Positions 1-64,000 of a stretch of 64,000 nucleotides of DNA are shown piece by piece; the stretch's first letter is position 1, and every line of letters starts with the position of its first letter. Source of the stretch: an uncultured Nitrososphaerales archaeon. Its GTDB lineage: Archaea > Thermoproteota > Nitrososphaeria > Nitrososphaerales > Nitrosocaldaceae. The notes under the pieces were generated by a model. The model ran no database searches. It worked only from the letters and a program-made list of their open reading frames with translations, and had not been told where the DNA came from. Where the stretch lies: assembly GCA_938030895.1 (NCBI GenBank), contig CALHIV010000007.1:1-64000 (forward strand), given 5' to 3'. The position numbers were made by a program, and so were the translations under genes.

Positions 1-476
1 TTAAGCCTCTTCTGCCTAAGTATCTTATAGCCTGTAAATGCTGCTAGTGGTGCGGTAACTGCTGTTATTGCTCCTAGTATGCTCTCAGGGATGACAAGGA
101 ATGTTACGACGAACTCAAATAGGAATGGGTTGCCATTCTGATCATTTGCTGCAAATATCCAGTTGCCTACCATATCGAAGCCACCAAAACCAAGAGTGCC
201 AGGATCTATGATAGCGCAGGTACCAGCAGGAATGAAAAGAGCCCAACTAGCAGGTGTTTGCCATGCAAGGGTATTATCAGGTCTATACAATGCTGCATAA
301 TCTATTGTAGTATCAGTATCTACACATATCTGGAATTCGCCTTTATTGCCTAGGACATATGGTGAATTTAGAGCAGTTACGCTTGCTACTGCATATGCAT
401 TGTTGGCGTTACCAATAGATCCTATTACTGCCCCTACAACAGCCATAACCATTACGATATATGCGATCTTCTGCAT
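1..476 (-). CDS. Exported protein with C-terminal membrane anchor (3' end outside window)
   Basis: The 158 visible residues start at ATG 476 and run off the left edge without a stop. Residues 1–29 form a signal peptide ending in an Ala-rich site (NANNAYA). The middle is a small, probably beta-rich domain with two cysteines that could form a disulfide. The C-terminus has VIPES, then about 18 hydrophobic residues and a basic tail (YKILRQKR). This tripartite end resembles archaeosortase sorting signals (PEF-CTERM type). It is a possible substrate of the sortase-like protein at 49878–50840. A TATA-like stretch at 490–506 fits a leaderless transcript. No specific function is recognised. The signal and anchor are seen; the sorting role is inferred. 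Confidence 0.8.
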   Translation of the reverse strand, partial: MQKIAYIVMVMAVVGAVIGSIGNANNAYAVASVTALNSPYVLGNKGEFQICVDTDTTIDYAALYRPDNTLAWQTPASWALFIPAGTCAIIDPGTLGFGGFDMVGNWIFAANDQNGNPFLFEFVVTFLVIPESILGAITAVTAPLAAFTGYKILRQKRL

Positions 477-489
477 TAAGTATTATTTG

Positions 490-506
490 ATGTATATATA
501 TTTAAG
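490..506 (-). promoter_or_regulatory. TATA-like promoter of the exported protein
   Basis: An A/T stretch reading AAATATATATACA on the minus strand lies about 20–30 bases upstream of ATG 476. This is the expected spacing for a leaderless archaeal transcript. Called from sequence only. Confidence 0.45.
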
Positions 507-803
507 ATTTGTGTAACATTAAATACATAATAGAGATTATATAACAATAATTCTAGAAGATTAATACTATAACATTTGGATTAGCGATCAACAACAGTCG
601 AGCACTGGTGTCGTACTTGCCTATAGAAGAGTTAGAATAAAGGATGAGACGTCACCATTATATCATGCTAGCTCATTTATATTAATATAAATATTATTCA
701 CCATCATGGTACTCATTCTAATTATATGGGTGAATTAGGGATGTGCCAGTATTATTAGTTATCAATAATGGGAATTAAGCTAAAATTTAAATACATGAAT
801 CAT

Positions 804-812
804 GTATAATAT
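804..812 (+). promoter_or_regulatory. TATA box of the small ORF–CBS transcript
   Basis: GTATAATAT lies about 25 bases before ATG 831, so the mRNA is predicted to begin at the start codon itself. This supports the otherwise weak 58-residue ORF. Confidence 0.5.
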
Positions 813-830
813 AGCGTAGGGTGGTATGGT

Positions 831-1007
831 ATGAGTATGATATACATGATGGTTGCACAATGGAATACAAATGCTGCACTAAGCATAGCAGCGTTGCTAT
901 CATCCTTGATGGGCAGTATGAGTAGTGAACGTGGAACCTACTTGCCCTATGTTTACATCTTATGCACAGTTATCATACCACCCTACATGGAGAGAGGGGG
1001 TAGATAG
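831..1007 (+). CDS. Small hypothetical protein (58 aa)
   Basis: This ORF of 58 codons ends two bases before the ATG of the CBS-domain gene. A TATA box ending 18 bases upstream of its ATG predicts a leaderless transcript covering both genes. The product is fairly hydrophobic, with a possible membrane helix around residues 15–30 and another at 40–52, and it ends in a short basic stretch (ERGGR). No family is recognised. It could be a small membrane partner of the CBS protein or a translated leader that couples ribosomes to the next gene. Support is positional only. Confidence 0.45.
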   Translation: MSMIYMMVAQWNTNAALSIAALLSSLMGSMSSERGTYLPYVYILCTVIIPPYMERGGR

Positions 1008-1009
1008 AG

Positions 1010-1507
1010 ATGTCTATAGCATCTATATCTGTTAAGGATGTTATGAGCAAAGATATAAAGAAGATGAGTATGAATGGGAGTGTAAAGGATGCTATAATAC
1101 TGATGACCTCATCATGGGTAAGTAGTGTTATAGTGCTTAACAGCAACGATGAGCCCATAGGCATATTCACAGAGAAGGATGCTATAAGAGCAGTAGCATG
1201 GAATGAGAACGCATTAGATACCAAACTATACTCTGTTATGAGTACCCCATTGGTAAGTGTTGAGGATACAACCTCGCTAGAGACTGCACTGAATATAATG
1301 GTTGAGAGGTGCATAAACCATCTACCAGTGATACATAATGGTAAGATAGTTGGAATGATAACCAGCAGGGATATTGTAAGGTTTATAACAAAGAATAGGT
1401 TACTCACACCAGAGGTTATAACAGAGAGCCGTGTTGAGATTGGTAAATTACATAGTATAAGTGAGTATATGAAGGATTTTGAAGTGATAGGTAGAGGAAA
1501 CATATAG
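1010..1507 (+). CDS. CBS-domain pair protein
   Basis: The 165 residues are almost entirely two CBS domains (about residues 8–70 and 73–130). Landmarks are VKDVMSKDIKKM, the GIFTEKD strand-helix of the first and HNGKIVGMITSRDIVRF of the second. Such stand-alone Bateman modules usually bind adenine nucleotides and sense energy state, often acting on a partner. No enzyme domain is attached. It is co-transcribed with the tiny ORF upstream and followed by a universal stress protein, which suggests a stress or energy-sensing role; the ligand is unknown. Confidence 0.88.
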   Translation: MSIASISVKDVMSKDIKKMSMNGSVKDAIILMTSSWVSSVIVLNSNDEPIGIFTEKDAIRAVAWNENALDTKLYSVMSTPLVSVEDTTSLETALNIMVERCINHLPVIHNGKIVGMITSRDIVRFITKNRLLTPEVITESRVEIGKLHSISEYMKDFEVIGRGNI

Positions 1508-1648
1508 CGACTGTTTGATAGGATGTATGAAGAATGGAGGGATTAGAAGTTAACCCTCTCTCCATCTTTTTATAGGCTATAGTGATAGTGAACCATTTTA
1601 TGAGGATATACACAAAGACTATTATTAAAGATCTTCAGGATGAAGTAG

Positions 1649-2074
1649 ATGAAGATACTAATAGCTATAGATGGTTCTGAGCAGTCATTTAAGGCTGCTA
1701 GATATGCCATAGATATGATTAGGAGGATGGGTAGTGATGCATCTATAATACTACTTCACGTTGTGAGTATACCCCAGTTCCCTCACCATCTAGGCTCCCT
1801 AGATGAGTACTACATGAAGATAACAAGGGAAGTGGATGATTGGTTCAACATAATATCGAGTTGGGATGAGAGCAAGGGTATAAATATAAGGAGGAAGGTG
1901 ATCCATAGCCATACATCGATAGTGGAGGCTATAGTTGAGTATGCAGAGGAGGAGGGCGTTGATCTGATAGTTATAGGTACAAGGGGTAGATCTAGGTTTG
2001 TTAGAGCACTACTGGGGAGTGTTGCTCAAGGTGTTATCACATATGCTAGATGTCCAGTACTTGTTGTTAGATGA
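1649..2074 (+). CDS. Universal stress protein, UspA family
   Basis: This 141-residue, single-domain Usp protein starts MKILIAIDGSEQS, the usual first beta strand and loop. Near the C-terminus it has GTRGRSRFVRALLGSVAQ, which matches the G-2x-G-9x-G-S/T ATP-binding motif of ATP-binding Usp proteins, followed by the typical final strand CPVLVVR. Length is normal for the family. It sits 141 bases after the CBS gene on the same strand. The family works in stress survival; the exact target cannot be told from sequence. Confidence 0.92.
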   Translation: MKILIAIDGSEQSFKAARYAIDMIRRMGSDASIILLHVVSIPQFPHHLGSLDEYYMKITREVDDWFNIISSWDESKGINIRRKVIHSHTSIVEAIVEYAEEEGVDLIVIGTRGRSRFVRALLGSVAQGVITYARCPVLVVR

Positions 2075-2154
2075 TTGGATGGTATTGGTCGATTATGGCT
2101 AGAGTATTCCCTTCCCATACAAACTATATATGGTAAGTTCTACTCTAAAGCTAG

Positions 2155-2848
2155 ATGAGGATAATAGCATTGATGAGCGTAGTACTCATCCGCAGTTATA
2201 GTTGCTCTACCTAACTCCTATGCCCAGCAGACTCCTTCTACTCCTACACTCTTCCAGATACCAGATCTAGAGATGATATAAAGATCCTTACCCTTACAGG
2301 AAGGGATGCTCAAGGCAACCCTGTGAGTATGGAATTCATCCTGAGTAGAGGTACTATGATGATGGCTAGAACAAGCATGATGATGGACCCAAGCATGATG
2401 TTTGGCATACCAATGATGATGCAGATGATGGCACAGATGCAGATGCAGATGTAGATGTAGATGCAGATGCAGATGAGCATGGGCCAAGGGATGGGCGGTA
2501 TGGGTAGTATGGGCATAACAAAATACCATGGCACAGATACAACAGCAGATGAATGCTTGGATGAGGAGCCATTACATTGTGCAGGGAGGCTCTATAACGA
2601 TAGGGGATAGCACATATATGATAGAGGTAGGGAATGCAAGGTTAAGCGATGATGGTAGGGTCTTTATTAATGCAGTTATAGACCAAGGGCTGAATAGGAA
2701 TGGCAAGGTTATAGCATGGGGCACCCTGGATAGGGATGATGGCCTCAAGGGTAGGATACTCCTCTGGGATGGTAGAACCCAACTGAATAGTGTAAAGTTC
2801 ACTGCAAATGGTAGTGTAGAGGATGCACTCATATCCTATCTGTCATGA
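2155..2848 (+). pseudogene. Decayed Met/Gln-rich exported protein gene
   Basis: Pieces of one exported protein lie in different frames. MRIIALMSVVLI (frame starting 2155) continues after a shift near 2191 as AVIVALPNSYAQQTPSTP, together a good signal peptide with an A-x-A cleavage site. After another shift near 2260 comes DDIKILTLTGRDAQGNPVSM and a Met-rich tract with repeated CAG-ATG codons. Two CAG codons have become TAG (2452–2454 and 2458–2460). A further shift near 2515–2525 leads into the C-terminal 106 residues (2528–2848), which stay open. With three frameshifts and two stops this is a pseudogene, unless the assembly is poor. The C-terminal piece could still be made from ATG 2528. No domain name is recognised. 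Confidence 0.7.
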
Positions 2849-2926
2849 TCTATAACCATCACCATACTATTCTATTTTTATTGGCATGCTTCAGGTAACT
2901 AATAAAAATATCCATATCTTAGCCTA

Positions 2927-4246
2927 TTATACAAACACGAGTATCTTCAGTAGAGTTGCTATTATCATGCTTGGCAAGAGTATCCTTGCAATATCCAGCA
3001 GCCTTGAGGGTATCCTTAGCCTTGAGTTCATGTTAACCTGTTCCATCACCTCTTCTCTGCACATGAACCATGCTACTGCTACAACCATCAGTGTAGCAGA
3101 GATAGCCAATGCTATTGTGCCGAAGATCCAATCGAATGCATCGAGTACCGGTATGCCGAAGATACTCAGATTTAACGGACTGTAACTCAAGGCTGATGGT
3201 AGTCCTAGCAGTAGAGATACCAAGGTTACTAGCATAGTTGCCTTGCCCTTGGTGAACCTAAATGTGTCCTCTAGCGCTGATACAGGGATCTGGAGCATAG
3301 ATATGGATGAGGTTATCCCTGCTATGAGTAGGAGGAGGAAGAACATCATGCCTACAATGTAGCCATGCTCTATGTTAGAGACGATCTTGGGCATGGCCAT
3401 GAATACGAGTGCTGCTCCCTGTACATCTAGCCCATTGGCAAAGACCATGGTGAATACCATTAACCCAGAGAGGAATGCAACTGTAAGGACTGAGCCTATT
3501 ACTATGAGCGATGTTGTGATCACAGACCGTCTATGCTCCCTGGTATAACTTGCATATGTTACTAGGACACCAAGCCCGATGGAGAGGGAGAAGAACGCCT
3601 GCCCTATAGCTGATGACCATACATAAGGATCTAATAACCTATCATTATCTGGCTCTGTGTAGTATCTTAATCCTAAACCCTCTCTATCCATGCTGAGACC
3701 TACCAATGCTAGGCATACAAGTATAGCAAATAACAGTATCACACCATACCTGTTGAACCTCTCAACCCCTGACCTTAACCCGCTCTTGACTATGGCATAG
3801 TTCACTACAACTACGATCAGGTAAGAGGCTAGAGGATACCATGTATCTATGAACTCCTCAAACCCCTGATATGAGTTAAGGATGCTCATGGCAAAGTAAG
3901 CAAGTATCCATCCTAGTACTACCATGTAGTAACTCAGGATAGCAATACATACACTTATCATGAAGAGTCCTATGAACCTGAACCTAGACCTTATCCTTGA
4001 TAGCGCTGAGACTATGGATGTTCTGTAACGCATGCCAAGGACCAACTCGAGTACCATGAATGCTAAACCGAATGTGAAGAGCACTATTATATACACGAAG
4101 AGGAATGATGCCCCTCCGTTTGAACTCACCATGTATGGGAAGCGCCATATACTCCCTATACCTACTGCAGAACCTACAGCGGTTAATATGAAGCCCGTAT
4201 AGGAGCTCCAAGTCTCCCTCTCTCTATCCTTTGCCTCATCCATCAT
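2927..4246 (-). CDS. Sodium-dependent transporter, NSS/SNF family
   Basis: The 439-residue polytopic protein carries the family hallmark in the first helix, GSAVGIGSIWRFPYM at about residues 26–40. There the unwound helix binds substrate and sodium. About eleven hydrophobic helices follow. Bacterial and archaeal NSS proteins such as LeuT import amino acids with Na+. The substrate here cannot be predicted. Length is slightly short compared with LeuT (about 510 residues) but the fold seems complete. It is a single gene, with A/T-rich DNA downstream and the class III aminotransferase upstream on the same strand after a 66-base gap. Confidence 0.9.
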   Translation of the reverse strand: MMDEAKDRERETWSSYTGFILTAVGSAVGIGSIWRFPYMVSSNGGASFLFVYIIVLFTFGLAFMVLELVLGMRYRTSIVSALSRIRSRFRFIGLFMISVCIAILSYYMVVLGWILAYFAMSILNSYQGFEEFIDTWYPLASYLIVVVVNYAIVKSGLRSGVERFNRYGVILLFAILVCLALVGLSMDREGLGLRYYTEPDNDRLLDPYVWSSAIGQAFFSLSIGLGVLVTYASYTREHRRSVITTSLIVIGSVLTVAFLSGLMVFTMVFANGLDVQGAALVFMAMPKIVSNIEHGYIVGMMFFLLLLIAGITSSISMLQIPVSALEDTFRFTKGKATMLVTLVSLLLGLPSALSYSPLNLSIFGIPVLDAFDWIFGTIALAISATLMVVAVAWFMCREEVMEQVNMNSRLRIPSRLLDIARILLPSMIIATLLKILVFV

Positions 4247-4312
4247 ATACGCTCACATATGTGACTCATGGAATGATTTACATTACTATATTTACATTAT
4301 TATACATGTTAA

Positions 4313-5689
4313 CTAACTAAATGCTATGTCAGATGCTATCCTCTCACTTGCATCTATCAACCGCCTTATATCTATGTTGTCATGCTCAATGCTTATAGCG
4401 CCTAATTTGTTTGGCAAGAAGAAGATATCATACATGCTTAGCAATGCAAAGTGGTAGAGCCTCTGCATCTCTATACTACACATTGCAACATCCCTGGCAC
4501 TTCTGACATCCTCAACCCCGTGCTTGAGAAAGTGTGTCAAGAAGAGTGAACCAATACCAGTACTCTTTACCCTAATACCATGCTCATTCATAACCTTATC
4601 TATACTCCTTCTAGCCTCATCTCCAAGCATCTCAAGCCTAGAGTAGATGTATGGGTTTCTTGTAAGATACTCAAGGACAGCAACTCCTGCAGACATGCTC
4701 AAGGGGTTCTCTGAGTATGTGCCTCCTCCAATGCTCACCCAATCCCCTTTGGTCTTACCCCTAGCATCTGCTAGTCTCATAACCTCCTTTAGACCACATA
4801 CCACACCTATAGGTAGTCCACCACCTACTATCTTACCAAGCGTGAATAGATCTGGATCTAGAGAGTAGATATGTTGTGCGCCATGTAGTGATAATCTAAA
4901 GCCAGTAACTATCTCATCAAGGATGAAGAGTGCACCACTCTTCCTTGCATACTCTTGCAAGGCATGTAGATAATCTCTATCGCCAGGTATGCACCCTGCG
5001 CCCCCAAGCAATGGTTCAACTATTATACATGCTAGATCATCCCTAACCATATCAAGTATGCTTATAGATCCATGTATATCGTTGAATGGTAATGCTACTA
5101 CATACCTCAACTCCTCCTCCAGTATTCCTTTGCCTTCAGGCATATGGAATGGGTAGTTTACAGAATGCATCAGATCTGTATTGAAGCCATGCCATCCTCC
5201 CTCCATCTTTGCTATCATCCTCTTCCCTGTGTATGCCCTAGCAAGTCTAACAGCGTACATGGTTGCTTCAGAGCCCGTGTTTGTGAACCTGAGCATCTCA
5301 CCTCTAGGCATCAGCTTGCTTATTAGTTCTGCTAGACGTAGGACATGCTCATTGACAGTACCAAATATCGTACCTTCTACACTACGCTCTCTTAATACAT
5401 CGACAACAACCTTTGGCGAGTGCCCAAGTATAAGGCTCCAATGTCCCATCCAATAGTCTGTATATGCATTCCCATCAACATCGTATATGTACTTTCCAGA
5501 TGCCATTCTAGCAAAGAATGGATATGGTTCAAAGTACCTTATGTTATGGCTCGTGCCAGATGGTATGATCGATGATGCATGCTCAAAGAGTTGCTTGGAT
5601 CTCTTTGTCTTGGACTCGTAGTGCTTGATGTATCTGCTTAAAAGCCTGCTTGCTTGTTGCTCTTGCACACATCTAATATACTGGTACAT
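4313..5689 (-). CDS. Class III aminotransferase, glutamate-1-semialdehyde aminomutase-like
   Basis: The 458-residue PLP enzyme of aminotransferase class III shows FTNTGSEATMYAVRLARAYTG (cofactor phosphate region), EGGWHGF, ILDEIVTGFR (Asp contacting the PLP ring) and LGKIVGGGLPIG with the Schiff-base lysine. This pattern is closest to HemL, the glutamate-1-semialdehyde 2,1-aminomutase of 5-aminolevulinate synthesis. Thaumarchaeota often carry a HemL plus paralogues. The divergent N-terminal 40 residues and lack of other haem genes nearby leave open a different amino-group transfer. The start at 5689 is the longest; an alternative start further in is possible. Confidence 0.85.
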   Translation of the reverse strand: MYQYIRCVQEQQASRLLSRYIKHYESKTKRSKQLFEHASSIIPSGTSHNIRYFEPYPFFARMASGKYIYDVDGNAYTDYWMGHWSLILGHSPKVVVDVLRERSVEGTIFGTVNEHVLRLAELISKLMPRGEMLRFTNTGSEATMYAVRLARAYTGKRMIAKMEGGWHGFNTDLMHSVNYPFHMPEGKGILEEELRYVVALPFNDIHGSISILDMVRDDLACIIVEPLLGGAGCIPGDRDYLHALQEYARKSGALFILDEIVTGFRLSLHGAQHIYSLDPDLFTLGKIVGGGLPIGVVCGLKEVMRLADARGKTKGDWVSIGGGTYSENPLSMSAGVAVLEYLTRNPYIYSRLEMLGDEARRSIDKVMNEHGIRVKSTGIGSLFLTHFLKHGVEDVRSARDVAMCSIEMQRLYHFALLSMYDIFFLPNKLGAISIEHDNIDIRRLIDASERIASDIAFS

Positions 5690-5727
5690 TTAATAACTCT
5701 TCTGAGCTCTGAACTGTGTACAGTTTG

Positions 5728-5738
5728 ATTAATATATA
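5728..5738 (+). promoter_or_regulatory. TATA box for the His-rich small membrane protein
   Basis: GATTAATATAT sits about 25–30 bases before ATG 5761 and again predicts a leaderless transcript. Confidence 0.45.
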
Positions 5739-5760
5739 TGAGGCAAGAGAGTGATGTAGA

Positions 5761-5925
5761 ATGGTTCGTGCAGAGCATGGAAGAGAGAAGGGAGAAGAGG
5801 GAGAGGAGCATGGACATACACATGCGCATAAACCATATGCTGTCTGGCTTGTTATAGCTATACTAATAATATGTACTGTTGTGCCTACACTCCTAATATT
5901 ACTGAGTATGCCGAAGCTGCCTTAG
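5761..5925 (+). CDS. Small His/Glu-rich single-pass membrane protein (54 aa)
   Basis: The first 25 residues are charged and histidine-rich (GEEHGHTHAHK). They are followed by one strong membrane helix at about residues 27–50 (WLVIAILIICTVVPTLLILL) and a five-residue tail. The His cluster could bind a metal such as copper, zinc or nickel. A TATA box at proper spacing supports expression. The gene lies just upstream of the rRNA promoter on the same strand. No family is recognised; the metal idea is inferred from composition alone. Confidence 0.6.
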   Translation: MVRAEHGREKGEEGEEHGHTHAHKPYAVWLVIAILIICTVVPTLLILLSMPKLP

Positions 5926-5950
5926 TGATGCTGAAGAGTAGCGTGGAACT

Positions 5951-5963
5951 AAACGTTTATATC
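5951..5963 (+). promoter_or_regulatory. rRNA operon promoter (TATA element)
   Basis: AAACGTTTATATC resembles a BRE plus TATA box and precedes the rRNA leader by about 25 bases. Transcription is expected to begin around 5985–5990, leaving a leader of about 170 bases before 16S. Confidence 0.6.
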
Positions 5964-5979
5964 TTTTGGTTAAGATATA

Positions 5980-6086
5980 GTTAGTGGCGTAGAGCGGCAT
6001 CTGTAGGAGGTATGGAGGGTACTCCATCCAATGACCTACAGATCTCCAATTACGCTAACAGGATGGGGATCCAACCCAGTTGGATC
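5980..6086 (+). other. Structured rRNA leader: nested hairpins
   Basis: The leader contains a 9-bp stem ATCTGTAGG/CCTACAGAT (5999–6007 with 6035–6043) enclosing a 6-bp stem ATGGAG/CTCCAT (6012–6017 with 6022–6027). A looser outer stem pairs GTTAG-CGTA near 5980–5991 with TACGCTAAC ending near 6059. A second hairpin GATCCAAC/GTTGGATC (6068–6075 with 6079–6086) follows. Probable roles are folding, processing or antitermination of pre-rRNA; the function is inferred. Confidence 0.55.
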
Positions 6087-6089
6087 TGA

Positions 6090-6127
6090 CGTGGGTTATG
6101 TATCCATGCAGTATTGGGCTATGTATG
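6090..6127 (+). other. 16S processing stem, left half
   Basis: TGGGTTATGTATCC (6092–6105) pairs perfectly with GGATACATAACCCA (7665–7678). GGGCTATGTATG (6116–6127) pairs with CATACATAACCC (7644–7655) with one A-C mismatch. Unpaired bases on both strands between the helices form a bulge-helix-bulge-like site, where archaeal tRNA-splicing endonuclease normally releases pre-16S. Confidence 0.75.
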
Positions 6128-6159
6128 AATAGATATCATGGCCTGTACTCTTCAGGCCG

Positions 6160-7629
<1,470 letters not shown>

Positions 7630-7643
7630 GCAAACATAATATA

Positions 7644-7680
7644 CATACATAACCCGTGCAGAAAGGATACATAACCCATG
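7644..7680 (+). other. 16S processing stem, right half
   Basis: This is the complement of 6090–6127. CATACATAACCC (7644–7655) and GGATACATAACCCA (7665–7678) close the 16S precursor stem. The rest of the 16S–23S spacer holds no tRNA-Ala, unlike many euryarchaeal operons. Confidence 0.75.
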
Positions 7681-7760
7681 AATCCAGTGATGATGCAACC
7701 CTGTATGAGAGTACAGGGTGAAGGGCGTAGTGGATATCCATGATCATATCCATGATGATC

Positions 7761-7789
7761 GCCATGCATGGTTGCGTATGTTTCAGGAT

Positions 7790-7795
<6 letters not shown>
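7761..7795 (+). other. 23S processing stem, left half
   Basis: GCCATGCATGGTT (7761–7773) pairs with AACCATGCGTGGC (10756–10768) with one G-U. CAGGATAGTTGC (7784–7795) pairs perfectly with GCAACTATCCTG (10735–10746). Unpaired bases separate the two helices on each side, again a bulge-helix-bulge arrangement for release of pre-23S. Confidence 0.75.
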
Positions 7796-10734
<2,939 letters not shown>

Positions 10735-10740
<6 letters not shown>

Positions 10741-10768
10741 ATCCTGGAGCGCAATAACCATGCGTGGC
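10735..10768 (+). other. 23S processing stem, right half
   Basis: GCAACTATCCTG (10735–10746) and AACCATGCGTGGC (10756–10768) are the partners of the left half at 7761–7795. Confidence 0.75.
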
Positions 10769-10816
10769 GATATAATATAAGATCACTAAATTGTTACTAG
10801 TCAGTGGATCTAGTCG

Positions 10817-10838
10817 TTGGCCGTTAGTTGGCCGTTAG
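10817..10838 (+). repeat. 11-bp perfect tandem duplication downstream of 23S
   Basis: TTGGCCGTTAG occurs twice in direct succession (10817–10827 and 10828–10838). It lies in the 178-base gap between 23S and the convergent hypothetical gene; nothing else is recognised in that gap. Confidence 0.85.
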
Positions 10839-10924
10839 TTGCTGGATCTGTAGTGATAGGATAGTGTAGGATAGGGTAGGTAGGTGTAGTGGTCACTTCT
10901 GGTTAATAGCAATAGTGGTTAAAT

Positions 10925-11566
10925 CTATGAGCTGGCAGATGGTGAATGGCTCTTCGTAGATAGAGGTATAGATACCCCATCTACTAGTGATCTTAACGTA
11001 ACAAGGATATCATCTACACTACAAGTTGTACCAAAGGCCTTTATGCAATTAGATCTGTACTCTCTGCCTTTTATTGCTTGTATCCACAACTCGTATCTGT
11101 ACAACATCTTGAAGAGTACTGATAATAGCCTCCTAATATCCTCATACTCATTGTACGTCGGCTCCCTAAGCATGGATAGATCTGATAGGCTCCATATATT
11201 GGAAAGAGAGGTAGAGGTTGGAGTATCACTGCCATTATTACAGCAACTTCCAGTTCTATAATCACTCTTATCCGTACATGGAGTATTATCTAGGGCAAGT
11301 ATCTTTGGTGCATATCTATGCCTGTTTATGAAGACGGATAGATCACGATCCCTAACAAGCATACCAAAGCCCCATAGCACCACTTCACAGCCCTCAAAAG
11401 ATATATGGTATCTACTGCTGCCCATATTCGGCTCTGGCGGTCTATACCTAGTGAATCCAAAGAGGAGGAGTAGGTTACCATCATGCTCTATATCCCTACC
11501 CATATCCCATAGTATGAGATCTATAAGCCTCTGAATATGTATCGACCCCTTATTCAGTTCTGCCAT
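10925..11566 (-). CDS. Hypothetical protein, second gene of the DUF169 operon
   Basis: The 213-residue soluble protein has no family I recognise. The N-terminal half is compact and mixed (FGFTRYRPPEPNMGSSRYHI, FEGCEVVLWGFGMLVRD). A low-complexity Ser/Thr/Asn stretch with a Cys-Cys pair lies around residues 103–125, followed by a helical region with many Tyr and Leu. It starts 17 bases after the DUF169 gene ends on the same strand, so the two are almost surely one operon and may act together. There is no signal peptide or membrane segment. Confidence 0.7.
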   Translation of the reverse strand: MAELNKGSIHIQRLIDLILWDMGRDIEHDGNLLLLFGFTRYRPPEPNMGSSRYHISFEGCEVVLWGFGMLVRDRDLSVFINRHRYAPKILALDNTPCTDKSDYRTGSCCNNGSDTPTSTSLSNIWSLSDLSMLREPTYNEYEDIRRLLSVLFKMLYRYELWIQAIKGREYRSNCIKAFGTTCSVDDILVTLRSLVDGVSIPLSTKSHSPSASS

Positions 11567-11583
11567 ATGTCCTGATCAACCGG

Positions 11584-12273
11584 CTAGACCAACATAGCCT
11601 TGTTTGCATGCAGACACTCCTCTACATTAACCACTTCTCTTAGATGCTCTATAAACATACCAACCATGCTCGGATGTATAGCAACGAAGAGATCGTTTGC
11701 AGAGTACGGTGTCCTTAACCTGCTTGGTGTACACCCCAACCCTATAACTATGCCCTTTATTGAGTATGCTTCTCCTAGTATTGCACATGTTGGTCTGCTC
11801 CTTATCCTATACCTTATCCCTGCACGCTCTGCTGCATCAACAACTAGCATGACCTGCTCTGCATTACAGAAGAATGTTATTAGGTCCACATCGTTACCTG
11901 AGCCTGCATCCTCTAACATATCTGCTGGTATGTAAGATATTGCTGCCTTCCTTGGAAGTCTTGGCAGTTTGGATATATCCTCTATGCTTATCCATCCTAT
12001 ACTGGTTAGTAGTTTAACATCATCATTCTCTTTGACCTCATCTACCTCTCTAAGACCATGCGTAACCTTGCCTATACTGCAGTTATGGTCCACATCAGAA
12101 GTATAGAATGCAGAGTCTATTCCAAGCCTCCAGAATGAGCAGCTTGCTGGTGCATATCCCATAAACCTTCTCCTCCTAGATGGTGGTTCGTCTTCTAGGC
12201 GTACTATGATTGGGTTATTCTCAAGCCTCAATAGCCGGCTCATCTCCTTCAACTCCATCCTATTCAACCCCAT
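11584..12273 (-). CDS. DUF169 family protein
   Basis: This 229-residue member of DUF169 (COG2043) shows the family's features: an APASCSFWRLG segment, FYTSDVDHNCSIGKVTHGL with paired His and Cys, a middle DLITFFCNAEQVMLVVDAA strand-helix, and RPTCAILGEAYSIKG near the C-terminus followed by GLGCTPSRLRTPYS. Four well-spaced cysteines (in SCSFW, NCSIG, TCAI and GCTPSR) suggest metal or cofactor binding, but the family has no established reaction that I know of. It is the first gene of a two-gene operon. The call is firm; the function is unknown. Confidence 0.85.
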   Translation of the reverse strand: MGLNRMELKEMSRLLRLENNPIIVRLEDEPPSRRRRFMGYAPASCSFWRLGIDSAFYTSDVDHNCSIGKVTHGLREVDEVKENDDVKLLTSIGWISIEDISKLPRLPRKAAISYIPADMLEDAGSGNDVDLITFFCNAEQVMLVVDAAERAGIRYRIRSRPTCAILGEAYSIKGIVIGLGCTPSRLRTPYSANDLFVAIHPSMVGMFIEHLREVVNVEECLHANKAMLV

Positions 12274-12417
12274 CCTATCACATCACCATAATAATCTTAC
12301 TGATTCTTATTATTAAACATTATTATAAAATATTCTAATCAATATTAACAAGTATGTGCATTAACTGTATATAAATGCCCAAAATGATTAAATTGTTAAT
12401 ATAGGGAGAGTTATAAT

Positions 12418-12549
12418 ATGGTAGTTAATGCTAACATCATAAGGTGTGGAGAATGTAACTGCACAAGGAATGAGTGTATGAGCGAGTTGAATGGAGAAAG
12501 GTGTAGATACTGCAAGTATGAGAGGTGCTGTTGCATACAATATGCATGA
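12418..12549 (+). CDS. Cys-rich mini-protein overlapping tsr3 (43 aa)
   Basis: ATG 12418 opens 43 codons with CGECNC, a later single Cys, then CRYCKY and CCC, giving ten cysteines. This is a likely zinc- or iron-binding knuckle. A TATA-like element (TATATAAATG near 12368–12377) lies upstream, and no better start for the transcript is seen. The last bases overlap the likely start of tsr3 (ATG 12542 inside TATGCATGA), an arrangement typical of coupled translation. The family is unrecognised. A metal-binding role is inferred from spacing of Cys pairs only. Confidence 0.5.
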   Translation: MVVNANIIRCGECNCTRNECMSELNGERCRYCKYERCCCIQYA

Positions 12550-13057
12550 ACCATCTCTACTGGTCTATATGCTTAGGGACGATGATCCAGAGAAGTGTAG
12601 TGCAAATAAACTCTTAAGGTTTAATATGCTCAAAAGGGTTGGTAGAGTACCCTATAGAACCATACTGCTAGACCCATACACAAGTATCCCATTGTTAAAC
12701 AGTGATTGCACCAATAGCAATCTATCACTAACCATAGTAGACTGCTCATGGGTGAATGCTCGTAGGGTATTTGCGATGCTCAAGGTCTTAAAGAGGAGGA
12801 GGCTACCTCTCCTCCTTGCAGCAAACCCTATCAACTATGCAAAGATAGCAAAGTTAAGCAGTGTAGAGGCATTAGCAGCAGCATGTTATATACTTGGATA
12901 TGAGCATTTAGCATACAGACTGTTAGCAAAGTTCAAGTGGGGTAGCACGTTCATAACACTCAACCATGAACTCCTTGGGGAGTATAGGAGGGCTAAGAGC
13001 ATAGATGATATAGTGAGGATAGAGCATGAGTACTCTCTAACAGAGGCATTAGAATAG
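12542..13057 (+). CDS. tsr3: Tsr3-type SSU rRNA aminocarboxypropyltransferase
   Basis: The conserved core begins SLLVYMLRDDDPEKCSANKLL and continues with LDPYTSIPLLNSD, RRLPLLLAANPINYAKIAKLSSVEA and FKWGSTFITLNHELLGEY, all typical of Tsr3 (DUF367). This SAM-using enzyme adds the 3-amino-3-carboxypropyl group to a hypermodified uridine in small-subunit rRNA. I prefer ATG 12542 because family members start just before the first strand; the frame stays open to ATG 12491, but that would overlap the Cys-rich mini-gene by 59 bases. It is convergent with the GTPase gene downstream, with a 20-base gap. Confidence 0.9.
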   Translation: MHEPSLLVYMLRDDDPEKCSANKLLRFNMLKRVGRVPYRTILLDPYTSIPLLNSDCTNSNLSLTIVDCSWVNARRVFAMLKVLKRRRLPLLLAANPINYAKIAKLSSVEALAAACYILGYEHLAYRLLAKFKWGSTFITLNHELLGEYRRAKSIDDIVRIEHEYSLTEALE

Positions 13058-13077
13058 TAATTAAATGGCATATAAGG

Positions 13078-13986
13078 TTATGGAGGTATATAGAAGTTCA
13101 ATCTTGCTGCATGGTAATCCCTTATCACCATCCTTGCTACCTCCTCAACCAGAGGCTCCCTATCGATCTTGTAGAACCATTCCCGCTTCTTTGCTATCTC
13201 CTCTAGTACTTCATATGGATCTTTAGTATCTATCCCATATGCATCCCTTATAGCATCTGGATTATGGGCGAGTATCCTCTCTATGAGCCCCAACGCTGGC
13301 TTAACTGGATCGCTCAACTCCTCTGGAGCATTACATCTTATAGCGTATGCAACAGGGTCTACATGCTCAAGGTCTATTGGTAGCAGCCCAGGGGTATCAT
13401 ACATGTAGAGGTTCCTTGCTATCCTGAATATCTGCACACCTCTAGTATAACCTGGACTTCCTGGTACTGGACTTGTACTTGCACTATGCCTTCCCTTCAA
13501 CGCATTTATTATGGACGATTTGCCGGTCTTTGGGTAGCCTACGAGCACGGCTATACTGAACCTATTCCTCCTCCTTGCTATAACCCTTGGTACCTCTATG
13601 GATTGTGGTGATGGTGGTGATGATGGTGGTGGTGATGGTGATGATATTATTGTATACTTATTAGTGTAGGTGCTACTTCTTGCATAATTGAGCATGAGCC
13701 TCCTTAACCTCTCTACCCCTACCCCTATACCCCCTTTGCTCTTACTCGATGTGCATACACATACAAGCCCTTCAGTAGAGAGTCTCTTCATCCATCCCTT
13801 TGCTATATGCTCTGGCACAAGGTCGCATTTGTTGAGCGCTACTATCAGTGCCTTCCTCTTCTTGAGCACATACTCTTCCAGCCTCCTACTACGTGTATAC
13901 TCTGGCTCCCTGGCATCTATCACCTCTACAACTATATCTACCACATCTATCATCCTCCTTATCCTATCCCATCTAGCAGTCCTCAT
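13078..13986 (-). CDS. Circularly permuted GTPase, YlqF/RbgA-like
   Basis: The 302-residue protein has GTPase motifs in permuted order: NKCD (G4) near residue 52, TSSK (G5) near 78, then GYPKTGKSS (G1, P-loop) near 147 and DTPG (G3) near 193. This order defines the YlqF/RbgA/YawG class of ribosome-assembly GTPases. A Ser/Pro-rich linker (about residues 110–128) separates the halves. The C-terminal helical region matches the RbgA-type tail. A role in large-subunit assembly is inferred from family. Its promoter is interleaved with that of the RNase P RNA gene on the other strand. Confidence 0.9.
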   Translation of the reverse strand: MRTARWDRIRRMIDVVDIVVEVIDAREPEYTRSRRLEEYVLKKRKALIVALNKCDLVPEHIAKGWMKRLSTEGLVCVCTSSKSKGGIGVGVERLRRLMLNYARSSTYTNKYTIISSPSPPPSSPPSPQSIEVPRVIARRRNRFSIAVLVGYPKTGKSSIINALKGRHSASTSPVPGSPGYTRGVQIFRIARNLYMYDTPGLLPIDLEHVDPVAYAIRCNAPEELSDPVKPALGLIERILAHNPDAIRDAYGIDTKDPYEVLEEIAKKREWFYKIDREPLVEEVARMVIRDYHAARLNFYIPP

Positions 13987-13990
13987 CCCA

Positions 13991-14000
13991 TTTTTATATG
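13991..14000 (+). promoter_or_regulatory. TATA box of RNase P RNA gene
   Basis: TTTTTATATG is centred about 25 bases upstream of the mature RNA start at 14021. It lies only five bases beyond the ATG of the oppositely oriented GTPase gene. Confidence 0.6.
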
Positions 14001-14010
14001 GGGTAAGAGT

Positions 14011-14020
14011 AATATTAAAT
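14011..14020 (-). promoter_or_regulatory. TATA-like element of the GTPase gene
   Basis: On the minus strand ATTTAATATT lies 25–34 bases before ATG 13986. It directly abuts position 14021, the first base of the RNase P RNA, so both promoters share about 35 bases. Confidence 0.5.
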
Positions 14021-14313
14021 GGTGGTGCAAGCTGGTGGGCAGGTCACCTGTAAAAGGAGGAAACTCCTCCCTCCAGACAGGGGTACGACCCAGCGATGGG
14101 TAGCCAGAGATGGCTGGCAATGGTACAGAAATGATATCCAACCTAGGGTAAGATGATGCCTAGAAGGCTGATGCTCCTAGGGTAGGAGTGAAACAACCAC
14201 CCCGTACGGAGCAAGACCAAATAGGACCGATGAACCCTGTCAGAGGTCCAGGTAGGTCGCTCAGCCGAATCCTGCCTAGAACAGAAGGAGGGTTACGGCC
14301 AGCATGCACCACC
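14021..14313 (+). ncRNA. rnpB: RNase P RNA, archaeal type
   Basis: The ends form the P1 helix: GGTGGTGCA (14021–14029) with TGCACCACC (14305–14313), extended by GCTGG/CCAGC. Inside are conserved blocks of archaeal RNase P RNA: GGAGGAAACTCC near the 5' end, GGTACGACCC, ACAGAAA, GAGCAAGACCAAATAGG and near the 3' end ACAGAAGGAGGGTTACGG. The RNA is the catalytic part of the ribonucleoprotein that matures tRNA 5' ends. Length of about 293 bases is normal. A TATA box precedes it at the right distance. Confidence 0.92.
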
Positions 14314-14466
14314 GTCATCCTTCGGAGATTAAATTCATATATTAACTATATCTGATATCCATATCTAATATCCTCTAGCCCTAGCCTCCTTATATCCATT
14401 TTATTTATCTAACTGATTATAATAAATAATTAATATAATAAATAATTGGTGGTTATACCTATACTC

Positions 14467-15534
14467 TTAAGACTTCTTGTTTGCCCTCCATATCACGAAC
14501 CCTGCTATTGCACCCATCATGCCAGCAAATGTTAGAAGTACCATGAGTGGGAAGTTCCCTGTTGATGACTGCTGTAACTTTGTCCCTGGATCTGTAAGAT
14601 ACACTCTTGCAGCATCACCATGATTATCTCTTATAGGCTCTGCCCAGTAGTAGATGTCTAGCGTTGCGCTTATCGGTGGATCCTGTATGGTCATGTAGTA
14701 TGTACTCCCATCTATAGTTGCCTGAGCTGATACTATCCTTGGTTGATGTGTACCCTCCCTTAGACTACCCTCACCCGCACTAACTACTGTTACTGCAGGG
14801 GCTGGTTCTCTAACACCCCACTTCTCTGCCTCTGCCATACTCTGCAACGCATTTATCAGTTTATGCCATTGAGTTATCGGTAGTTCCCTTATCCTCTCAT
14901 AGTTTATCAGTGGATCATCTAGCATAGATGAGAACTTGCTATCTCTGCTTAGTAGGCTAACAACCTCTGGATGGTTAACCTCGAGGTAACCCCTCATAGT
15001 GTTTATATCCATCTTCACGGTGGTGCTATCGGTGTTTAGTATTATAGGTACCTGGCCATTCACCTTGAAACCTCTCCAGTTTAGATCGATTATAGCTGGT
15101 TGGTCGTACAACGCCTCCTGTATAACTATCCCAGTGATGAGCAGTTTAAGCGTCAGGCTCTGCTGCATGGTAACCTTCATCCCATCATCCCTTAGAGCAA
15201 CGTTGTATACCACTTCCTTGACCTCCTTCACCTTTGCTGGTGAATTGGTCTCGAGCAGTCCTTCGTTGATCTTCTCCTTCAGAACCTCTATCCCTGGAGT
15301 GTTCTCATTAGCCCTGAATATAACCCTCTCATCAACCCCAGCGAGTAAGTCCTTCAACTTACCCCCCTGAGGATGCTCTATGGTAGTTACTCTAACCGAT
15401 AGGAACTCAACACCGACCTCATTCCGCGGAGTGAAGACCTGTGCATCCCTGATCTGAAATGCTAATACTGAAGGTATGATCGATATCGCTAGCAGTGATA
15501 TCAGCGATAATGCTAAGAGATTGCGTTTATGCAT
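14467..15534 (-). CDS. Exported protein with C-terminal transmembrane anchor (355 aa)
   Basis: A signal peptide spans residues 1–26 (KRNLLALSLISLLAISIIPSVLAF). The large extracytoplasmic part starts QIRDAQVFTPRNEVGVEFLSV and looks beta-rich with an inserted helical stretch near residues 195–235. Near the C-terminus a segment NFPLMVLLTFAGMMGAIAGFVIW is followed by RANKKS, a membrane helix plus basic tail. This is the layout of archaeal sorted surface proteins, though the PEF-like motif is weak. No family is recognised. It is a single gene, flanked by RNase P RNA and an A/T-rich gap. Confidence 0.8.
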   Translation of the reverse strand: MHKRNLLALSLISLLAISIIPSVLAFQIRDAQVFTPRNEVGVEFLSVRVTTIEHPQGGKLKDLLAGVDERVIFRANENTPGIEVLKEKINEGLLETNSPAKVKEVKEVVYNVALRDDGMKVTMQQSLTLKLLITGIVIQEALYDQPAIIDLNWRGFKVNGQVPIILNTDSTTVKMDINTMRGYLEVNHPEVVSLLSRDSKFSSMLDDPLINYERIRELPITQWHKLINALQSMAEAEKWGVREPAPAVTVVSAGEGSLREGTHQPRIVSAQATIDGSTYYMTIQDPPISATLDIYYWAEPIRDNHGDAARVYLTDPGTKLQQSSTGNFPLMVLLTFAGMMGAIAGFVIWRANKKS

Positions 15535-15927
15535 TGGAGCTTATTACTCAGCTTCTTTTTATAAACTTTTTTAATCTCATTTATTAACTACAGACGCAGT
15601 TTATTAGTTTATCCGATGCTTTATTGATTTATATCTGAATAACCAGTATCAAACCTAATATTAATTGGATTAAAGATAAAGATATTATGAAAATTATCTA
15701 TATTTCTGTCTCCTCTCCATAGGAAGAATACTACTATTGTGCCTTAAGATTGATATCATCTTCTTGACAGCGCTTCTCATCTGTCTATTACGATTCTGTA
15801 TCTAGATAGATCTAGCATATCTACATCTATACAATTATACAATTAATCGCCCCAAGATAATGCATGTTTAACTAACTAATCGTCACTCTTACCAACTACA
15901 TATACGTGTAATGATACAAAATTATAG
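15535..15927. other. Intergenic region without recognised features
   Basis: This 393-base A/T-rich gap lies between divergently transcribed genes. It must hold promoters for both the exported protein and cofD. I see no ORF of note, no stable RNA fold and no long repeat. Confidence 0.5.
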
Positions 15928-16905
15928 ATGTTATTTGATGCAAAGAGTATGGATAGGGTGGTAGTGCTTGCTGGAGGCACCGGTTCAGTTAAACTTGCGA
16001 GAGCACTCTATAGGTTAAAGATGGATAAGAATAGCAATTATGATAGCAAGATACACGATATACATCTCAGTATAGTATGCAATGTTGGTGATAACATATG
16101 GATGCATGGGCTCTACATCTGCCCTGATCTTGATACTATAATGTATGGACTTGGAGGGGTATTAGATAGGAGGAGGGGATGGGGATTAATAGATGATACG
16201 TTCAACTGTCTTGCTCAACTTGCCAGGCTTGGAGGAGAGCACTGGTTCATGCTTGGTGATAAGGATATAGCAACACATATCATCAGGAGTATGATGCTGA
16301 GAGAGGGGAAGAGGTTATGCGAGGTTACGGATCATCTCTGCTCAAGACTAGGTATAGATGCAAGGGTTATACCTGCTAGCGATGATCATGTAGAGACTAG
16401 GATTATCACCGATTCAGGGGATATGCATCTTCAAGAGTTTTGGGTCAAGCATAAGGGGATGCCAGATGTCAAGAGCATAGTATACAGGGGGATAGATGAT
16501 GCTAGAGTATGCGATGATGCCATTAACGCAATAGAAGAGGCTGATAAGATCATCATAGCGCCAGGGAACCCTGTAAGCAGTATCCTTCCAATACTCTCCC
16601 TGAGAGGGTTAAGGGATGCGATGATGAGGGTAAGGGAGAGGTGTACTGCAGTTAGCCCAATAATAGGCAAGGATCCTGTTAGTGGGCCAGCAGCAAAGTA
16701 TATGAGGGCACTAGGCTACGATATAAGCCCTGTATCAGTTGCAGAGATGTATAGAGGTGTTATATCCAAACTGGTCATACATAACACAGATCTGGAATAC
16801 ATGGATGCGATAAGGGCCAAGGGGATAGATGTGTATGCAACAGATATAATTATGGATGATGAGCATGACGAGGCTAGATTGGCATCGTATCTGCTGAGGC
16901 TCTAA
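15928..16905 (+). CDS. cofD: 2-phospho-L-lactate transferase CofD (F420 biosynthesis)
   Basis: The protein (325 residues) has the CofD signature VVLAGGTGSVKLARAL near the start, IVCNVGDNIWMHGLYICPDLDTIMYGL and the RRRGWGLIDDTFNC segment. CofD joins the lactyl-phospho group to the deazaflavin Fo, giving F420-0. The next gene encodes CofC, which makes the activated donor, so the two consecutive steps sit together. ATG 15949 (MDRVVVLAGG) is an alternative start closer to the family N-terminus; the longer start is reported. F420 synthesis is common in Thaumarchaeota. Confidence 0.95.
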   Translation: MLFDAKSMDRVVVLAGGTGSVKLARALYRLKMDKNSNYDSKIHDIHLSIVCNVGDNIWMHGLYICPDLDTIMYGLGGVLDRRRGWGLIDDTFNCLAQLARLGGEHWFMLGDKDIATHIIRSMMLREGKRLCEVTDHLCSRLGIDARVIPASDDHVETRIITDSGDMHLQEFWVKHKGMPDVKSIVYRGIDDARVCDDAINAIEEADKIIIAPGNPVSSILPILSLRGLRDAMMRVRERCTAVSPIIGKDPVSGPAAKYMRALGYDISPVSVAEMYRGVISKLVIHNTDLEYMDAIRAKGIDVYATDIIMDDEHDEARLASYLLRL

Positions 16906-16949
16906 CCTAACCAATAGACAAAGAGTTATTTCCCTATATTATGTGTTAA

Positions 16950-17600
16950 GTGGGGTTGAGGATATCTGCAGTTATACCTGTCAAGAACCTTGCTAGGGGG
17001 AAGAGTAGGCTCGCTCCCTTGCTGAGTGTAGAGGAGCGCATAAACCTATCCATTGCGATGCTCAGGGATGTGCTTGAGTGCTTATGCTCAACATCTTACA
17101 TTAGTGCAGTAGTTATAGTCAGTAGCGATCGACTAGTAAAGGATGTTGCTGAAGAGTATGATGCTGTTTCGGTGATCGAGGATAAGGATGAGCAGGGTGT
17201 AAACAATGCAGTTGCCCTTGCAGATAGTATAACAAGGGATTATGATGCAAGCGTTGTGCTACCACACGACCTTCCATTGATAGATGTGATCGATCTAGCG
17301 ATGCTCTATAATACTGTGTTACACAATAAAAGGTGTGTTGTAATAACACCATCTAGCAGGTTGGATGGCACGAATGTACTGCTCAGAAGGCCCCCTAACA
17401 TCATAAAGACCCATTATGATGAGGATAGCTATATACTGCATGTTAGAGAAGCGCTAGCAAACAATGCTAGAGTTAAGATACTGCTGAGCAAGAGGCTTAT
17501 GTCTGATATAGATGAGCCTGCTGATCTATACGAACTGCTTAAAAGTAATCGTGAGTGCAACGCAACAAGGTATCTCTCAAAGGTACTGAATCTTAAATAG
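16950..17600 (+). CDS. cofC: 2-phospho-L-lactate guanylyltransferase CofC (F420 biosynthesis)
   Basis: The 216-residue nucleotidyltransferase fold begins [22 protein letters not shown], with the GTP-binding Lys/Arg loop of CofC/Fbi[11 protein letters not shown] and [17 protein letters not shown] match later conserved parts. It activates 2-phospholactate (or phosphoenolpyruvate, in some lineages) with GTP for CofD. The start codon is GTG 16950; there is no ATG at the proper place. It follows cofD by 44 bases on the same strand and is close to ilvD, although ilvD has its own TATA box. Confidence 0.93.
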
Positions 17601-17623
17601 GTATGTATGTATGTTATCCTTAC

Positions 17624-17633
17624 GTTTTTATAC
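17624..17633 (+). promoter_or_regulatory. TATA box of ilvD
   Basis: GTTTTTATAC is 21–30 bases before ATG 17654. It decides the start of ilvD, because the longer frame from 17603 would begin upstream of the promoter. Confidence 0.6.
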
Positions 17634-17653
17634 TTACCATCAGTACCACGTCT

Positions 17654-19327
17654 ATGCTAAAGAGTAGGAAGACCGTAGATGGACCGGAGAGGGCGCCTCA
17701 TAGGGCAATGTACAAGGCCATGGGTCTAACAGATGAGGATATAGCGAAGCCATTCGTTGGTATCTCACATAGTGGGAATGAGGCTACCCCATGCAATATA
17801 CATCTAGGCAAGTTGGCAGAGTACGCAAAGGCTGGAGTAAAGGATGCAGATGGTACAGCAAGGATCTTTGCTACCATTGCAGTAAGCGATGGTATAGCGA
17901 TGGGGCATGAGGGTATGAAGGCATCCCTCATAAGCAGAGAGGTTATAGCAGACTCTATAGAGTTGATGGTCCATGCACATCAGTACGATGCCCTAGTATG
18001 CATAGCAGGATGCGATAAGAGCCTGCCAGGGAGTATGATGGCCATGGCTAGGCTTAACCTACCTTCTATATTCGTTTATGGAGGCACGATGGTGCCAGGG
18101 TACTACAAGGGCAGATACTTGACTATACAGGATGTATTCGAGGCTGTAGGTTCATACGCAAAGAATGCGATAACCATTCAGGAACTTATAGAGGTGGAGA
18201 ACCATGCATGTACAGGTGCTGGCTCATGTGCTGGCATGTACACAGCGAATACCATGGCATCTATAAGTGAAGCGCTAGGCTTGGCGCTACCAGGGAGTGC
18301 AAGTCCAAGTGCTGAGGATAGTAGGAGAGCAGATGCTGTATATAACACTGGCAAGGCTGTAATGAACCTACTTGAACTAGGGATAAAGGCTAGGGATATA
18401 CTAACATATGAGGCATTTGAGAATGCAATAGTAGTGCTCAACGCAATCGGAGGGTCTACAAATGCTGTGCTACACCTCTTGGCCATAGCAAGAGAGGCAG
18501 GAGTAAAGCTGACATACGATGACTTTGAGAGGATAAGGGCTAAGACTCCTCATATAGCGGATATGCGCCCAGGTGGCTCCTACGTCATGTATGAGCTGGA
18601 TAAGGTTGGTGGTGTCCCTGTGATAATGAAGGAGTTGCTTAAGCATGATCTACTGAATGGTGAGGTGTTGACAGTTACTGGAAAGAGCATGAGGGAGAAC
18701 CTTGAGAATATAACTGCTATGCCAGATGGCAGAGTAGTTAAGAGTGTTGAGGACGCTATACATAGGGAAGGTACGATAAAGATACTCAAGGGTACACTTG
18801 CTCCAGATGGTGCTGTTGTGAAGGTTGCTGGCGTGAGGGTTGATAGGTTCAGGGGTAGAGCAAGGGTATTCGATAGTGAGGAGGATGCATTTAAAGAGAT
18901 AAGCAAGGGTAGGATAGTTGAAGGGGATGCTGTAGTCATAAGATATGAGGGGCCGAAGGGAGGGCCAGGTATGAGGGAGATGCTTGCTGTAACCGCTGCT
19001 ATAGTTGGTCAGGGGCTTGGGGAGCATGTTGCCCTAATAACAGATGGTAGGTTCTCAGGAGCAACCAGAGGGCTCATGATAGGGCATGTAGCACCAGAGG
19101 CTGCTGTGGGAGGTCCTATAGCATTACTCAAGGATGGGGATGAGATAAGTATAGATGTAAGGCAAGGAAGGCTCGATGTGGAGTTGAGTATAGAGGAGTT
19201 AGAAGCAAGGAGGAGGGGATGGAGGGCTAGAGAACCTGAGCCTCTTTATAAGCAAGGTGTATTTGCAAAGTATGCCATGCTTGTAAGATCATCTGCAGAG
19301 GGTGCAGTGACCAATCCAGCAGTATAA
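17654..19327 (+). CDS. ilvD: Dihydroxy-acid dehydratase
   Basis: The enzyme (557 residues from ATG 17654) dehydrates 2,3-dihydroxy-acids in valine, isoleucine and pantothenate synthesis. The three iron-sulfur cysteines are visible in [18 protein letters not shown] and [12 protein letters not shown]. The C-terminal swivelling domain has [10 protein letters not shown] and [23 protein letters not shown], matching the IlvD/Edd signature. Length is normal. I chose 17654 over 17603 because the TATA box lies between them and the family begins with the [18 protein letters not shown] segment. Confidence 0.96.
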
Positions 19328-19388
19328 CCTCATCCTCCTAATATTTACAAGAGATAAGGATATAAAATAATACATAAGTAATCAAGGC

Positions 19389-19856
19389 ATGGATGATGAT
19401 GCATGTGTCTTCTGCCTTATCGTAGAGGGGAAGAGGGATGCAGCAGTGGTATATGAGGATGATACTATGATGGTCTTCATGGACAAGTATCCCATAAGCA
19501 CTGGGCATACACTGGTCATACCAAAGAAGCACTATACAACTATACTAGAGATGGAGAGTAATGATGTGTGTGCGTTATTTGTACTAGCATACAAGATAGC
19601 AAAGGCTGCTCTAGTTGCAGTTGGTGCTCAAGGCTTCTCTATAGCACAGAACAATGGCAAGGTAGCACACCAAGTAGTACCACATGTACATGTCCATATA
19701 GTCCCTAGATATATAAACGAGGATAGGGGTAAGTGGCCTAGCAGGAGGACAGCAAGTATGGAGGAGTTGAGAACTATAGCAGGTAGGATAAGGCAACAGC
19801 TACTCAACGATAACAGTTCAACTACTACTATGGATGTAGAACTCATCACAGACTAA
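19389..19856 (+). CDS. HIT-family nucleotide hydrolase/transferase
   Basis: The 155-residue histidine-triad protein starts with a possible zinc-binding CVFCLIVEG segment, then GHTLVIPKKHY, and ends the core with PHVHVHIVPRY, the H-x-H-x-H triad whose middle His attacks the nucleotide alpha-phosphate. Family members hydrolyse adenosine phosphoramidates or dinucleoside polyphosphates. A TATA-like GATATAAAAT about 25 bases upstream suggests a leaderless mRNA. The last 25 residues are a Ser/Thr/Asn-rich tail without a known role. Confidence 0.93.
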   Translation: MDDDACVFCLIVEGKRDAAVVYEDDTMMVFMDKYPISTGHTLVIPKKHYTTILEMESNDVCALFVLAYKIAKAALVAVGAQGFSIAQNNGKVAHQVVPHVHVHIVPRYINEDRGKWPSRRTASMEELRTIAGRIRQQLLNDNSSTTTMDVELITD

Positions 19857-20006
19857 CCTAACAGATACCATTATCCTCACGATAATCAGAGACTAATCTA
19901 ATCTAATCTATAACCATCAATTAGGATAAGTAATAGGGGATGAGTATGTATGCAAGGATGCAGGTATGTAAGTATGTAAGGATGTAAGGATGAATCGGTT
20001 GATCGT

Positions 20007-21254
20007 TCAATTGATCCTATATCTTAGTATTGAGGCTATCTTGCCTAGGCTCTCAAGCATCTTGCCATCCTCAGTAAGTGATGATATAACCTCCACACTC
20101 GCCCCTGTACTTATTGCGAGTTCGTCAAGATACTCTATGATATCTTGCTCATAGGCATCATAATCCATGCTTGAGCATTTGCTGCATGGTCTGCTTATCA
20201 TCTCCTGCTTAACCTGTATAGCCTTGTCTATATCCACTATCCTCTCCTCCTTCGCACCACACCTCTTACATATGACCTCTATCCTGACCTTGTTTATGTT
20301 ATCATTAACTAGCACTATATCCGAAACACCGTTCCTTACAGCATCTATAACCTCCTTCATGCCATACACTGCTAGGCCTTTGCTTGAGTTTATCTCCTCG
20401 AAGAGCCTCCTTACAAGCCTCTTCTCCTCCATAAGCCTATACTCCTTAAGTACATCTTGAGCCTTCTCCAGCGCCTCCCTAACCCCCTCCCTTCCAGCAT
20501 ACGATATATCAAGCACTGCAAGAACGTTCTTCTGTAACCTATAATCTAGATAACCATTCTTGAGGAAGTCATCCTTCGTTGGCCCTGGACCAGCAACTAT
20601 CAAGCCAACCACATTGTACGTATCTACCAAGAGAGATTTTGCATGCTCTGCAACCCTGTTGAAGTAATCATTCAACTCCATCTCCCTTAACCTCTCATAC
20701 CTCCTTGCTGACTGCCCCCCTGCCCTATGCTTACCCCCAATCCCAGAGGTTATATGATCAACTACCTCAGCCTTGTTCCCTTCCAATATCCCTATGCCTG
20801 CCTCACTACTATCTATCGCTATTATACCTATAACCTTCTCCTCCTTGAGCATATCCTTCAGTATATCTGTATGGAAGTGATCATCACACCTGTAGAGGAA
20901 GATGTTCAATGGTTTTGGGGGCTCGATCTCGAATATCCTTACAACCTCGCTACCCAAACCATTGGTAGGCAATGCTCCACAGAATATCACAAGACCGTTA
21001 TCTGGTGTCTTGCTGTAGAGTTTGAGCCTCTGCATGGTCTTTGTTAGGGCATCGAGCACATGGTTCCTTGTAGAGTCTGACTTTATATTCGAGGCAGTAC
21101 CATACTCCTCCCTTAGGGTTGCTATAACCTCATGTATTGGCTTACCTTGTGGTATATAGAGGGATATCAGTTCTGTACCCCTACCCTTCTTCTGTGAGAG
21201 CTCGTTAAGCATACGCCTCAACCTGTATAGTCTTACAGAGTCTGATCTGCTCAT
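20007..21254 (-). CDS. prf1: Peptide chain release factor aRF1
   Basis: The 415-residue factor has the three eRF1/aRF1 domains. The NIKS stop-codon-recognition motif sits near residue 57 (ASNIKSDSTR). The catalytic GGQ lies in KHRAGGQSARRYERLRE near residue 178. The C-terminal domain has a zinc-like CKRCGAKE…CSKCSS. It recognises all three stop codons and triggers peptide release. Length is standard. Context is monocistronic. Confidence 0.97.
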   Translation of the reverse strand: MSRSDSVRLYRLRRMLNELSQKKGRGTELISLYIPQGKPIHEVIATLREEYGTASNIKSDSTRNHVLDALTKTMQRLKLYSKTPDNGLVIFCGALPTNGLGSEVVRIFEIEPPKPLNIFLYRCDDHFHTDILKDMLKEEKVIGIIAIDSSEAGIGILEGNKAEVVDHITSGIGGKHRAGGQSARRYERLREMELNDYFNRVAEHAKSLLVDTYNVVGLIVAGPGPTKDDFLKNGYLDYRLQKNVLAVLDISYAGREGVREALEKAQDVLKEYRLMEEKRLVRRLFEEINSSKGLAVYGMKEVIDAVRNGVSDIVLVNDNINKVRIEVICKRCGAKEERIVDIDKAIQVKQEMISRPCSKCSSMDYDAYEQDIIEYLDELAISTGASVEVISSLTEDGKMLESLGKIASILRYRIN

Positions 21255-21382
21255 TGATAACTTTCAATCCCTACACATTATATTAATTTTAGTAGATTTC
21301 TGGATCGTTATCTGTTACTCTACTATCCATTCCATTCTATTCCATTCTATTACTTTACTCTACTCGTATGCCCTCTTCACCA

Positions 21383-21601
21383 CTATCCGTGTACCTTGAG
21401 TAGCCTCCTCCATGTATCAAGGAACCTACCGAATAACCCACCAAATGCCAAGTTAACTACAGCAGAGAACCCTGCTAGAGCAAGTACCTGCCATAACTCA
21501 AGCCTTAAAACGAATAGATTGAATATTACGTATAGGGGTACCCAGAATACTATGGATGCTAACGAATCTATTATGTAACGCCTCCTATACTCCTTTACCA
21601 T
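21383..21601 (-). CDS. Small two-helix membrane protein (72 aa), AlaE-like
   Basis: Two membrane helices (about residues 12–31 and 37–55) are flanked by basic ends (VKEYRRRY and FLDTWRRLLK). The pattern D-S-L-A…F…E-L-W…N…G-x-F-x-D-x-x-R-R resembles the L-alanine exporter AlaE of Enterobacteria. That protein is about twice as long and has four helices, so this would be half of it and might work as a dimer. The resemblance is by eye and weak. No operon partner is seen. Confidence 0.6.
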   Translation of the reverse strand: MVKEYRRRYIIDSLASIVFWVPLYVIFNLFVLRLELWQVLALAGFSAVVNLAFGGLFGRFLDTWRRLLKVHG

Positions 21602-21750
21602 GCATCATTAAGCATTTGATGTTTATAATATGTATTTGTATCAGTAAGTATCCAGTTCGAGCTATTCGGTAGTGAACAGATTGCATGCCTCTTATAGTAT
21701 GGATATTATGTAAACTATAATTATACCTTCATCTTATTCAATGATACTGT

Positions 21751-22419
21751 ATGTTACCTAGGTTAGAGTACATAAGGCAGGCAAGGATAAGGCTTGGGCT
21801 CACACAGAGGAGGCTTGCCATGCTTGTTGGGATCAGTACCTCCATGCTAAACCAGATAGAGTCTGGAAGATGCAAGCCAAGTTACGATACGGCGAAGAGG
21901 ATATTCGATGTACTCAACTCCCTAGAGGATAGGTCATCGCCAAAGATAGTAGATATATGTAGTAGAGAGATAATAAGCGTGTCGGTTGATGACTCGCTCC
22001 ATGATGCAATAGAGCTGATGCGCAGATACTCCTTCAGTCAACTCCCAGTATTCGCTAATGCAAAACCAGTAGGCATGATAAGTGAGGAGGGGATAGTGAA
22101 GTATATGATGCTTAAGAATGGTAATCTTGATACTGATGCTAATGATAGTGATGCAGTGAGTAAAGGTGTAGGTACTAAGCCTAGCATCAGCAAGGCGGAG
22201 CGTGCAGGTAAGGGTAGGAGTTATGAGAGGATGGGTTATGACCTCTACAAGTGTAGAGTAGGAGAGATAATGGAGCCAGCGCCGCCTATAGTTGATGCCT
22301 CAACACCGGCCAAGGTTATAATACCGCTGATAAGGTTCTCAAAGTGCGTGCTGGTCAGCGAGAAGGGGAATATAGTGGGTATAGTTACAGTTGCAGATAT
22401 CTTCAAACTACTAGTATGA
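21751..22419 (+). CDS. XRE-type HTH regulator with two CBS domains
   Basis: Residues 5–55 are a Cro/C1-type helix-turn-helix (ARIRLGLTQRRLAMLVGISTSMLNQIESGR). A first CBS domain follows at about 67–125 (VDICSREIISVSVDDSLHDAIELMRRYSFSQLPVF), then a 45-residue polar linker and a second CBS domain at about 170–222 ending GNIVGIVTVADIFKLLV. It is probably a transcription factor whose DNA binding responds to an adenine nucleotide. Target genes are not evident; the nearest neighbours are a small membrane gene and a decayed gene. Confidence 0.92.
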   Translation: MLPRLEYIRQARIRLGLTQRRLAMLVGISTSMLNQIESGRCKPSYDTAKRIFDVLNSLEDRSSPKIVDICSREIISVSVDDSLHDAIELMRRYSFSQLPVFANAKPVGMISEEGIVKYMMLKNGNLDTDANDSDAVSKGVGTKPSISKAERAGKGRSYERMGYDLYKCRVGEIMEPAPPIVDASTPAKVIIPLIRFSKCVLVSEKGNIVGIVTVADIFKLLV

Positions 22420-22796
22420 TTATGAGTAATCGAAGTAATAGAATGCTCTGTTTCACAACCATGAAGATAGCTATATGATGAGCATACAGCAGGCATGTTA
22501 TGTATTATAGTGCTTCATTGCATAACTTAATTACATTCTTTGTGTTCTTGTTCTTAACCTTACACTATCAAACCATAATTACACTCTTATCTTTAGTATA
22601 TAATTGCTTATCTAAGATACAGAATGGATGATAGAGGAGTGATGAAGAAATTGAATAAACGAATAAATGAATAACCAACTATCTCTAGCCCTTCATTGCT
22701 TACTCCTCTCTCTACCTCTCCTGTACAGTAACATCTAGAGTAACCCTACGCCAACTATACCTGCTATATTGCTATATTGCTATATTGCTATATTGC
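22420..22796. other. Intergenic region ending in an 8-bp tandem repeat
   Basis: A/T-rich, non-coding by eye. Near its right end, at about 22759–22800, the unit GCTATATT is repeated four to five times in a row. No promoter or RNA gene is clear. Confidence 0.5.
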
Positions 22797-23510
22797 TATA
22801 CTTGCAAGTCTTGTACAACTTTAAATGATGTAGCGAATGTTGTTACTATTGGATCACCAACCTCTGTATATGCTATTACTGTATATACGCCTATAGCATT
22901 TGTATCCATCGCAGTAGAGGCAAAGTCATTGGGATATGCAACGGACCATAGCCATCTGCTTGCACTGTAACTGGTATACCAGTATAGTTGCATACTATAC
23001 CATCAGGTGTTATCACCTCTGCACTAGTTATCTCTACTGGACTATCAACATCTGAATCGAATGTTATTGTTACTGTATTACCAATGGATGCAGTGTTTGG
23101 GCTGCAGTTAGAGTTGCTAATACAGATATATAGCGTGTTCACAGCTCTTCAGGATCTGATCACTTGCACACATCCTCTACTCCTAGAGTAGGTGACCCAG
23201 CATCAGCATCTATATAGTCTCCATCTATACCCTCATTGTCGATAGAATCCTGAGCATTGTTTATATCATTGTCACCATAAGCTAAGTGTTATCGTATCGC
23301 CACATTCATATACTACACCATCAACCCTGACCTCATCGTCTCCATCGAAGCAATCCCTATTGTATGGCCAACGTATGTACCAGCATTAGGTTGAGCATAT
23401 ACCATCCTAATACAATCTTTAACAGTCATCTATAGCAGTATTAGAAGGGTAGCAGTAACTATGGTTGCATTCAGTGCTATACCAGCCGTACCACTATCTA
23501 TTCATTAACA
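22797..23510 (-). pseudogene. Decayed surface/exported protein gene
   Basis: Minus-strand frames hold fragments of one acidic secreted protein. From the 5' side: VTATLLIL (signal-like), YAQPNAGTYVG, then DCFDGDDEVRVDGVVYECGD, NDINNAQDSIDNEGIDGDYIDADAG, then NTASIGNTVTITFDSD and AEVITPDGIVCNYTGIPVTV, and finally NAIGVYTVIAYTEVGDP ending KVVQDLQV. These pieces need several frameshifts, and stops occur in each frame. The Ig-like strands and Cys pairs resemble thaumarchaeal surface proteins. The gene appears dead or badly assembled. Both shorter ORFs within it are remnants rather than genes. Confidence 0.65.
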
Positions 23511-23782
23511 TTCATATTTTTCCTTATAAATAGGTGCAAATTCTGCAATATCTGTCATATAACTATTAACTATTGTTATATAATATCTGTTACATAACTC
23601 TTATAGAAGATAGAGAGGTATAGATAATGTAAGAAGAGAAGAAGAAAGGAGCAGGCTAGAGTTAGAGTAGAGGGGATGGATGAACTTGTTCATCTTATTA
23701 TGGATATGCTTAAGCATAGTAGTTCATCGTGCTTGAAGGATCAGTTATCATATGCATACTATTATAAAAAGAAGATGGTTGG

Positions 23783-24961
23783 TTAACTGCTCAGATCTGG
23801 TAATGCTCTAAAACCTTCTATATCCAGTCTAATCTCAGCCTCATCACACTCCCAGTCAAGCATACACTCTCTTGGCAGTATACCCAAAGGATCGTACGAA
23901 TCGAACTTGTGTATACCTGTAACTTCAGCTAAGAGTATTGCGCCATACGCATTATTATCAACTGCTTCAAGACCTATCATGCCTCCAGTTACAAGATCGT
24001 TGCTGCTACTAGCCCTCTCCATATATGTATCGTTGCTCTCACGATCATCGCCCCCACACCCTCTATTCATCATAGATACCTTAACCATCCCATGGTCTCT
24101 ATGATCTAGTATACTTCTCACGCACTTAGATAGAGAGTCGATGAGTCCTATGCTTATACCTTCAGTACTTCTGTCAACTATGTATAATAATGCGTTCTTA
24201 ACCTTATCTGGCTTGGTATTGCTATAAAGCATCCTCAAGGCATCCTTCACTATTGCATCCACGCTACCACCAATACCTGCAGATATCAGATTAAGACCAT
24301 TAACCTCACCGTTCATCATGATCATAATCCTAAAGACTGCCAGCACAATACCATTAACTATCTTATAGCATCTCTCTATGCTGAGGTCTGGATTATTAGT
24401 TAGGAATGAGTCATTATCTATAACTATTGTACAATCGCTCACTTCTGATAACTTCTTGAGTGCAACACCTGCCCTGAATAGCCTATCACTCTCGAAGCCG
24501 AATGGCATTATAGCAAATGTTATCAGCCTCGCATTGTTATTGGCCTTCACACTGCTACTTGCCTTGATCATACCAGCGAGCAATGGTGCGATGGCTACAC
24601 CATTCCTACCAGCGAGGTTTGCTACCATGATGTATGTATTATAGCCTACCAATTCATTGCGTATGCTCCTCTCATATGCCAATAGCGATCCCCTTATGGT
24701 ATAGGGCGAGGGGTTCAACACCCCTGTGTTGAGTAGTACCTTCTTCACCCTTGCTGCTTCTATATAAGATGTGTCTAACCCTATAGATGCATCATTATCC
24801 TCATTACTCCTACTGCCATCATCCCCCTTTATGCCCATGAGGTCGCTTGGGTTACTGCTTATCAACATGGTATCTAGGGCAGATATATTCATCATCATCC
24901 TTGCGATTCGTGTACCAGCACCGCCTATGCCTATTATCATTACAGGTAAAGGAAGCTCCAT
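23783..24961 (-). CDS. FtsZ/tubulin-superfamily protein with altered GTP-binding motifs
   Basis: The 392-residue protein has an FtsZ-like N-terminal GTPase domain. T1 is GIGGAGTRIARMM at residues 11–23. LITFAIMPFGFESDRLFRAG and a later NDSFLTNN match the T5 and helix regions. The T4 tubulin signature GGGTGTG is replaced by AGRNGVA at 117–123. The T7 catalytic loop NxDxxD is replaced by NLISAGIGG. Divergent T4 loops are known in thaumarchaeal FtsZ homologues, which are not the main division machinery there (Cdv proteins are). It likely assembles or binds nucleotide without normal GTP hydrolysis; that is inference. Confidence 0.75.
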   Translation of the reverse strand: MELPLPVMIIGIGGAGTRIARMMMNISALDTMLISSNPSDLMGIKGDDGSRSNEDNDASIGLDTSYIEAARVKKVLLNTGVLNPSPYTIRGSLLAYERSIRNELVGYNTYIMVANLAGRNGVAIAPLLAGMIKASSSVKANNNARLITFAIMPFGFESDRLFRAGVALKKLSEVSDCTIVIDNDSFLTNNPDLSIERCYKIVNGIVLAVFRIMIMMNGEVNGLNLISAGIGGSVDAIVKDALRMLYSNTKPDKVKNALLYIVDRSTEGISIGLIDSLSKCVRSILDHRDHGMVKVSMMNRGCGGDDRESNDTYMERASSSNDLVTGGMIGLEAVDNNAYGAILLAEVTGIHKFDSYDPLGILPRECMLDWECDEAEIRLDIEGFRALPDLSS

Positions 24962-25020
24962 CTCTTCATAGATGAAGGGGAGGTGTTAAGAATATTTTGT
25001 TTCCTTACAAATCGATGGTG

Positions 25021-25127
25021 TGTCAAAAAAAATTGATCGATGCTATTACACTGAAGGAATATGGATGCGATAGGGTCAATAAATTAGCATACATAGCATG
25101 TCAAAAAATTGATCGGTGCTATCACAC
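25021..25127 (-). terminator. Duplicated T-rich terminator
   Basis: Two copies of a block of about 30 bp (25021–25052 and 25099–25127) read on the minus strand as AGTGT-A/G-ATAGCA-T/C-CGATCAAT, then six to eight T. The T run right after the stop of the methylthiotransferase gene fits an archaeal terminator. The second copy overlaps the last codons of that gene. No strong hairpin is needed in Archaea. Confidence 0.45.
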
Positions 25128-26468
25128 TAACGCTACCATGCTCCCCACTAGGGAGTGTGTTGTAACCCTCTCTATTCTAACCCTAGTCCATACCCCTAAC
25201 AGCCTCCTAGCACCAACACTCATGCCATTGGAATCTTTATCTTCGCTACCATAATCATTAATTATATTCCTTATACTTCCAGCATCTAGATAGATCGGTT
25301 TGTAAGCGAAGTTTCTCCCTTGTAATCCCCCACCCGCTAACTCATCTATGAGCATGGTGCCTTCCCAACCCTTCCAGAGCATGTTCCTTGAGTAGCATAC
25401 CTTGCTCACTACTGAGTGCATCACTCTACTCCTCTCATTCACAACATGCCTGCTAAGCTGCTCCATACCACTTGCCTCAGTATTCGGTCTAGCACTGTAC
25501 TTCGATACGTTAACTACATCAGGCTCCACCTCCTGCAGGAGATCTATACTTGCATCAAAGTCCTCTTCACTCTCACCAGGGAATCCTACTATAATATCTG
25601 TTGCTATAGTGCAGTTCTTCAACTCCCTCCTGAACCTCTTTGCAACATCTATGAATGTTGAGGCCCTATGCCCTCTCCGCATCAACCTTAACACTCTATC
25701 ACTCCCGCTCTGCACTGGTATGTGGAGGAATCTGAATACCTTATCATCCCTGTACGCTTCTATAAGATCATCTATCATCGATGGTATGTATTGAGGGTTC
25801 ATCATCCCAACCCTTACCATGAACTCAGCATCTATTGAGCATACAGCCTTGATAACCTCTGCTAGATTCGTACCTATATCTCTCCCATATGCGCCGTTAT
25901 CTGTTGAGGTTAGCCATACCTCCTTGCATCCTTGACTTAAATCCTCTCTAACCTGCCTTACGATATCGCCTATCCTGTAACTTGTAAGCCTACCCTTTGC
26001 TATCCTTGTTTCGCAGAAGGTGCATTCACTTAGGCATCCAGAGCCTATCTGCACTATACTTATCACTGGATTGACTCTAACCTTTGGTAACCCAACCTTT
26101 GGCCTTATAGAGTCGGAGAGGATGGCGATACCTTTACCATTGAGTGTAGATGCAAGGGCATCACCAACCTTCTCTATAGCGTTAGGAGCAAGTATACTTG
26201 CTTTAGGGTTAAGCCTCTTGATCCTCTCTGGCTCAGCCTTTGCCATGCATCCAGCAACCACCAATGGCTTGCCAGATAGATGCTTTATCCTCTCAACCAT
26301 TCTATTAGCTGTTGCATCCTTAACAACACATGTTACTATCACGCTTGCATCAGCCTCCTCGAAGCTACCTGCAAGTTCATACCCATTACTTGCTAGAGTT
26401 CCTGCTATCATCTCACCATCTGATATGCTGGATGAGCATCCATACACCTCAAGCCATACCTTGACCAT
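25122..26468 (-). CDS. tRNA ms2t6A methylthiotransferase (MtaB/CDKAL1 type)
   Basis: The radical-SAM methylthiotransferase begins VKVWLEVYGCSSSISDGEMIAG, the UPF0004 domain with cysteines holding the auxiliary cluster. The radical-SAM motif is CLSECTFCET (C-x3-C-x2-C). A TRAM-like end follows (WKGWEGTMLIDE). It adds a methylthio group to t6A37 of ANN-decoding tRNAs. I chose ATG 26468; the frame extends to a TTG at 26495 only, one base after the upstream stop. It is downstream of the fumarase-like gene, so probably co-transcribed. Confidence 0.92.
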   Translation of the reverse strand: MVKVWLEVYGCSSSISDGEMIAGTLASNGYELAGSFEEADASVIVTCVVKDATANRMVERIKHLSGKPLVVAGCMAKAEPERIKRLNPKASILAPNAIEKVGDALASTLNGKGIAILSDSIRPKVGLPKVRVNPVISIVQIGSGCLSECTFCETRIAKGRLTSYRIGDIVRQVREDLSQGCKEVWLTSTDNGAYGRDIGTNLAEVIKAVCSIDAEFMVRVGMMNPQYIPSMIDDLIEAYRDDKVFRFLHIPVQSGSDRVLRLMRRGHRASTFIDVAKRFRRELKNCTIATDIIVGFPGESEEDFDASIDLLQEVEPDVVNVSKYSARPNTEASGMEQLSRHVVNERSRVMHSVVSKVCYSRNMLWKGWEGTMLIDELAGGGLQGRNFAYKPIYLDAGSIRNIINDYGSEDKDSNGMSVGARRLLGVWTRVRIERVTTHSLVGSMVALV

Positions 26469-26496
26469 TCTATGCACCCACTCTGCTAATATCAAA

Positions 26497-27867
26497 TCAT
26501 CCTACAGCGCTCCTGATTATCTCATCTATCCTACTCTCATCCATAAGCCCCTCTCTTATGACCAGTTGCTTTATACTAACGCCCTCCCTTAGCGCTTCCT
26601 TGTATAGTTCTGCAGCCTTGATATAGCCTATATATGGTGATAGTAGGGTAACCATTATGGGATTGTTCTCTACACCAGCCTTCAACCTCTGCTCATTTGC
26701 CTTCAACCCATCGAGCATATGCTCAGCAAATACTGGCAGGAACCTTGATAGCATATCCATTGAGTCTAGCACGCATCTAGCCATAACAGGGAGCATCACA
26801 TTCAACTCTAACTGCCCTGCTTGAACTGCCAATGCAGTACTTAGATCATTACCGATGATATTGAAGCAGATCATGTTAAGGCACTCAGCGAGCGAAGGGT
26901 TAACCTTGCCAGGCATTATACTTGAGCCAGCATGTACAGCAGGTATCGTAAGTTCAGCCAGCCCAGCTAGTGGGCCGGAGGCCATAAGCCTGACATCATT
27001 TGCTATCCTTATCAACTCTAATGCTAGATTCCTTAGGCATGAGGATACGTATGCTACAGCAAGCCTGCTCTGCAGTGCGTACTGCATATCCCTAGCAGGT
27101 TTTAGATCAATGCCAGATATCTCTGCAAGGTGCCTTATTACAAGTTCCCTGTAACCCTTTGGTGTATTTGCCCCTGTACCTACCGCTGTCCCTCCAAGGG
27201 CAACATACTTGAGTTCATCTAATGCGCTAAGCAGGTACCTTCTAGCATCCTCTACAGCAGTAGCGTATGCATTAAACTCTGAGCCTAGAGTTACAGGGAG
27301 TGCATCCATCAGATGCGTTCTACCTATCTTGAGTACATGCTTGAACTCCTCGCCCTTCCTATGAAGCGATGATATCAACCTATCTAGTGCAGATATCAGA
27401 TCCTTACTGCTCAAGAGTATCGCTAGATGGAGTGCTGTAGGGAATGTATCATTGCTAGACTGTGACATGTTTACATGATCGTTTGGGTGTAGATATGAGT
27501 AATCTCCCTTGCTCCTCCCCAACAACTCCAATGCCTTGTTTGCTATAACCTCGTTAACATTCATATTAAAGGCTGTGCCAGCGCCAGAGTTGATTGCATC
27601 TATGGGGAACTGATCGAGCAGCTCTCCAGCAAGTATGGTATCGCATGCTCTAACTATGGCATCGCCCCTCTCCTTATCTAATGCTCCCAACTGCATATTT
27701 GCTAGGGCTGCACTCCTCTTTATCATAACGTATGCTCTAACCATGTTTATATGCATCCTCTGAGCGGTAGCATTGTAATGCTCTAGTGCTCTAACTGTGA
27801 ATGGACCATAGTATGCATCGAATGGAACCTTAACCTCGCCCAGTGAGTCCCTATCTACCCTGTACAT
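26497..27867 (-). CDS. Fumarase II / aspartate ammonia-lyase family enzyme
   Basis: The 456-residue lyase shows the superfamily signature GSSIMPGKVNPSLAE with the flexible catalytic loop. NMSQSSNDTFPTALH and VGTGANTPKGY (fumarase VGTGxN) are also present. Some segments lean to aspartase (CFNIIGND, AVQAGQLELNVMLPVM) and others to fumarase. Class II fumarase in the citric acid cycle is the more common archaeal role, but aspartate deamination cannot be excluded from sequence. It heads a likely two-gene unit with the tRNA methylthiotransferase, with no obvious functional link. Confidence 0.88.
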   Translation of the reverse strand: MYRVDRDSLGEVKVPFDAYYGPFTVRALEHYNATAQRMHINMVRAYVMIKRSAALANMQLGALDKERGDAIVRACDTILAGELLDQFPIDAINSGAGTAFNMNVNEVIANKALELLGRSKGDYSYLHPNDHVNMSQSSNDTFPTALHLAILLSSKDLISALDRLISSLHRKGEEFKHVLKIGRTHLMDALPVTLGSEFNAYATAVEDARRYLLSALDELKYVALGGTAVGTGANTPKGYRELVIRHLAEISGIDLKPARDMQYALQSRLAVAYVSSCLRNLALELIRIANDVRLMASGPLAGLAELTIPAVHAGSSIMPGKVNPSLAECLNMICFNIIGNDLSTALAVQAGQLELNVMLPVMARCVLDSMDMLSRFLPVFAEHMLDGLKANEQRLKAGVENNPIMVTLLSPYIGYIKAAELYKEALREGVSIKQLVIREGLMDESRIDEIIRSAVG

Positions 27868-27948
27868 GTCTGAGCATCAGTATACAACCATTTAATAACC
27901 TATTGATGCTCGATCCTCCCCATTGCTTACTACTGCTATTGATGATGG

Positions 27949-28860
27949 TCATGCTACCTTTTTCAGACGACCTCTGCGAGCAAGTAAGAGCGCAACTACG
28001 CACCCTCCTACTATCGCTGCAAGTATATACTGTAGATTGTTAAGTATATGGTATAGGAATAGACCTAGACCAACCCTCGCTTCAGATACCGATTCAGATA
28101 AGCCATACCCTCTATCCTCTGTATATGTATATGCATATGCATAGATTATCTGTCTCACTGTGCCTGAATCATGCGTGATAGTCAGCAGGAATGGTATATA
28201 TGGATGGGAGAGTAGACCCTTATCAACATCTGCTACGCCTGCAAGGTAGTATATGTATGCCTCATCCGTTGATATACGCCTCAATGATATACTCTCTATA
28301 TCACTTACATCAAACCTCTTTATAGTATCCATTGTAGAACCCCTAAGGGATTCTATAGTTGCAGGGAACCTATGATTAGTAGGAGAGGTTGAGCAGTCGG
28401 GATTTAGATCTATTAGGTTGAGCGTATCCAACGCAACTCTTACCCTAACATGGTTTATACCCTCTCCTCTACCAAGCCTCTCAGCATACTTCTGCTCATG
28501 GTCATAGTAGTAGATGAGTAATGTATACTCTCCATACCCATCTGCTGATGGGGCTAATTCAGCCTCTACATAGTAGGGTATCCTATCGCTGCTGAGTGAA
28601 TCTGCAAGATCTTCATATACCTTGTTGAGTAGCATGAATCCAACCTCTATAGAGCCATTATCATCGGCAGTAGGATAGACCTCTAACATGAATCGGGGTT
28701 TATGAATAACATCCTCCCTCAGTATAAGCGAGCATGCATAGGCATTGTTATCTGATATTATTGCTATGCCTAGCAGATAGAACACAACCACTATAATCAT
28801 CTTCGCTATAATCATCTTTGATCTTACGTACAATAGACCTTCCACACCATTAGATAGCAT
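27949..28860 (-). CDS. Exported, C-terminally anchored hypothetical protein (303 aa)
   Basis: An N-terminal membrane segment at about residues 17–43 (MIIAKMIIVVVFYLLGIAII) serves as signal or anchor. A long extracytoplasmic domain rich in Tyr and Asp follows, then a second helix near residues 268–295 (NLQYILAAIVGGCVVALLLA) and a basic tail RRGRLKKVA. No conserved domain is recognised. The layout resembles other surface proteins in the window but lacks a PEF-like motif. The next gene (28885–29292) is on the same strand just upstream. Confidence 0.75.
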   Translation of the reverse strand: MLSNGVEGLLYVRSKMIIAKMIIVVVFYLLGIAIISDNNAYACSLILREDVIHKPRFMLEVYPTADDNGSIEVGFMLLNKVYEDLADSLSSDRIPYYVEAELAPSADGYGEYTLLIYYYDHEQKYAERLGRGEGINHVRVRVALDTLNLIDLNPDCSTSPTNHRFPATIESLRGSTMDTIKRFDVSDIESISLRRISTDEAYIYYLAGVADVDKGLLSHPYIPFLLTITHDSGTVRQIIYAYAYTYTEDRGYGLSESVSEARVGLGLFLYHILNNLQYILAAIVGGCVVALLLARRGRLKKVA

Positions 28861-28884
28861 TACATATATTGCTACTGTTTACTA

Positions 28885-29292
28885 TTAGTAGTTTATCTTC
28901 ACACTTGCAAGTTCTATAACAGAACTTAGATCCTCATCGCTTATGGGCGCTCCATGTAATAGTGTGCCTTTTTGAAGCCACTTGCCAACAGGTGTATGCT
29001 TTATGAGTATAGGGGGCTGCAGTCTAACCAGCCTGCCGAATATAACCTTAGTACTCCATCCATTCCTCCTACACATATCCCTCTCCTCACCACTCAACTC
29101 ATCTACGCTCAAAGCCTTCTCAACTACAGCATAGCCTATGAACGCATCCCCCTTACCCTCTATCTTCTTCGCTAAGAGTATCCTCATACCCTTCTCCCAC
29201 CTCCTCCTCATTGCTGTGTAATATGCCCTTCTGCTGAATACTCTTGCCTCAAATTCATCGTTATCTGCTATACGCATTATGTAGTTCACCAT
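28885..29292 (-). CDS. Conserved hypothetical protein, possibly DUF365/EVE-like
   Basis: The 135-residue soluble protein is rich in Arg and Lys in its first third (RVFSRRAYYTAMRRRWEKG). It has a strand-helix pattern LLAKKIEGKGDAFIGYAVVEKAL and ends in LSSVIELASVKINY. This recalls the small archaeal DUF365 family with an EVE/PUA-like fold that may bind modified bases, but the similarity is by eye. It is 24 bases upstream of the exported protein gene on the same strand, so co-transcription is likely. Confidence 0.6.
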   Translation of the reverse strand: MVNYIMRIADNDEFEARVFSRRAYYTAMRRRWEKGMRILLAKKIEGKGDAFIGYAVVEKALSVDELSGEERDMCRRNGWSTKVIFGRLVRLQPPILIKHTPVGKWLQKGTLLHGAPISDEDLSSVIELASVKINY

Positions 29293-29373
29293 AGAATGTA
29301 TTGATGGATGGAATCATTTAACCGTATATGGAGGGATAGATAGGTTAATTTAACCATAGTCTAGAGTAGTAGT

Positions 29374-30300
29374 ATGCACAAGCAAGAGGTAAGGGTCCTT
29401 GTATCAGATGCTATAGATAGTAATGGTATAGAGGTTATGAGGAGGAACGGGCTCCATGTTGATTATAGACCTGATATCAAGCAGGAAGAACTGCTCACTG
29501 CTATAAGGGATTACAACGTCCTCATAGTAAGGAGTAGAACAAAGGTTAGAAGAGATCTAATAGATGCTGCTCAGAACCTAAAGATAATAGCAAGGGTTGG
29601 AGTTGGTCTAGATAACATAGATGTAGATTATGCCAAGAGTAAGGGTATAGAGGTTGTTAATGCTGAGGAGGCAGCGATGAGTGCTGTTGCTGAACTCGTG
29701 ATAGGACTCATGGTATGTCTAGCAAGGGGTATAGCAAGGGCAGATTCTGCCATGAAACAAGGTAGATGGATAAAGAACGAGCTTATGGGCATAGAGTTGA
29801 GGGGGAAGTATCTAGGCGTGATAGGTATGGGGAAGATAGGTACCAGAGTTGCTAGGCTTGCAAGAGCGTTGGGCATGAATATAATAGCATACGATGTTGT
29901 AAAGTTAGATCCTATGCTAGTTAGAGAACTAGGCATAGTTGTAACAGATCTTGATACGCTACTGAAGAGTGCGGACTTTGTAACGCTACATGTACCATTA
30001 AACGATACCACTAGACATATGATAGATGCTGCTAGGCTAGCGATGATGAAGAGTTCAGCATACATAATAAATACTGCTAGGGGAGCAGTTATAGATGAGC
30101 AGGCATTACTCAATGCATTGAAGGAGGGAAGGATAGCTGGTGCTGCACTCGATGTCTTTGAGGTTGAGCCTCCAACCAACATGGAACTCATAAGCCTCCC
30201 AAATGTGATATGCACTCCTCACATAGGTGCACAGACTAGAGAAGCACAAGCACTGGCAGCCAGTATAATAGCAGAGAAGATTATACAACTCACAAGGTGA
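29374..30300 (+). CDS. serA: D-3-phosphoglycerate dehydrogenase (short form)
   Basis: The 308-residue D-isomer 2-hydroxyacid dehydrogenase has the NAD fold LGVIGMGKIGTRVARLARALG, the catalytic Arg in the NTARGAVIDEQAL segment, Glu in VFEVEPP and His in TPHIGAQT. VGVGLDNIDVDYAKSKGIEVVN fits phosphoglycerate dehydrogenase, the first step of serine synthesis. It lacks the C-terminal ACT domain of many SerA proteins, so serine feedback is not expected; short forms are common in Archaea. A related hydroxyacid reductase is the main alternative. Confidence 0.88.
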   Translation: MHKQEVRVLVSDAIDSNGIEVMRRNGLHVDYRPDIKQEELLTAIRDYNVLIVRSRTKVRRDLIDAAQNLKIIARVGVGLDNIDVDYAKSKGIEVVNAEEAAMSAVAELVIGLMVCLARGIARADSAMKQGRWIKNELMGIELRGKYLGVIGMGKIGTRVARLARALGMNIIAYDVVKLDPMLVRELGIVVTDLDTLLKSADFVTLHVPLNDTTRHMIDAARLAMMKSSAYIINTARGAVIDEQALLNALKEGRIAGAALDVFEVEPPTNMELISLPNVICTPHIGAQTREAQALAASIIAEKIIQLTR

Positions 30301-30424
30301 CTTAACTCTAACTATATATATTATAATAATAACTCTAGGTGAAATTTTAGTAATTAAAGTAATTTATCCCATCTGTTGACGGTATTAAAGTGTATGTATT
30401 ACAACGCATTATATAAAAGATTTA

Positions 30425-31300
30425 ATGCTAGATTATTGGGTAATGAATATTGACAAGAATCATGCAAGGGATGGTAGGTGTAATTGTAATGAAGATATGG
30501 TAAGAGGGGGGAAGGGAGGGGATGGAGGGAGGGATAAAGGTATGGGATCTGAGGATATAATAAACATCATAATGGAAGAACTCTCATCCACTAGAGTGGT
30601 TGATACCCAGACGTATATAGCGGAAGTACAAGCAAGGATGTGGAAGGCATTGAAGAGGGGCATGCGCTTCCAAGCACTAACAAGATCGTCTGAGGAGTTC
30701 CTCAAGAGGCATCTCAACTCTAAGATCAGACTGGTTGTGCTCTATGCCGATATGGTAGGCTCTACCAGATTGAGTAGGATGCTCCCAGTGGAGAGGTTAG
30801 CAGTTATAATACAGGCGTTTACACAGGAGATGTCTCTGATAGCGCTTAACTTCAATGGTCTAGTACTCAAATATGTGGGAGATGCTGTCATAGTGTACTT
30901 CCCTGCTATGCATAATCTGCTACTTGCAGCAGATAATGCAGTCAACTGCGCCATAGCAATGATCGAGGTGTTAAAGCAAGGGATAAACCCTGTACTCCTA
31001 CAGTACGACTACCCTGAACTTGCTATGAAGATTAGCATGGATGCTGGGGAACATTCGGTCATCCAGTATGGGAGCGATAAGAGCATAGATGTTGATATAG
31101 TTGGGTATGGGATAAGCATGGCATCGAAGATACATACGTTGGCAGAGAGCAACTCTATAGCAATAAGCCATAACGTATATGATGTTCTGCATCCCAACAT
31201 GCAGGATAGGTTCAAGCAGTTGAACCTTGATATAAGCAAGTGGGGTTACACGGATGAGGATAGTGGTGAACTATACAAGATATACATGTACAGGCCATGA
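30425..31300 (+). CDS. Class III adenylate/guanylate cyclase-like protein with altered residues
   Basis: After a polar, Gly/Lys/Asp-rich N-terminus and a helical segment (about residues 40–95), a class III cyclase homology domain spans about 97–290. Metal-binding Asp residues appear in LYADMVGSTRLSRM and KYVGDAVIVYF, together with the Lys of the G-x-x-x-K motif before GD. In the usual V-N-x-A-x-R segment the sequence is GYGISMASKIH, so the transition-state Asn and Arg are Ser and Lys. Activity is uncertain. Sensor domains are absent. It is probably soluble. Confidence 0.82.
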   Translation: MLDYWVMNIDKNHARDGRCNCNEDMVRGGKGGDGGRDKGMGSEDIINIIMEELSSTRVVDTQTYIAEVQARMWKALKRGMRFQALTRSSEEFLKRHLNSKIRLVVLYADMVGSTRLSRMLPVERLAVIIQAFTQEMSLIALNFNGLVLKYVGDAVIVYFPAMHNLLLAADNAVNCAIAMIEVLKQGINPVLLQYDYPELAMKISMDAGEHSVIQYGSDKSIDVDIVGYGISMASKIHTLAESNSIAISHNVYDVLHPNMQDRFKQLNLDISKWGYTDEDSGELYKIYMYRP

Positions 31301-31408
31301 TATTTATTATACGATATTTATTATACTAGCCCTTACCCTGATTACCCTAATATATAGGTGATTGTAGCACTCATTATAATACCTCTCAACCATCACTGCG
31401 CCATCACT

Positions 31409-32053
31409 TCAGACTATCCTTATAAGAGTTGTAACCCCTCTCTTATCCAACTCTAGACCATCCTCATCATACTCTCCTACAACTATAGTTATAGATATTA
31501 GGTCTGATTCGCTACACTTACTAGCATCAAGTACCACCTTTGCATCTATAGCATCCATCAACCTGTTATCATAACTTACAACGCTTACAGCATCTCTAAC
31601 CTCTGCTGTGAGCAGTTGGAAGATCTCATTCATCCTCCTGTTATACATTGTTATACCAACTCTCCTCCTATTGCCACTATCTTCTCTAGCCTTGGCCTTA
31701 ACATCCAACTCTATCATCCCTGCCTTATGCTCAGCGTACCTCAACTGCCCATCAACATAGACCTGAAAGTAGAATGGGTAGCCTGCTGTGAACTCTGCCA
31801 TCTTGTTTATCCCATCATCCTTTATGACATCGATCTTCCTTATCGTATCCCCATACCTTGCTATCCATACGCTAGTTACCTTCACAACATTATCTATCAT
31901 CTCAAGCCTCCATGCCCTCTCCTCTCCATCCAGATTGTACCTGTTAACCCAGTCCTTGTAGTCCCTGCTGATATCCTTTATGAACTCTATGCATGTTACC
32001 TTGTACTCATCAACACTCTCCCTACTTGAATGGTACATACAATAGAATAGCAT
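31409..32053 (-). CDS. Hypothetical protein (214 aa)
   Basis: A soluble protein with alternating strands and helices, rich in Asp, Arg and Val. Notable segments are TAGYPFYFQVYVDGQLRYAEHKAG and RVGITMYNRRMNEIFQLL. No family, motif or membrane segment is recognised. ATG 32038 is an alternative start that fits a leaderless mRNA with the A-rich element near 32070. It is a single gene between the cyclase-like gene and the PEF-type exported protein. Confidence 0.65.
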   Translation of the reverse strand: MLFYCMYHSSRESVDEYKVTCIEFIKDISRDYKDWVNRYNLDGEERAWRLEMIDNVVKVTSVWIARYGDTIRKIDVIKDDGINKMAEFTAGYPFYFQVYVDGQLRYAEHKAGMIELDVKAKAREDSGNRRRVGITMYNRRMNEIFQLLTAEVRDAVSVVSYDNRLMDAIDAKVVLDASKCSESDLISITIVVGEYDEDGLELDKRGVTTLIRIV

Positions 32054-32109
32054 AATAGAGTATTAACTCTTTTTATTCTTGAGATATAATAAATAGAGAG
32101 TAGATCAGT

Positions 32110-32175
32110 AAAGAATGTGGGTGGGTTGGTTGGTGGGTGTGAGTGTGGGTGTGAATGTTGGTGTGGGTGTTGGTA
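32110..32175 (+). repeat. G/T-rich simple tract
   Basis: About 65 bases consist almost wholly of GGT, GTG and GTT units (GGTTGGTGGGTGTGAGTGTG and similar). It lies just downstream of the PEF protein gene on the other strand. It might form a G-quadruplex or Z-like structure and help terminate transcription; this is inference. Confidence 0.6.
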
Positions 32176-33330
32176 TCAGAACTGTCTATGTAGTATAGAT
32201 CCTAGCCTCCCTCTTGTAACTGCTATCATTACAGCCATTATGGATGCTACTATGGCCATGACACCCAGAGGGAACTCCGGTACAACAACTATATTGAACT
32301 CTGTCTTGTCTACTATCTTCGTCTCCCCCTCTCCTGTTCTGAAGGATGTCAGATAACTCACTACTACTCTCTTGGTACCTTCACTCTCGAACCTTACAGT
32401 TACAGGCTGGAGGTTGTTGCTCAACTCCTGCCTTAGTATGCTCTTATCCCCATCGAATATCTCTATTGTATACCTCTCAGTATCCCTGAGTGGTCTCTTT
32501 GATGGATCGTAGAGTTGTGCTGCAAACTGAACATCCTGCCCAGGCATTATGGTTTGGGGACCCCAGTAGAGTAGTACATATACGCTACCATTACTGCTCA
32601 ACTTCTCCAATGGTGGCTTTGGTATCTCAACTACGCTAGGTGTCAACTCTATAGGCTTATCACTCCTCCCGAACCTCTTCAACTCGAATGAGTACTGTAC
32701 TGGTATAGGCTCTTCTGTCCTGAATGCATATACCTCAGCCTTTATAGGTAGAGGGAAGTTCTCTGCAACCCATATCTTGCTATCCTTGGCGTATCTGAAT
32801 CCTACTATTGTAGTATTCCATGGTGTATTTGCAGCTGTTACCTGCTCATTTGTAACCTGTAATGATGCTGGAGCGCCAACACCAACTGGAACCCCACCGG
32901 TTATTGCAAGCCTACCCCATGCAGATGGTGCGAGTGGTTTTGGATCAGCACTGTTTGCAAAATCACCAAGCCATGTCAACGTCCTCTGTACTATCGCTCT
33001 ATACTTGCTAACTGAAGGCTCTGCACTCTGTGGCTGCATATTAATGCTTGATAGAACCATCTTTCCATTGCTTACAGAGCCAGCATCGTTAACACTTACA
33101 TCTGCTACCCAGTTACCTTGATCGTCCCTTGAGCCTAGCCATATTGCGATCTCTAACTCTCTACCACTCTCATACTCAAGATCCCTTATAGTATACACAA
33201 AGTATGTGCCAAGTTCTGCCCCCTTGCCAGGATACCATGTTGATTGTGCATCTGCAACCGTTACAAGGCTTGAGATAGATAGTACTGCTGTTAATATCAT
33301 TACTGCTACATATGTTGTTACTCTCTTCAT
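32176..33330 (-). CDS. Exported surface protein with PEF-type sorting end (384 aa)
   Basis: Residues 1–28 form a signal peptide (VAVMILTAVLSISSLVTVADA). The mature part contains repeated beta-rich stretches (GSVYVLLYWGPQTIMPGQDVQF and a following SKRPLRDTERYTIEIFDG) that look Ig-like. The end is VVPEFPLG, then a hydrophobic run GVMAIVASIMAVMIAVT and the basic tail RGRLGSILHRQF. This is a classic PEF-type tripartite signal, the best candidate substrate here for the sortase-like protein at 49878–50840. TATA at 33353–33361 predicts a leaderless transcript. Confidence 0.88.
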   Translation of the reverse strand: MKRVTTYVAVMILTAVLSISSLVTVADAQSTWYPGKGAELGTYFVYTIRDLEYESGRELEIAIWLGSRDDQGNWVADVSVNDAGSVSNGKMVLSSINMQPQSAEPSVSKYRAIVQRTLTWLGDFANSADPKPLAPSAWGRLAITGGVPVGVGAPASLQVTNEQVTAANTPWNTTIVGFRYAKDSKIWVAENFPLPIKAEVYAFRTEEPIPVQYSFELKRFGRSDKPIELTPSVVEIPKPPLEKLSSNGSVYVLLYWGPQTIMPGQDVQFAAQLYDPSKRPLRDTERYTIEIFDGDKSILRQELSNNLQPVTVRFESEGTKRVVVSYLTSFRTGEGETKIVDKTEFNIVVVPEFPLGVMAIVASIMAVMIAVTRGRLGSILHRQF

Positions 33331-33352
33331 TGATATTTATCATACATGATTT

Positions 33353-33361
33353 GCTTATAAA
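33353..33361 (-). promoter_or_regulatory. TATA box of the PEF-type surface protein
   Basis: TTTATAAGC on the minus strand lies 23–31 bases before ATG 33330. Confidence 0.55.
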
Positions 33362-33439
33362 CCTTCTAGATATGAGTAAGGAAAGGGATATGGGTAAGAA
33401 AGGATCTCATGCTAGAAAACTTAGGGAGGCAATAATCTA

Positions 33440-33495
33440 GTCTATCTATCTGTATTTATCTATCCATATCTATCTGTATCTATCTATCTATATTG
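33440..33495 (+). repeat. TATC-type simple repeat
   Basis: Imperfect TATC/TATCTG units run through the gap between the PEF protein and the small 54-residue ORF. A similar TATC run lies near 39995–40015. These are slippage-prone microsatellites. Confidence 0.6.
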
Positions 33496-33553
33496 AACTG
33501 TTAACTGCTAAATTAACGGAAAGGCTTTATATTATACTTGCTCATCCTTAGGT

Positions 33554-33718
33554 ATGTGTAGATGTCCAAAGATACACTTCTACGAGGTCGAGTTCAAGTT
33601 GGATGGGTTAAGAAGCATAGCATATCATAAGAACTGTGGGGATCCTCTCTCAGATGCGCAGGTGCAAGAGTTCGATAAGCAGTTAATCAAGCTCTGGGGT
33701 CTTGAGGTTCAGGAGTAG
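33554..33718 (+). CDS. Small conserved-looking protein (54 aa)
   Basis: The short soluble ORF begins MCRCPKIHFYEVEFKLDG and ends KLWGLEVQE. Cysteines at positions 2, 4 and 28 could bind a metal. A TATA box at 33525–33535 (CTTTATATTAT) stands about 25 bases before the ATG, giving strong positional support for a leaderless mRNA. It runs in the same direction as the 89-residue protein 51 bases downstream. The family is not recognised. Confidence 0.6.
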   Translation: MCRCPKIHFYEVEFKLDGLRSIAYHKNCGDPLSDAQVQEFDKQLIKLWGLEVQE

Positions 33719-33769
33719 CCTAGAGCAATAAATAAAAAGTTTATATAATTTTAGGCTGATTGAATTGTG

Positions 33770-34039
33770 ATGGCAGCAACCATAAAAGCAATGAGAGTAG
33801 AACTGGATGTCTCCAATGTTGCATCTATAGATCAAGCAAGGGCATACATAGAGGAGATACAGCATCAGTATGCAGATCTTACAGTTACCAACATAAATGT
33901 AACAGGGAATAGGATAACATTCGATGTTGGCTCACCAGGCATGGAGGATCTGAGCCCTAGCGATATAAAGTTCAGGATAGAGGAGTTCCTGAACATGAAC
34001 GTTGCTCCATTCGCAGTGAAGAGCGTAAACGCAAGATAG
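33770..34039 (+). CDS. Conserved hypothetical protein (89 aa)
   Basis: A small alpha/beta protein (MAATIKAMRVELDVSNVASI, then GNRITFDVGSPGMEDLSPSD and FRIEEFLNMNV). I chose ATG 33770 because the longer frame starts with GTG 33767, and TATA (TTTATATAAT near 33740) is about 25 bases upstream. No domain name is recognised. A nucleic-acid or protein-binding ferredoxin-like fold is plausible from the strand-helix-strand pattern. It lies beside the adenosine-specific-kinase-family gene, in convergent orientation. Confidence 0.65.
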   Translation: MAATIKAMRVELDVSNVASIDQARAYIEEIQHQYADLTVTNINVTGNRITFDVGSPGMEDLSPSDIKFRIEEFLNMNVAPFAVKSVNAR

Positions 34040-34107
34040 ATAACAACCCCAATTTTTTATATAAATTGCTCTCCTCTACTATATTATTAGTTGCCTTGCC
34101 ATATTAT

Positions 34108-34590
34108 TCAGCGCTTATAGCCTAGTCTACGCAAGAGCTCGTGCCTCTCCCTCTTATCCTCATCGAGCTCAACGCCTTTGCTCTTAACCCCATCAACTAC
34201 ACCTAGAACCCCTCTACCCTGTTCGGTCTCCACCATTATCAACTCTACTGGATTTGCAGTAGCGCAGTATACACATGCAACCTCATCCATCATCTTTACC
34301 CTGTTCAGTATGTTTATTGGGTATGCATTGCTTATTAGAAGCACAAATACATGCCCAGCAGAGATCATACTGGCATACTCGATGGCCTTCCTTACTAGCA
34401 TATCATCGTTCCCATCATACCTTATGAGTGCCTTACCACTTGCCTCGCAGAATGCTATACCAAACCTTATAGTTGGGCTACTGCTCACTAGCATCTCATA
34501 CATATCCTCAACAGTCTTTATGAAGTGTGCCTGCCCTATTATCATATTCGTATTTGGAATAGCCTCTAGTTTAACGCTAGATAACTGCAT
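34108..34590 (-). CDS. Adenosine-specific kinase family protein (DUF355)
   Basis: The 160-residue protein matches the archaeal/bacterial family named from a structural study as adenosine-specific kinase (PF04008, COG1839). Landmarks are IRFGIAFCEASGKALIRYDGN near residues 41–61, SAGHVFVLLISNAYPINILNRVK, CVYCATANPVELIMVET and the end VLGVVDGVKSKGVE followed by a Lys/Arg-rich tail. Binding of adenosine is reported for the family; its physiological role is unclear. A single gene, convergent with 33770–34039. Confidence 0.88.
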   Translation of the reverse strand: MQLSSVKLEAIPNTNMIIGQAHFIKTVEDMYEMLVSSSPTIRFGIAFCEASGKALIRYDGNDDMLVRKAIEYASMISAGHVFVLLISNAYPINILNRVKMMDEVACVYCATANPVELIMVETEQGRGVLGVVDGVKSKGVELDEDKRERHELLRRLGYKR

Positions 34591-34611
34591 AGATACGCTA
34601 GTTTAAGCATG

Positions 34612-35538
34612 TTAATAAGTTTTGAGCCTTGCCTTACATATAGATAGGAGAGAGTCTGCAAGCTTTGAGGTACTCACATGATCACTGCTTAGGTTCATAG
34701 CAATAGTTAGCATATCATATGCTGGAGACTTGCTATCAATGTGCATACTTCCCTTACTAGCCATCAGACCTCTACACGTATAGCAGATATAGGTGTAGGC
34801 ATCTGTATACATGCCCATGCTTGAGAGGTACTCCAGCTTCTTCCTTATGGTCATCATCGCTAACCTACTGTAGTTCTCTGCAAGTATATGCAAGAGAGCT
34901 CTGATAGCTCTAGCAGTAGATGATCTGTTTGCCTGCTCCAGTCCAAGGCATTCCATGATAGTACTCATATTCACATCGCCTACTGCTCTTATCTGAGCAA
35001 GCATATGTGAGGGCATAGGGACGCTATAGTTGAAGAGTATACAAGCCTCCATGTAGGAGCATGCTGCTGATTTGAGCCAGAAAGATGCCTCTAGGGCATC
35101 CCTAGCATGTATCGCCTTGCTTGCATAGAAGAGCGCATCCACTACAAGGGATCTTGCATGTAATCTCTTGACCCTCCTCGATACCTCTGCTATCTTAGCC
35201 TCAAGCATAGATAGGCTACCGTTGGTATCGTTGAGTATGATCATACCATCCATGAGCATTGCATTCTCAACCATCCTACCATCTCTACCAACCCTATGTA
35301 TCCTTGCTATACTGCCATCATCCATGTAGATGTACTCATCGCCAGCCATACTCTTGTATGATCTCCTCCTACCTGTACTAGCATTACCCTGCAGACTCTC
35401 ATGGAGGCTATCGTTACTGCTATCTAGCAGTAGTATGTTATACTCACATACATCATACGCTAGATCCTTGGCTCTAGCCCTGCATCCTATGAGTGCTAGA
35501 GGGTACTGCCTATACCTACTCACTATCTCCTCTAGCAT
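34612..35538 (-). CDS. Hypothetical protein, possible degenerate nucleotidyltransferase plus HEPN-like region
   Basis: The 308-residue protein starts ALIGCRARAKDLAYDVCEYNILLLD near residues 14–38, which resembles the GSRARG…D-x-D core of minimal nucleotidyltransferases but with Asn in place of the first catalytic Asp. A helical part from about 130 (SLVVDALFYASKAIHARDALEASFWLK) recalls HEPN-like helix bundles. The rest is helical without motif. The two-part idea is inference; no toxin-antitoxin partner is adjacent. It sits between the adenosine-kinase-like gene and tRNA-Glu. Confidence 0.62.
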   Translation of the reverse strand: MLEEIVSRYRQYPLALIGCRARAKDLAYDVCEYNILLLDSSNDSLHESLQGNASTGRRRSYKSMAGDEYIYMDDGSIARIHRVGRDGRMVENAMLMDGMIILNDTNGSLSMLEAKIAEVSRRVKRLHARSLVVDALFYASKAIHARDALEASFWLKSAACSYMEACILFNYSVPMPSHMLAQIRAVGDVNMSTIMECLGLEQANRSSTARAIRALLHILAENYSRLAMMTIRKKLEYLSSMGMYTDAYTYICYTCRGLMASKGSMHIDSKSPAYDMLTIAMNLSSDHVSTSKLADSLLSICKARLKTY

Positions 35539-35588
35539 AAGTGCTAATGCTATACGTTGCTTAAAGGGTTATCTTTAGGTTAGGATAG

Positions 35589-35597
35589 TTTTAAATT
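35589..35597 (+). promoter_or_regulatory. TATA box of tRNA-Glu
   Basis: TTTTAAAT within this stretch lies about 25–30 bases before the first tRNA base at 35623. Confidence 0.45.
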
Positions 35598-35622
35598 GCT
35601 CGCCTTTGCAATGGATTGTGGT

Positions 35623-35728
35623 GCTCCGGTGGTGTAGCCCGGTTAAGCATAGCGGCCTCTCGAGCCGCTGATCGCGGGTTCAAATCATGCATGAATACTT
35701 GCATGTGATAATCCCGCCCGGAGCACCA
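35623..35728 (+). tRNA. tRNA-Glu(CTC) with intron in the T-loop
   Basis: The acceptor arms GCTCCGG and CCGGAGC pair and are followed by A-CCA encoded in DNA. The anticodon stem GCGGC/GCCGC encloses CTCTCGA, so the anticodon is CUC (Glu). The T-arm is GCGGG-TTCAAAT…CCCGC and is interrupted by about 27 bases (35686–35712, or shifted by one) between the loop's last base and the stem. The insert can fold CATGCA/TGCATG around an 8-base loop. Removal restores the normal T-arm. Noncanonical introns outside the anticodon loop are known in some Thermoproteota and Thaumarchaeota. Confidence 0.93.
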
Positions 35729-35730
35729 AT

Positions 35731-35767
35731 AGAGTTATGAACAAAAGTTAAAGAGTTATGAACAAAA
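35731..35767 (+). repeat. 21-bp-period direct duplication after tRNA-Glu
   Basis: AGAGTTATGAACAAAA occurs at 35731–35746 and again at 35752–35767, separated by five bases. The repeat is probably part of the tRNA downstream region. Confidence 0.8.
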
Positions 35768-35782
35768 AGTAGATTGGATTGG

Positions 35783-36705
35783 TTATATGCTCCCAGATAG
35801 CAGTGCAGTAGCATTACAATCTTTGCCCTCTACAACCTTCACCGTTATCCCTGGCAGTGTTATCCTATCAATGTTGATGCTACTCCTAAGATGAGCAACA
35901 GTGATGCCATTGCTCACATCTGTGCTCATACTACCTATTGCTACAGTTGATGTGCCATCATCCAAGCATGCTGCAAGGCCACTAACCTCAGACTCTATGA
36001 GCAGGTTTATGTTTGCTCTAAGCATGAGCCTTCCATCATCATGCTTAATAGCAATTATGTTTGCAATTCCAAACCCAGATACCTGTTCTACACCAGATGA
36101 TAATGCTACCCTAACTACGCTGAGCATGAACGATCTCCCCTGTGACTTTAGAACCTTCTCTAGTGCGTCGGCAACATCCTTCTTGCCCTTTGCCTCTGCA
36201 TCCTTCCTTGCTCCTTCAGCCTTATCCTTTATATCCTCTACCTTGATGATGCTTGGATCTATGCTTAATGAACTGAGTCTAGATGCTACACCATCTACTA
36301 TAGCACTCCTCTCAGTAGCATCTATTACAAACTCGAACTTGAGCTCAACGAATGTATTTGCAGGTGTAACCTTTGCCTTCACCTCGAGCCTCTCCCCCCT
36401 ATCCCCTTCCTCATCATGCTCCTCATGCTCAGTCTTTAGTATACCTGCAATTGTATCCTTATCGAGCCTTATCCTCTCATTAAGTTCCCTTGCTATAGCA
36501 TCTCTATCCTTGGCATCTGTTATGAACCTGATCTTAACATGTGTATGAGTAGACCTGCTCCCTACATGAGCCTCGATCTCAACCTTGCTGCTATCATCAT
36601 TACTATTACCTCTCTTCCTATCTGCTATAGCTGGTATGGTAACTATGGCTATTACTGCTGTTAATACAACAAATATGGTTAACAGTGCAAGGTTTTACCC
36701 TTCAT
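35783..36705 (-). CDS. Exported protein with one-base frameshift in its signal peptide
   Basis: The open frame of the main ORF begins near 36690 and lacks a start codon there. Reading from ATG 36705 gives MKGK, and a single missing base (AAAA at 36693–36696) would restore MKGKNLALLTIFVVLTAVIAIV, a normal signal peptide. Without repair, translation could only begin inside, for example at GTG 36382. The mature part has two similar alpha/beta repeats (KVRFITDA-like and LKFEFVIDATERS) and ends in an all-beta part. Sequencing slip, phase-variable A-tract or recent mutation are all possible. No family is recognised. Confidence 0.7.
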
Positions 36706-36836
36706 TAGGTATTGTTTAGTGAGCATGTATAAGTATTTTATTCCTGCTATGCTATGAAGTGTATTGAAACATGTAACAGCTGTTATATAATGTATGTTAT
36801 ATAATATGTATTATATAATAGAAAGTACTTATCTGT

Positions 36837-36870
36837 TTATAAGATACCTCTCTCTTCTATTATAGAGAGG
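36837..36870 (+). promoter_or_regulatory. Promoter with inverted repeat ahead of the PxKF protein
   Basis: TTTATAAG at 36837–36844 is a TATA candidate. The arms CCTCTCT (36847–36853) and AGAGAGG (36864–36870) form a perfect 7-bp inverted repeat with a 10-base spacer, six bases before the ATG. It overlaps the expected transcription start and could be an operator for a dimeric repressor or a 5' hairpin. Confidence 0.5.
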
Positions 36871-36875
36871 ATATT

Positions 36876-38405
36876 ATGCTAAATGGGAATGGAAGAAGAG
36901 AGAGGAGTATTCTACTGGCTGCATTGCTGGTTACTAGCATGGTTACTACAGCAAGTATGACCTTTGCAGATAACGTAGTAAATAATATAGATACCACCAT
37001 TGATCCAGAGCTTGAAGAGGTAACTACTACGGTTAATACACCAGTGACGATTGGATTCTACATAAAGGCGGTTACAGGAGGCGGTGATGCTCCAGGTTGT
37101 AATGCTACAGGAACTAACCCAGCTACATTAACGATCATGCCACCCTCTGGTGTATCAGTAACCCCTACCACATTAACATTTACAGGGTGTGGAGACAATA
37201 ATACACAATATGCATCCTTCACTGCAAGTAGTGCAGGCACATACACCTTCAATGCGAACAACTTTTCTATGAGTGGAGGAAAGGCAGGTAGTATATGGAA
37301 TCTTGATACTGCACGATTCACACTAATAGTTAACCCTCCAACAGATACTACTCCGCCAGTGATAACTTATACCATAGTTGGTACTGAAGGCAACGATGGT
37401 TGGTATATTAGCGATGTTACTGTAACTTGGGAGGTTAGTGATCCTGAATCTGGGATAGGATCTACTAGTGGGTGCGATCCAACAACAATAGACTATGATA
37501 CTACTGGAGTAACATTGACTTGTACAGCAACTAATGGGGTTGGATTGAGCAGTTCAGAATCAGTTACAATAAAGAGGGATGCTACTCCACCAACTGTTAG
37601 CGCTACACCAGATAGAGTTCCAGATATGAATGGATGGTATAATAGCCCATTAACAATAACATTCACTGGTACAGATGATACATCTGGAATTGATTCATGT
37701 GATCCCCCAATTACCTACACTGGACCAGATGGCACAAACATAACAGTAACAGGTACCTGTACAGACAAAGCTGGTAATACAGGTTCTGGTAGTTACATGT
37801 TCAATTATGATAATACACCACCAACTGTTAACATCTTAGGCATAAGTGATGGAGCACAGTTTGACTTTGGAGACCCACTACCACCAGTATCTCCTGAATG
37901 CAATGATAACCTATCTGGTATTGCATCCTGTACTATAACACCATCCTCACTCCCAACATCAGTTGGAAGTCATACAATAACAGCAACTGCACAGGATAAT
38001 GCAGGTAATACTGCAACTATTTCCATAACCTATACCATACTAGCATGGAACATACAGGGATTCAAGCAACCAGTGGATAATCCTCCTGTAGTTAACGTTG
38101 TTAAGAATGGCTCAACAGTACCATTGAAGTTCGAAGTATTCAAGAGCATTAGTGGAGAAGAATTAACAGATACAAGCATAGTTACACAGCTTAAGGCTCA
38201 GAAGATAAGCTGCAGTATAATGAATAACTCACCAACAGATGAGATAGAGTTGACTGCAACTGGAGGGACATCGTTACGTTATGATCTTACTGAAGGACAG
38301 TTCATATACAACTGGAAGACACCAACTCAAAAGGATACATGCTGGAAGGTAACCATAGAGTTTCAGGATGGCTCTAGCATATATGCATACTTTAGACTGA
38401 AGTAA
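36876..38405 (+). CDS. Secreted multi-domain protein with C-terminal PxKF domain
   Basis: After a signal peptide (residues 1–30, SILLAALLVTSMVTTASMTFA), the 509-residue protein has a Cys-paired beta domain, then tandem Ig-like repeats. Each repeat begins TPPVI/TPPTV, has GWY(I/N)S or similar and contains a Cys pair. The last 115 residues (NIQGFKQPVDNPPVVNVVKN… ending in an aromatic strand YAYFRLK) match the PxKF domain seen in bacterial secreted proteins. There is no membrane anchor, so it is secreted or bound non-covalently. Threonine/Proline-rich composition unlike its neighbours suggests transfer from bacteria; this is inferred. Confidence 0.85.
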   Translation: MLNGNGRRERSILLAALLVTSMVTTASMTFADNVVNNIDTTIDPELEEVTTTVNTPVTIGFYIKAVTGGGDAPGCNATGTNPATLTIMPPSGVSVTPTTLTFTGCGDNNTQYASFTASSAGTYTFNANNFSMSGGKAGSIWNLDTARFTLIVNPPTDTTPPVITYTIVGTEGNDGWYISDVTVTWEVSDPESGIGSTSGCDPTTIDYDTTGVTLTCTATNGVGLSSSESVTIKRDATPPTVSATPDRVPDMNGWYNSPLTITFTGTDDTSGIDSCDPPITYTGPDGTNITVTGTCTDKAGNTGSGSYMFNYDNTPPTVNILGISDGAQFDFGDPLPPVSPECNDNLSGIASCTITPSSLPTSVGSHTITATAQDNAGNTATISITYTILAWNIQGFKQPVDNPPVVNVVKNGSTVPLKFEVFKSISGEELTDTSIVTQLKAQKISCSIMNNSPTDEIELTATGGTSLRYDLTEGQFIYNWKTPTQKDTCWKVTIEFQDGSSIYAYFRLK

Positions 38406-38835
38406 GTACGGTAAGAATACTCTTTATTTATTATTTATTTATTTATTATTCATTTATTCTCATCACAATAATAACACAACTTATCCACCTATTCCTTCTC
38501 CTACTGTATATACTAGCCTATATACAGATCTTCACTTAACATTGAATACTTTCACTTTGATAGCTCGACACAGCCTCCAGTATATCTAACCTAGTAGACC
38601 GCTCACAGTATCTGAACATTCTAACTGTATAGTCTCTGTTGAACATCAACCATTGCTCCAACTCGAGAGTAAATCATATTGAGTGCCATCTGTGACTTCT
38701 CCCTTACCTCTCCCTCTCAACTGTAAAGATCGATAACTCTACTGAGTACTGCCTGAAATCTTCTAGCAAGTATATATTGCATAATTACTGGTAATGATAC
38801 AATCATAAGCCAGAAGGTTCAGTATCACTACAGTA

Positions 38836-38863
38836 GTGCAGGTACTCAAGTGCAGGTACTCAA
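38836..38863 (+). repeat. 14-bp perfect tandem duplication
   Basis: GTGCAGGTACTCAA occurs twice in succession (38836–38849, 38850–38863), directly upstream of a TATA box. Confidence 0.9.
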
Positions 38864-38865
38864 CC

Positions 38866-38875
38866 CTTTATATAT
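38866..38875 (+). promoter_or_regulatory. TATA box of the deoxyhypusine synthase gene
   Basis: CTTTATATAT lies 22–31 bases before ATG 38897 and predicts a leaderless mRNA. Confidence 0.6.
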
Positions 38876-38896
38876 GGTGGTTGAAGCAACCCCTAT

Positions 38897-39865
38897 ATGC
38901 TTGAGAGAAAGGTTAAGGATCTAAGCGTAACTGATGGTTCAGATGCATGCTCTATAATTGCAGAGATGCTCGATGCTGGAGGGTTCACAGCAAGGAGCCT
39001 TGCTATAGCATCAAGGATACTCGAGTCCATGCTCAAGGATTATGGATGCTTCAGGTTCCTCTCATTCGTTGGTGCTCCTATAGCAACTGGGCTTAGAGGT
39101 GTTATAAGGGATATGCTCAAGGAGAAGATGTTCGACGCAGTTATAACCACATGTGGTGCCCTAGACCATGATATAGCAAGGTGTAGCGCAGATTACTATA
39201 CTGGGGACTTTGGCATGGATGATAACATGCTTGCAAGTGAGAGGATACACAGGCTAGGGAGTGTACTCATACCTTTAGCAAACTATGGTCCACTGATAGA
39301 GAAGAGGGTATACAACATACTCGAGGAGGTATACTCTAAAGGGGTTAGGGAGGTATCCAGTAGCGAGATATGCAGTACTATAGGCATGCATATGGATGAG
39401 TCCTCGTTCCTCTACTGGGCTGCAAGGAACAATATACATATATTCGTGCCAGGGATAATGGATGGGGCTGTAGGTACCCAGTTGTGGCTCTTTGCTCAGA
39501 GGCATAGAGACTTTAGGCTCAACCTCTTCAGGGATGCTGATCTGCTTGCTGAGATAGTATTCAAGGCAGAGCGTACAGGTGCATTGATGCTAGGAGGAGG
39601 TATATCCAAGCATCATACTCTATGGTGGAACCAGTTCAGAGGAGGACTAGACTATGCTGTGTACATAACCACTGCTGTAGAGTACGATGGCAGCCTTAGC
39701 GGGGCGCTTGTAAGGGAAGCTATATCGTGGGGTAAGGTGAAGCAGGATGCAAGGCAGGTTACACTACATGGAGAGGTTACAGTACTCATGCCATTCCTAT
39801 ACACATGTATGCTTAGAGCATGGAAGGGTAGAGGAGAGAGTGAAGTAGAGGAGAGTAGCGGTTAA
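38897..39865 (+). CDS. dys: Deoxyhypusine synthase
   Basis: The 322-residue enzyme transfers the aminobutyl part of spermidine to a lysine of aIF5A. Matching blocks are FLSFVGAPIATGLRGVIRDML, ITTCGALDHDIARC with the NAD-binding loop, and GGGISKHHTLWWNQFRGGLDY with the active-site lysine of the GGGxxKHH motif. The last conserved part is AVEYDGSLSGALVREAISWGK. Length is normal for an archaeal family member. The start is leaderless by the TATA position. Confidence 0.95.
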   Translation: MLERKVKDLSVTDGSDACSIIAEMLDAGGFTARSLAIASRILESMLKDYGCFRFLSFVGAPIATGLRGVIRDMLKEKMFDAVITTCGALDHDIARCSADYYTGDFGMDDNMLASERIHRLGSVLIPLANYGPLIEKRVYNILEEVYSKGVREVSSSEICSTIGMHMDESSFLYWAARNNIHIFVPGIMDGAVGTQLWLFAQRHRDFRLNLFRDADLLAEIVFKAERTGALMLGGGISKHHTLWWNQFRGGLDYAVYITTAVEYDGSLSGALVREAISWGKVKQDARQVTLHGEVTVLMPFLYTCMLRAWKGRGESEVEESSG

Positions 39866-40005
39866 TAGCATCGTTGGTTAGTGGTGAAATAGTAATAGGG
39901 AGCAGGCAGGTAGGTAGGGAGTAGGGTAGAGTCACTGCTTGCAATTAGCCTAATATCTACCTTACCTGCCCTTTACCTCTATTTATTTATTTTATATCTA
40001 TCTAT

Positions 40006-40428
40006 CTATCTATCTAGAGCCTTTATCCTCTTTATAGCATCCTCTAGAGTAGTCGATTCACCATCCATTATGTTAAACTCAGTATAGAGCATCTTAACAA
40101 CCTCAGCGATTAGCATCCTTGAGCCCTCCTTGAAGAGTACGTAGAGTGCATCCTCAACCTTCTTTGGCTCATCACACCAATCGCGTATATCTACTCCCAT
40201 ACTGCTCAGATGGTATCCTATAACCTTGATCGTATGCTCGCCGAGTACGCTACTAAGATGCTTAAGCACTAATGCATTGATCCTCTCCTCTACCTTAACC
40301 TCCTTGCCGTTGCTACCATTACTAGCCTCTACCTTTACATACTCTTCACCACTATCGCTATCACTATCACTATAAACTCTACCTTCTCTCTCCTTACTCT
40401 TAATATCACCATGCATATTCCTCTTCAT
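40006..40428 (-). CDS. NitrOD5-like domain protein
   Basis: After an acidic and Ser-rich N-terminus (residues 1–50), the C-terminal 90 residues resemble the thaumarchaeal NitrOD5 domain: ALVLKHLSSVLGEHTIKVIGYHLSS and CDEPKKVEDALYVLFKEGSRMLIAE. NitrOD domains were named from Nitrososphaera signal-transduction proteins and have no known activity. It is 49 bases downstream of the KaiC-like gene on the same strand and probably in one operon, so it may be an output partner. The match is by eye. Confidence 0.65.
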   Translation of the reverse strand: MKRNMHGDIKSKEREGRVYSDSDSDSGEEYVKVEASNGSNGKEVKVEERINALVLKHLSSVLGEHTIKVIGYHLSSMGVDIRDWCDEPKKVEDALYVLFKEGSRMLIAEVVKMLYTEFNIMDGESTTLEDAIKRIKALDR

Positions 40429-40477
40429 ATCATGCTCACCTTGAACTCATCGATGCTCATAACACATACCATCATAG

Positions 40478-42058
40478 CTACACCATCCTTAACAATGAGT
40501 ATGAGGGATGCTCTCTATCTAGTAGTATTGCATAGGTACCAAGGCTAGGCTTCACACCATGCATCAGAGATATCCCATTCCTACTCCACAGCCTAAGATG
40601 CACGTCCGCTATGCTCTTGACATATGGCAAGTTACTAGAGCCCATCCTCTCCACTATAACAGTCACATCACCGTTATCCTTGGCAGTGGTTAGGAGCATA
40701 CCCTCATACATCCTGTTGTTATTTACATGCATCCTATTGAGGAGTAAGAGTAACGGCTTTGCAGTATCAGCCGTCTCTTTTCCATTGTCATCACCATTAC
40801 CATTATTATCGCTATCACTATCGCTATCATTATCTACTCCCTTCAACTCCTCATACTTCGCCAACATGATATTCATGTAGTTAGAATCATTGATATTCAC
40901 TATAGATGGTAACAGGTTTAGCGTATCCTTGCCATCCTTCTTGATAAACCACTGCTCATACATACTTAAAGTATCAATCTTGCTAGATGAGAATATAGTT
41001 AGGTTCCTAGCCTCGTCTGTGCAGAATTGTAGTATGCTACTCAGCATACTGCCAACTGGGGCATCTACTGCACCAAGCATAACTTTTCCATTATTCTTCA
41101 ACGTGCTGAGTATCATACATACTAGAATAGTGTTCAAGAACACCATGTCAAGTCCAGGATCTGCCTCTAAGAGTAGAGTAGTGCCATATGCAAGCCCTCC
41201 ACGGAGTATATCATCTGTATCCTTACTACCTGTAGATACAAAACCAGCTCTAGCATCCAATCTCTTGAATGGTATATTACTACTGCCATCACCACTATTA
41301 CTGTTATTGCTCCATCCCCTACATCCTGTACTGTTATACTGGGTCATAGGAACCAGTGTGAATCTGGAGTCTAACAGTGTATATGCATATGTGTTGTTAT
41401 ATAGAGCAACGCCCCTCATCTTATCTATACGCATCGATCTTATACTTACACCATCATCGTCCTTGATGCTTAATGTAACTATCCCATCTACAAGGTATGA
41501 TAGCGTATTCATCTCTGGCTCCTCACTTACAAATAACAGGAACCCATCATGTGTATCAGCAACAGTTATCATAGTCTTCTCCATCTTCATCCTATCCTCA
41601 TGCTTGATCTCTTTTGCTAGAGCATCCCAACTATCGAGGACTACAAAGGCCCTCTTCTTGTTGATTAGCGTATCTATAACCAGCTCGACCGTACCTGTAG
41701 CGCTCCCAAGCCTCAGATCTATAACAGAGTCCTTCTCTATCTTATCGTATGATAATACTGACTCATCCTTCAAGTAGCCTATGATCCATGGGAAGTAGCG
41801 CTGTAATCTAGCCAATGATACCCTAGTTGAGATGTAGAAGCAGTTGTACTTCTCATGGATAAGTCGCATCAGCTCTAGCGCTAGAGTAGTCTTCCCTGTG
41901 CCAGGTAAGCCTCTTACCAGCATAGAGGTTGGCTCCATGTTAAGGAAGTCTCTGAATACAGTCCTCAACTCACTACTTGCTATACGTATAGCATCGTTAC
42001 TACTGCTATAGTTGCCAATGCTATATGCCCTTTTACCCTCATCCTCCCTACTCTGCAT
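40478..42058 (-). CDS. KaiC/RAD55-like protein with one active and one degenerate ATPase domain
   Basis: The 526-residue protein has two RecA/KaiC-type domains. The first (about 30–245) has Walker A GLPGTGKTT and Walker B AFVVLDSWDAL. The second (about 275–480) starts RAGFVSTGSKDTDDILRGGL, as in KaiC, but its P-loop is ADPGLDMVFL, without Lys-Thr, so it probably does not bind ATP normally. A low-complexity Asp/Asn/Ser run (about 400–420) interrupts it. Archaeal KaiC-like proteins take part in signalling networks. It is the first gene of the pair with the NitrOD5-like protein. Confidence 0.85.
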   Translation of the reverse strand: MQSREDEGKRAYSIGNYSSSNDAIRIASSELRTVFRDFLNMEPTSMLVRGLPGTGKTTLALELMRLIHEKYNCFYISTRVSLARLQRYFPWIIGYLKDESVLSYDKIEKDSVIDLRLGSATGTVELVIDTLINKKRAFVVLDSWDALAKEIKHEDRMKMEKTMITVADTHDGFLLFVSEEPEMNTLSYLVDGIVTLSIKDDDGVSIRSMRIDKMRGVALYNNTYAYTLLDSRFTLVPMTQYNSTGCRGWSNNSNSGDGSSNIPFKRLDARAGFVSTGSKDTDDILRGGLAYGTTLLLEADPGLDMVFLNTILVCMILSTLKNNGKVMLGAVDAPVGSMLSSILQFCTDEARNLTIFSSSKIDTLSMYEQWFIKKDGKDTLNLLPSIVNINDSNYMNIMLAKYEELKGVDNDSDSDSDNNGNGDDNGKETADTAKPLLLLLNRMHVNNNRMYEGMLLTTAKDNGDVTVIVERMGSSNLPYVKSIADVHLRLWSRNGISLMHGVKPSLGTYAILLDREHPSYSLLRMV

Positions 42059-42203
42059 ACCTATCAGTTGTAGCGATAGGATAAATGGCTGTGTAATTAA
42101 TCCTACTAACTTACATTAGATATGATGAATAGTATATAGCGTGCTAATACGCAAAGCATTAAAGATAAAGGCAAGTGCAATGTTATCAGGCTGATGGGTT
42201 AGT

Positions 42204-43190
42204 ATGGTAGTTATGGAACTCGTTGCTGGGGCTATAAACTGGGATACAACTGTATTTGTTGACTCACTCCCAAAGGCTGGCGAAGAGGTTAGAGCAAGGA
42301 AGGTTATAAGTGTAGCAGGGGGCAAGGGTGCCAATACTGCAGTTGCGTCTGCTAGGATACTTGGCAGGGACAAGGTTGGGCTGATAGGCGCTCTAGGCAA
42401 TGATGGGATAGGAGAGGAGCAGCTTAAGATACTCGGTGAAGAGGGTGTAGATACATCATGCGTTAAGAGGTTCGACCATCCTTCAGGGCAGGCATATATA
42501 ATTGTAGATGGCAAGGGCGAGAATATGATACTTACATACAAGGCTGTGAATGATATGCTTAGAGCAGAGGTTCTTGATTGCGATATATTCAATGAGGCTA
42601 TAGATGAGGCAAGGGCAGTTGTGGTTATAGATCCACCATTGGAGTTTGCTCTGAGCCTTATAGAACGTGCTAGAGTTGGTGATGATGGAAGGGAAGGGGG
42701 TAAGAGGATTATATGGGCACCAGCACTCCTAACCAGATCTGGTCTCAATGCGCTAATCGATGGTATAAGCAAGGTAGACTATCTTATCATGAACGAGTCA
42801 GAGTGCTTACTCTTAGCGAATACGGATGATGTCATGCAAGGGTTTAAGACACTTACAAGGCTGGGTAAGAGGATGGTACTGACTAGGGGTTCTGAAGGAT
42901 GCCTATTCTACTGGAATGGCAAGATAGCATCCATACCAGGTGTAGATCTGAGTGCTATAGGGCTCAATGCTGTAAGTACCGTTGGTGCTGGAGATGCCTT
43001 CCTTGGGGTATTCACAGCACTACTACTGAAGGGTTACGGTGAGTTGGAGGCGCTATTCATGGCAAACCTTGCTGCTGCACTCAAGGTTGCTAGGGAAGAG
43101 ACTAGAGCAAGTCCATACTATGATGAGCTGCTAAGATACGTCAACGATGAGAGGGTAGAGAGGTTCTATACAGGTATAAAGGTTCTATAG
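42204..43190 (+). CDS. PfkB-family sugar/nucleoside kinase, ribokinase-like
   Basis: The 328-residue kinase has the N-terminal GAINWDTTVFVDSLPKAGE, the GGKGANTAVASARILG motif and, near the C-terminus, STVGAGDAFLGVF (DTVGAGD-like, with the catalytic Asp). It phosphorylates ribose or a nucleoside with ATP. The adjacent convergent gene encodes a nucleoside hydrolase that would free ribose, so a ribose-salvage pair is a reasonable inference; other PfkB substrates cannot be excluded. ATG 42204 is used; ATG 42213 is an alternative. Confidence 0.9.
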   Translation: MVVMELVAGAINWDTTVFVDSLPKAGEEVRARKVISVAGGKGANTAVASARILGRDKVGLIGALGNDGIGEEQLKILGEEGVDTSCVKRFDHPSGQAYIIVDGKGENMILTYKAVNDMLRAEVLDCDIFNEAIDEARAVVVIDPPLEFALSLIERARVGDDGREGGKRIIWAPALLTRSGLNALIDGISKVDYLIMNESECLLLANTDDVMQGFKTLTRLGKRMVLTRGSEGCLFYWNGKIASIPGVDLSAIGLNAVSTVGAGDAFLGVFTALLLKGYGELEALFMANLAAALKVAREETRASPYYDELLRYVNDERVERFYTGIKVL

Positions 43191-43378
43191 AGGATAATAG
43201 AGGATAATAGAGGATATCAATGGTAGGCTGTATAATAGCTGTATAATAGTTAGGATTATTATAGCATATATGCTAAAAGTACGCTAGCCAATAATATGAT
43301 ATGATAGAATATAATATGATAGAATATGATAAGAGGATAACCTTCCTACCCACTATCAAGGTCTGCAAGTATATAGCA

Positions 43379-44290
43379 TTAAGCCAAGCCATTCAAGATA
43401 AAGTCTATGAACCTATCTGCCATGACATCATGGCATATGCTAACATTCCCATCATCCCTGTACAATGCTATGCTCATACCTCTCCTCCTACCAGCAGTCT
43501 CTACCCTAACCTTTGCTCTCTTCATAGCAAAGATCTCAGGCTCTAGGAGTGCTGCAAGTGCAAATACATCATGTAGGTTGAAGTGTGAGTATCTATCTAC
43601 AGGGTTCTTGAGTATCCTTGCTGCAAGGGTTGCAGGAGCGCTCCCTATAGACTCGATCCTCTTGAGCAGAAGATGGTCTACACTACAGTCCTTGCGTGAT
43701 GTCAACTCAAGCCCGCATGCAACTATGCTTAGATCAGAGTTCATAACCTTATCAGCTGCTACAGCATCCATGTAGAAGTTGAACTCCGCATACCTCGTAA
43801 CATTACCCTCGCTAACATCAAGATCATAGGCACCGCCCATAACGAATACCTTATCTATATACCTCTTCACATCCTGATGAAGTAGTGCTGCTATGTTGGT
43901 CAATGGTGCTGTGCAGAGGAGCGTAACCTCGCCCTCCTTGTATGAGGCAAGGATACTGGCAAGTTCCCTTATTGGATCGTTGCTATACCTTGCTAGCCTA
44001 ACCGCAGATTTATAGCCTGTATAGATCATAGAGTCCCCAAGCCCATCCATACCATGAACTTCTATAGAATGCTTAGATCTCTTGTAACCCTTTCTACTAA
44101 GCCCCTTTATGACCCTTATACTCTTGCCTAGAGCATTGCATATCTTGAGTGTGTTAATAGCGCCCATCATGGCACTAACATTACCAGATACAGTGCTGAG
44201 TGCGACTATCTCAACGTCTGCATTATTCAATGCAAGTATGAGTGCTACTGCATCATCAACGCCTGGGTCCATATCAAGTATTACCTTCAT
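43379..44290 (-). CDS. Inosine-uridine-type nucleoside hydrolase
   Basis: The 303-residue protein has the calcium-binding Asp cluster DMDPGVDDAVALILA at the N-terminus. VFVMGGAYDLDVSEGNVTRYAEFNFYMDAVAADKV follows in the middle, and HFNLHDVFALAALLEP near the C-terminus carries the catalytic His and last Asp. The family cleaves ribonucleosides to base plus ribose. The neighbouring PfkB kinase is encoded on the opposite strand, with the two genes converging, which fits joint ribose salvage. Length is typical. Confidence 0.93.
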   Translation of the reverse strand: MKVILDMDPGVDDAVALILALNNADVEIVALSTVSGNVSAMMGAINTLKICNALGKSIRVIKGLSRKGYKRSKHSIEVHGMDGLGDSMIYTGYKSAVRLARYSNDPIRELASILASYKEGEVTLLCTAPLTNIAALLHQDVKRYIDKVFVMGGAYDLDVSEGNVTRYAEFNFYMDAVAADKVMNSDLSIVACGLELTSRKDCSVDHLLLKRIESIGSAPATLAARILKNPVDRYSHFNLHDVFALAALLEPEIFAMKRAKVRVETAGRRRGMSIALYRDDGNVSICHDVMADRFIDFILNGLA

Positions 44291-44415
44291 CTGAACACCC
44301 CCTCTACACCCTTTAGAATATACCGATATTCTAACCTTTTATACAAGATGGCCCTTACATATACAGATCATGTAGTGTTCTGGTATATACCATCTATAGT
44401 GGTGAGGTAAGGTAT

Positions 44416-45063
44416 ATGGACTATACATTCTTGCTCATGGTTATAGTAGTATCATCCTCTGGGGTACTATCCCCAGGACCACTCTTCCTCATAAACATAC
44501 ACTATGCAAAGAGGTATGGGCATCTATCAGGCCTTCTCTGTGCTAGTGGTCATGCAGTGGTAGAGTTGCCCTTGGTCCTAGCCATAGCAGTAGGTATACT
44601 CAGCATAGATTACATGGATCGGTTGGGATGGCTCATAGGTCTGGTTGGTGGTGTAGCACTCATAGCATTTTCTACCATACAGATATATACACTTGCAACT
44701 ACTAGAAGCATACAAGGGCAGAGTAACAATGCTAGGGTACTCAAGGTATCAACAGCGTTGTATGGCTCGTTCATTGCTGGAATGGCATTCTCTGCCTTGA
44801 ATCCGTTCTTCATAGCATGGTGGTTAACCGTTGGGATGAAGATGATAGTTGATGCATCCTATATTGCATCCATCAATGGGGTACTCCTAATGTTCCTACT
44901 CCATATATGGATGGATTATGCATGGCTTATGGGTACGGCGTACATGGCAAGGAAGGGTATGGATAAGATCTCTAGGCTTGGTAGTAATGCAATGTTACTC
45001 TACATAGCACTCTATGCTATACTTGTGTATATAGGGATAAACTTCATACTGTCATCGCTCTGA
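44416..45063 (+). CDS. LysE-family amino-acid exporter
   Basis: The 215-residue membrane protein has six predicted helices and the family motif SPGPLFLINIHYAKRYG in the first loop, with GLLCASGHAVVE in the second helix region. LysE/RhtB proteins export amino acids or related small molecules. It is monocistronic; its substrate cannot be read from sequence. The C-terminal helix ends YIGINFILSSL. Confidence 0.9.
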   Translation: MDYTFLLMVIVVSSSGVLSPGPLFLINIHYAKRYGHLSGLLCASGHAVVELPLVLAIAVGILSIDYMDRLGWLIGLVGGVALIAFSTIQIYTLATTRSIQGQSNNARVLKVSTALYGSFIAGMAFSALNPFFIAWWLTVGMKMIVDASYIASINGVLLMFLLHIWMDYAWLMGTAYMARKGMDKISRLGSNAMLLYIALYAILVYIGINFILSSL

Positions 45064-45104
45064 GGGATATCTATTTTTATAAGTGGCTAGTAGCATCTTA
45101 TTAT

Positions 45105-45356
45105 ATGCTAGGGTCCAAGGGGCTGAGGAGCGAGCACCTCCTCAAGATGAAGGAGTTGTTCGACTCGATAATCTCAAGCGCAGGCAAGGATCCAGAAGAC
45201 TTTTACCAGTACTGGAGGAGGGAGGCCGAGAATATATACATACAGGTTGCAGATCTACCAACTGATGAGGCATTCGAGAAGGCTATGAGGATGATAGAGA
45301 CCTCTGCAAGGTTCGAACTGGCAAGGAAGGATATCGTACGCAACCTTCTTGGCTGA
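45105..45356 (+). CDS. Small helical protein (83 aa)
   Basis: A soluble, all-helical protein with many Glu, Lys and Arg (KGLRSEHLLKMKELFDSII). A TATA-like TTTTTATAAG at about 45071–45080 fits a leaderless start at ATG 45105. It ends shortly before the convergent methyltransferase gene. No family is recognised. Confidence 0.6.
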   Translation: MLGSKGLRSEHLLKMKELFDSIISSAGKDPEDFYQYWRREAENIYIQVADLPTDEAFEKAMRMIETSARFELARKDIVRNLLG

Positions 45357-45389
45357 CCAGTAGATGCTGTATATGTATACCATTAGTTA

Positions 45390-46025
45390 CTACCTTCCTC
45401 CCTTGATACCTATTGCTACCCCATCACGAACTGGGAGTACTAATGCATCCATACTACTTATAAGCATGGAGTTGAACCTTGCCACTGCAATGCCTTCTCT
45501 ACTATCCCTCAACACCTCTCCATGCCATAACGCATTATCTGCAATCAGTAATCCGTTCTTACTCAGCCTTGGATAGCATAACTCAAAGTATCTAGGGTAG
45601 TTATCCTTACCATCATCTATGAAGATCAGGTTGAACCTCCCCTTCAGCCTCGGTATAACATCTAATGCATCGCCAGTTATAACCTCTACAGTATCATCTA
45701 GGTTAGCGCTATGTATATTTGCTCTAGCCTCATCTGCCCTTACAGGATCTATCTCTATGCTTGTTACCCTACCATTGAACCTCTTTGCTGCTAACCCAAG
45801 CCATATGGTAGAGTAGCCTACAGCAGTGCCTATCTCCAGTATCCTTCTACCCCTTATTGCACGTACAAGGATGAAGAGCATTCTACCTATCAATGGACCG
45901 ACTATTGGTATACCTCTCTGCCTAGCATCATCCTCTATGCGTGGGAGTATACTTGGGCTCTTTGGTAATATGCTATGCACATACTCTATGATCTTCTCAT
46001 CATGCATATGCCATATACCTGGCAT
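45390..46025 (-). CDS. SAM-dependent O-methyltransferase (COMT-like)
   Basis: The 211-residue class I methyltransferase has motif I in EIGTAVGYSTIWLGLAA. VTSIEIDPVRADEARANI is motif II, and FNLIFIDDGKDNYPRYFELCYPRLS has the metal-binding Asp pair of cation-dependent O-methyltransferases. IADNALWHGEV completes the site. It likely methylates a small catechol-like or other hydroxyl compound; the substrate is unknown. It starts 25 bases downstream of the wHTH regulator gene on the same strand, so may belong to the same operon. Confidence 0.92.
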   Translation of the reverse strand: MPGIWHMHDEKIIEYVHSILPKSPSILPRIEDDARQRGIPIVGPLIGRMLFILVRAIRGRRILEIGTAVGYSTIWLGLAAKRFNGRVTSIEIDPVRADEARANIHSANLDDTVEVITGDALDVIPRLKGRFNLIFIDDGKDNYPRYFELCYPRLSKNGLLIADNALWHGEVLRDSREGIAVARFNSMLISSMDALVLPVRDGVAIGIKGGR

Positions 46026-46050
46026 CCTAACACTATACCAGCATTAAGTA

Positions 46051-46584
46051 TTAAAAGTTTAGATCCTCCATGATATCGGTATAGTTATCTGCAACCTTCT
46101 CTATCAACTGCTGCTCCCTATACCTTGCAAGCATCCCTGCTATCAGATGCTTATCCCTTAACACATAGACGGAGTCATGCTTATCTATAAGACCCTTCTC
46201 AACGAGCCTCTTCATATGCCAGAAGATGGTTGATGGTGCCTTGCCAAGCATGAATGCAAGCTCATCGAGTGTTGATGAGCCATCATTCTCAAGCATGTAA
46301 GAGACGATCCTCCTTGTAGTTGGTATCCTTAACATGCCAAGTATCTTAGCCTCGTCATGCTCAACATCACTTGCATAGTATCTTGTCATACCCTTATCCC
46401 TATCTATCCTTATTGCCTGCTCAGATTCCAGCTTATAAAGATGGTATGATAGGACTCCGTTGGTTAACCCTAGAAGCCTAAGTAGTTCTCTATACCTTAT
46501 TCCAGGGTTCCTCTTTATGCATTCGAGTATCGTATTCCTTATATTGTTGCTTATCCCTCCTATGATCATAACCATCAACCTCAA
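46051..46584 (-). CDS. Tandem winged-helix regulator (ArsR/MarR-like)
   Basis: The 177-residue protein has two winged HTH domains. The first is at about residues 15–75 (TILECIKRNPGIRYRELLRLLG, then SYHLYKLE). The second, at about 85–155 (RIVSYMLENDGSSTLDELAFMLGKAPSTIFWHMKRLVEKGL), is of ArsR-like type. This double architecture is common in archaeal membrane-linked regulators. It overlaps the membrane protein gene by four bases (coordinated translation) and precedes the methyltransferase gene. Confidence 0.88.
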   Translation of the reverse strand: MRLMVMIIGGISNNIRNTILECIKRNPGIRYRELLRLLGLTNGVLSYHLYKLESEQAIRIDRDKGMTRYYASDVEHDEAKILGMLRIPTTRRIVSYMLENDGSSTLDELAFMLGKAPSTIFWHMKRLVEKGLIDKHDSVYVLRDKHLIAGMLARYREQQLIEKVADNYTDIMEDLNF

Positions 46585-46982
46585 CCCATCTTTATAACCC
46601 CGGTCATGAAGAGTACTAGCATTGCAAGTATGAGCATGTGTGACAGCTCCACATTTATTATTGGGAGCAAGAGTGGTGGCACATTCCCTGTTGCTGTAAC
46701 AAAGTTTACAAACTCTGCAACTGCAAGCATTGATAGTGCAAGCATCATATAGAGTAGCCTTCTACTCCTTCCCCTGTAGTATGCTAATGCAGATACTATA
46801 ACAAGGAATATGGATGTCATGAACGCTACCAAGTGTAGGTAGATATGGTATATCATAGACTCATGGGTTACATGAGGTAGTATTAGTGGGAGGGAGAAGA
46901 CTGCTATTGCAGCAAGTATAAGTGCTGTCATAACATTCTTATCAGCGAAGATCATCCTCTGCATATCTATTATTATAGGCAA
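46581..46982 (-). CDS. Four-helix membrane protein, partner of the HTH regulator
   Basis: 133 residues with four hydrophobic helices (about 17–36, 42–62, 68–90, 104–130) and small loops. Ends MTGVIKMG. It is the upstream gene of the pair and shares four bases with the regulator's start. Similar wHTH/membrane pairs occur in Archaea, where the membrane protein may sense a lipid or membrane state. The role is inferred from pairing only. Confidence 0.75.
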   Translation of the reverse strand: MPIIIDMQRMIFADKNVMTALILAAIAVFSLPLILPHVTHESMIYHIYLHLVAFMTSIFLVIVSALAYYRGRSRRLLYMMLALSMLAVAEFVNFVTATGNVPPLLLPIINVELSHMLILAMLVLFMTGVIKMG

Positions 46983-47319
46983 GGTATATAATTAATTATT
47001 GGTACACTGATAGAATTACAGGATCTTATATGAGACAGCATCTTATATGAGGCTTGCGGTCCTCTCCTTTGCTACTATAAATATGCTTACTTTTGCCATC
47101 TACAAGTATACTTATATCTCAAATAATATTGGCATAATATAATTATCTTCTATGTGCTAGATGGTAGTACTAGAGCAATCTCTTGATCATATAGTGTGTA
47201 TGCATCACCAACCACAGTCCAAATGAATGACTCACATAACTTGTGACAAAAATTTAGATATTATTTATTTTTATATACCATTTACTGCTAAGATAAGCAA
47301 TTGAACAAGTTACTATTTA
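46983..47319. other. Intergenic region without recognised features
   Basis: This 337-base gap between two minus-strand genes has A/T-rich promoter-like sequence and a short repeat (ATCTTATATGAG occurs twice, near 47022 and 47040). No ORF or RNA gene is apparent. Confidence 0.45.
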
Positions 47320-47916
47320 TTATGATAGTGCTGGTATGCCCATAGTTGCAAATGCATATGCTTCATCCTTGTATACCTTCCTATACCTCTCATCATAGTA
47401 CTCATAATCCCTTACACCAGATACATGCTCAAGCCATAGATCATGTATGGAACTGTTGTACCTCTTCGCTACACCCTTCCTCCTACCAACCTCATGCAAG
47501 ATGATATGAGATACCTTTGTAGTGTTGTTGATAGCAAAGAACCTCTTCCTATCCATAACAGATGAGTCAGAGCCTGTCTTCATATAATCGAGCCAGTGCA
47601 CTAGACCAAAGTTGTCTGTATAGTAGCCAGCGCTACAATCAGAGATCAACGGTCTAAAGTATGCAAGGTAGATGTGGTAATTCTCCTTACCTTTACTCCT
47701 ATGATGCATTATGAGATCGCTTAACCCAAACCTAAGCCTCCTCAACGGGCTCCTTTCTACAGCAAGTACATCGACCCCAACATCATAATGTAACCCAAAG
47801 TTCTTGTTCAACCACCATGCAAAGAACTTGCCCATCTCCTCAATGTATGGTAGATCGTCCTTGACTCTAGAGTCAAGCTCCTCATACTTCACAACGTATA
47901 TGAGGCGGAGGATCAT
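47320..47916 (-). CDS. Hypothetical protein with metallopeptidase-like HExxR motif
   Basis: The 198-residue soluble protein has ILHEVGRRKG at residues 139–148, followed by HDLWLEH at 158–164. This looks like a zincin site HExGHxxG…H with the second His changed to Arg (position 145). The rest is mixed alpha/beta with many Tyr. If zinc still binds, His158 or His164 may serve. It could instead be an inactive relative. No signal peptide, so intracellular. The resemblance is by eye. Confidence 0.62.
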   Translation of the reverse strand: MILRLIYVVKYEELDSRVKDDLPYIEEMGKFFAWWLNKNFGLHYDVGVDVLAVERSPLRRLRFGLSDLIMHHRSKGKENYHIYLAYFRPLISDCSAGYYTDNFGLVHWLDYMKTGSDSSVMDRKRFFAINNTTKVSHIILHEVGRRKGVAKRYNSSIHDLWLEHVSGVRDYEYYDERYRKVYKDEAYAFATMGIPALS

Positions 47917-48039
47917 GAATCATCGACTAGACCTTGTTCACTCTAATGATATAATAACCTACCTTGGAGCAAGAGGGCAATATACAATCATAATATTATA
48001 TAAATATAAACATAAAAAAGATAGAAGCAGGCAGCTGCC

Positions 48040-48345
48040 TTACTTCCTGCTTATATCTATCTCTATAGTGGATACGTTCCTTACCTTACCGTTCTGACTC
48101 TGCATCTGCTCTGATCCAAGCCTTACATCGCTTATCTTGTAACCTAGAGAGTTCATCCTCTTCACGATTATCTGTGCGACATCTATTGCTCTGGCTATGC
48201 TGAGCCCCCTAGCCTTTATGGTTACTGTTGGCTCATTTGCCAACTGAACTAGGGTAGCTGTCACATACGTCATCAGTGGCTTCTTGCCTATGAAGACCTC
48301 GTTTGCTGCCTTGCGTTGGGTCTGTGTGCTCTGCGTCTCAGCCAT
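48040..48345 (-). CDS. albA: DNA/RNA-binding protein Alba
   Basis: The 101-residue chromatin protein has NEVFIGKKPLMTYVTATLVQL with the Lys-Lys pair of the DNA-binding loop. IKARGLSIARAIDVAQIIVKRM and the C-terminal IDISRK also match Alba. Alba dimers coat DNA and RNA. The lysine corresponding to the known Sulfolobus acetylation site is present in GKKP. Monocistronic, with a T-rich downstream end. Confidence 0.95.
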   Translation of the reverse strand: MAETQSTQTQRKAANEVFIGKKPLMTYVTATLVQLANEPTVTIKARGLSIARAIDVAQIIVKRMNSLGYKISDVRLGSEQMQSQNGKVRNVSTIEIDISRK

Positions 48346-48394
48346 ACCCTCTTAAGGGTATGTACCTGTATAAATAGTTTGATATGCATGCAAT

Positions 48395-48652
48395 CTATGC
48401 CGTTTTATTGTCAATAATATGTTGAAGTATCCTTACTATGGAATCGTGAGCAGGATTATCCATTATCTTGCTCTTAAGATCCTCATCCTCAACCTCATAA
48501 CAGTTGAGTATACCATCCTCATCCTTTATGAAGAGGAGTACCCTACCGTTGAAGATGCAAGGGTATATATGCTCAACCTCCATCATCTCCACCCTTATGG
48601 TTATCATACCATCTTCATCAACGGTCACTATACCCTTCTCATAGCTATCCAT
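48395..48652 (-). CDS. Small acidic hypothetical protein (85 aa)
   Basis: A short protein with regular beta strands (GIVTVDEDGMITIRVEMMEV, then GRVLLFIKDEDGILNCYEV) and a helical tail. Rich in Asp, Glu and Ile. No family is recognised. It lies upstream of Alba on the same strand (49-base gap), divergent from the polymerase gene. Confidence 0.65.
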   Translation of the reverse strand: MDSYEKGIVTVDEDGMITIRVEMMEVEHIYPCIFNGRVLLFIKDEDGILNCYEVEDEDLKSKIMDNPAHDSIVRILQHIIDNKTA

Positions 48653-48722
48653 GCCTACAGTGTATAGTATAGTATAGTAGCCTAATAATATGTATATAGT
48701 ACAGGTTATACTTACTCAATCT

Positions 48723-49826
48723 ATGGTTAGTGATAAGGGTAGAGGTAGGATAGTAATGCATGTTGATCTGGATTACTTTTATGCCCAGTGTGAGGAGTTG
48801 AGGAGGAACGATCTGAAGGATAAGCCTGTAGTTGTATGCGTGTACTCTGCTAGAGGGGGTGATAGTGGTGCTGTAAGTACCTGTAACTACAAGGCTAGGG
48901 CATACGGTGTAAAGGCAGGCATGCCTATAGTACAGGCGAAGAGACTGCTCAAGGATGCTCAGGATGCTGTATTCCTTCCGGTAGATGAGCAGTACTATAC
49001 AAGTGTATCAGATACTGTTATGGCAATACTTAGGGCAAACTCAGATGCGTTTGAGCAGGTGAGCATAGACGAGGCTTACATGGATGTGAGCATAAGATGC
49101 AAGGACTTTGATGGTGCAGTAGAACTTGCCTCAAGGCTGAAGGATGAGATAAAGGCTACTGTAGGACTGACATGCTCAATAGGGATAGGGATGAACAAGT
49201 TGATAGCGAAGATGGCATCAGACTATAGGAAGCCAGATGGACTTACAGTAGTTAGACCAGAGGATACGCAGGAGTTCATAAACCCTATGAGTGTTGGTAA
49301 ACTGCTATGGGTAGGGAAGAAGACGGAGGCTACGCTAAACTCCATGGGCATATATACAGTAGGTGATCTTGCTAAGGTAAGCATAGATAGGCTCATCAGA
49401 GAGTTTGGGAGGAAGATGGGTGTATACCTTTACAACGCATCTAGAGGTATAGATGAGGAGCCAGTCAAGGAGAGTGCGGTAAAGCAGATAAGCAGGATGA
49501 CAACGCTCAAGAGTAATACTAGCGTAATCGAGGATATGCTTGATGATCTTAATACTTTGAGCATGGAAGTGCATAAGAGTTTAGTTGAGCAAAGACTGCT
49601 CTTCAGATCCGTAGGCGTAATGCTAGTTTATGAGGATCTGAGTATGAGGAGCAGGGTGAGGGTGCTCAAACACTACACCGATAGGGTTGATGATATAATG
49701 AGGTATGCAAGGGTACTGCTTGAGGAGATGCTTGAAGAGAGTAACAAGGCTGTGAGGCGTCTAGGTGTAAAGGTCTCAGATCTAGCAAGTGTAGAGGGTC
49801 AGGAGACCCTGCAGAGGTTCATGTAG
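48723..49826 (+). CDS. dinB: DNA polymerase IV (Y-family, DinB/Dpo4)
   Basis: The lesion-bypass polymerase (367 residues from ATG 48723) has the catalytic VMHVDLDYFYAQCEE with metal Asp and steric gate aromatic, VSIDEAYMDVS with the second Asp/Glu pair and CSIGIGMNKLIAKMASDYRKPDG. The thumb and little-finger parts follow. I prefer ATG 48723 over 48690 because a TATA-like element at about 48690–48700 fits a leaderless start and the family begins just before the first strand. No PIP-box is obvious. Confidence 0.93.
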   Translation: MVSDKGRGRIVMHVDLDYFYAQCEELRRNDLKDKPVVVCVYSARGGDSGAVSTCNYKARAYGVKAGMPIVQAKRLLKDAQDAVFLPVDEQYYTSVSDTVMAILRANSDAFEQVSIDEAYMDVSIRCKDFDGAVELASRLKDEIKATVGLTCSIGIGMNKLIAKMASDYRKPDGLTVVRPEDTQEFINPMSVGKLLWVGKKTEATLNSMGIYTVGDLAKVSIDRLIREFGRKMGVYLYNASRGIDEEPVKESAVKQISRMTTLKSNTSVIEDMLDDLNTLSMEVHKSLVEQRLLFRSVGVMLVYEDLSMRSRVRVLKHYTDRVDDIMRYARVLLEEMLEESNKAVRRLGVKVSDLASVEGQETLQRFM

Positions 49827-49877
49827 CATGCTGGATGTAATATTGATTGTGTAGTAACTAACAGAACTCGCCTTTAC

Positions 49878-50840
49878 TCACTCGTTATCTTGTATATTCT
49901 TACTGGCAGTATCATTGCCCATACTCTTTGCTCTCCTACTCTCAACATACATTATAAGTGTGAGGTAACCAGCAAGCCATGGTAGGAACATGATCTCTCC
50001 TGCTACTGAATGGAATGACTCGAATGCATTGATATCAGCACTGACAGTAAGAACGTATATTGATAGGGCGAGTATCCTCATCGTGTTAACGAATACAGTG
50101 CCAGCAACGCCTACAGCAAAGTAGATAGCCTTCCTCCTAGGCTGTATATTCATCTTGAGTAGGAATGCTAGCATGACTAGAGAGTATATGATGATGCTAT
50201 GGACCCCTGCAGATGGCCAGAATACCTGAAGGGCCATCGAACCTTTGCTCCCATTCAGGAAGAGCATATTGCTCCTTGCTGTAGCACTCCCTATATCCAA
50301 CGTATTTATTATCCAGGCATCGAACTGGAGAAGGTATGGTACTATGAACTGCAATGGTCCTAGAGTATTGTACGGGAAGAAGGCATCCAACGATAGTATG
50401 ATTGCACTCCCAAGGAGGTATATTGGGCTTGCAGGGGCTATCCTTACCCATCTCCTCCCATATAGTATGCTGAGTGCCCCAACCATGAACGACCCTAATA
50501 CTATATAATCCCACATCCATGTCCAACTATCCTTTAGCCTTACACCATAGTGTTGTGCTGAATCCATTATAACCTGCCTATAACCATTCTCCACTAGAGT
50601 GAAGTACACCATGCATGCAACTGCAAGAATCGATGCTAGGTATAGCCTCCTCCTTGCCATAGCATACTTTATGCCTGCGATCTCTGCAACTATGAATGCT
50701 AGAGCGAATAGGAATCCTCCCCTACCCTCATTCCAACCCATCTGGAATGTATCAGGTGCTATTGCAATGGTGTAGAGTACTGGGGATGCAAGTAGTATGA
50801 GTATGGGTATGTAACTGCCCTCTAAACTAATCGCCTTCAT
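49878..50840 (-). CDS. Archaeosortase/exosortase-family protein with Ser at the nucleophile position
   Basis: A polytopic membrane protein of 320 residues, with about eight helices. The exosortase catalytic region is visible as FWPSAGVHSIIIYS: Ser210 stands where C-S-G-(I/L)-(R/G)-S has cysteine. Arg255 in VNTMRILALS and His277 in FESFHSVAGE match the other two conserved residues. Such enzymes cut sorting ends (PEF-type) of exported proteins and may attach lipid. A thaumarchaeal subfamily is known to me in outline; whether it always has Ser I cannot confirm. PEF-type candidates lie at 32176–33330 and 1–476. Confidence 0.8.
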   Translation of the reverse strand: MKAISLEGSYIPILILLASPVLYTIAIAPDTFQMGWNEGRGGFLFALAFIVAEIAGIKYAMARRRLYLASILAVACMVYFTLVENGYRQVIMDSAQHYGVRLKDSWTWMWDYIVLGSFMVGALSILYGRRWVRIAPASPIYLLGSAIILSLDAFFPYNTLGPLQFIVPYLLQFDAWIINTLDIGSATARSNMLFLNGSKGSMALQVFWPSAGVHSIIIYSLVMLAFLLKMNIQPRRKAIYFAVGVAGTVFVNTMRILALSIYVLTVSADINAFESFHSVAGEIMFLPWLAGYLTLIMYVESRRAKSMGNDTASKNIQDNE

Positions 50841-50895
50841 ACCTTTGGATTATCATCATGACACTCTATTAAATCTATTATGAATTATATATGCG

Positions 50896-52260
50896 CTAGA
50901 CTCGTTGTGCTACATAATCCAATAGCCTAGTCTGATACCCTTTCATACCTCTCAGCATATGACTCTCTCTAGTCCATTCCTTTAACGGTATCTTTAGCAT
51001 ACTCATAGCATATTTAAGGGCATCATCTATATCTGTGAACCTTGCACCATTGCCCTTGAGCATAGCTCTAACATGCTCCCTTACAAACCATACACCGACT
51101 GGTATATTGAACCCTGGGTATATCTCTCTAAGCATGAGAACCCTTGCCTGCCTCTTCATGGATGCTAGATGCTCAGAGACTGCAAGCCTGGCAGAGTAGT
51201 AGCATCCTCCAACCTTAGCATACTCCTTCCTTCCCCTATAGCCCTCATGATCGCCTATCATCTCATAACCACTGCCATAAGCGTTCCATACTGTGTTTGG
51301 GAACCATGCCTCGACCCACTCGAACTCCCATGCGCCTGGCATAAGTATGCATAGGAACCTGTTCATGCTAACCTCTCTAGAGTATACAATATACTCATCT
51401 ATGCTAGGCTCATCCCTTATCTCCTCTATCAATGCTCTGGATATGGTATCATCAACAGCAGTTATACTCCACCTTGTTGGTACAAACCTCCTCCTACTCT
51501 TATAGCCTAGACAGCCAGCGCTCAATGCCCTTACTATGCTTGATATACCTGTACCTTGGTTGTAGAGTTGTACAATTGCTTCCCTTGCGCTCAGATCATC
51601 ATAGTATGCCTTCTCTATCCTATCATCAACCCTTATATAACCTACCTTTAACCTCTCCACCTCTGCCGATGGGCCGGATGGAGGGAGATACTCGCTCAGG
51701 CTTATCCCCGAGGGTTTGTGTTTGAGGAGCATCTCAGCATAAACTTGCAGTTTAGCCATAGCAAGCTCCTGTATAATGGATGTTATCCTATTAGATTTGG
51801 TTGGTGTCGCATCATCCACATGCACTCTAACCTTGCCTCTAACCATCGTTAATCTGAACCTGAGTATATCATCAAGAGTAGTATCGTGCCACTGCTCTGG
51901 GCAGTCATACATGCTTATGTCTGCACTACCTTCATCCTCAAGAGATATCATGGGTCCTATACTGACCTTTGGATACCCAAACCTACCAACGAATACAGAT
52001 GGTGGTGTGTAACCATCTATACTCTTATCTACACTACGCTCGAGCATGGTCTTGAGACTTGATGCAATGATGGGGCAGTATGCTAGACCACATAGATACT
52101 TACTGCCTCTACACTGTAGACAAAGGGATGGGTTAAGGGTAGGATGTATAGGCTGTAGTAGAGGGAGAGGAGGGGATGATTGGCGTGATGGTTGTGGTTG
52201 TAATGATGGTGAGCGTGATTGTGAGCATGATGGTAACCTATACCTACTATTATGCATCAT
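50896..52260 (-). CDS. Nre-family DNA-repair protein
   Basis: The 454-residue archaeal Nre (DUF650/651) protein has a Pro/Ser/Gln-rich N-terminus, a zinc-like CLQCRGSKYLCGLAYCPI at about residues 47–64, then the family segment VFVGRFGYPKVSIGPM. RFVPTRWSITAVDDT follows in the middle. The C-terminal QTRLLDYV fits a PCNA-interacting Q-x-x-L-x-x-Y box. Nre proteins take part in DNA-damage repair in Haloferax. It is 64 bases downstream of the ABC ATPase gene on the same strand, apparently unrelated. Confidence 0.9.
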   Translation of the reverse strand: MMHNSRYRLPSCSQSRSPSLQPQPSRQSSPPLPLLQPIHPTLNPSLCLQCRGSKYLCGLAYCPIIASSLKTMLERSVDKSIDGYTPPSVFVGRFGYPKVSIGPMISLEDEGSADISMYDCPEQWHDTTLDDILRFRLTMVRGKVRVHVDDATPTKSNRITSIIQELAMAKLQVYAEMLLKHKPSGISLSEYLPPSGPSAEVERLKVGYIRVDDRIEKAYYDDLSAREAIVQLYNQGTGISSIVRALSAGCLGYKSRRRFVPTRWSITAVDDTISRALIEEIRDEPSIDEYIVYSREVSMNRFLCILMPGAWEFEWVEAWFPNTVWNAYGSGYEMIGDHEGYRGRKEYAKVGGCYYSARLAVSEHLASMKRQARVLMLREIYPGFNIPVGVWFVREHVRAMLKGNGARFTDIDDALKYAMSMLKIPLKEWTRESHMLRGMKGYQTRLLDYVAQRV

Positions 52261-52324
52261 ACTAATAATGGCATGGATTCAATTTAACCTTATCTGCCTT
52301 TATTGTATCTATCCTGTTCACCAT

Positions 52325-53113
52325 CTAACCATCCCTACTCTTGTACTCCTCCCTCATCGCTGCTATAACCTCTCCCTTGAGAGCCTCTATAACCTCGCTA
52401 GCATACCTGCTCAGGTTAGCATCCTCTATCAGTCTTGGCCTCCTATAATCTATCCTAACCTCCTTCTTAACCCTAGCAGGTCTATGCGTGAATACTATCA
52501 CTCTATCAGCAAGGCATACAGACTCTGCTATATTGTGTGTAACGAATAGGATGGTCTTCTTTGTCTTCTGCCAGAGTAGTTGTAACTCAACGAGGAGAAG
52601 GTCCCTGGTCTGGGCATCTAGGGCAGCAAAGGGCTCATCCATGAGCAGAACCTCAGGGTCCATGACCAGTGATCTTGCTATTGCTACCCTCTGCTTCATA
52701 CCTCCAGAGAGTTGGTGCACATAATAGTCTGCAAACTTATCCAACTGCATCAACTGGAGGTAATGCATCGCAAGTTCCCTCCTCCTTGCCTTATCTACCC
52801 CAGCCATCTTGAGCCCAAACTCAACATTCTCTATTATAGTTAGCCAAGGGAATAGAGCCCCTTCTTGGAATATCATTATCCTATCCGGCCCAGTATCATT
52901 TATGCATCTACCATCTAGGAGTATCTCTCCTTCAGATGGACTCTCAAGCCCTGCGATTATGTTGAGTAATGTTGTCTTGCCACACCCTGAAGGACCGACT
53001 AGACATACGAACTCACCATCCTCAACACTTATGCTAACGCCATCTATAGTCTTGACTATACCATTTGAGTGGTTGTATACCTTGCTGACATTCCTCACCT
53101 CTAGTTTAGCCAA
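52325..53113 (-). CDS. ABC importer ATPase, nitrate/sulfonate/taurine type
   Basis: The 262-residue ATPase has Walker A GPSGCGKTT, Q-loop MIFQEGALFPW, signature LSGGMKQRVAIARSL, Walker B VLLMDEPFAALD and the switch His in FVTHNIAE. This set is closest to SsuB/TauB/NrtD. It is downstream of the substrate-binding protein gene (81-base gap) but no permease gene is in the window. The missing membrane part may lie elsewhere, or the pair may share one. Substrate could be nitrate, sulfonate or a hydroxymethylpyrimidine-like compound. Confidence 0.93.
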   Translation of the reverse strand: MAKLEVRNVSKVYNHSNGIVKTIDGVSISVEDGEFVCLVGPSGCGKTTLLNIIAGLESPSEGEILLDGRCINDTGPDRIMIFQEGALFPWLTIIENVEFGLKMAGVDKARRRELAMHYLQLMQLDKFADYYVHQLSGGMKQRVAIARSLVMDPEVLLMDEPFAALDAQTRDLLLVELQLLWQKTKKTILFVTHNIAESVCLADRVIVFTHRPARVKKEVRIDYRRPRLIEDANLSRYASEVIEALKGEVIAAMREEYKSRDG

Positions 53114-53194
53114 GATCTATTACCTCACCTTTCTCTTCACCTCTCTTTCTCAGCAAGTATAATTTGAATATTGTTATTTAACTGATGAATTAAA

Positions 53195-54235
53195 TCAGTT
53201 TAATGTACCTTCACTCCCCTCCAGTATACCATTCAAACCATCGTAGTAGAACAGTCTATCGAGTATAGGATCTGAATGGAACAGTCCGAGCATTCTCCCC
53301 TTCCTCATGTAACCTTCTATAGATCCCTGCATAAGATCGTATGTGAACTCTAGGGATGAGAATGCACTCTTTACAACATCCTCTGGCAATGATTGCCCTG
53401 TTATGCTCCTTATCTCCTTGCTAGCAATGCTCATTGCCTCATCCCTATGCTCGTTTATCCACCTTACTATGCTGATATGAACCCTGAGCACTCTATCAAC
53501 CAGCTCTGGATTACCATCTATCAGATCTGATCTAGCAACAAGCACTGTAGTTGCAAACCTGCCATCTGGCCATATACTCTTCTCGTCTAGGAAGACCTTG
53601 CCTCCCTCCTTTACTGCTCTGCTTGCCCAAGGCTCTGGCACCCATAGTCCATCTATATCACCCCTCTTGAATAGGAGCAGGAGTTCAGTGCCTTTTGCAT
53701 ATACTATGCTTATATCACCCATCTCCTCCCTCAAGCCGAGCCCATGCTCTAGTAGGTATGACCTCAAGGCTATATCTTGTGTATTACCATACTGGGGGGC
53801 TCCAAACCTCTTACCTCTGAGGTCCTCAAGCGTATCTATACCCTCATGGACTATGAACATTGCGCCTCCAGAGGTTACCCCTGCTATTATCCTCACTGAG
53901 CCATTGCTTGCTAGATGAGCCTGCACCGCAGGTATTGGACCTGTGTAGGCTATATCAACCTGTCCTGTAAGTAGCGCAAACATGGTATCTGGGCCTGCTT
54001 TAAATACCCTGTACTCAACGTCCATGCCCAACTCCTTCCCAAACGCATCATAACTCTTTGCTATAAGTGCTGGAGTATGTGTAAGATTTGCTTGTAATCC
54101 TACCCTTATAACTCTTGTTGCAGAAACGTTAGTATCATCATAACCATGCTTAGAGAGGATTATGATGATGGTTATAGAGGATGATATTATGGCAAGGAGA
54201 ATAAGAACTCTAGTCGTGATAGTAAGCTTTACCAT
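53195..54235 (-). CDS. ABC substrate-binding protein, SsuA/TauA/NMT1 family
   Basis: The 346-residue protein has an N-terminal membrane anchor (residues 10–28, VLILLAIISSSITIIIIL) without a lipobox cysteine. The family core follows: IRVGLQANLTHTPALIAKS, FALLTGQVDIAYTGPIPAVQAHL, then GKRFGAPQYGNTQDIALRS and GDIDGLWVPEPWASR. Two lobes are expected to bind a small anion or amine. Its ATPase partner is directly downstream; no permease neighbours it. Confidence 0.93.
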   Translation of the reverse strand: MVKLTITTRVLILLAIISSSITIIIILSKHGYDDTNVSATRVIRVGLQANLTHTPALIAKSYDAFGKELGMDVEYRVFKAGPDTMFALLTGQVDIAYTGPIPAVQAHLASNGSVRIIAGVTSGGAMFIVHEGIDTLEDLRGKRFGAPQYGNTQDIALRSYLLEHGLGLREEMGDISIVYAKGTELLLLFKRGDIDGLWVPEPWASRAVKEGGKVFLDEKSIWPDGRFATTVLVARSDLIDGNPELVDRVLRVHISIVRWINEHRDEAMSIASKEIRSITGQSLPEDVVKSAFSSLEFTYDLMQGSIEGYMRKGRMLGLFHSDPILDRLFYYDGLNGILEGSEGTLN

Positions 54236-54425
54236 CCTCCTGCTATAGGTAGCAACTATATTTAAACAGATGCAAACTGATGATGATAAACAGATTCGTT
54301 ATGAATGGGGAATGGAAGAGTCTGATCATAGCCTAGTATTTAATCATCAGTTAATTCCATCATCAATAGAGCAATAACTAATATAATATAGCATGACCTA
54401 ATATGCTAACTCTATAACTAGATGG

Positions 54426-54473
54426 TACTTATCCCTATACTTATCCTTATACTTATGCCTATACTTATGCCTA
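54426..54473 (+). repeat. 12-bp tandem repeat at the 3' end of a surface-protein gene
   Basis: Four units close to TACTTATCCCTA/TACTTATGCCTA follow each other, the last overlapping the stop of the minus-strand gene at 54471. They may form part of the terminator, since the minus strand reads TAGGCATAAG repeats. Confidence 0.75.
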
Positions 54474-55736
54474 TACCACATCTACCTCAAGCACTTGTAC
54501 AGGCGCAAGTGCTACTGGCTTGCTTATACTATCCAACACAAATACCTCTATCCTGTATGTACCCTGCTTATCAGGGGTCCATGGCAATGTAACTATTGCA
54601 CGTGTACTGCTAGCCAACTCAGATGCTACCATACTTATAGTTGCTACTGTGCCATCGGAGTACTTCACCTGTGCTATACATACAAACTCTTGTGCTAATG
54701 GTTGCCTGTTAAGAAGCTCAACCTTCACCGCTAACTTGCTCCCAAATGAGAGCACCCTTATCTGCTCACCGAACTGTGTTATGATCTCTGGTTTAGATAC
54801 CTTGAACCTCTCCCTTGCAGGTATCCCAGTACCAAACACAGCCTCAGCAGTTACATACCTCATCTCAACCGTTGTTATGTTATCTGCTCCAAGCCTCACT
54901 GGATAAGGCAGCGTATCATCGAGATACCTTACAAATATCCTATCGTTATCTGTAACTCTTAGGGACTGTAGCATGTTATGCTCGCTGGAACCATGGTTAA
55001 GGTCGACCGCTCCCTCGAATATGCCAGTGTTCACATCGCTCTCAACCAATACTAGCCTCATACCTGCAGTATCTGTATCAGACCATAGGAGTACTGTAAC
55101 CTTCTCCCTAGCATATGGATCCCTGTTTGCATCTGGCTCCTCAAGCCTTATCTCCGCCTTATCTATAGAGTAGTAGAACTGTCTATCGAATGAGAGTTTA
55201 GCCTCATGATATACTATTCTTGCAGATGTTGCTATGACAGTATTGTAGACTGCTATCAACCAATCATCACGCCTAACCTCAACCTCACCGTTGTATACCA
55301 AAGGATTAGGGGTCAGCCTTACACTGCCCTTGAAGATACCACTGCTAGTAGATGTCTCAACCAAGTTTACTGCTATGGAGTTTCTACCCTTTACAGTTAC
55401 ACTAACGACATCTGCTGCGCTAGGATTGGTATCCCTTGACTTATCATAAAGGGTTATACCAACCACTTCGAATGGAGTATACTTGCTCTTATCGAATGTT
55501 AGTGATGGTATAGGGTTACCACCGCTACTACTACCATAATCGCTATTACTCTCTATCTTGATTCTACTACTGCTACTGCTACTGTTACTGCTACTACCAT
55601 TGTAATCAAACTGCACTGCATCTGCAACCACATCCACATCCGCTGATTCTGGGATATCTACGTAGGGTGCTGACTTTATCGATGGGGCTAAGAGTAACAC
55701 CATGATCATGTACGTATACGTCTGCATACCCAGCAT
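54471..55736 (-). CDS. Exported beta-sandwich surface protein (421 aa)
   Basis: A signal peptide (residues 1–23, YMIMVLLLAPSIKS) is followed by a Ser/Asn-rich low-complexity run (SSSNSSSSSS) at about 48–58. Then come repeated modules with the same end: LVETSTSSGIFKGSVRL and LVESDVNTGIFEGAVDL. This T-G-I-F-x-G module is frequent in thaumarchaeal surface proteins. The final domain is Ig-like (AQVKYSDGTVATISMVASEL…GTYRIEVFVLD). No anchor helix is seen at the C-terminus, so attachment must be non-covalent or via another protein. Confidence 0.85.
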   Translation of the reverse strand: MLGMQTYTYMIMVLLLAPSIKSAPYVDIPESADVDVVADAVQFDYNGSSSNSSSSSSRIKIESNSDYGSSSGGNPIPSLTFDKSKYTPFEVVGITLYDKSRDTNPSAADVVSVTVKGRNSIAVNLVETSTSSGIFKGSVRLTPNPLVYNGEVEVRRDDWLIAVYNTVIATSARIVYHEAKLSFDRQFYYSIDKAEIRLEEPDANRDPYAREKVTVLLWSDTDTAGMRLVLVESDVNTGIFEGAVDLNHGSSEHNMLQSLRVTDNDRIFVRYLDDTLPYPVRLGADNITTVEMRYVTAEAVFGTGIPARERFKVSKPEIITQFGEQIRVLSFGSKLAVKVELLNRQPLAQEFVCIAQVKYSDGTVATISMVASELASSTRAIVTLPWTPDKQGTYRIEVFVLDSISKPVALAPVQVLEVDVV

Positions 55737-55807
55737 ATACTATATCATACAGTTAGTACGTAAAAACTTTAGGTCTAGATACTAGCCCGTCTACTGATTT
55801 TATGTTG

Positions 55808-56776
55808 CTACTGCTTCCTGTTAGCGGTTATCTCATGCACAACCTGCCTTAAACCATCTCTGTAGGTTGGGTATACAAGCCTGAAGTTCATGCATTGCTT
55901 CAGTCTAGCATTGCTGTATCTGGCTGAGTACCTTATTGCCCTTATCAGATCTGGGCTTAGATCACTTGCCTTGTTGAGCGCTACTGCAATACCATTGATA
56001 ATGTATGAGAGGGTATTTACAAGAGTATAAGGGAGCAGAACTGGCTCACCTATGCCTAGTGATGCGCATGCATAGTTAAGGTAATCCAACCATCTCACAG
56101 GCTCATCATCCACAACGTTGAATACCCTAGCATTGCCATTGTACGATAGAGACTCAACGAATGCCCTTGCACAGTCATGTACATGCACTACCCCAGTGTA
56201 GTTTGTAGCAGAACCTATCCAGAATACCCTTCCACCGATGAGCATCTTTGCTATAGGATCACTACCATGATCACTGTAGCCATACACATATCCAGGTCTT
56301 AGTATTATAGCGTCAAGCCCCTCCTCGATCAGGCTCATTATAATGGTCTCGGCCTCAAGCTTCGCTCTTCCATATCCTGTATCTGGTCTACATATGCTAT
56401 CTTCATCCAAACTGCTCCCATCACCATTGCCATATACTGCTATACTACTTGCATAGATCAACCTTATAGTATGCTCCTTGCATATCCTTGCTATCTTCCC
56501 AGTGCTATCAACCATAATGGCCTTGAGCATAGAGTATGGATGGAACCTTACCCTTGCTGCTAGATGTATTACAGCATCACAGTTGCCTATCACCTTATCC
56601 AGCGTATCATCCTTAACATCCTCAAGATCAAGTGGGATGAGATCTGCATGAGCCTTTAGCATAGATGCCCTCTGCTCATCCCTTACCAGTGCTACTGTAT
56701 CATAACCCTTCATGTGTAGTTGCTTAACAACCTCCCTCCCTATGAAGCCTGATGCCCCTGTAACACATACCCTCAT
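55808..56776 (-). CDS. NAD-dependent epimerase/dehydratase (extended SDR)
   Basis: The nucleotide-binding GxxGxxG is CVTGASGFIGREVV directly after the start. Catalytic Ser and Tyr-x-x-x-Lys appear in IYASSIAVYGNGD and DTGYGRAKLEAE. The frame opens with ATG at 56797, but a TATA-like AAATTTAAA at 56800–56808 makes ATG 56776 (MRVCVTGASG) the likely leaderless start. The substrate may be a nucleotide sugar or a sterol-like alcohol; this cannot be told. It is a single gene upstream of the surface protein gene. Confidence 0.9.
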   Translation of the reverse strand: MRVCVTGASGFIGREVVKQLHMKGYDTVALVRDEQRASMLKAHADLIPLDLEDVKDDTLDKVIGNCDAVIHLAARVRFHPYSMLKAIMVDSTGKIARICKEHTIRLIYASSIAVYGNGDGSSLDEDSICRPDTGYGRAKLEAETIIMSLIEEGLDAIILRPGYVYGYSDHGSDPIAKMLIGGRVFWIGSATNYTGVVHVHDCARAFVESLSYNGNARVFNVVDDEPVRWLDYLNYACASLGIGEPVLLPYTLVNTLSYIINGIAVALNKASDLSPDLIRAIRYSARYSNARLKQCMNFRLVYPTYRDGLRQVVHEITANRKQ

Positions 56777-56797
56777 CTGGATTTGGTGATGATGCAC

Positions 56798-57369
56798 TCT
56801 TTAAATTTCTATTTTCTAGGCATAGATATTTATTGTCTTTATAGAAAAGATGCTAATGATAGTAAAACAGTGCCTATGCTGATCATAACCTGTTATTGAT
56901 TAGATGTCGATAACAGTTGCATGCAACCAATAGCAATTTCATATCCCTTATCCTGTCTCACCGGACCAGTTATCACAGCAGTACCATATACAGATAGAGA
57001 CTATAGCGAACAGATAGAGACTATAGCGAACCCTCGAATATTCATAATTGTATCTGCTTTGTTGCATAAGCAGTAAGGTGTTTTTATTTGTTTAATACTC
57101 AGATTAGGCTATAGATTAAAGTATAATGAGTTGTTAAGCGAGAGATCCCTACTCTTCTACACCAACATTCTTCATATCAGGCTGAAGAGAATAGTAGAGT
57201 CTTGGTTTCAAAGGTGAAGAGAAAACATTCTATAACAACACGCCCTATTACTATACAATGGGTTAATAGTCTTAATAGATAGTACTCAACCTAGAAACAA
57301 GGCTTGGTTTATCTTACAAGCCCGATATCATCCCCAGTAATATATATAGCTAATCTCCTCTATTATATA
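56798..57369. other. Intergenic region with promoters and a 20-bp tandem duplication
   Basis: A 570-base gap between divergent genes. It contains the TATA for the SDR gene (56800–56808, minus) and a TATA-like AATATATATAG near 57341–57351 for the secreted protein starting at 57370. The unit CAGATAGAGACTATAGCGAA is present twice (56991–57010, 57011–57030). The rest is A/T-rich without recognised coding. Confidence 0.5.
56991..57030 (+). repeat. 20-bp perfect tandem duplication
   Basis: CAGATAGAGACTATAGCGAA at 56991–57010 is repeated without change at 57011–57030. Confidence 0.9.
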
Positions 57370-58104
57370 ATGAAGGAATTGGTTTATCTACTAGTAATAG
57401 GAATAGGAATAATTACTCTTCTACCATTTATAGATATAAGTGCACAGACAATATATACAAAGTATGGGTATCAAGCTTTGAACCCTCCTGGTGAAGAGAT
57501 AGTGGCTGTAAAAGGTACAATATATCCTTATCCTTATACTGGAAATAACGTAAACCATGTTGATAGAATAGTATATCTATATAGATCTACCAGTGTAACA
57601 AGCCAAATATTCTCTATAGGTGTAGGTCATTATCAATTTCCCAATGGTAATATAAACTTCATGATGTATTTTGATGAGGGATTAAATGATAACTATCACT
57701 TAATAGTTACATCTCCAACTCCATCTAATCCGTACACTGCAGAAATAGTTAAAATAAACTCAAGTACATACGCAGCAAAGATAAATGGCAGCACGATAAA
57801 GACGTGGAGTTGTGATGCTACATGCCCCATACCTTATATTGCAGGGGCAGCATCATGGGGTGCGAGTGGTACATCTAACTTCTTAGTATATGGTAACTTC
57901 TGGGACCTTCAATTAAAGAGAGCCTCAGATACACAGTATCAATACTTCAATTCTGTAAGCGGTGGTGAGAGTGAACTCAAGTGTGAAGAATCTCCAACCA
58001 ATTTAGGGTTTGAATATCCCCTTGCCAACAATTCTATAAATCAATTCATAATCGATGCTACCAATGCACATGAATGCAGTATTGTCTCCTATATGGCTAT
58101 ATAG
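57370..58104 (+). CDS. Secreted hypothetical protein (244 aa)
   Basis: Start ATG 57370 follows a TATA-like element and gives the signal peptide KELVYLLVIGIGIITLLPF and cleavage after ISA. The longer frame from 57304 adds 22 unlikely residues. The mature protein is rich in Asn, Thr, Tyr and Ser with beta-strand patterns (NINFMMYFDEG, NDNYHLIVTS), and has Cys pairs near residues 152–156 (CDATC) and later C's. It may be a beta-sandwich binding protein. It is followed 27 bases later by another membrane-anchored protein gene on the same strand, so one operon. Confidence 0.75.
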   Translation: MKELVYLLVIGIGIITLLPFIDISAQTIYTKYGYQALNPPGEEIVAVKGTIYPYPYTGNNVNHVDRIVYLYRSTSVTSQIFSIGVGHYQFPNGNINFMMYFDEGLNDNYHLIVTSPTPSNPYTAEIVKINSSTYAAKINGSTIKTWSCDATCPIPYIAGAASWGASGTSNFLVYGNFWDLQLKRASDTQYQYFNSVSGGESELKCEESPTNLGFEYPLANNSINQFIIDATNAHECSIVSYMAI

Positions 58105-58131
58105 GGGAAGGGTCTGGAGGATGAGCAGTCT

Positions 58132-58731
58132 ATGATGCCATATTTAATAGCTGTTATTGCTACTGCAGCATTTGTGCTGGTATACATATTATCCACAGGA
58201 AATATAACAGAGACTCTAGAACTACCAAGAAAGTCTATGTTTATTGATATTGATGGTGATAATTCTACTAGTCTAGCAACAAAGATAGATTTTATGCTAC
58301 CTTCTTATATACCAGAGGGTTACTGCCCGTATGATAGTTGGGGTGACAACATAACATTTGGTATAGTATATGCTCCTTGCAACCTAAAGAGACCTCACCC
58401 TACAACATGGATAACTATAGGTATCTCAAGAGATGTTAACGAGCTAGCAGTTGTAAATAAAGGAGAATACTTCAAGGAGTACAAGGCAAGATCTGATAAA
58501 GGCGATAAGGTACAACTATTCGAGATAAATGGTAATCCTGCAATGGGTTGGGAGATGGGTAAGAAGAACAGTATAACAATGGTAGATGATGAAGTGATAA
58601 ATGTAGAACAGGTGGATTATCCTTCATTTGTAGGCATGTATCATGTAAGGTATGATGTAGGTTATGGAGTAAGCGCTTATCTTCCACTAGACGAGCTGAA
58701 GAAGATGCTAGCCTCCATAGATCAACCGTAG
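58132..58731 (+). CDS. Membrane-anchored protein with LPSYxPEGY segment (199 aa)
   Basis: One N-terminal helix (about residues 4–22, YLIAVIATAAFVLVYIL) anchors an extracytoplasmic domain. The domain contains MLPSYIPEGYCPY, later NGNPAMGWEMG and ends YGVSAYLPLDELKKMLASID. A GGAGG Shine-Dalgarno-like element at 58116–58120 precedes ATG 58132, as expected for an internal operon gene. A decayed relative with LPSYMPEGYEY and SIDELR is at 60645–61948. No known domain name is assigned; DUF4367-type similarity is possible. Confidence 0.75.
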   Translation: MMPYLIAVIATAAFVLVYILSTGNITETLELPRKSMFIDIDGDNSTSLATKIDFMLPSYIPEGYCPYDSWGDNITFGIVYAPCNLKRPHPTTWITIGISRDVNELAVVNKGEYFKEYKARSDKGDKVQLFEINGNPAMGWEMGKKNSITMVDDEVINVEQVDYPSFVGMYHVRYDVGYGVSAYLPLDELKKMLASIDQP

Positions 58732-58981
58732 CCTGTATTTATCCCATCTATCTTTATTTCTGCTTATTAATGATGTTTTGCTGTATAAGCAGATTATAAG
58801 AACGTTTTATAATTAGATTATATTATGTAGATCTTATATTCATTTATTGCAAAAGCATTAGATATGGTCATCTTTTCTGGTTATGCAATAAAGCGATTGT
58901 ATCCTAAACATTGCTATTTTATTTTAATATATAAGATACAGTGTTAGTACCAGCAAAGGTTTAGTGCATGCATATCTAATA

Positions 58982-59431
58982 ATGCTTATGGAAGTAAGCG
59001 AGTTCGAGAAACGCCTACTCGCTGAACTGCTCAGGGATGCAAGGAGATCGTATAGGCAGTTGGCAGATACACTAAAGGTATCAACAGGCACTGTACTCAA
59101 ACATGTGAAGGATATGGAGGGTAGAGGGGTGATCAGGGGATACTCAGCCATGCTAGAGCATAAGCTACTTGGCTATACAATAACTATAGTCATGGAGGTT
59201 ACGATGTCAAAGGGGAAACTACTTGAGATGGAGAAGGAGATAGCAAAGATCCCAAATGTGTGTGCTGTATACGATACTACAGGTACGACTGATGCGGTTA
59301 TAATCGCAAAGTTTAAGAGCATAGATGAGTTGAGCAACTTCACCAAGCATGTTCTAAGCCTTCCATACGTTGAGAGGACTAATACACATGTTGTGCTCAA
59401 CACCATAAAGGAGGATTTCAGGCTGCTCTAA
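58982..59431 (+). CDS. Lrp/AsnC-family transcription regulator
   Basis: An AsnC-type helix-turn-helix occupies the first 55 residues (FEKRLLAELLRDARRSYRQL, TLKVSTGTVLKHVKDMEGRGVI). It is followed by a RAM ligand-binding domain with GTTDAVIIAKFKSIDELSNF. Such proteins regulate amino-acid or one-carbon genes as octamers. The upstream start is GTG 58964; I chose ATG 58982, nearer the family start. Its 3' end shares a 16-bp tandem duplication with the convergent aldo/keto reductase gene. Confidence 0.93.
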   Translation: MLMEVSEFEKRLLAELLRDARRSYRQLADTLKVSTGTVLKHVKDMEGRGVIRGYSAMLEHKLLGYTITIVMEVTMSKGKLLEMEKEIAKIPNVCAVYDTTGTTDAVIIAKFKSIDELSNFTKHVLSLPYVERTNTHVVLNTIKEDFRLL

Positions 59432-59446
59432 TTTCAGGCTGCTCTA
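59415..59446 (+). repeat. 16-bp perfect tandem duplication at a convergent gene junction
   Basis: ATTTCAGGCTGCTCTA is present at 59415–59430 and 59431–59446. The first copy carries the last Lrp codons and stop; the second carries the last codons of the aldo/keto reductase (minus). Confidence 0.9.
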
Positions 59447-60561
59447 GTTATCTCTGCTAGGATACCTGAGAACTCATCACTGCTCAATGGTTTCATCTTT
59501 GCTATCCTTAGATTCTCCTCAACATGCTCCCTCCTCTTCTGTCCCACTAAAGGTATAGCTGGGGATGATCTTGCAAACTGTAAGCATGCGAGTGCTGGTG
59601 TATCAGCCTTTACTACACTCATAACATTGCTGTGGAGTAGCCTACCCTGAAGTAATGGTACGCTAGTGAATATATTTATGCCTAGCAATGATGCTGCCTC
59701 CATGACGGTATAGCATTTGCCATCTATCACCTGATTCTTGAGCGTCGCTGCTTCATGCATAGCCATGTTGAATGGTAGTTGGATGAACCTGAACCCATGC
59801 TCATTCCCAGCAACACTCCTTGCGGTATCGACTATATCCTTCAGGTTCATATGCATAGGATCGCTTGACTCAACCCTGAAGCAGTCCCATGTTGCCATCC
59901 CATAGTACCTGATTAGCCCTTCCCTCCTCTTTGATTCATAGAACTCAAACGCTTCTTTGAGCATATGCATGAACCTTTCCCTACCAACATCTTGCAACTG
60001 CTCCTCAGCAGCATTGTGTAGATAGATCAGATCTATGCACTCCAACTTAAGGTTATTGAGACTCCTTCTCAACTGATCCTCCAGATAAGGTACCTTGATG
60101 CAGTTGTAGCCAGAGGATATATCGTCTGCAGTTATTATCCTACTCCTTATTAGATTAGTATGTATGTACTCCCAGAAGTCCATGTTAAGATCAGCATCAT
60201 GAGTTAGGTAACCATTCTTAGTGCTTATGAATACCTCATCCCTTCTGCATATACCCTCTTCTATAAGCTCCTTCAAGGCTCTCCCTACTGCCCTCTCAGA
60301 CTTCTGGAACCTATAGTTTATTGCGGTATCCACAACATTTACTGCTCCACTCATAATAGATCTCTTCACAGCATCTACTACAAGCGTATCAGTCACCTGA
60401 TCTGCCTTGCCAAGATAAGTACCAATGCCTATACTGCTCAATACATACTCATTGAACCTCTTGAAGTGCCCTATTACTGTAGTAGTACCTTCATGCCTTA
60501 GCCTGAACCTCTCGGTACCTTCTCTTGTTGCATAGCCTTGGATAGTTGCTCCTTCACCCAT
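59434..60561 (-). CDS. Aldo/keto reductase
   Basis: The TIM-barrel NADPH oxidoreductase (375 residues) has the family features: an N-terminal SSIGIGTYLGKADQVTD, VVDTAINYRFQKSERAVGRAL with catalytic Asp and Tyr, an active-site Lys in FISTKNGYL, and LIYLHN with the His. C-terminal LVGQKRREHVEENLRIAKMKP binds the coenzyme. It reduces aldehydes or ketones of unknown identity. TATA-like ATATAAATA near 60590 supports start 60561. Confidence 0.92.
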   Translation of the reverse strand: MGEGATIQGYATREGTERFRLRHEGTTTVIGHFKRFNEYVLSSIGIGTYLGKADQVTDTLVVDAVKRSIMSGAVNVVDTAINYRFQKSERAVGRALKELIEEGICRRDEVFISTKNGYLTHDADLNMDFWEYIHTNLIRSRIITADDISSGYNCIKVPYLEDQLRRSLNNLKLECIDLIYLHNAAEEQLQDVGRERFMHMLKEAFEFYESKRREGLIRYYGMATWDCFRVESSDPMHMNLKDIVDTARSVAGNEHGFRFIQLPFNMAMHEAATLKNQVIDGKCYTVMEAASLLGINIFTSVPLLQGRLLHSNVMSVVKADTPALACLQFARSSPAIPLVGQKRREHVEENLRIAKMKPLSSDEFSGILAEITRAA

Positions 60562-60644
60562 ACCCTCCCCTACTCTCTAGCAGAGGTATATTTATATATG
60601 TAGATAAAAAGAATGGTTCAAGGTATAATAATCATGCATAGGGG

Positions 60645-61948
60645 ATGAATCTTGCATTATTATTACTGCTATAATCTGCTATAATACTAGCATCAGTGCT
60701 AGTTCTTATCATTATAACTCACAGTAGTGAGATCACCATTACAGACTATACAAGGTTGATGCCTCTACTAGCATAGCAGTGCTTGACAGATTAGATGGTA
60801 GAGAGGATGGTAGAGAGCAGTGCCTTCTTAGTGTAGGGCATGAGTTCATGAACAAGGCGTTGAGAAATGAGATCATGTATGTTAGGGGGCATATAACATG
60901 GGTATGTAGAATGAGTATAGTTAGTAGTGTTACTATATCCGAGGCTGAGGCGTATGAACTTGTAACGTCAATGATCAAGGCCATTATAGCAAACAAGCCA
61001 CATATGAAGATAGAGAAGGAGATGGAGATACTCTACAAGACTATGGATAAGGATGGTTACATATCATGCATAATAGAGTATGATGGGAGGTATTATGAGC
61101 ATAAGGTGAACCTATTTGTATTTATGATGGTAGATGATTATGATCATGATTATGATTATAACCATCTCATCCAGAAGATCAGGGTTATGCAACCGTAAGA
61201 GTATCCTACAAGGAACTGGATCCAAGGTTCAAGATGGTTGCCCTTGAAAGTAATAGACATGAACTCTTCACCATTCAACAACCTCACCCTACTCACCAAC
61301 GAACTTGATAGCAAGGCGAGTCTCCGTTAATGTGGTTGATAAGCTTATAGAGGATTACCATCATACCTATGTAGAAGATACCCAAAGGGCTCCATGTTAG
61401 TTGTATGCCTGGAGGGATGGCAAGTACTCATACACAGTTGAGCCTTACAATATGCATGGGGAGGTTGTTCTCAAATACCCTAATTACTGCATGAGTGAGG
61501 TAAGGTATGGTTATGCACTAGCAAACTTACTTCGATCTTGAACTACCCTCGTATATGCCTGAGGGTTACGAGTATAGATGTGCCCTCCATATATTAAATA
61601 ACGATGCGATGATATACTATAGCAATAGCAAGGATATACCTACTAGAATGCAGGAGGTGTTAGCAAGAGTACTAGTGGTGACCGCTTATAGACTGCTCTA
61701 TAGACTACTTTATAGACTACTCTCATACGAGGATATAGATTGGGATGCAACTGGTGTAAGTAATCGAAGGGATACCATGATCATGAATTTAGATGGTAAG
61801 AAGGCAAGGGCATACAAGGAGGTAGATGTTGATTATGATCTATGGGAAGTACTATAATCTTGAACCTATACGATGAGGAGGAGAGGATTATATACTCACT
61901 CAAGAGCAGGCTCCTGAGCATAGATGAACTGAGATTGCAAGGTCGCTA
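60645..61948 (+). pseudogene. Decayed exported gene, relative of the LPSYxPEGY protein
   Basis: From ATG 60645 a signal-like MNLALLLLL is cut by TAA, then SAIILASVLVLIII continues in frame. After shifts come TSIAVLDRLDG… (open to 61198), then RVSYKELDPRFKMVALESN, FNNLTLLTNELDSKASLR, VNVVDKLIEDYHHTYVED and AWRDGKYSYTVEPYNMHG, each in a different frame or after a stop. Another piece, LELPSYMPEGYEYRCALHIL, leads to 61857 and a last piece RLLSIDELR. The LPSYxPEGY and DEL parts resemble the gene at 58132. The two longest open pieces (60779–61198 and 61555–61857) are remnants. A 12-bp repeat CTATAGACTACT-like lies near 61685–61725. Confidence 0.65.
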
Positions 61949-61973
61949 AGGTAAGCACGGTACACAACTGCTA

Positions 61974-62864
61974 CTAGAATAAGTGCTCAACTAGAACTCC
62001 TACTACAATCGTTATACCAACTATCCTTGAGAATGCTACAGTGCTCCTCATGCATGGTATAAGCCCTTCAACATCATCATACCTTGCCTTCAACGTCCTA
62101 TACACCTTCAGTGCTAAGGGTAGTGCTCCAAGGCTCAAGAGTACATATGCTGGGAGAAGGCTTAACAATACACCCGTAACTATGGTAATGTATATTGCAA
62201 GAGGGAATGCTATGAATAGCCTTGCTGCTCTAGCTGGACCAAGTAGTATAACAAGGGTCCTCCTCCCCCCTCTCATATCAGCCTCATAGTCTGGGAATGA
62301 GTTCATGAAGAGCACTATGGATGATAACATGCCAGAGACTACTCCAGCATGTATAACTTCAGTACCAAAGGCTCCTACCTGAACATAGTAGGTGCCTATA
62401 ACTATCATCATGCCCTTCAGAGCAACGAAGAGCTCCCCTAGACCTATCCTTACTATACTGGTTGAGTATAGGTAGACTGCTATGATAGCGAACCCAAGTA
62501 TCATAGCTATAGCGAAACCTCTAACAGCAACGAAGTAAGAGCCGATCAATGCGCCTATAATGAGGAATGCTATACCTGCTCTATACACGCTCGATGGTGA
62601 GAGCATCCCCTCTGGCAGTACCCCAGTACCCCCAGAGAATGGAGTCCTTCTAGCAACCTTGTCTATCCCTGATCTATAGTCCCAGTAGTCATTCAAGAGA
62701 TCAACGCTAGCGTGGAGGCTTAGCACCCCAATGTATGTAAGAACCGCGTAGAGAGGGTCTAGAGCACTGCTCTTCCATAGTGCTATAGCAAGACCAATGC
62801 TTACAGAGATTACAGAGGCTAGAAGGAACCTTACCCTTACTGCCCTAAACCATGCGTATACCAT
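61974..62864 (-). CDS. UbiA-family prenyltransferase (MenA-like)
   Basis: The 296-residue membrane protein has nine predicted helices and the two Asp-rich motifs of UbiA enzymes: LNDYWDYRSGID at about residues 57–68 and PDYEADMRGGRRTL at about 191–204. It moves a prenyl chain onto an aromatic or naphthoate ring. The spacing and GGTGVLPEG segment fit MenA (menaquinone synthesis), though other UbiA roles are possible. A single gene, beside a decayed region. Confidence 0.9.
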   Translation of the reverse strand: MVYAWFRAVRVRFLLASVISVSIGLAIALWKSSALDPLYAVLTYIGVLSLHASVDLLNDYWDYRSGIDKVARRTPFSGGTGVLPEGMLSPSSVYRAGIAFLIIGALIGSYFVAVRGFAIAMILGFAIIAVYLYSTSIVRIGLGELFVALKGMMIVIGTYYVQVGAFGTEVIHAGVVSGMLSSIVLFMNSFPDYEADMRGGRRTLVILLGPARAARLFIAFPLAIYITIVTGVLLSLLPAYVLLSLGALPLALKVYRTLKARYDDVEGLIPCMRSTVAFSRIVGITIVVGVLVEHLF

Positions 62865-62928
62865 TGTATATGATTACCCATGCTATTACATTATAATAAC
62901 CATAGCATCATCTATACTAGATGGTGTA

Positions 62929-63330
62929 TCATACTAGAGACTCATCGCTTACTGGCAATGGCTTTCTACCCATGAAGCCTTCATCCTTACCATGCCAGAA
63001 CCTGACATCATCCTCGCCAGACTTCCAGCATAACCATACATCCTCTCCAAACCTCTTGGCTGGAAAGTCTATCAGCCCTTCATCTATACTCTTCAGTACA
63101 ACGCCCATAGCCTCCAACTCCTCTATAGCACTATAGAGTCTTGTTAATGCAGAGTTGAGTTCTTGCTTCTTCTCTACGTATACTCGTAGGGATGCATCAT
63201 GATCAACTATATTCTGTAACTCCTCCTGCAGCTCAAGTACCCTATCCCTTAGCGCAACTATCTTGTTGAACCTCTCCCTAACCTCGCCTAGAACCCTATT
63301 GGCTTGCTGGGGCGTGAAGTACTGGAACAT
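62929..63330 (-). CDS. DUF2203 family protein
   Basis: The 133-residue protein has a helical N-terminal half that looks coiled-coil (VRERFNKIVALRDRVLELQE). The C-terminal half is the conserved GLIDFPAKRFGEDVWLCWKSGEDD, then RFWHGKDEGFMGRKPLP. This is the DUF2203 pattern. No function is established for the family as far as I know. It lies between a prenyltransferase and an RNA methyltransferase gene. Confidence 0.9.
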   Translation of the reverse strand: MFQYFTPQQANRVLGEVRERFNKIVALRDRVLELQEELQNIVDHDASLRVYVEKKQELNSALTRLYSAIEELEAMGVVLKSIDEGLIDFPAKRFGEDVWLCWKSGEDDVRFWHGKDEGFMGRKPLPVSDESLV

Positions 63331-63399
63331 AGCAGAGAGGTAGGTTCAATCTAATTTAATCCTTATTCCTACTGCTATCAGCCTATCATACACTACATA

Positions 63400-64000
63400 T
63401 CACCTCTTCTCCCCAACGATTATATGCGCCCATAGATCTCCATGCATAACAGGTATATCCTTGGTTATAACGAAGCCTGTAGATGATAGTATGCCCTTCA
63501 TCATTCCATGCTTGAGTGTTATAATCACTATCCTACCTCCATCGACCATAGCCCTGTATGATGCTCTAGCAAAGTCTAGGTAGAGCCTTCTTATCCCTAT
63601 ACTGGGTTCCATCCTTATCCCATATGGTGGGTTTGTCACTATTCTATCAGGTGTTAGTATCATATCAAGCATCCTACAGTCATGCTGCATGAACCTTATA
63701 CGATCTCCAACCCCAGCATTCTCTGCATTTGCTCTAGCATACCTTATGTAAATGGTATTTACATCAAATCCATAGATCTCTAGTCTTGGCATGTACAGTG
63801 CTGCCTCTATTGGTATAGTGCCAGAGCCACACATTGGATCTACAAGGATATTCCCTTCACTAGGCTCTGCAAGTCTGATCATGGCGTATGCTATACTTGC
63901 CTTCAATGCTGCTGGATGATCGAACGCTCTGTAACCTCTCTTATGCAGTGAATCCCTTGTCAATGCTATGCCCACTATGCACTGCTCCCCTATAACATCG
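63400..64000 (-). CDS. tRNA/rRNA guanine-N2 methyltransferase, THUMP type (5' end outside window)
   Basis: The visible 200 residues are the catalytic SAM domain: ALKASIAYAMIRLAEP, VDPMCGSGTIPIEAALY (motif I), YGFDVNTIYIRYARANAEN (motif II) and the NPPYG motif in DRIVTNPPYGIRM, which marks N-methylation of a base. This fits Trm14 (tRNA m2G6) or a related THUMP-containing enzyme such as Trm11/Trm-G10. The THUMP part would be upstream of the right edge. The frame stays open to position 64000 (DVIGEQCIVGIAL), so MGIALTR is not the true start. Confidence 0.85.
   Translation of the reverse strand, partial: DVIGEQCIVGIALTRDSLHKRGYRAFDHPAALKASIAYAMIRLAEPSEGNILVDPMCGSGTIPIEAALYMPRLEIYGFDVNTIYIRYARANAENAGVGDRIRFMQHDCRMLDMILTPDRIVTNPPYGIRMEPSIGIRRLYLDFARASYRAMVDGGRIVIITLKHGMMKGILSSTGFVITKDIPVMHGDLWAHIIVGEKR

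Follow-up and report, generated by a model that had tools for sequence, protein, structure and literature searches.

What does an archaeosortase do with serine at the position of its catalytic cysteine? The question is raised by a gene on the minus strand (50840..49878) of the window, the whole 64,000-nucleotide stretch of DNA analysed here, which encodes a polytopic membrane protein of 320 amino acids with an ATG start. A sequence-only reading of this DNA had taken the product for an archaeosortase-like enzyme with Ser210 in place of the catalytic cysteine. The catalytic mechanism of exosortases and archaeosortases and their acceptor are unsettled. As judged from sequence, the serine is fixed in all examined members of a whole family and is probably the sign of a functional enzyme that anchors proteins by means of serine.

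Family membership, distribution and descent of the enzyme

Aligning the protein with NCBIfam models, the thaumarchaeal one included, as the sequence-only reading had proposed, gave a match of 406.9 bits to TIGR04297 ('thaumarchaeosortase'; curated cut-off 250) over residues 15-315. The superfamily model TIGR04178 (exosortase/archaeosortase) matched with 44.6 bits (curated cut-off 23). The best of the other named archaeosortase models was archaeosortase C, TIGR03762, with 31.2 bits; this is well under its cut-off of 100, and the window protein is not a member of that family. The remaining archaeosortase models all scored below their own cut-offs, and Pfam Exosortase_EpsH (PF09721) gave 19.6 bits, below its gathering score of 25.7. 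On these scores the window protein is typical of TIGR04297, the standard archaeosortase of ammonia-oxidizing archaea: it matches the family over its full length, shares the serine column and shows no notable difference. The assignment to archaeosortase homologues thus stood. The enzyme is not an unrecognised one: names exist in NCBIfam for it (TIGR04297) as well as for its partner signal (TIGR04296, PEFG-CTERM). The exchange of cysteine for serine is a family trait that NCBIfam curators could in principle have seen. The word thaumarchaeosortase was absent from the papers in the open literature library that we searched, and the passages of that library mentioning PEFG-CTERM did not treat mechanism. 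The value of the locus is a clean natural comparison, not a new system.

In the source genome, the thaumarchaeosortase was the sole exosortase/archaeosortase found. Its closest named relatives (about 90% identity) are encoded by Candidatus Nitrosocaldus genomes, which points to a Nitrosocaldus-like ammonia-oxidizing archaeon as the source of the window. Of 398 genomes sampled from the phylum, 69 had a TIGR04297 match over the cut-off, and each of the 69 falls in the order of the window, in keeping with a family confined to ammonia-oxidizing Nitrososphaeria; 53 further genomes had weaker matches. The enzyme was missing in 4 of the 6 sampled genomes of one family (f3, probably Nitrososphaeraceae). 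No relatives were found on viral contigs. A typical thaumarchaeosortase (59% identity) was present on a contig titled Gammaproteobacteria bacterium BBSC-SA02 (BMAH01000059.1; locus L132), probably a mislabelled or contaminated assembly.

In a tree of 65 rows, the serine proteins formed one clade (support 100/99), and this monophyly fits a single change from cysteine to serine. Sister to the clade (support 99/95) were cysteine-type proteins encoded in other families within the phylum, which are 26-33% identical to the window protein. The branch leading to the serine clade is long (1.41 changes per column), and within the clade, as the tree is drawn, the Nitrosocaldus branch splits earliest. Gene order agrees across the clade. 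Directly upstream on the same strand lies a gene for an Nre DNA-repair protein (50896..52260, minus; Pfam Nre_N and Nre_C), relatives of which were found near the sortase gene at 91 serine-type loci and at no cysteine-type locus. On the other side, a gene for a Y-family DNA polymerase (Pol IV; 48690..49826, plus; Pfam IMS) is convergent with it, tail to tail; relatives of this gene were found at 126 serine-type and 2 cysteine-type loci. The constant position between these neighbours points to vertical descent. At about 48 serine-type loci (e.g. L029:211-891), a gene upstream of the sortase gene resembles one for a membrane-anchored DsbA-type thioredoxin-fold protein, as judged by eye from its sequence, and another small membrane protein is encoded near the sortase at 57 serine-type loci; neither cluster has members near cysteine-type enzymes.

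Serine in the column of the catalytic cysteine

The three active-site positions proposed in the sequence-only reading fall in the aligned active-site columns. Ser210 (codon TCT, 50211..50213, minus), in the motif WPSAGVHS, occupies the column of the catalytic cysteine; Arg255 (50076..50078, minus) is the conserved active-site arginine and His277 (50010..50012, minus) the conserved third residue. Among the features of TIGR04178 members are a catalytic cysteine, a conserved arginine and a third residue that is Arg, His or Asn. Arg255 and His277 provide the latter two, and at the first there is Ser210 with no substitute cysteine. Homology to the superfamily therefore stands on the alignment, whereas membership as a cysteine-type enzyme does not.

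Open frames from the sampled genomes, 96 in total, were aligned. Within the thaumarchaeosortase family, each of the 47 distinct rows has Ser, Arg and His at these positions; each of the 45 rows of more distant relatives has Cys, Arg and His. Arg255 and His277 are thus invariant on both sides. A scan of named genomes gave 216 relatives, of which 80 were kept and aligned with the window protein; Ser-Arg-His was present in 81/81 rows of this second set, which overlaps the first. The replacement of cysteine by serine was thereby borne out and extended to the whole family. That the serine is an artefact of sequencing or assembly, or a local mutation in a gene undergoing decay, we reject outright: the residue is present in the 47 members from sampled genomes and in 81/81 rows from named genomes, including isolates and complete chromosomes. 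In a census of the serine codon, TCT, TCA, TCC or TCG was found depending on the genome. All four TCN codons are in use, indicating that selection has held the residue while the codon drifted.

Another candidate reading is a cysteine enzyme whose catalytic residue has moved elsewhere; the window protein does contain one cysteine, C76. We looked for a true cysteine elsewhere at the active site, the finding that would have refuted the sequence-only reading, and found none. C76 lies far from the motif and is common to only 4 of the 47 relatives, and 37 of the 47 serine-type proteins contain no cysteine at all. A displaced catalytic cysteine is rejected at the sequence level, and we regard it as extremely improbable.

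Other fixed polar residues distinguish the serine clade. His214 (codon 50199..50201, minus), one helical turn past Ser210, was present in 47/47 serine-type rows of the first set and 80/81 of the second, and is near-invariant in this clade only; the cysteine-type relatives have E, Q, D, H or L at the position. D111 (mostly Glu in the cysteine types), N191 and Q205 are likewise fixed in the serine clade and absent from the cysteine types. That His214 serves as a helper base is a guess.

An AlphaFold2 model built with 47 sequences showed a confident multi-helix fold (mean pLDDT 88.3, pTM 0.81). In the model, helix 209-229 has Ser210 at its start, helix 234-265 contains Arg255 and helix 270-319 has His277 near its start. 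One basic stretch (R235, R236, K237) lies where the first of these helices gives way to the second, and another near the C-terminus. Based on the positive-inside rule, these stretches would place Ser210, Arg255 and His277 near the outer face of the membrane, close to the predicted outer ends of the last three membrane helices. No homologue of the window protein was found in the PDB by sequence or by fold.

A Cys173-to-Ser mutant of ArtA, the archaeosortase of Haloferax, reportedly shows no processing of its substrate. If so, a natural serine form has probably acquired compensation in its active site, or else has lost catalysis. According to the second possibility, the exchange ended catalysis and the protein does no more than bind PEF tails, acting, for instance, in insertion or retention; the long branch of the serine clade is of the kind expected after a change of function. 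Dead sites, however, usually drift, and here the serine has been kept through all TCN codons, with the arginine and the histidine invariant over the entire clade. Because of this invariance, we consider lost catalysis improbable.

PEF tails and their occurrence with the enzyme

The same window had been said to encode an obvious PEF-type substrate, and the tail architecture is indeed present. A gene at 32176..33330 (minus) encodes a putative substrate, a secreted PEF-CTERM-type protein of 384 amino acids with a signal-peptide-like N-terminus and the end ...NIVVVPEFPLGVMAIVASIMAVMIAVTRGRLGSILHRQF. Its tripartite C-terminal signal (32179..32283, minus) consists of VPEFPLG, a hydrophobic helix and a basic tail, reading VVPEFPLG-helix-RGRLGSILHRQF. 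Homologues from the other three genomes in the genus (L195, L196, L204) carry the same kind of tail. The PEFG-CTERM model TIGR04296 gave only 14.9 bits for this protein, under its cut-off of 25. Other proteins of the window had been credited with similar ends; three of them have a C-terminal helix with basic residues, but none has PEF. Also encoded in the window (54471-55736, minus) is a secreted protein of 421 amino acids without a PEF tail. Its similarity to the Kustd1514-type anammox S-layer glycoprotein is weak, at 39.3 bits where the cut-off is 1400.

Genome-wide, at least 8 secreted proteins carry tails of the form PEF[P/G]-helix-basic (the PEF protein of the window and C4, C5, C6 (two), C11, C16 and C24), and two further proteins have PEF tails with longer cytoplasmic ends. 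TIGR04296 scored over its cut-off for one protein of this genome (35.7 bits). The signal here differs from PEFG-CTERM in that 7 of the 8 strict tails read PEFP rather than PEFG and either fall below the cut-off of TIGR04296 or were found by a custom tail model only; PEFG predominates among the tails seen in Nitrosopumilaceae.

Among the genomes tested, TIGR04296 scored over its cut-off in 33/33 with the enzyme and in 0/27 without it (0/5 for those of the 27 that belong to the same order); the 33 cases are phylogenetically nested and do not represent 33 independent events. Together with the tails in the source genome, this distribution supports the proposed link between the enzyme and PEF substrates. 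Such joint presence and absence also argues against a protein that merely binds the tails. At two loci of Nitrosopumilaceae (L037:4110-4925 and L160:5077-5892), a gene for a secreted PEFG-CTERM protein precedes the enzyme gene by 58 bases, and its product is possibly a dedicated substrate.

The custom tail model (A3) had limited sensitivity as a negative control, missing real IPEFP tails in genome G334, and we added a search with a DNA pattern for [V/I/M]PEF[G/P/A/R], in which a site was counted if the protein ends with a helix. By this search, 10 of 12 sites were tails in the source genome (8 strict), whereas two ammonia oxidizers without the enzyme had 10 sites and not one tail. In G334, which has a cysteine-type archaeosortase, 3 of 6 sites were tails. 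The search was noisy in the cysteine-type sister genomes; it found PEF tails in G001, G027 and G160 and none among the 8 sites checked in G219. PEF tails also adjoin cysteine-type enzymes at loci L063, L082 and L094, and at L059 the tail belongs to an open frame overlapping the cysteine-type gene. The PEF signal therefore occurs on both sides of the change from cysteine to serine, which argues that the task was kept.

Two of the cysteine-type genomes deserve separate mention. In G001 (L267, L293, L296, L299, L301), the PEF pattern occurred at 38 sites, compared to 15 in a reversed control; several proteins end in IPEF-helix-basic, and the genome may encode a large PEF-CTERM set. G334 (L094, L241, L243, L245) belongs to the same order as the window and is without thaumarchaeosortase. 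Its very divergent cysteine-type archaeosortase is encoded beside a protein with an IPEFP tail; here another enzyme goes with a similar signal.

Proposed mechanism, acceptor and comparison with known systems

In sortase-like enzymes, the substrate first forms an acyl-enzyme and then passes to a nucleophile. We consider it fairly probable that the window protein is a working archaeosortase of the serine type, which cleaves PEF tails by means of Ser210 and passes the protein to an acceptor at the surface. Secreted proteins would arrive with a C-terminal tail in which a [V/I]PEF[P/G] motif is followed by a membrane helix and then by basic residues. Cleavage would occur at or near the PEF motif, on the outer face of the membrane, by the enzyme with Ser210, Arg255 and His277. 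The intermediate would be a serine acyl-ester instead of the usual cysteine thioester, and the protein would probably be handed to an acceptor and thereby retained at the cell surface. We infer, reasonably in our opinion, that Ser210 would be the nucleophile of a transpeptidase, and also that the tails would be cleaved and that transfer rather than plain hydrolysis would follow.

ArtA has been proposed to form a thioester on Cys173 and to transfer its substrate to archaetidylethanolamine (PMC7157517). Phosphatidylserine decarboxylase was absent in all 20 genomes of the phylum tested, with positive controls in Haloferax, Methanocaldococcus and Methanosarcina, and PssA-like proteins gave only sub-threshold matches. 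Since the decarboxylase is absent, archaetidylethanolamine is an unlikely acceptor here. An amine lipid of the Haloferax type could not be made by the known route, and acyl-esters of serine hydrolyse readily; both facts would suit a serine hydrolase, in which Ser210 cleaves PEF tails, water resolves the acyl-enzyme and the substrates are set free or kept in place through other contacts. But the decarboxylase is equally missing in the cysteine-type relatives of the phylum, so that its absence is not tied to the serine, and other acceptors are possible, such as sugar or inositol head groups. We regard hydrolysis as unlikely, if somewhat less so than lost catalysis. Because the decarboxylase is missing from cysteine-type genomes too, we rejected the idea that serine arose in connection with loss of the ethanolamine-lipid pathway.

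Transfer by a serine enzyme is thus the reading we prefer. Its fullest form, a natural serine-nucleophile archaeosortase of most ammonia-oxidizing archaea that arose by a single ancestral change, with compensating changes such as His214 and an acceptor other than archaetidylethanolamine, we put forward tentatively, at a little short of an even chance. It is speculation that serine is protective, in that cells exposed to peroxide and nitric oxide would have no thiol facing outward. The enzyme may explain how ammonia oxidizers hold their surface proteins. Among these are a PEFG-CTERM multicopper oxidase with a proposed function in ammonia oxidation (PMC9122916) and PEFG proteins described as raised under peroxide stress (PMC6593220). 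A natural, clade-wide serine form, with cysteine relatives that occur with the same type of tail, provides a matched comparison on the requirement for the nucleophile.

Rhombosortase, which acts on GlyGly-CTERM proteins, is a serine enzyme working on tripartite C-terminal tails (PMC3237569, PMC11980579); it belongs to the unrelated rhomboid family, and the likeness is one of chemistry only. With ArtA of Haloferax volcanii, the window protein shares the superfamily, the polytopic membrane architecture, tripartite C-terminal tails on the substrates or putative substrates, the conserved arginine and, by analogy, a presumed outward active site. The two differ in their residues and signals: in ArtA, Cys173, Arg214 and Arg253 are critical and the tails are of the PGF type (PMC9263693, PMC7157517), whereas here Ser, Arg and His are found together with PEF tails.
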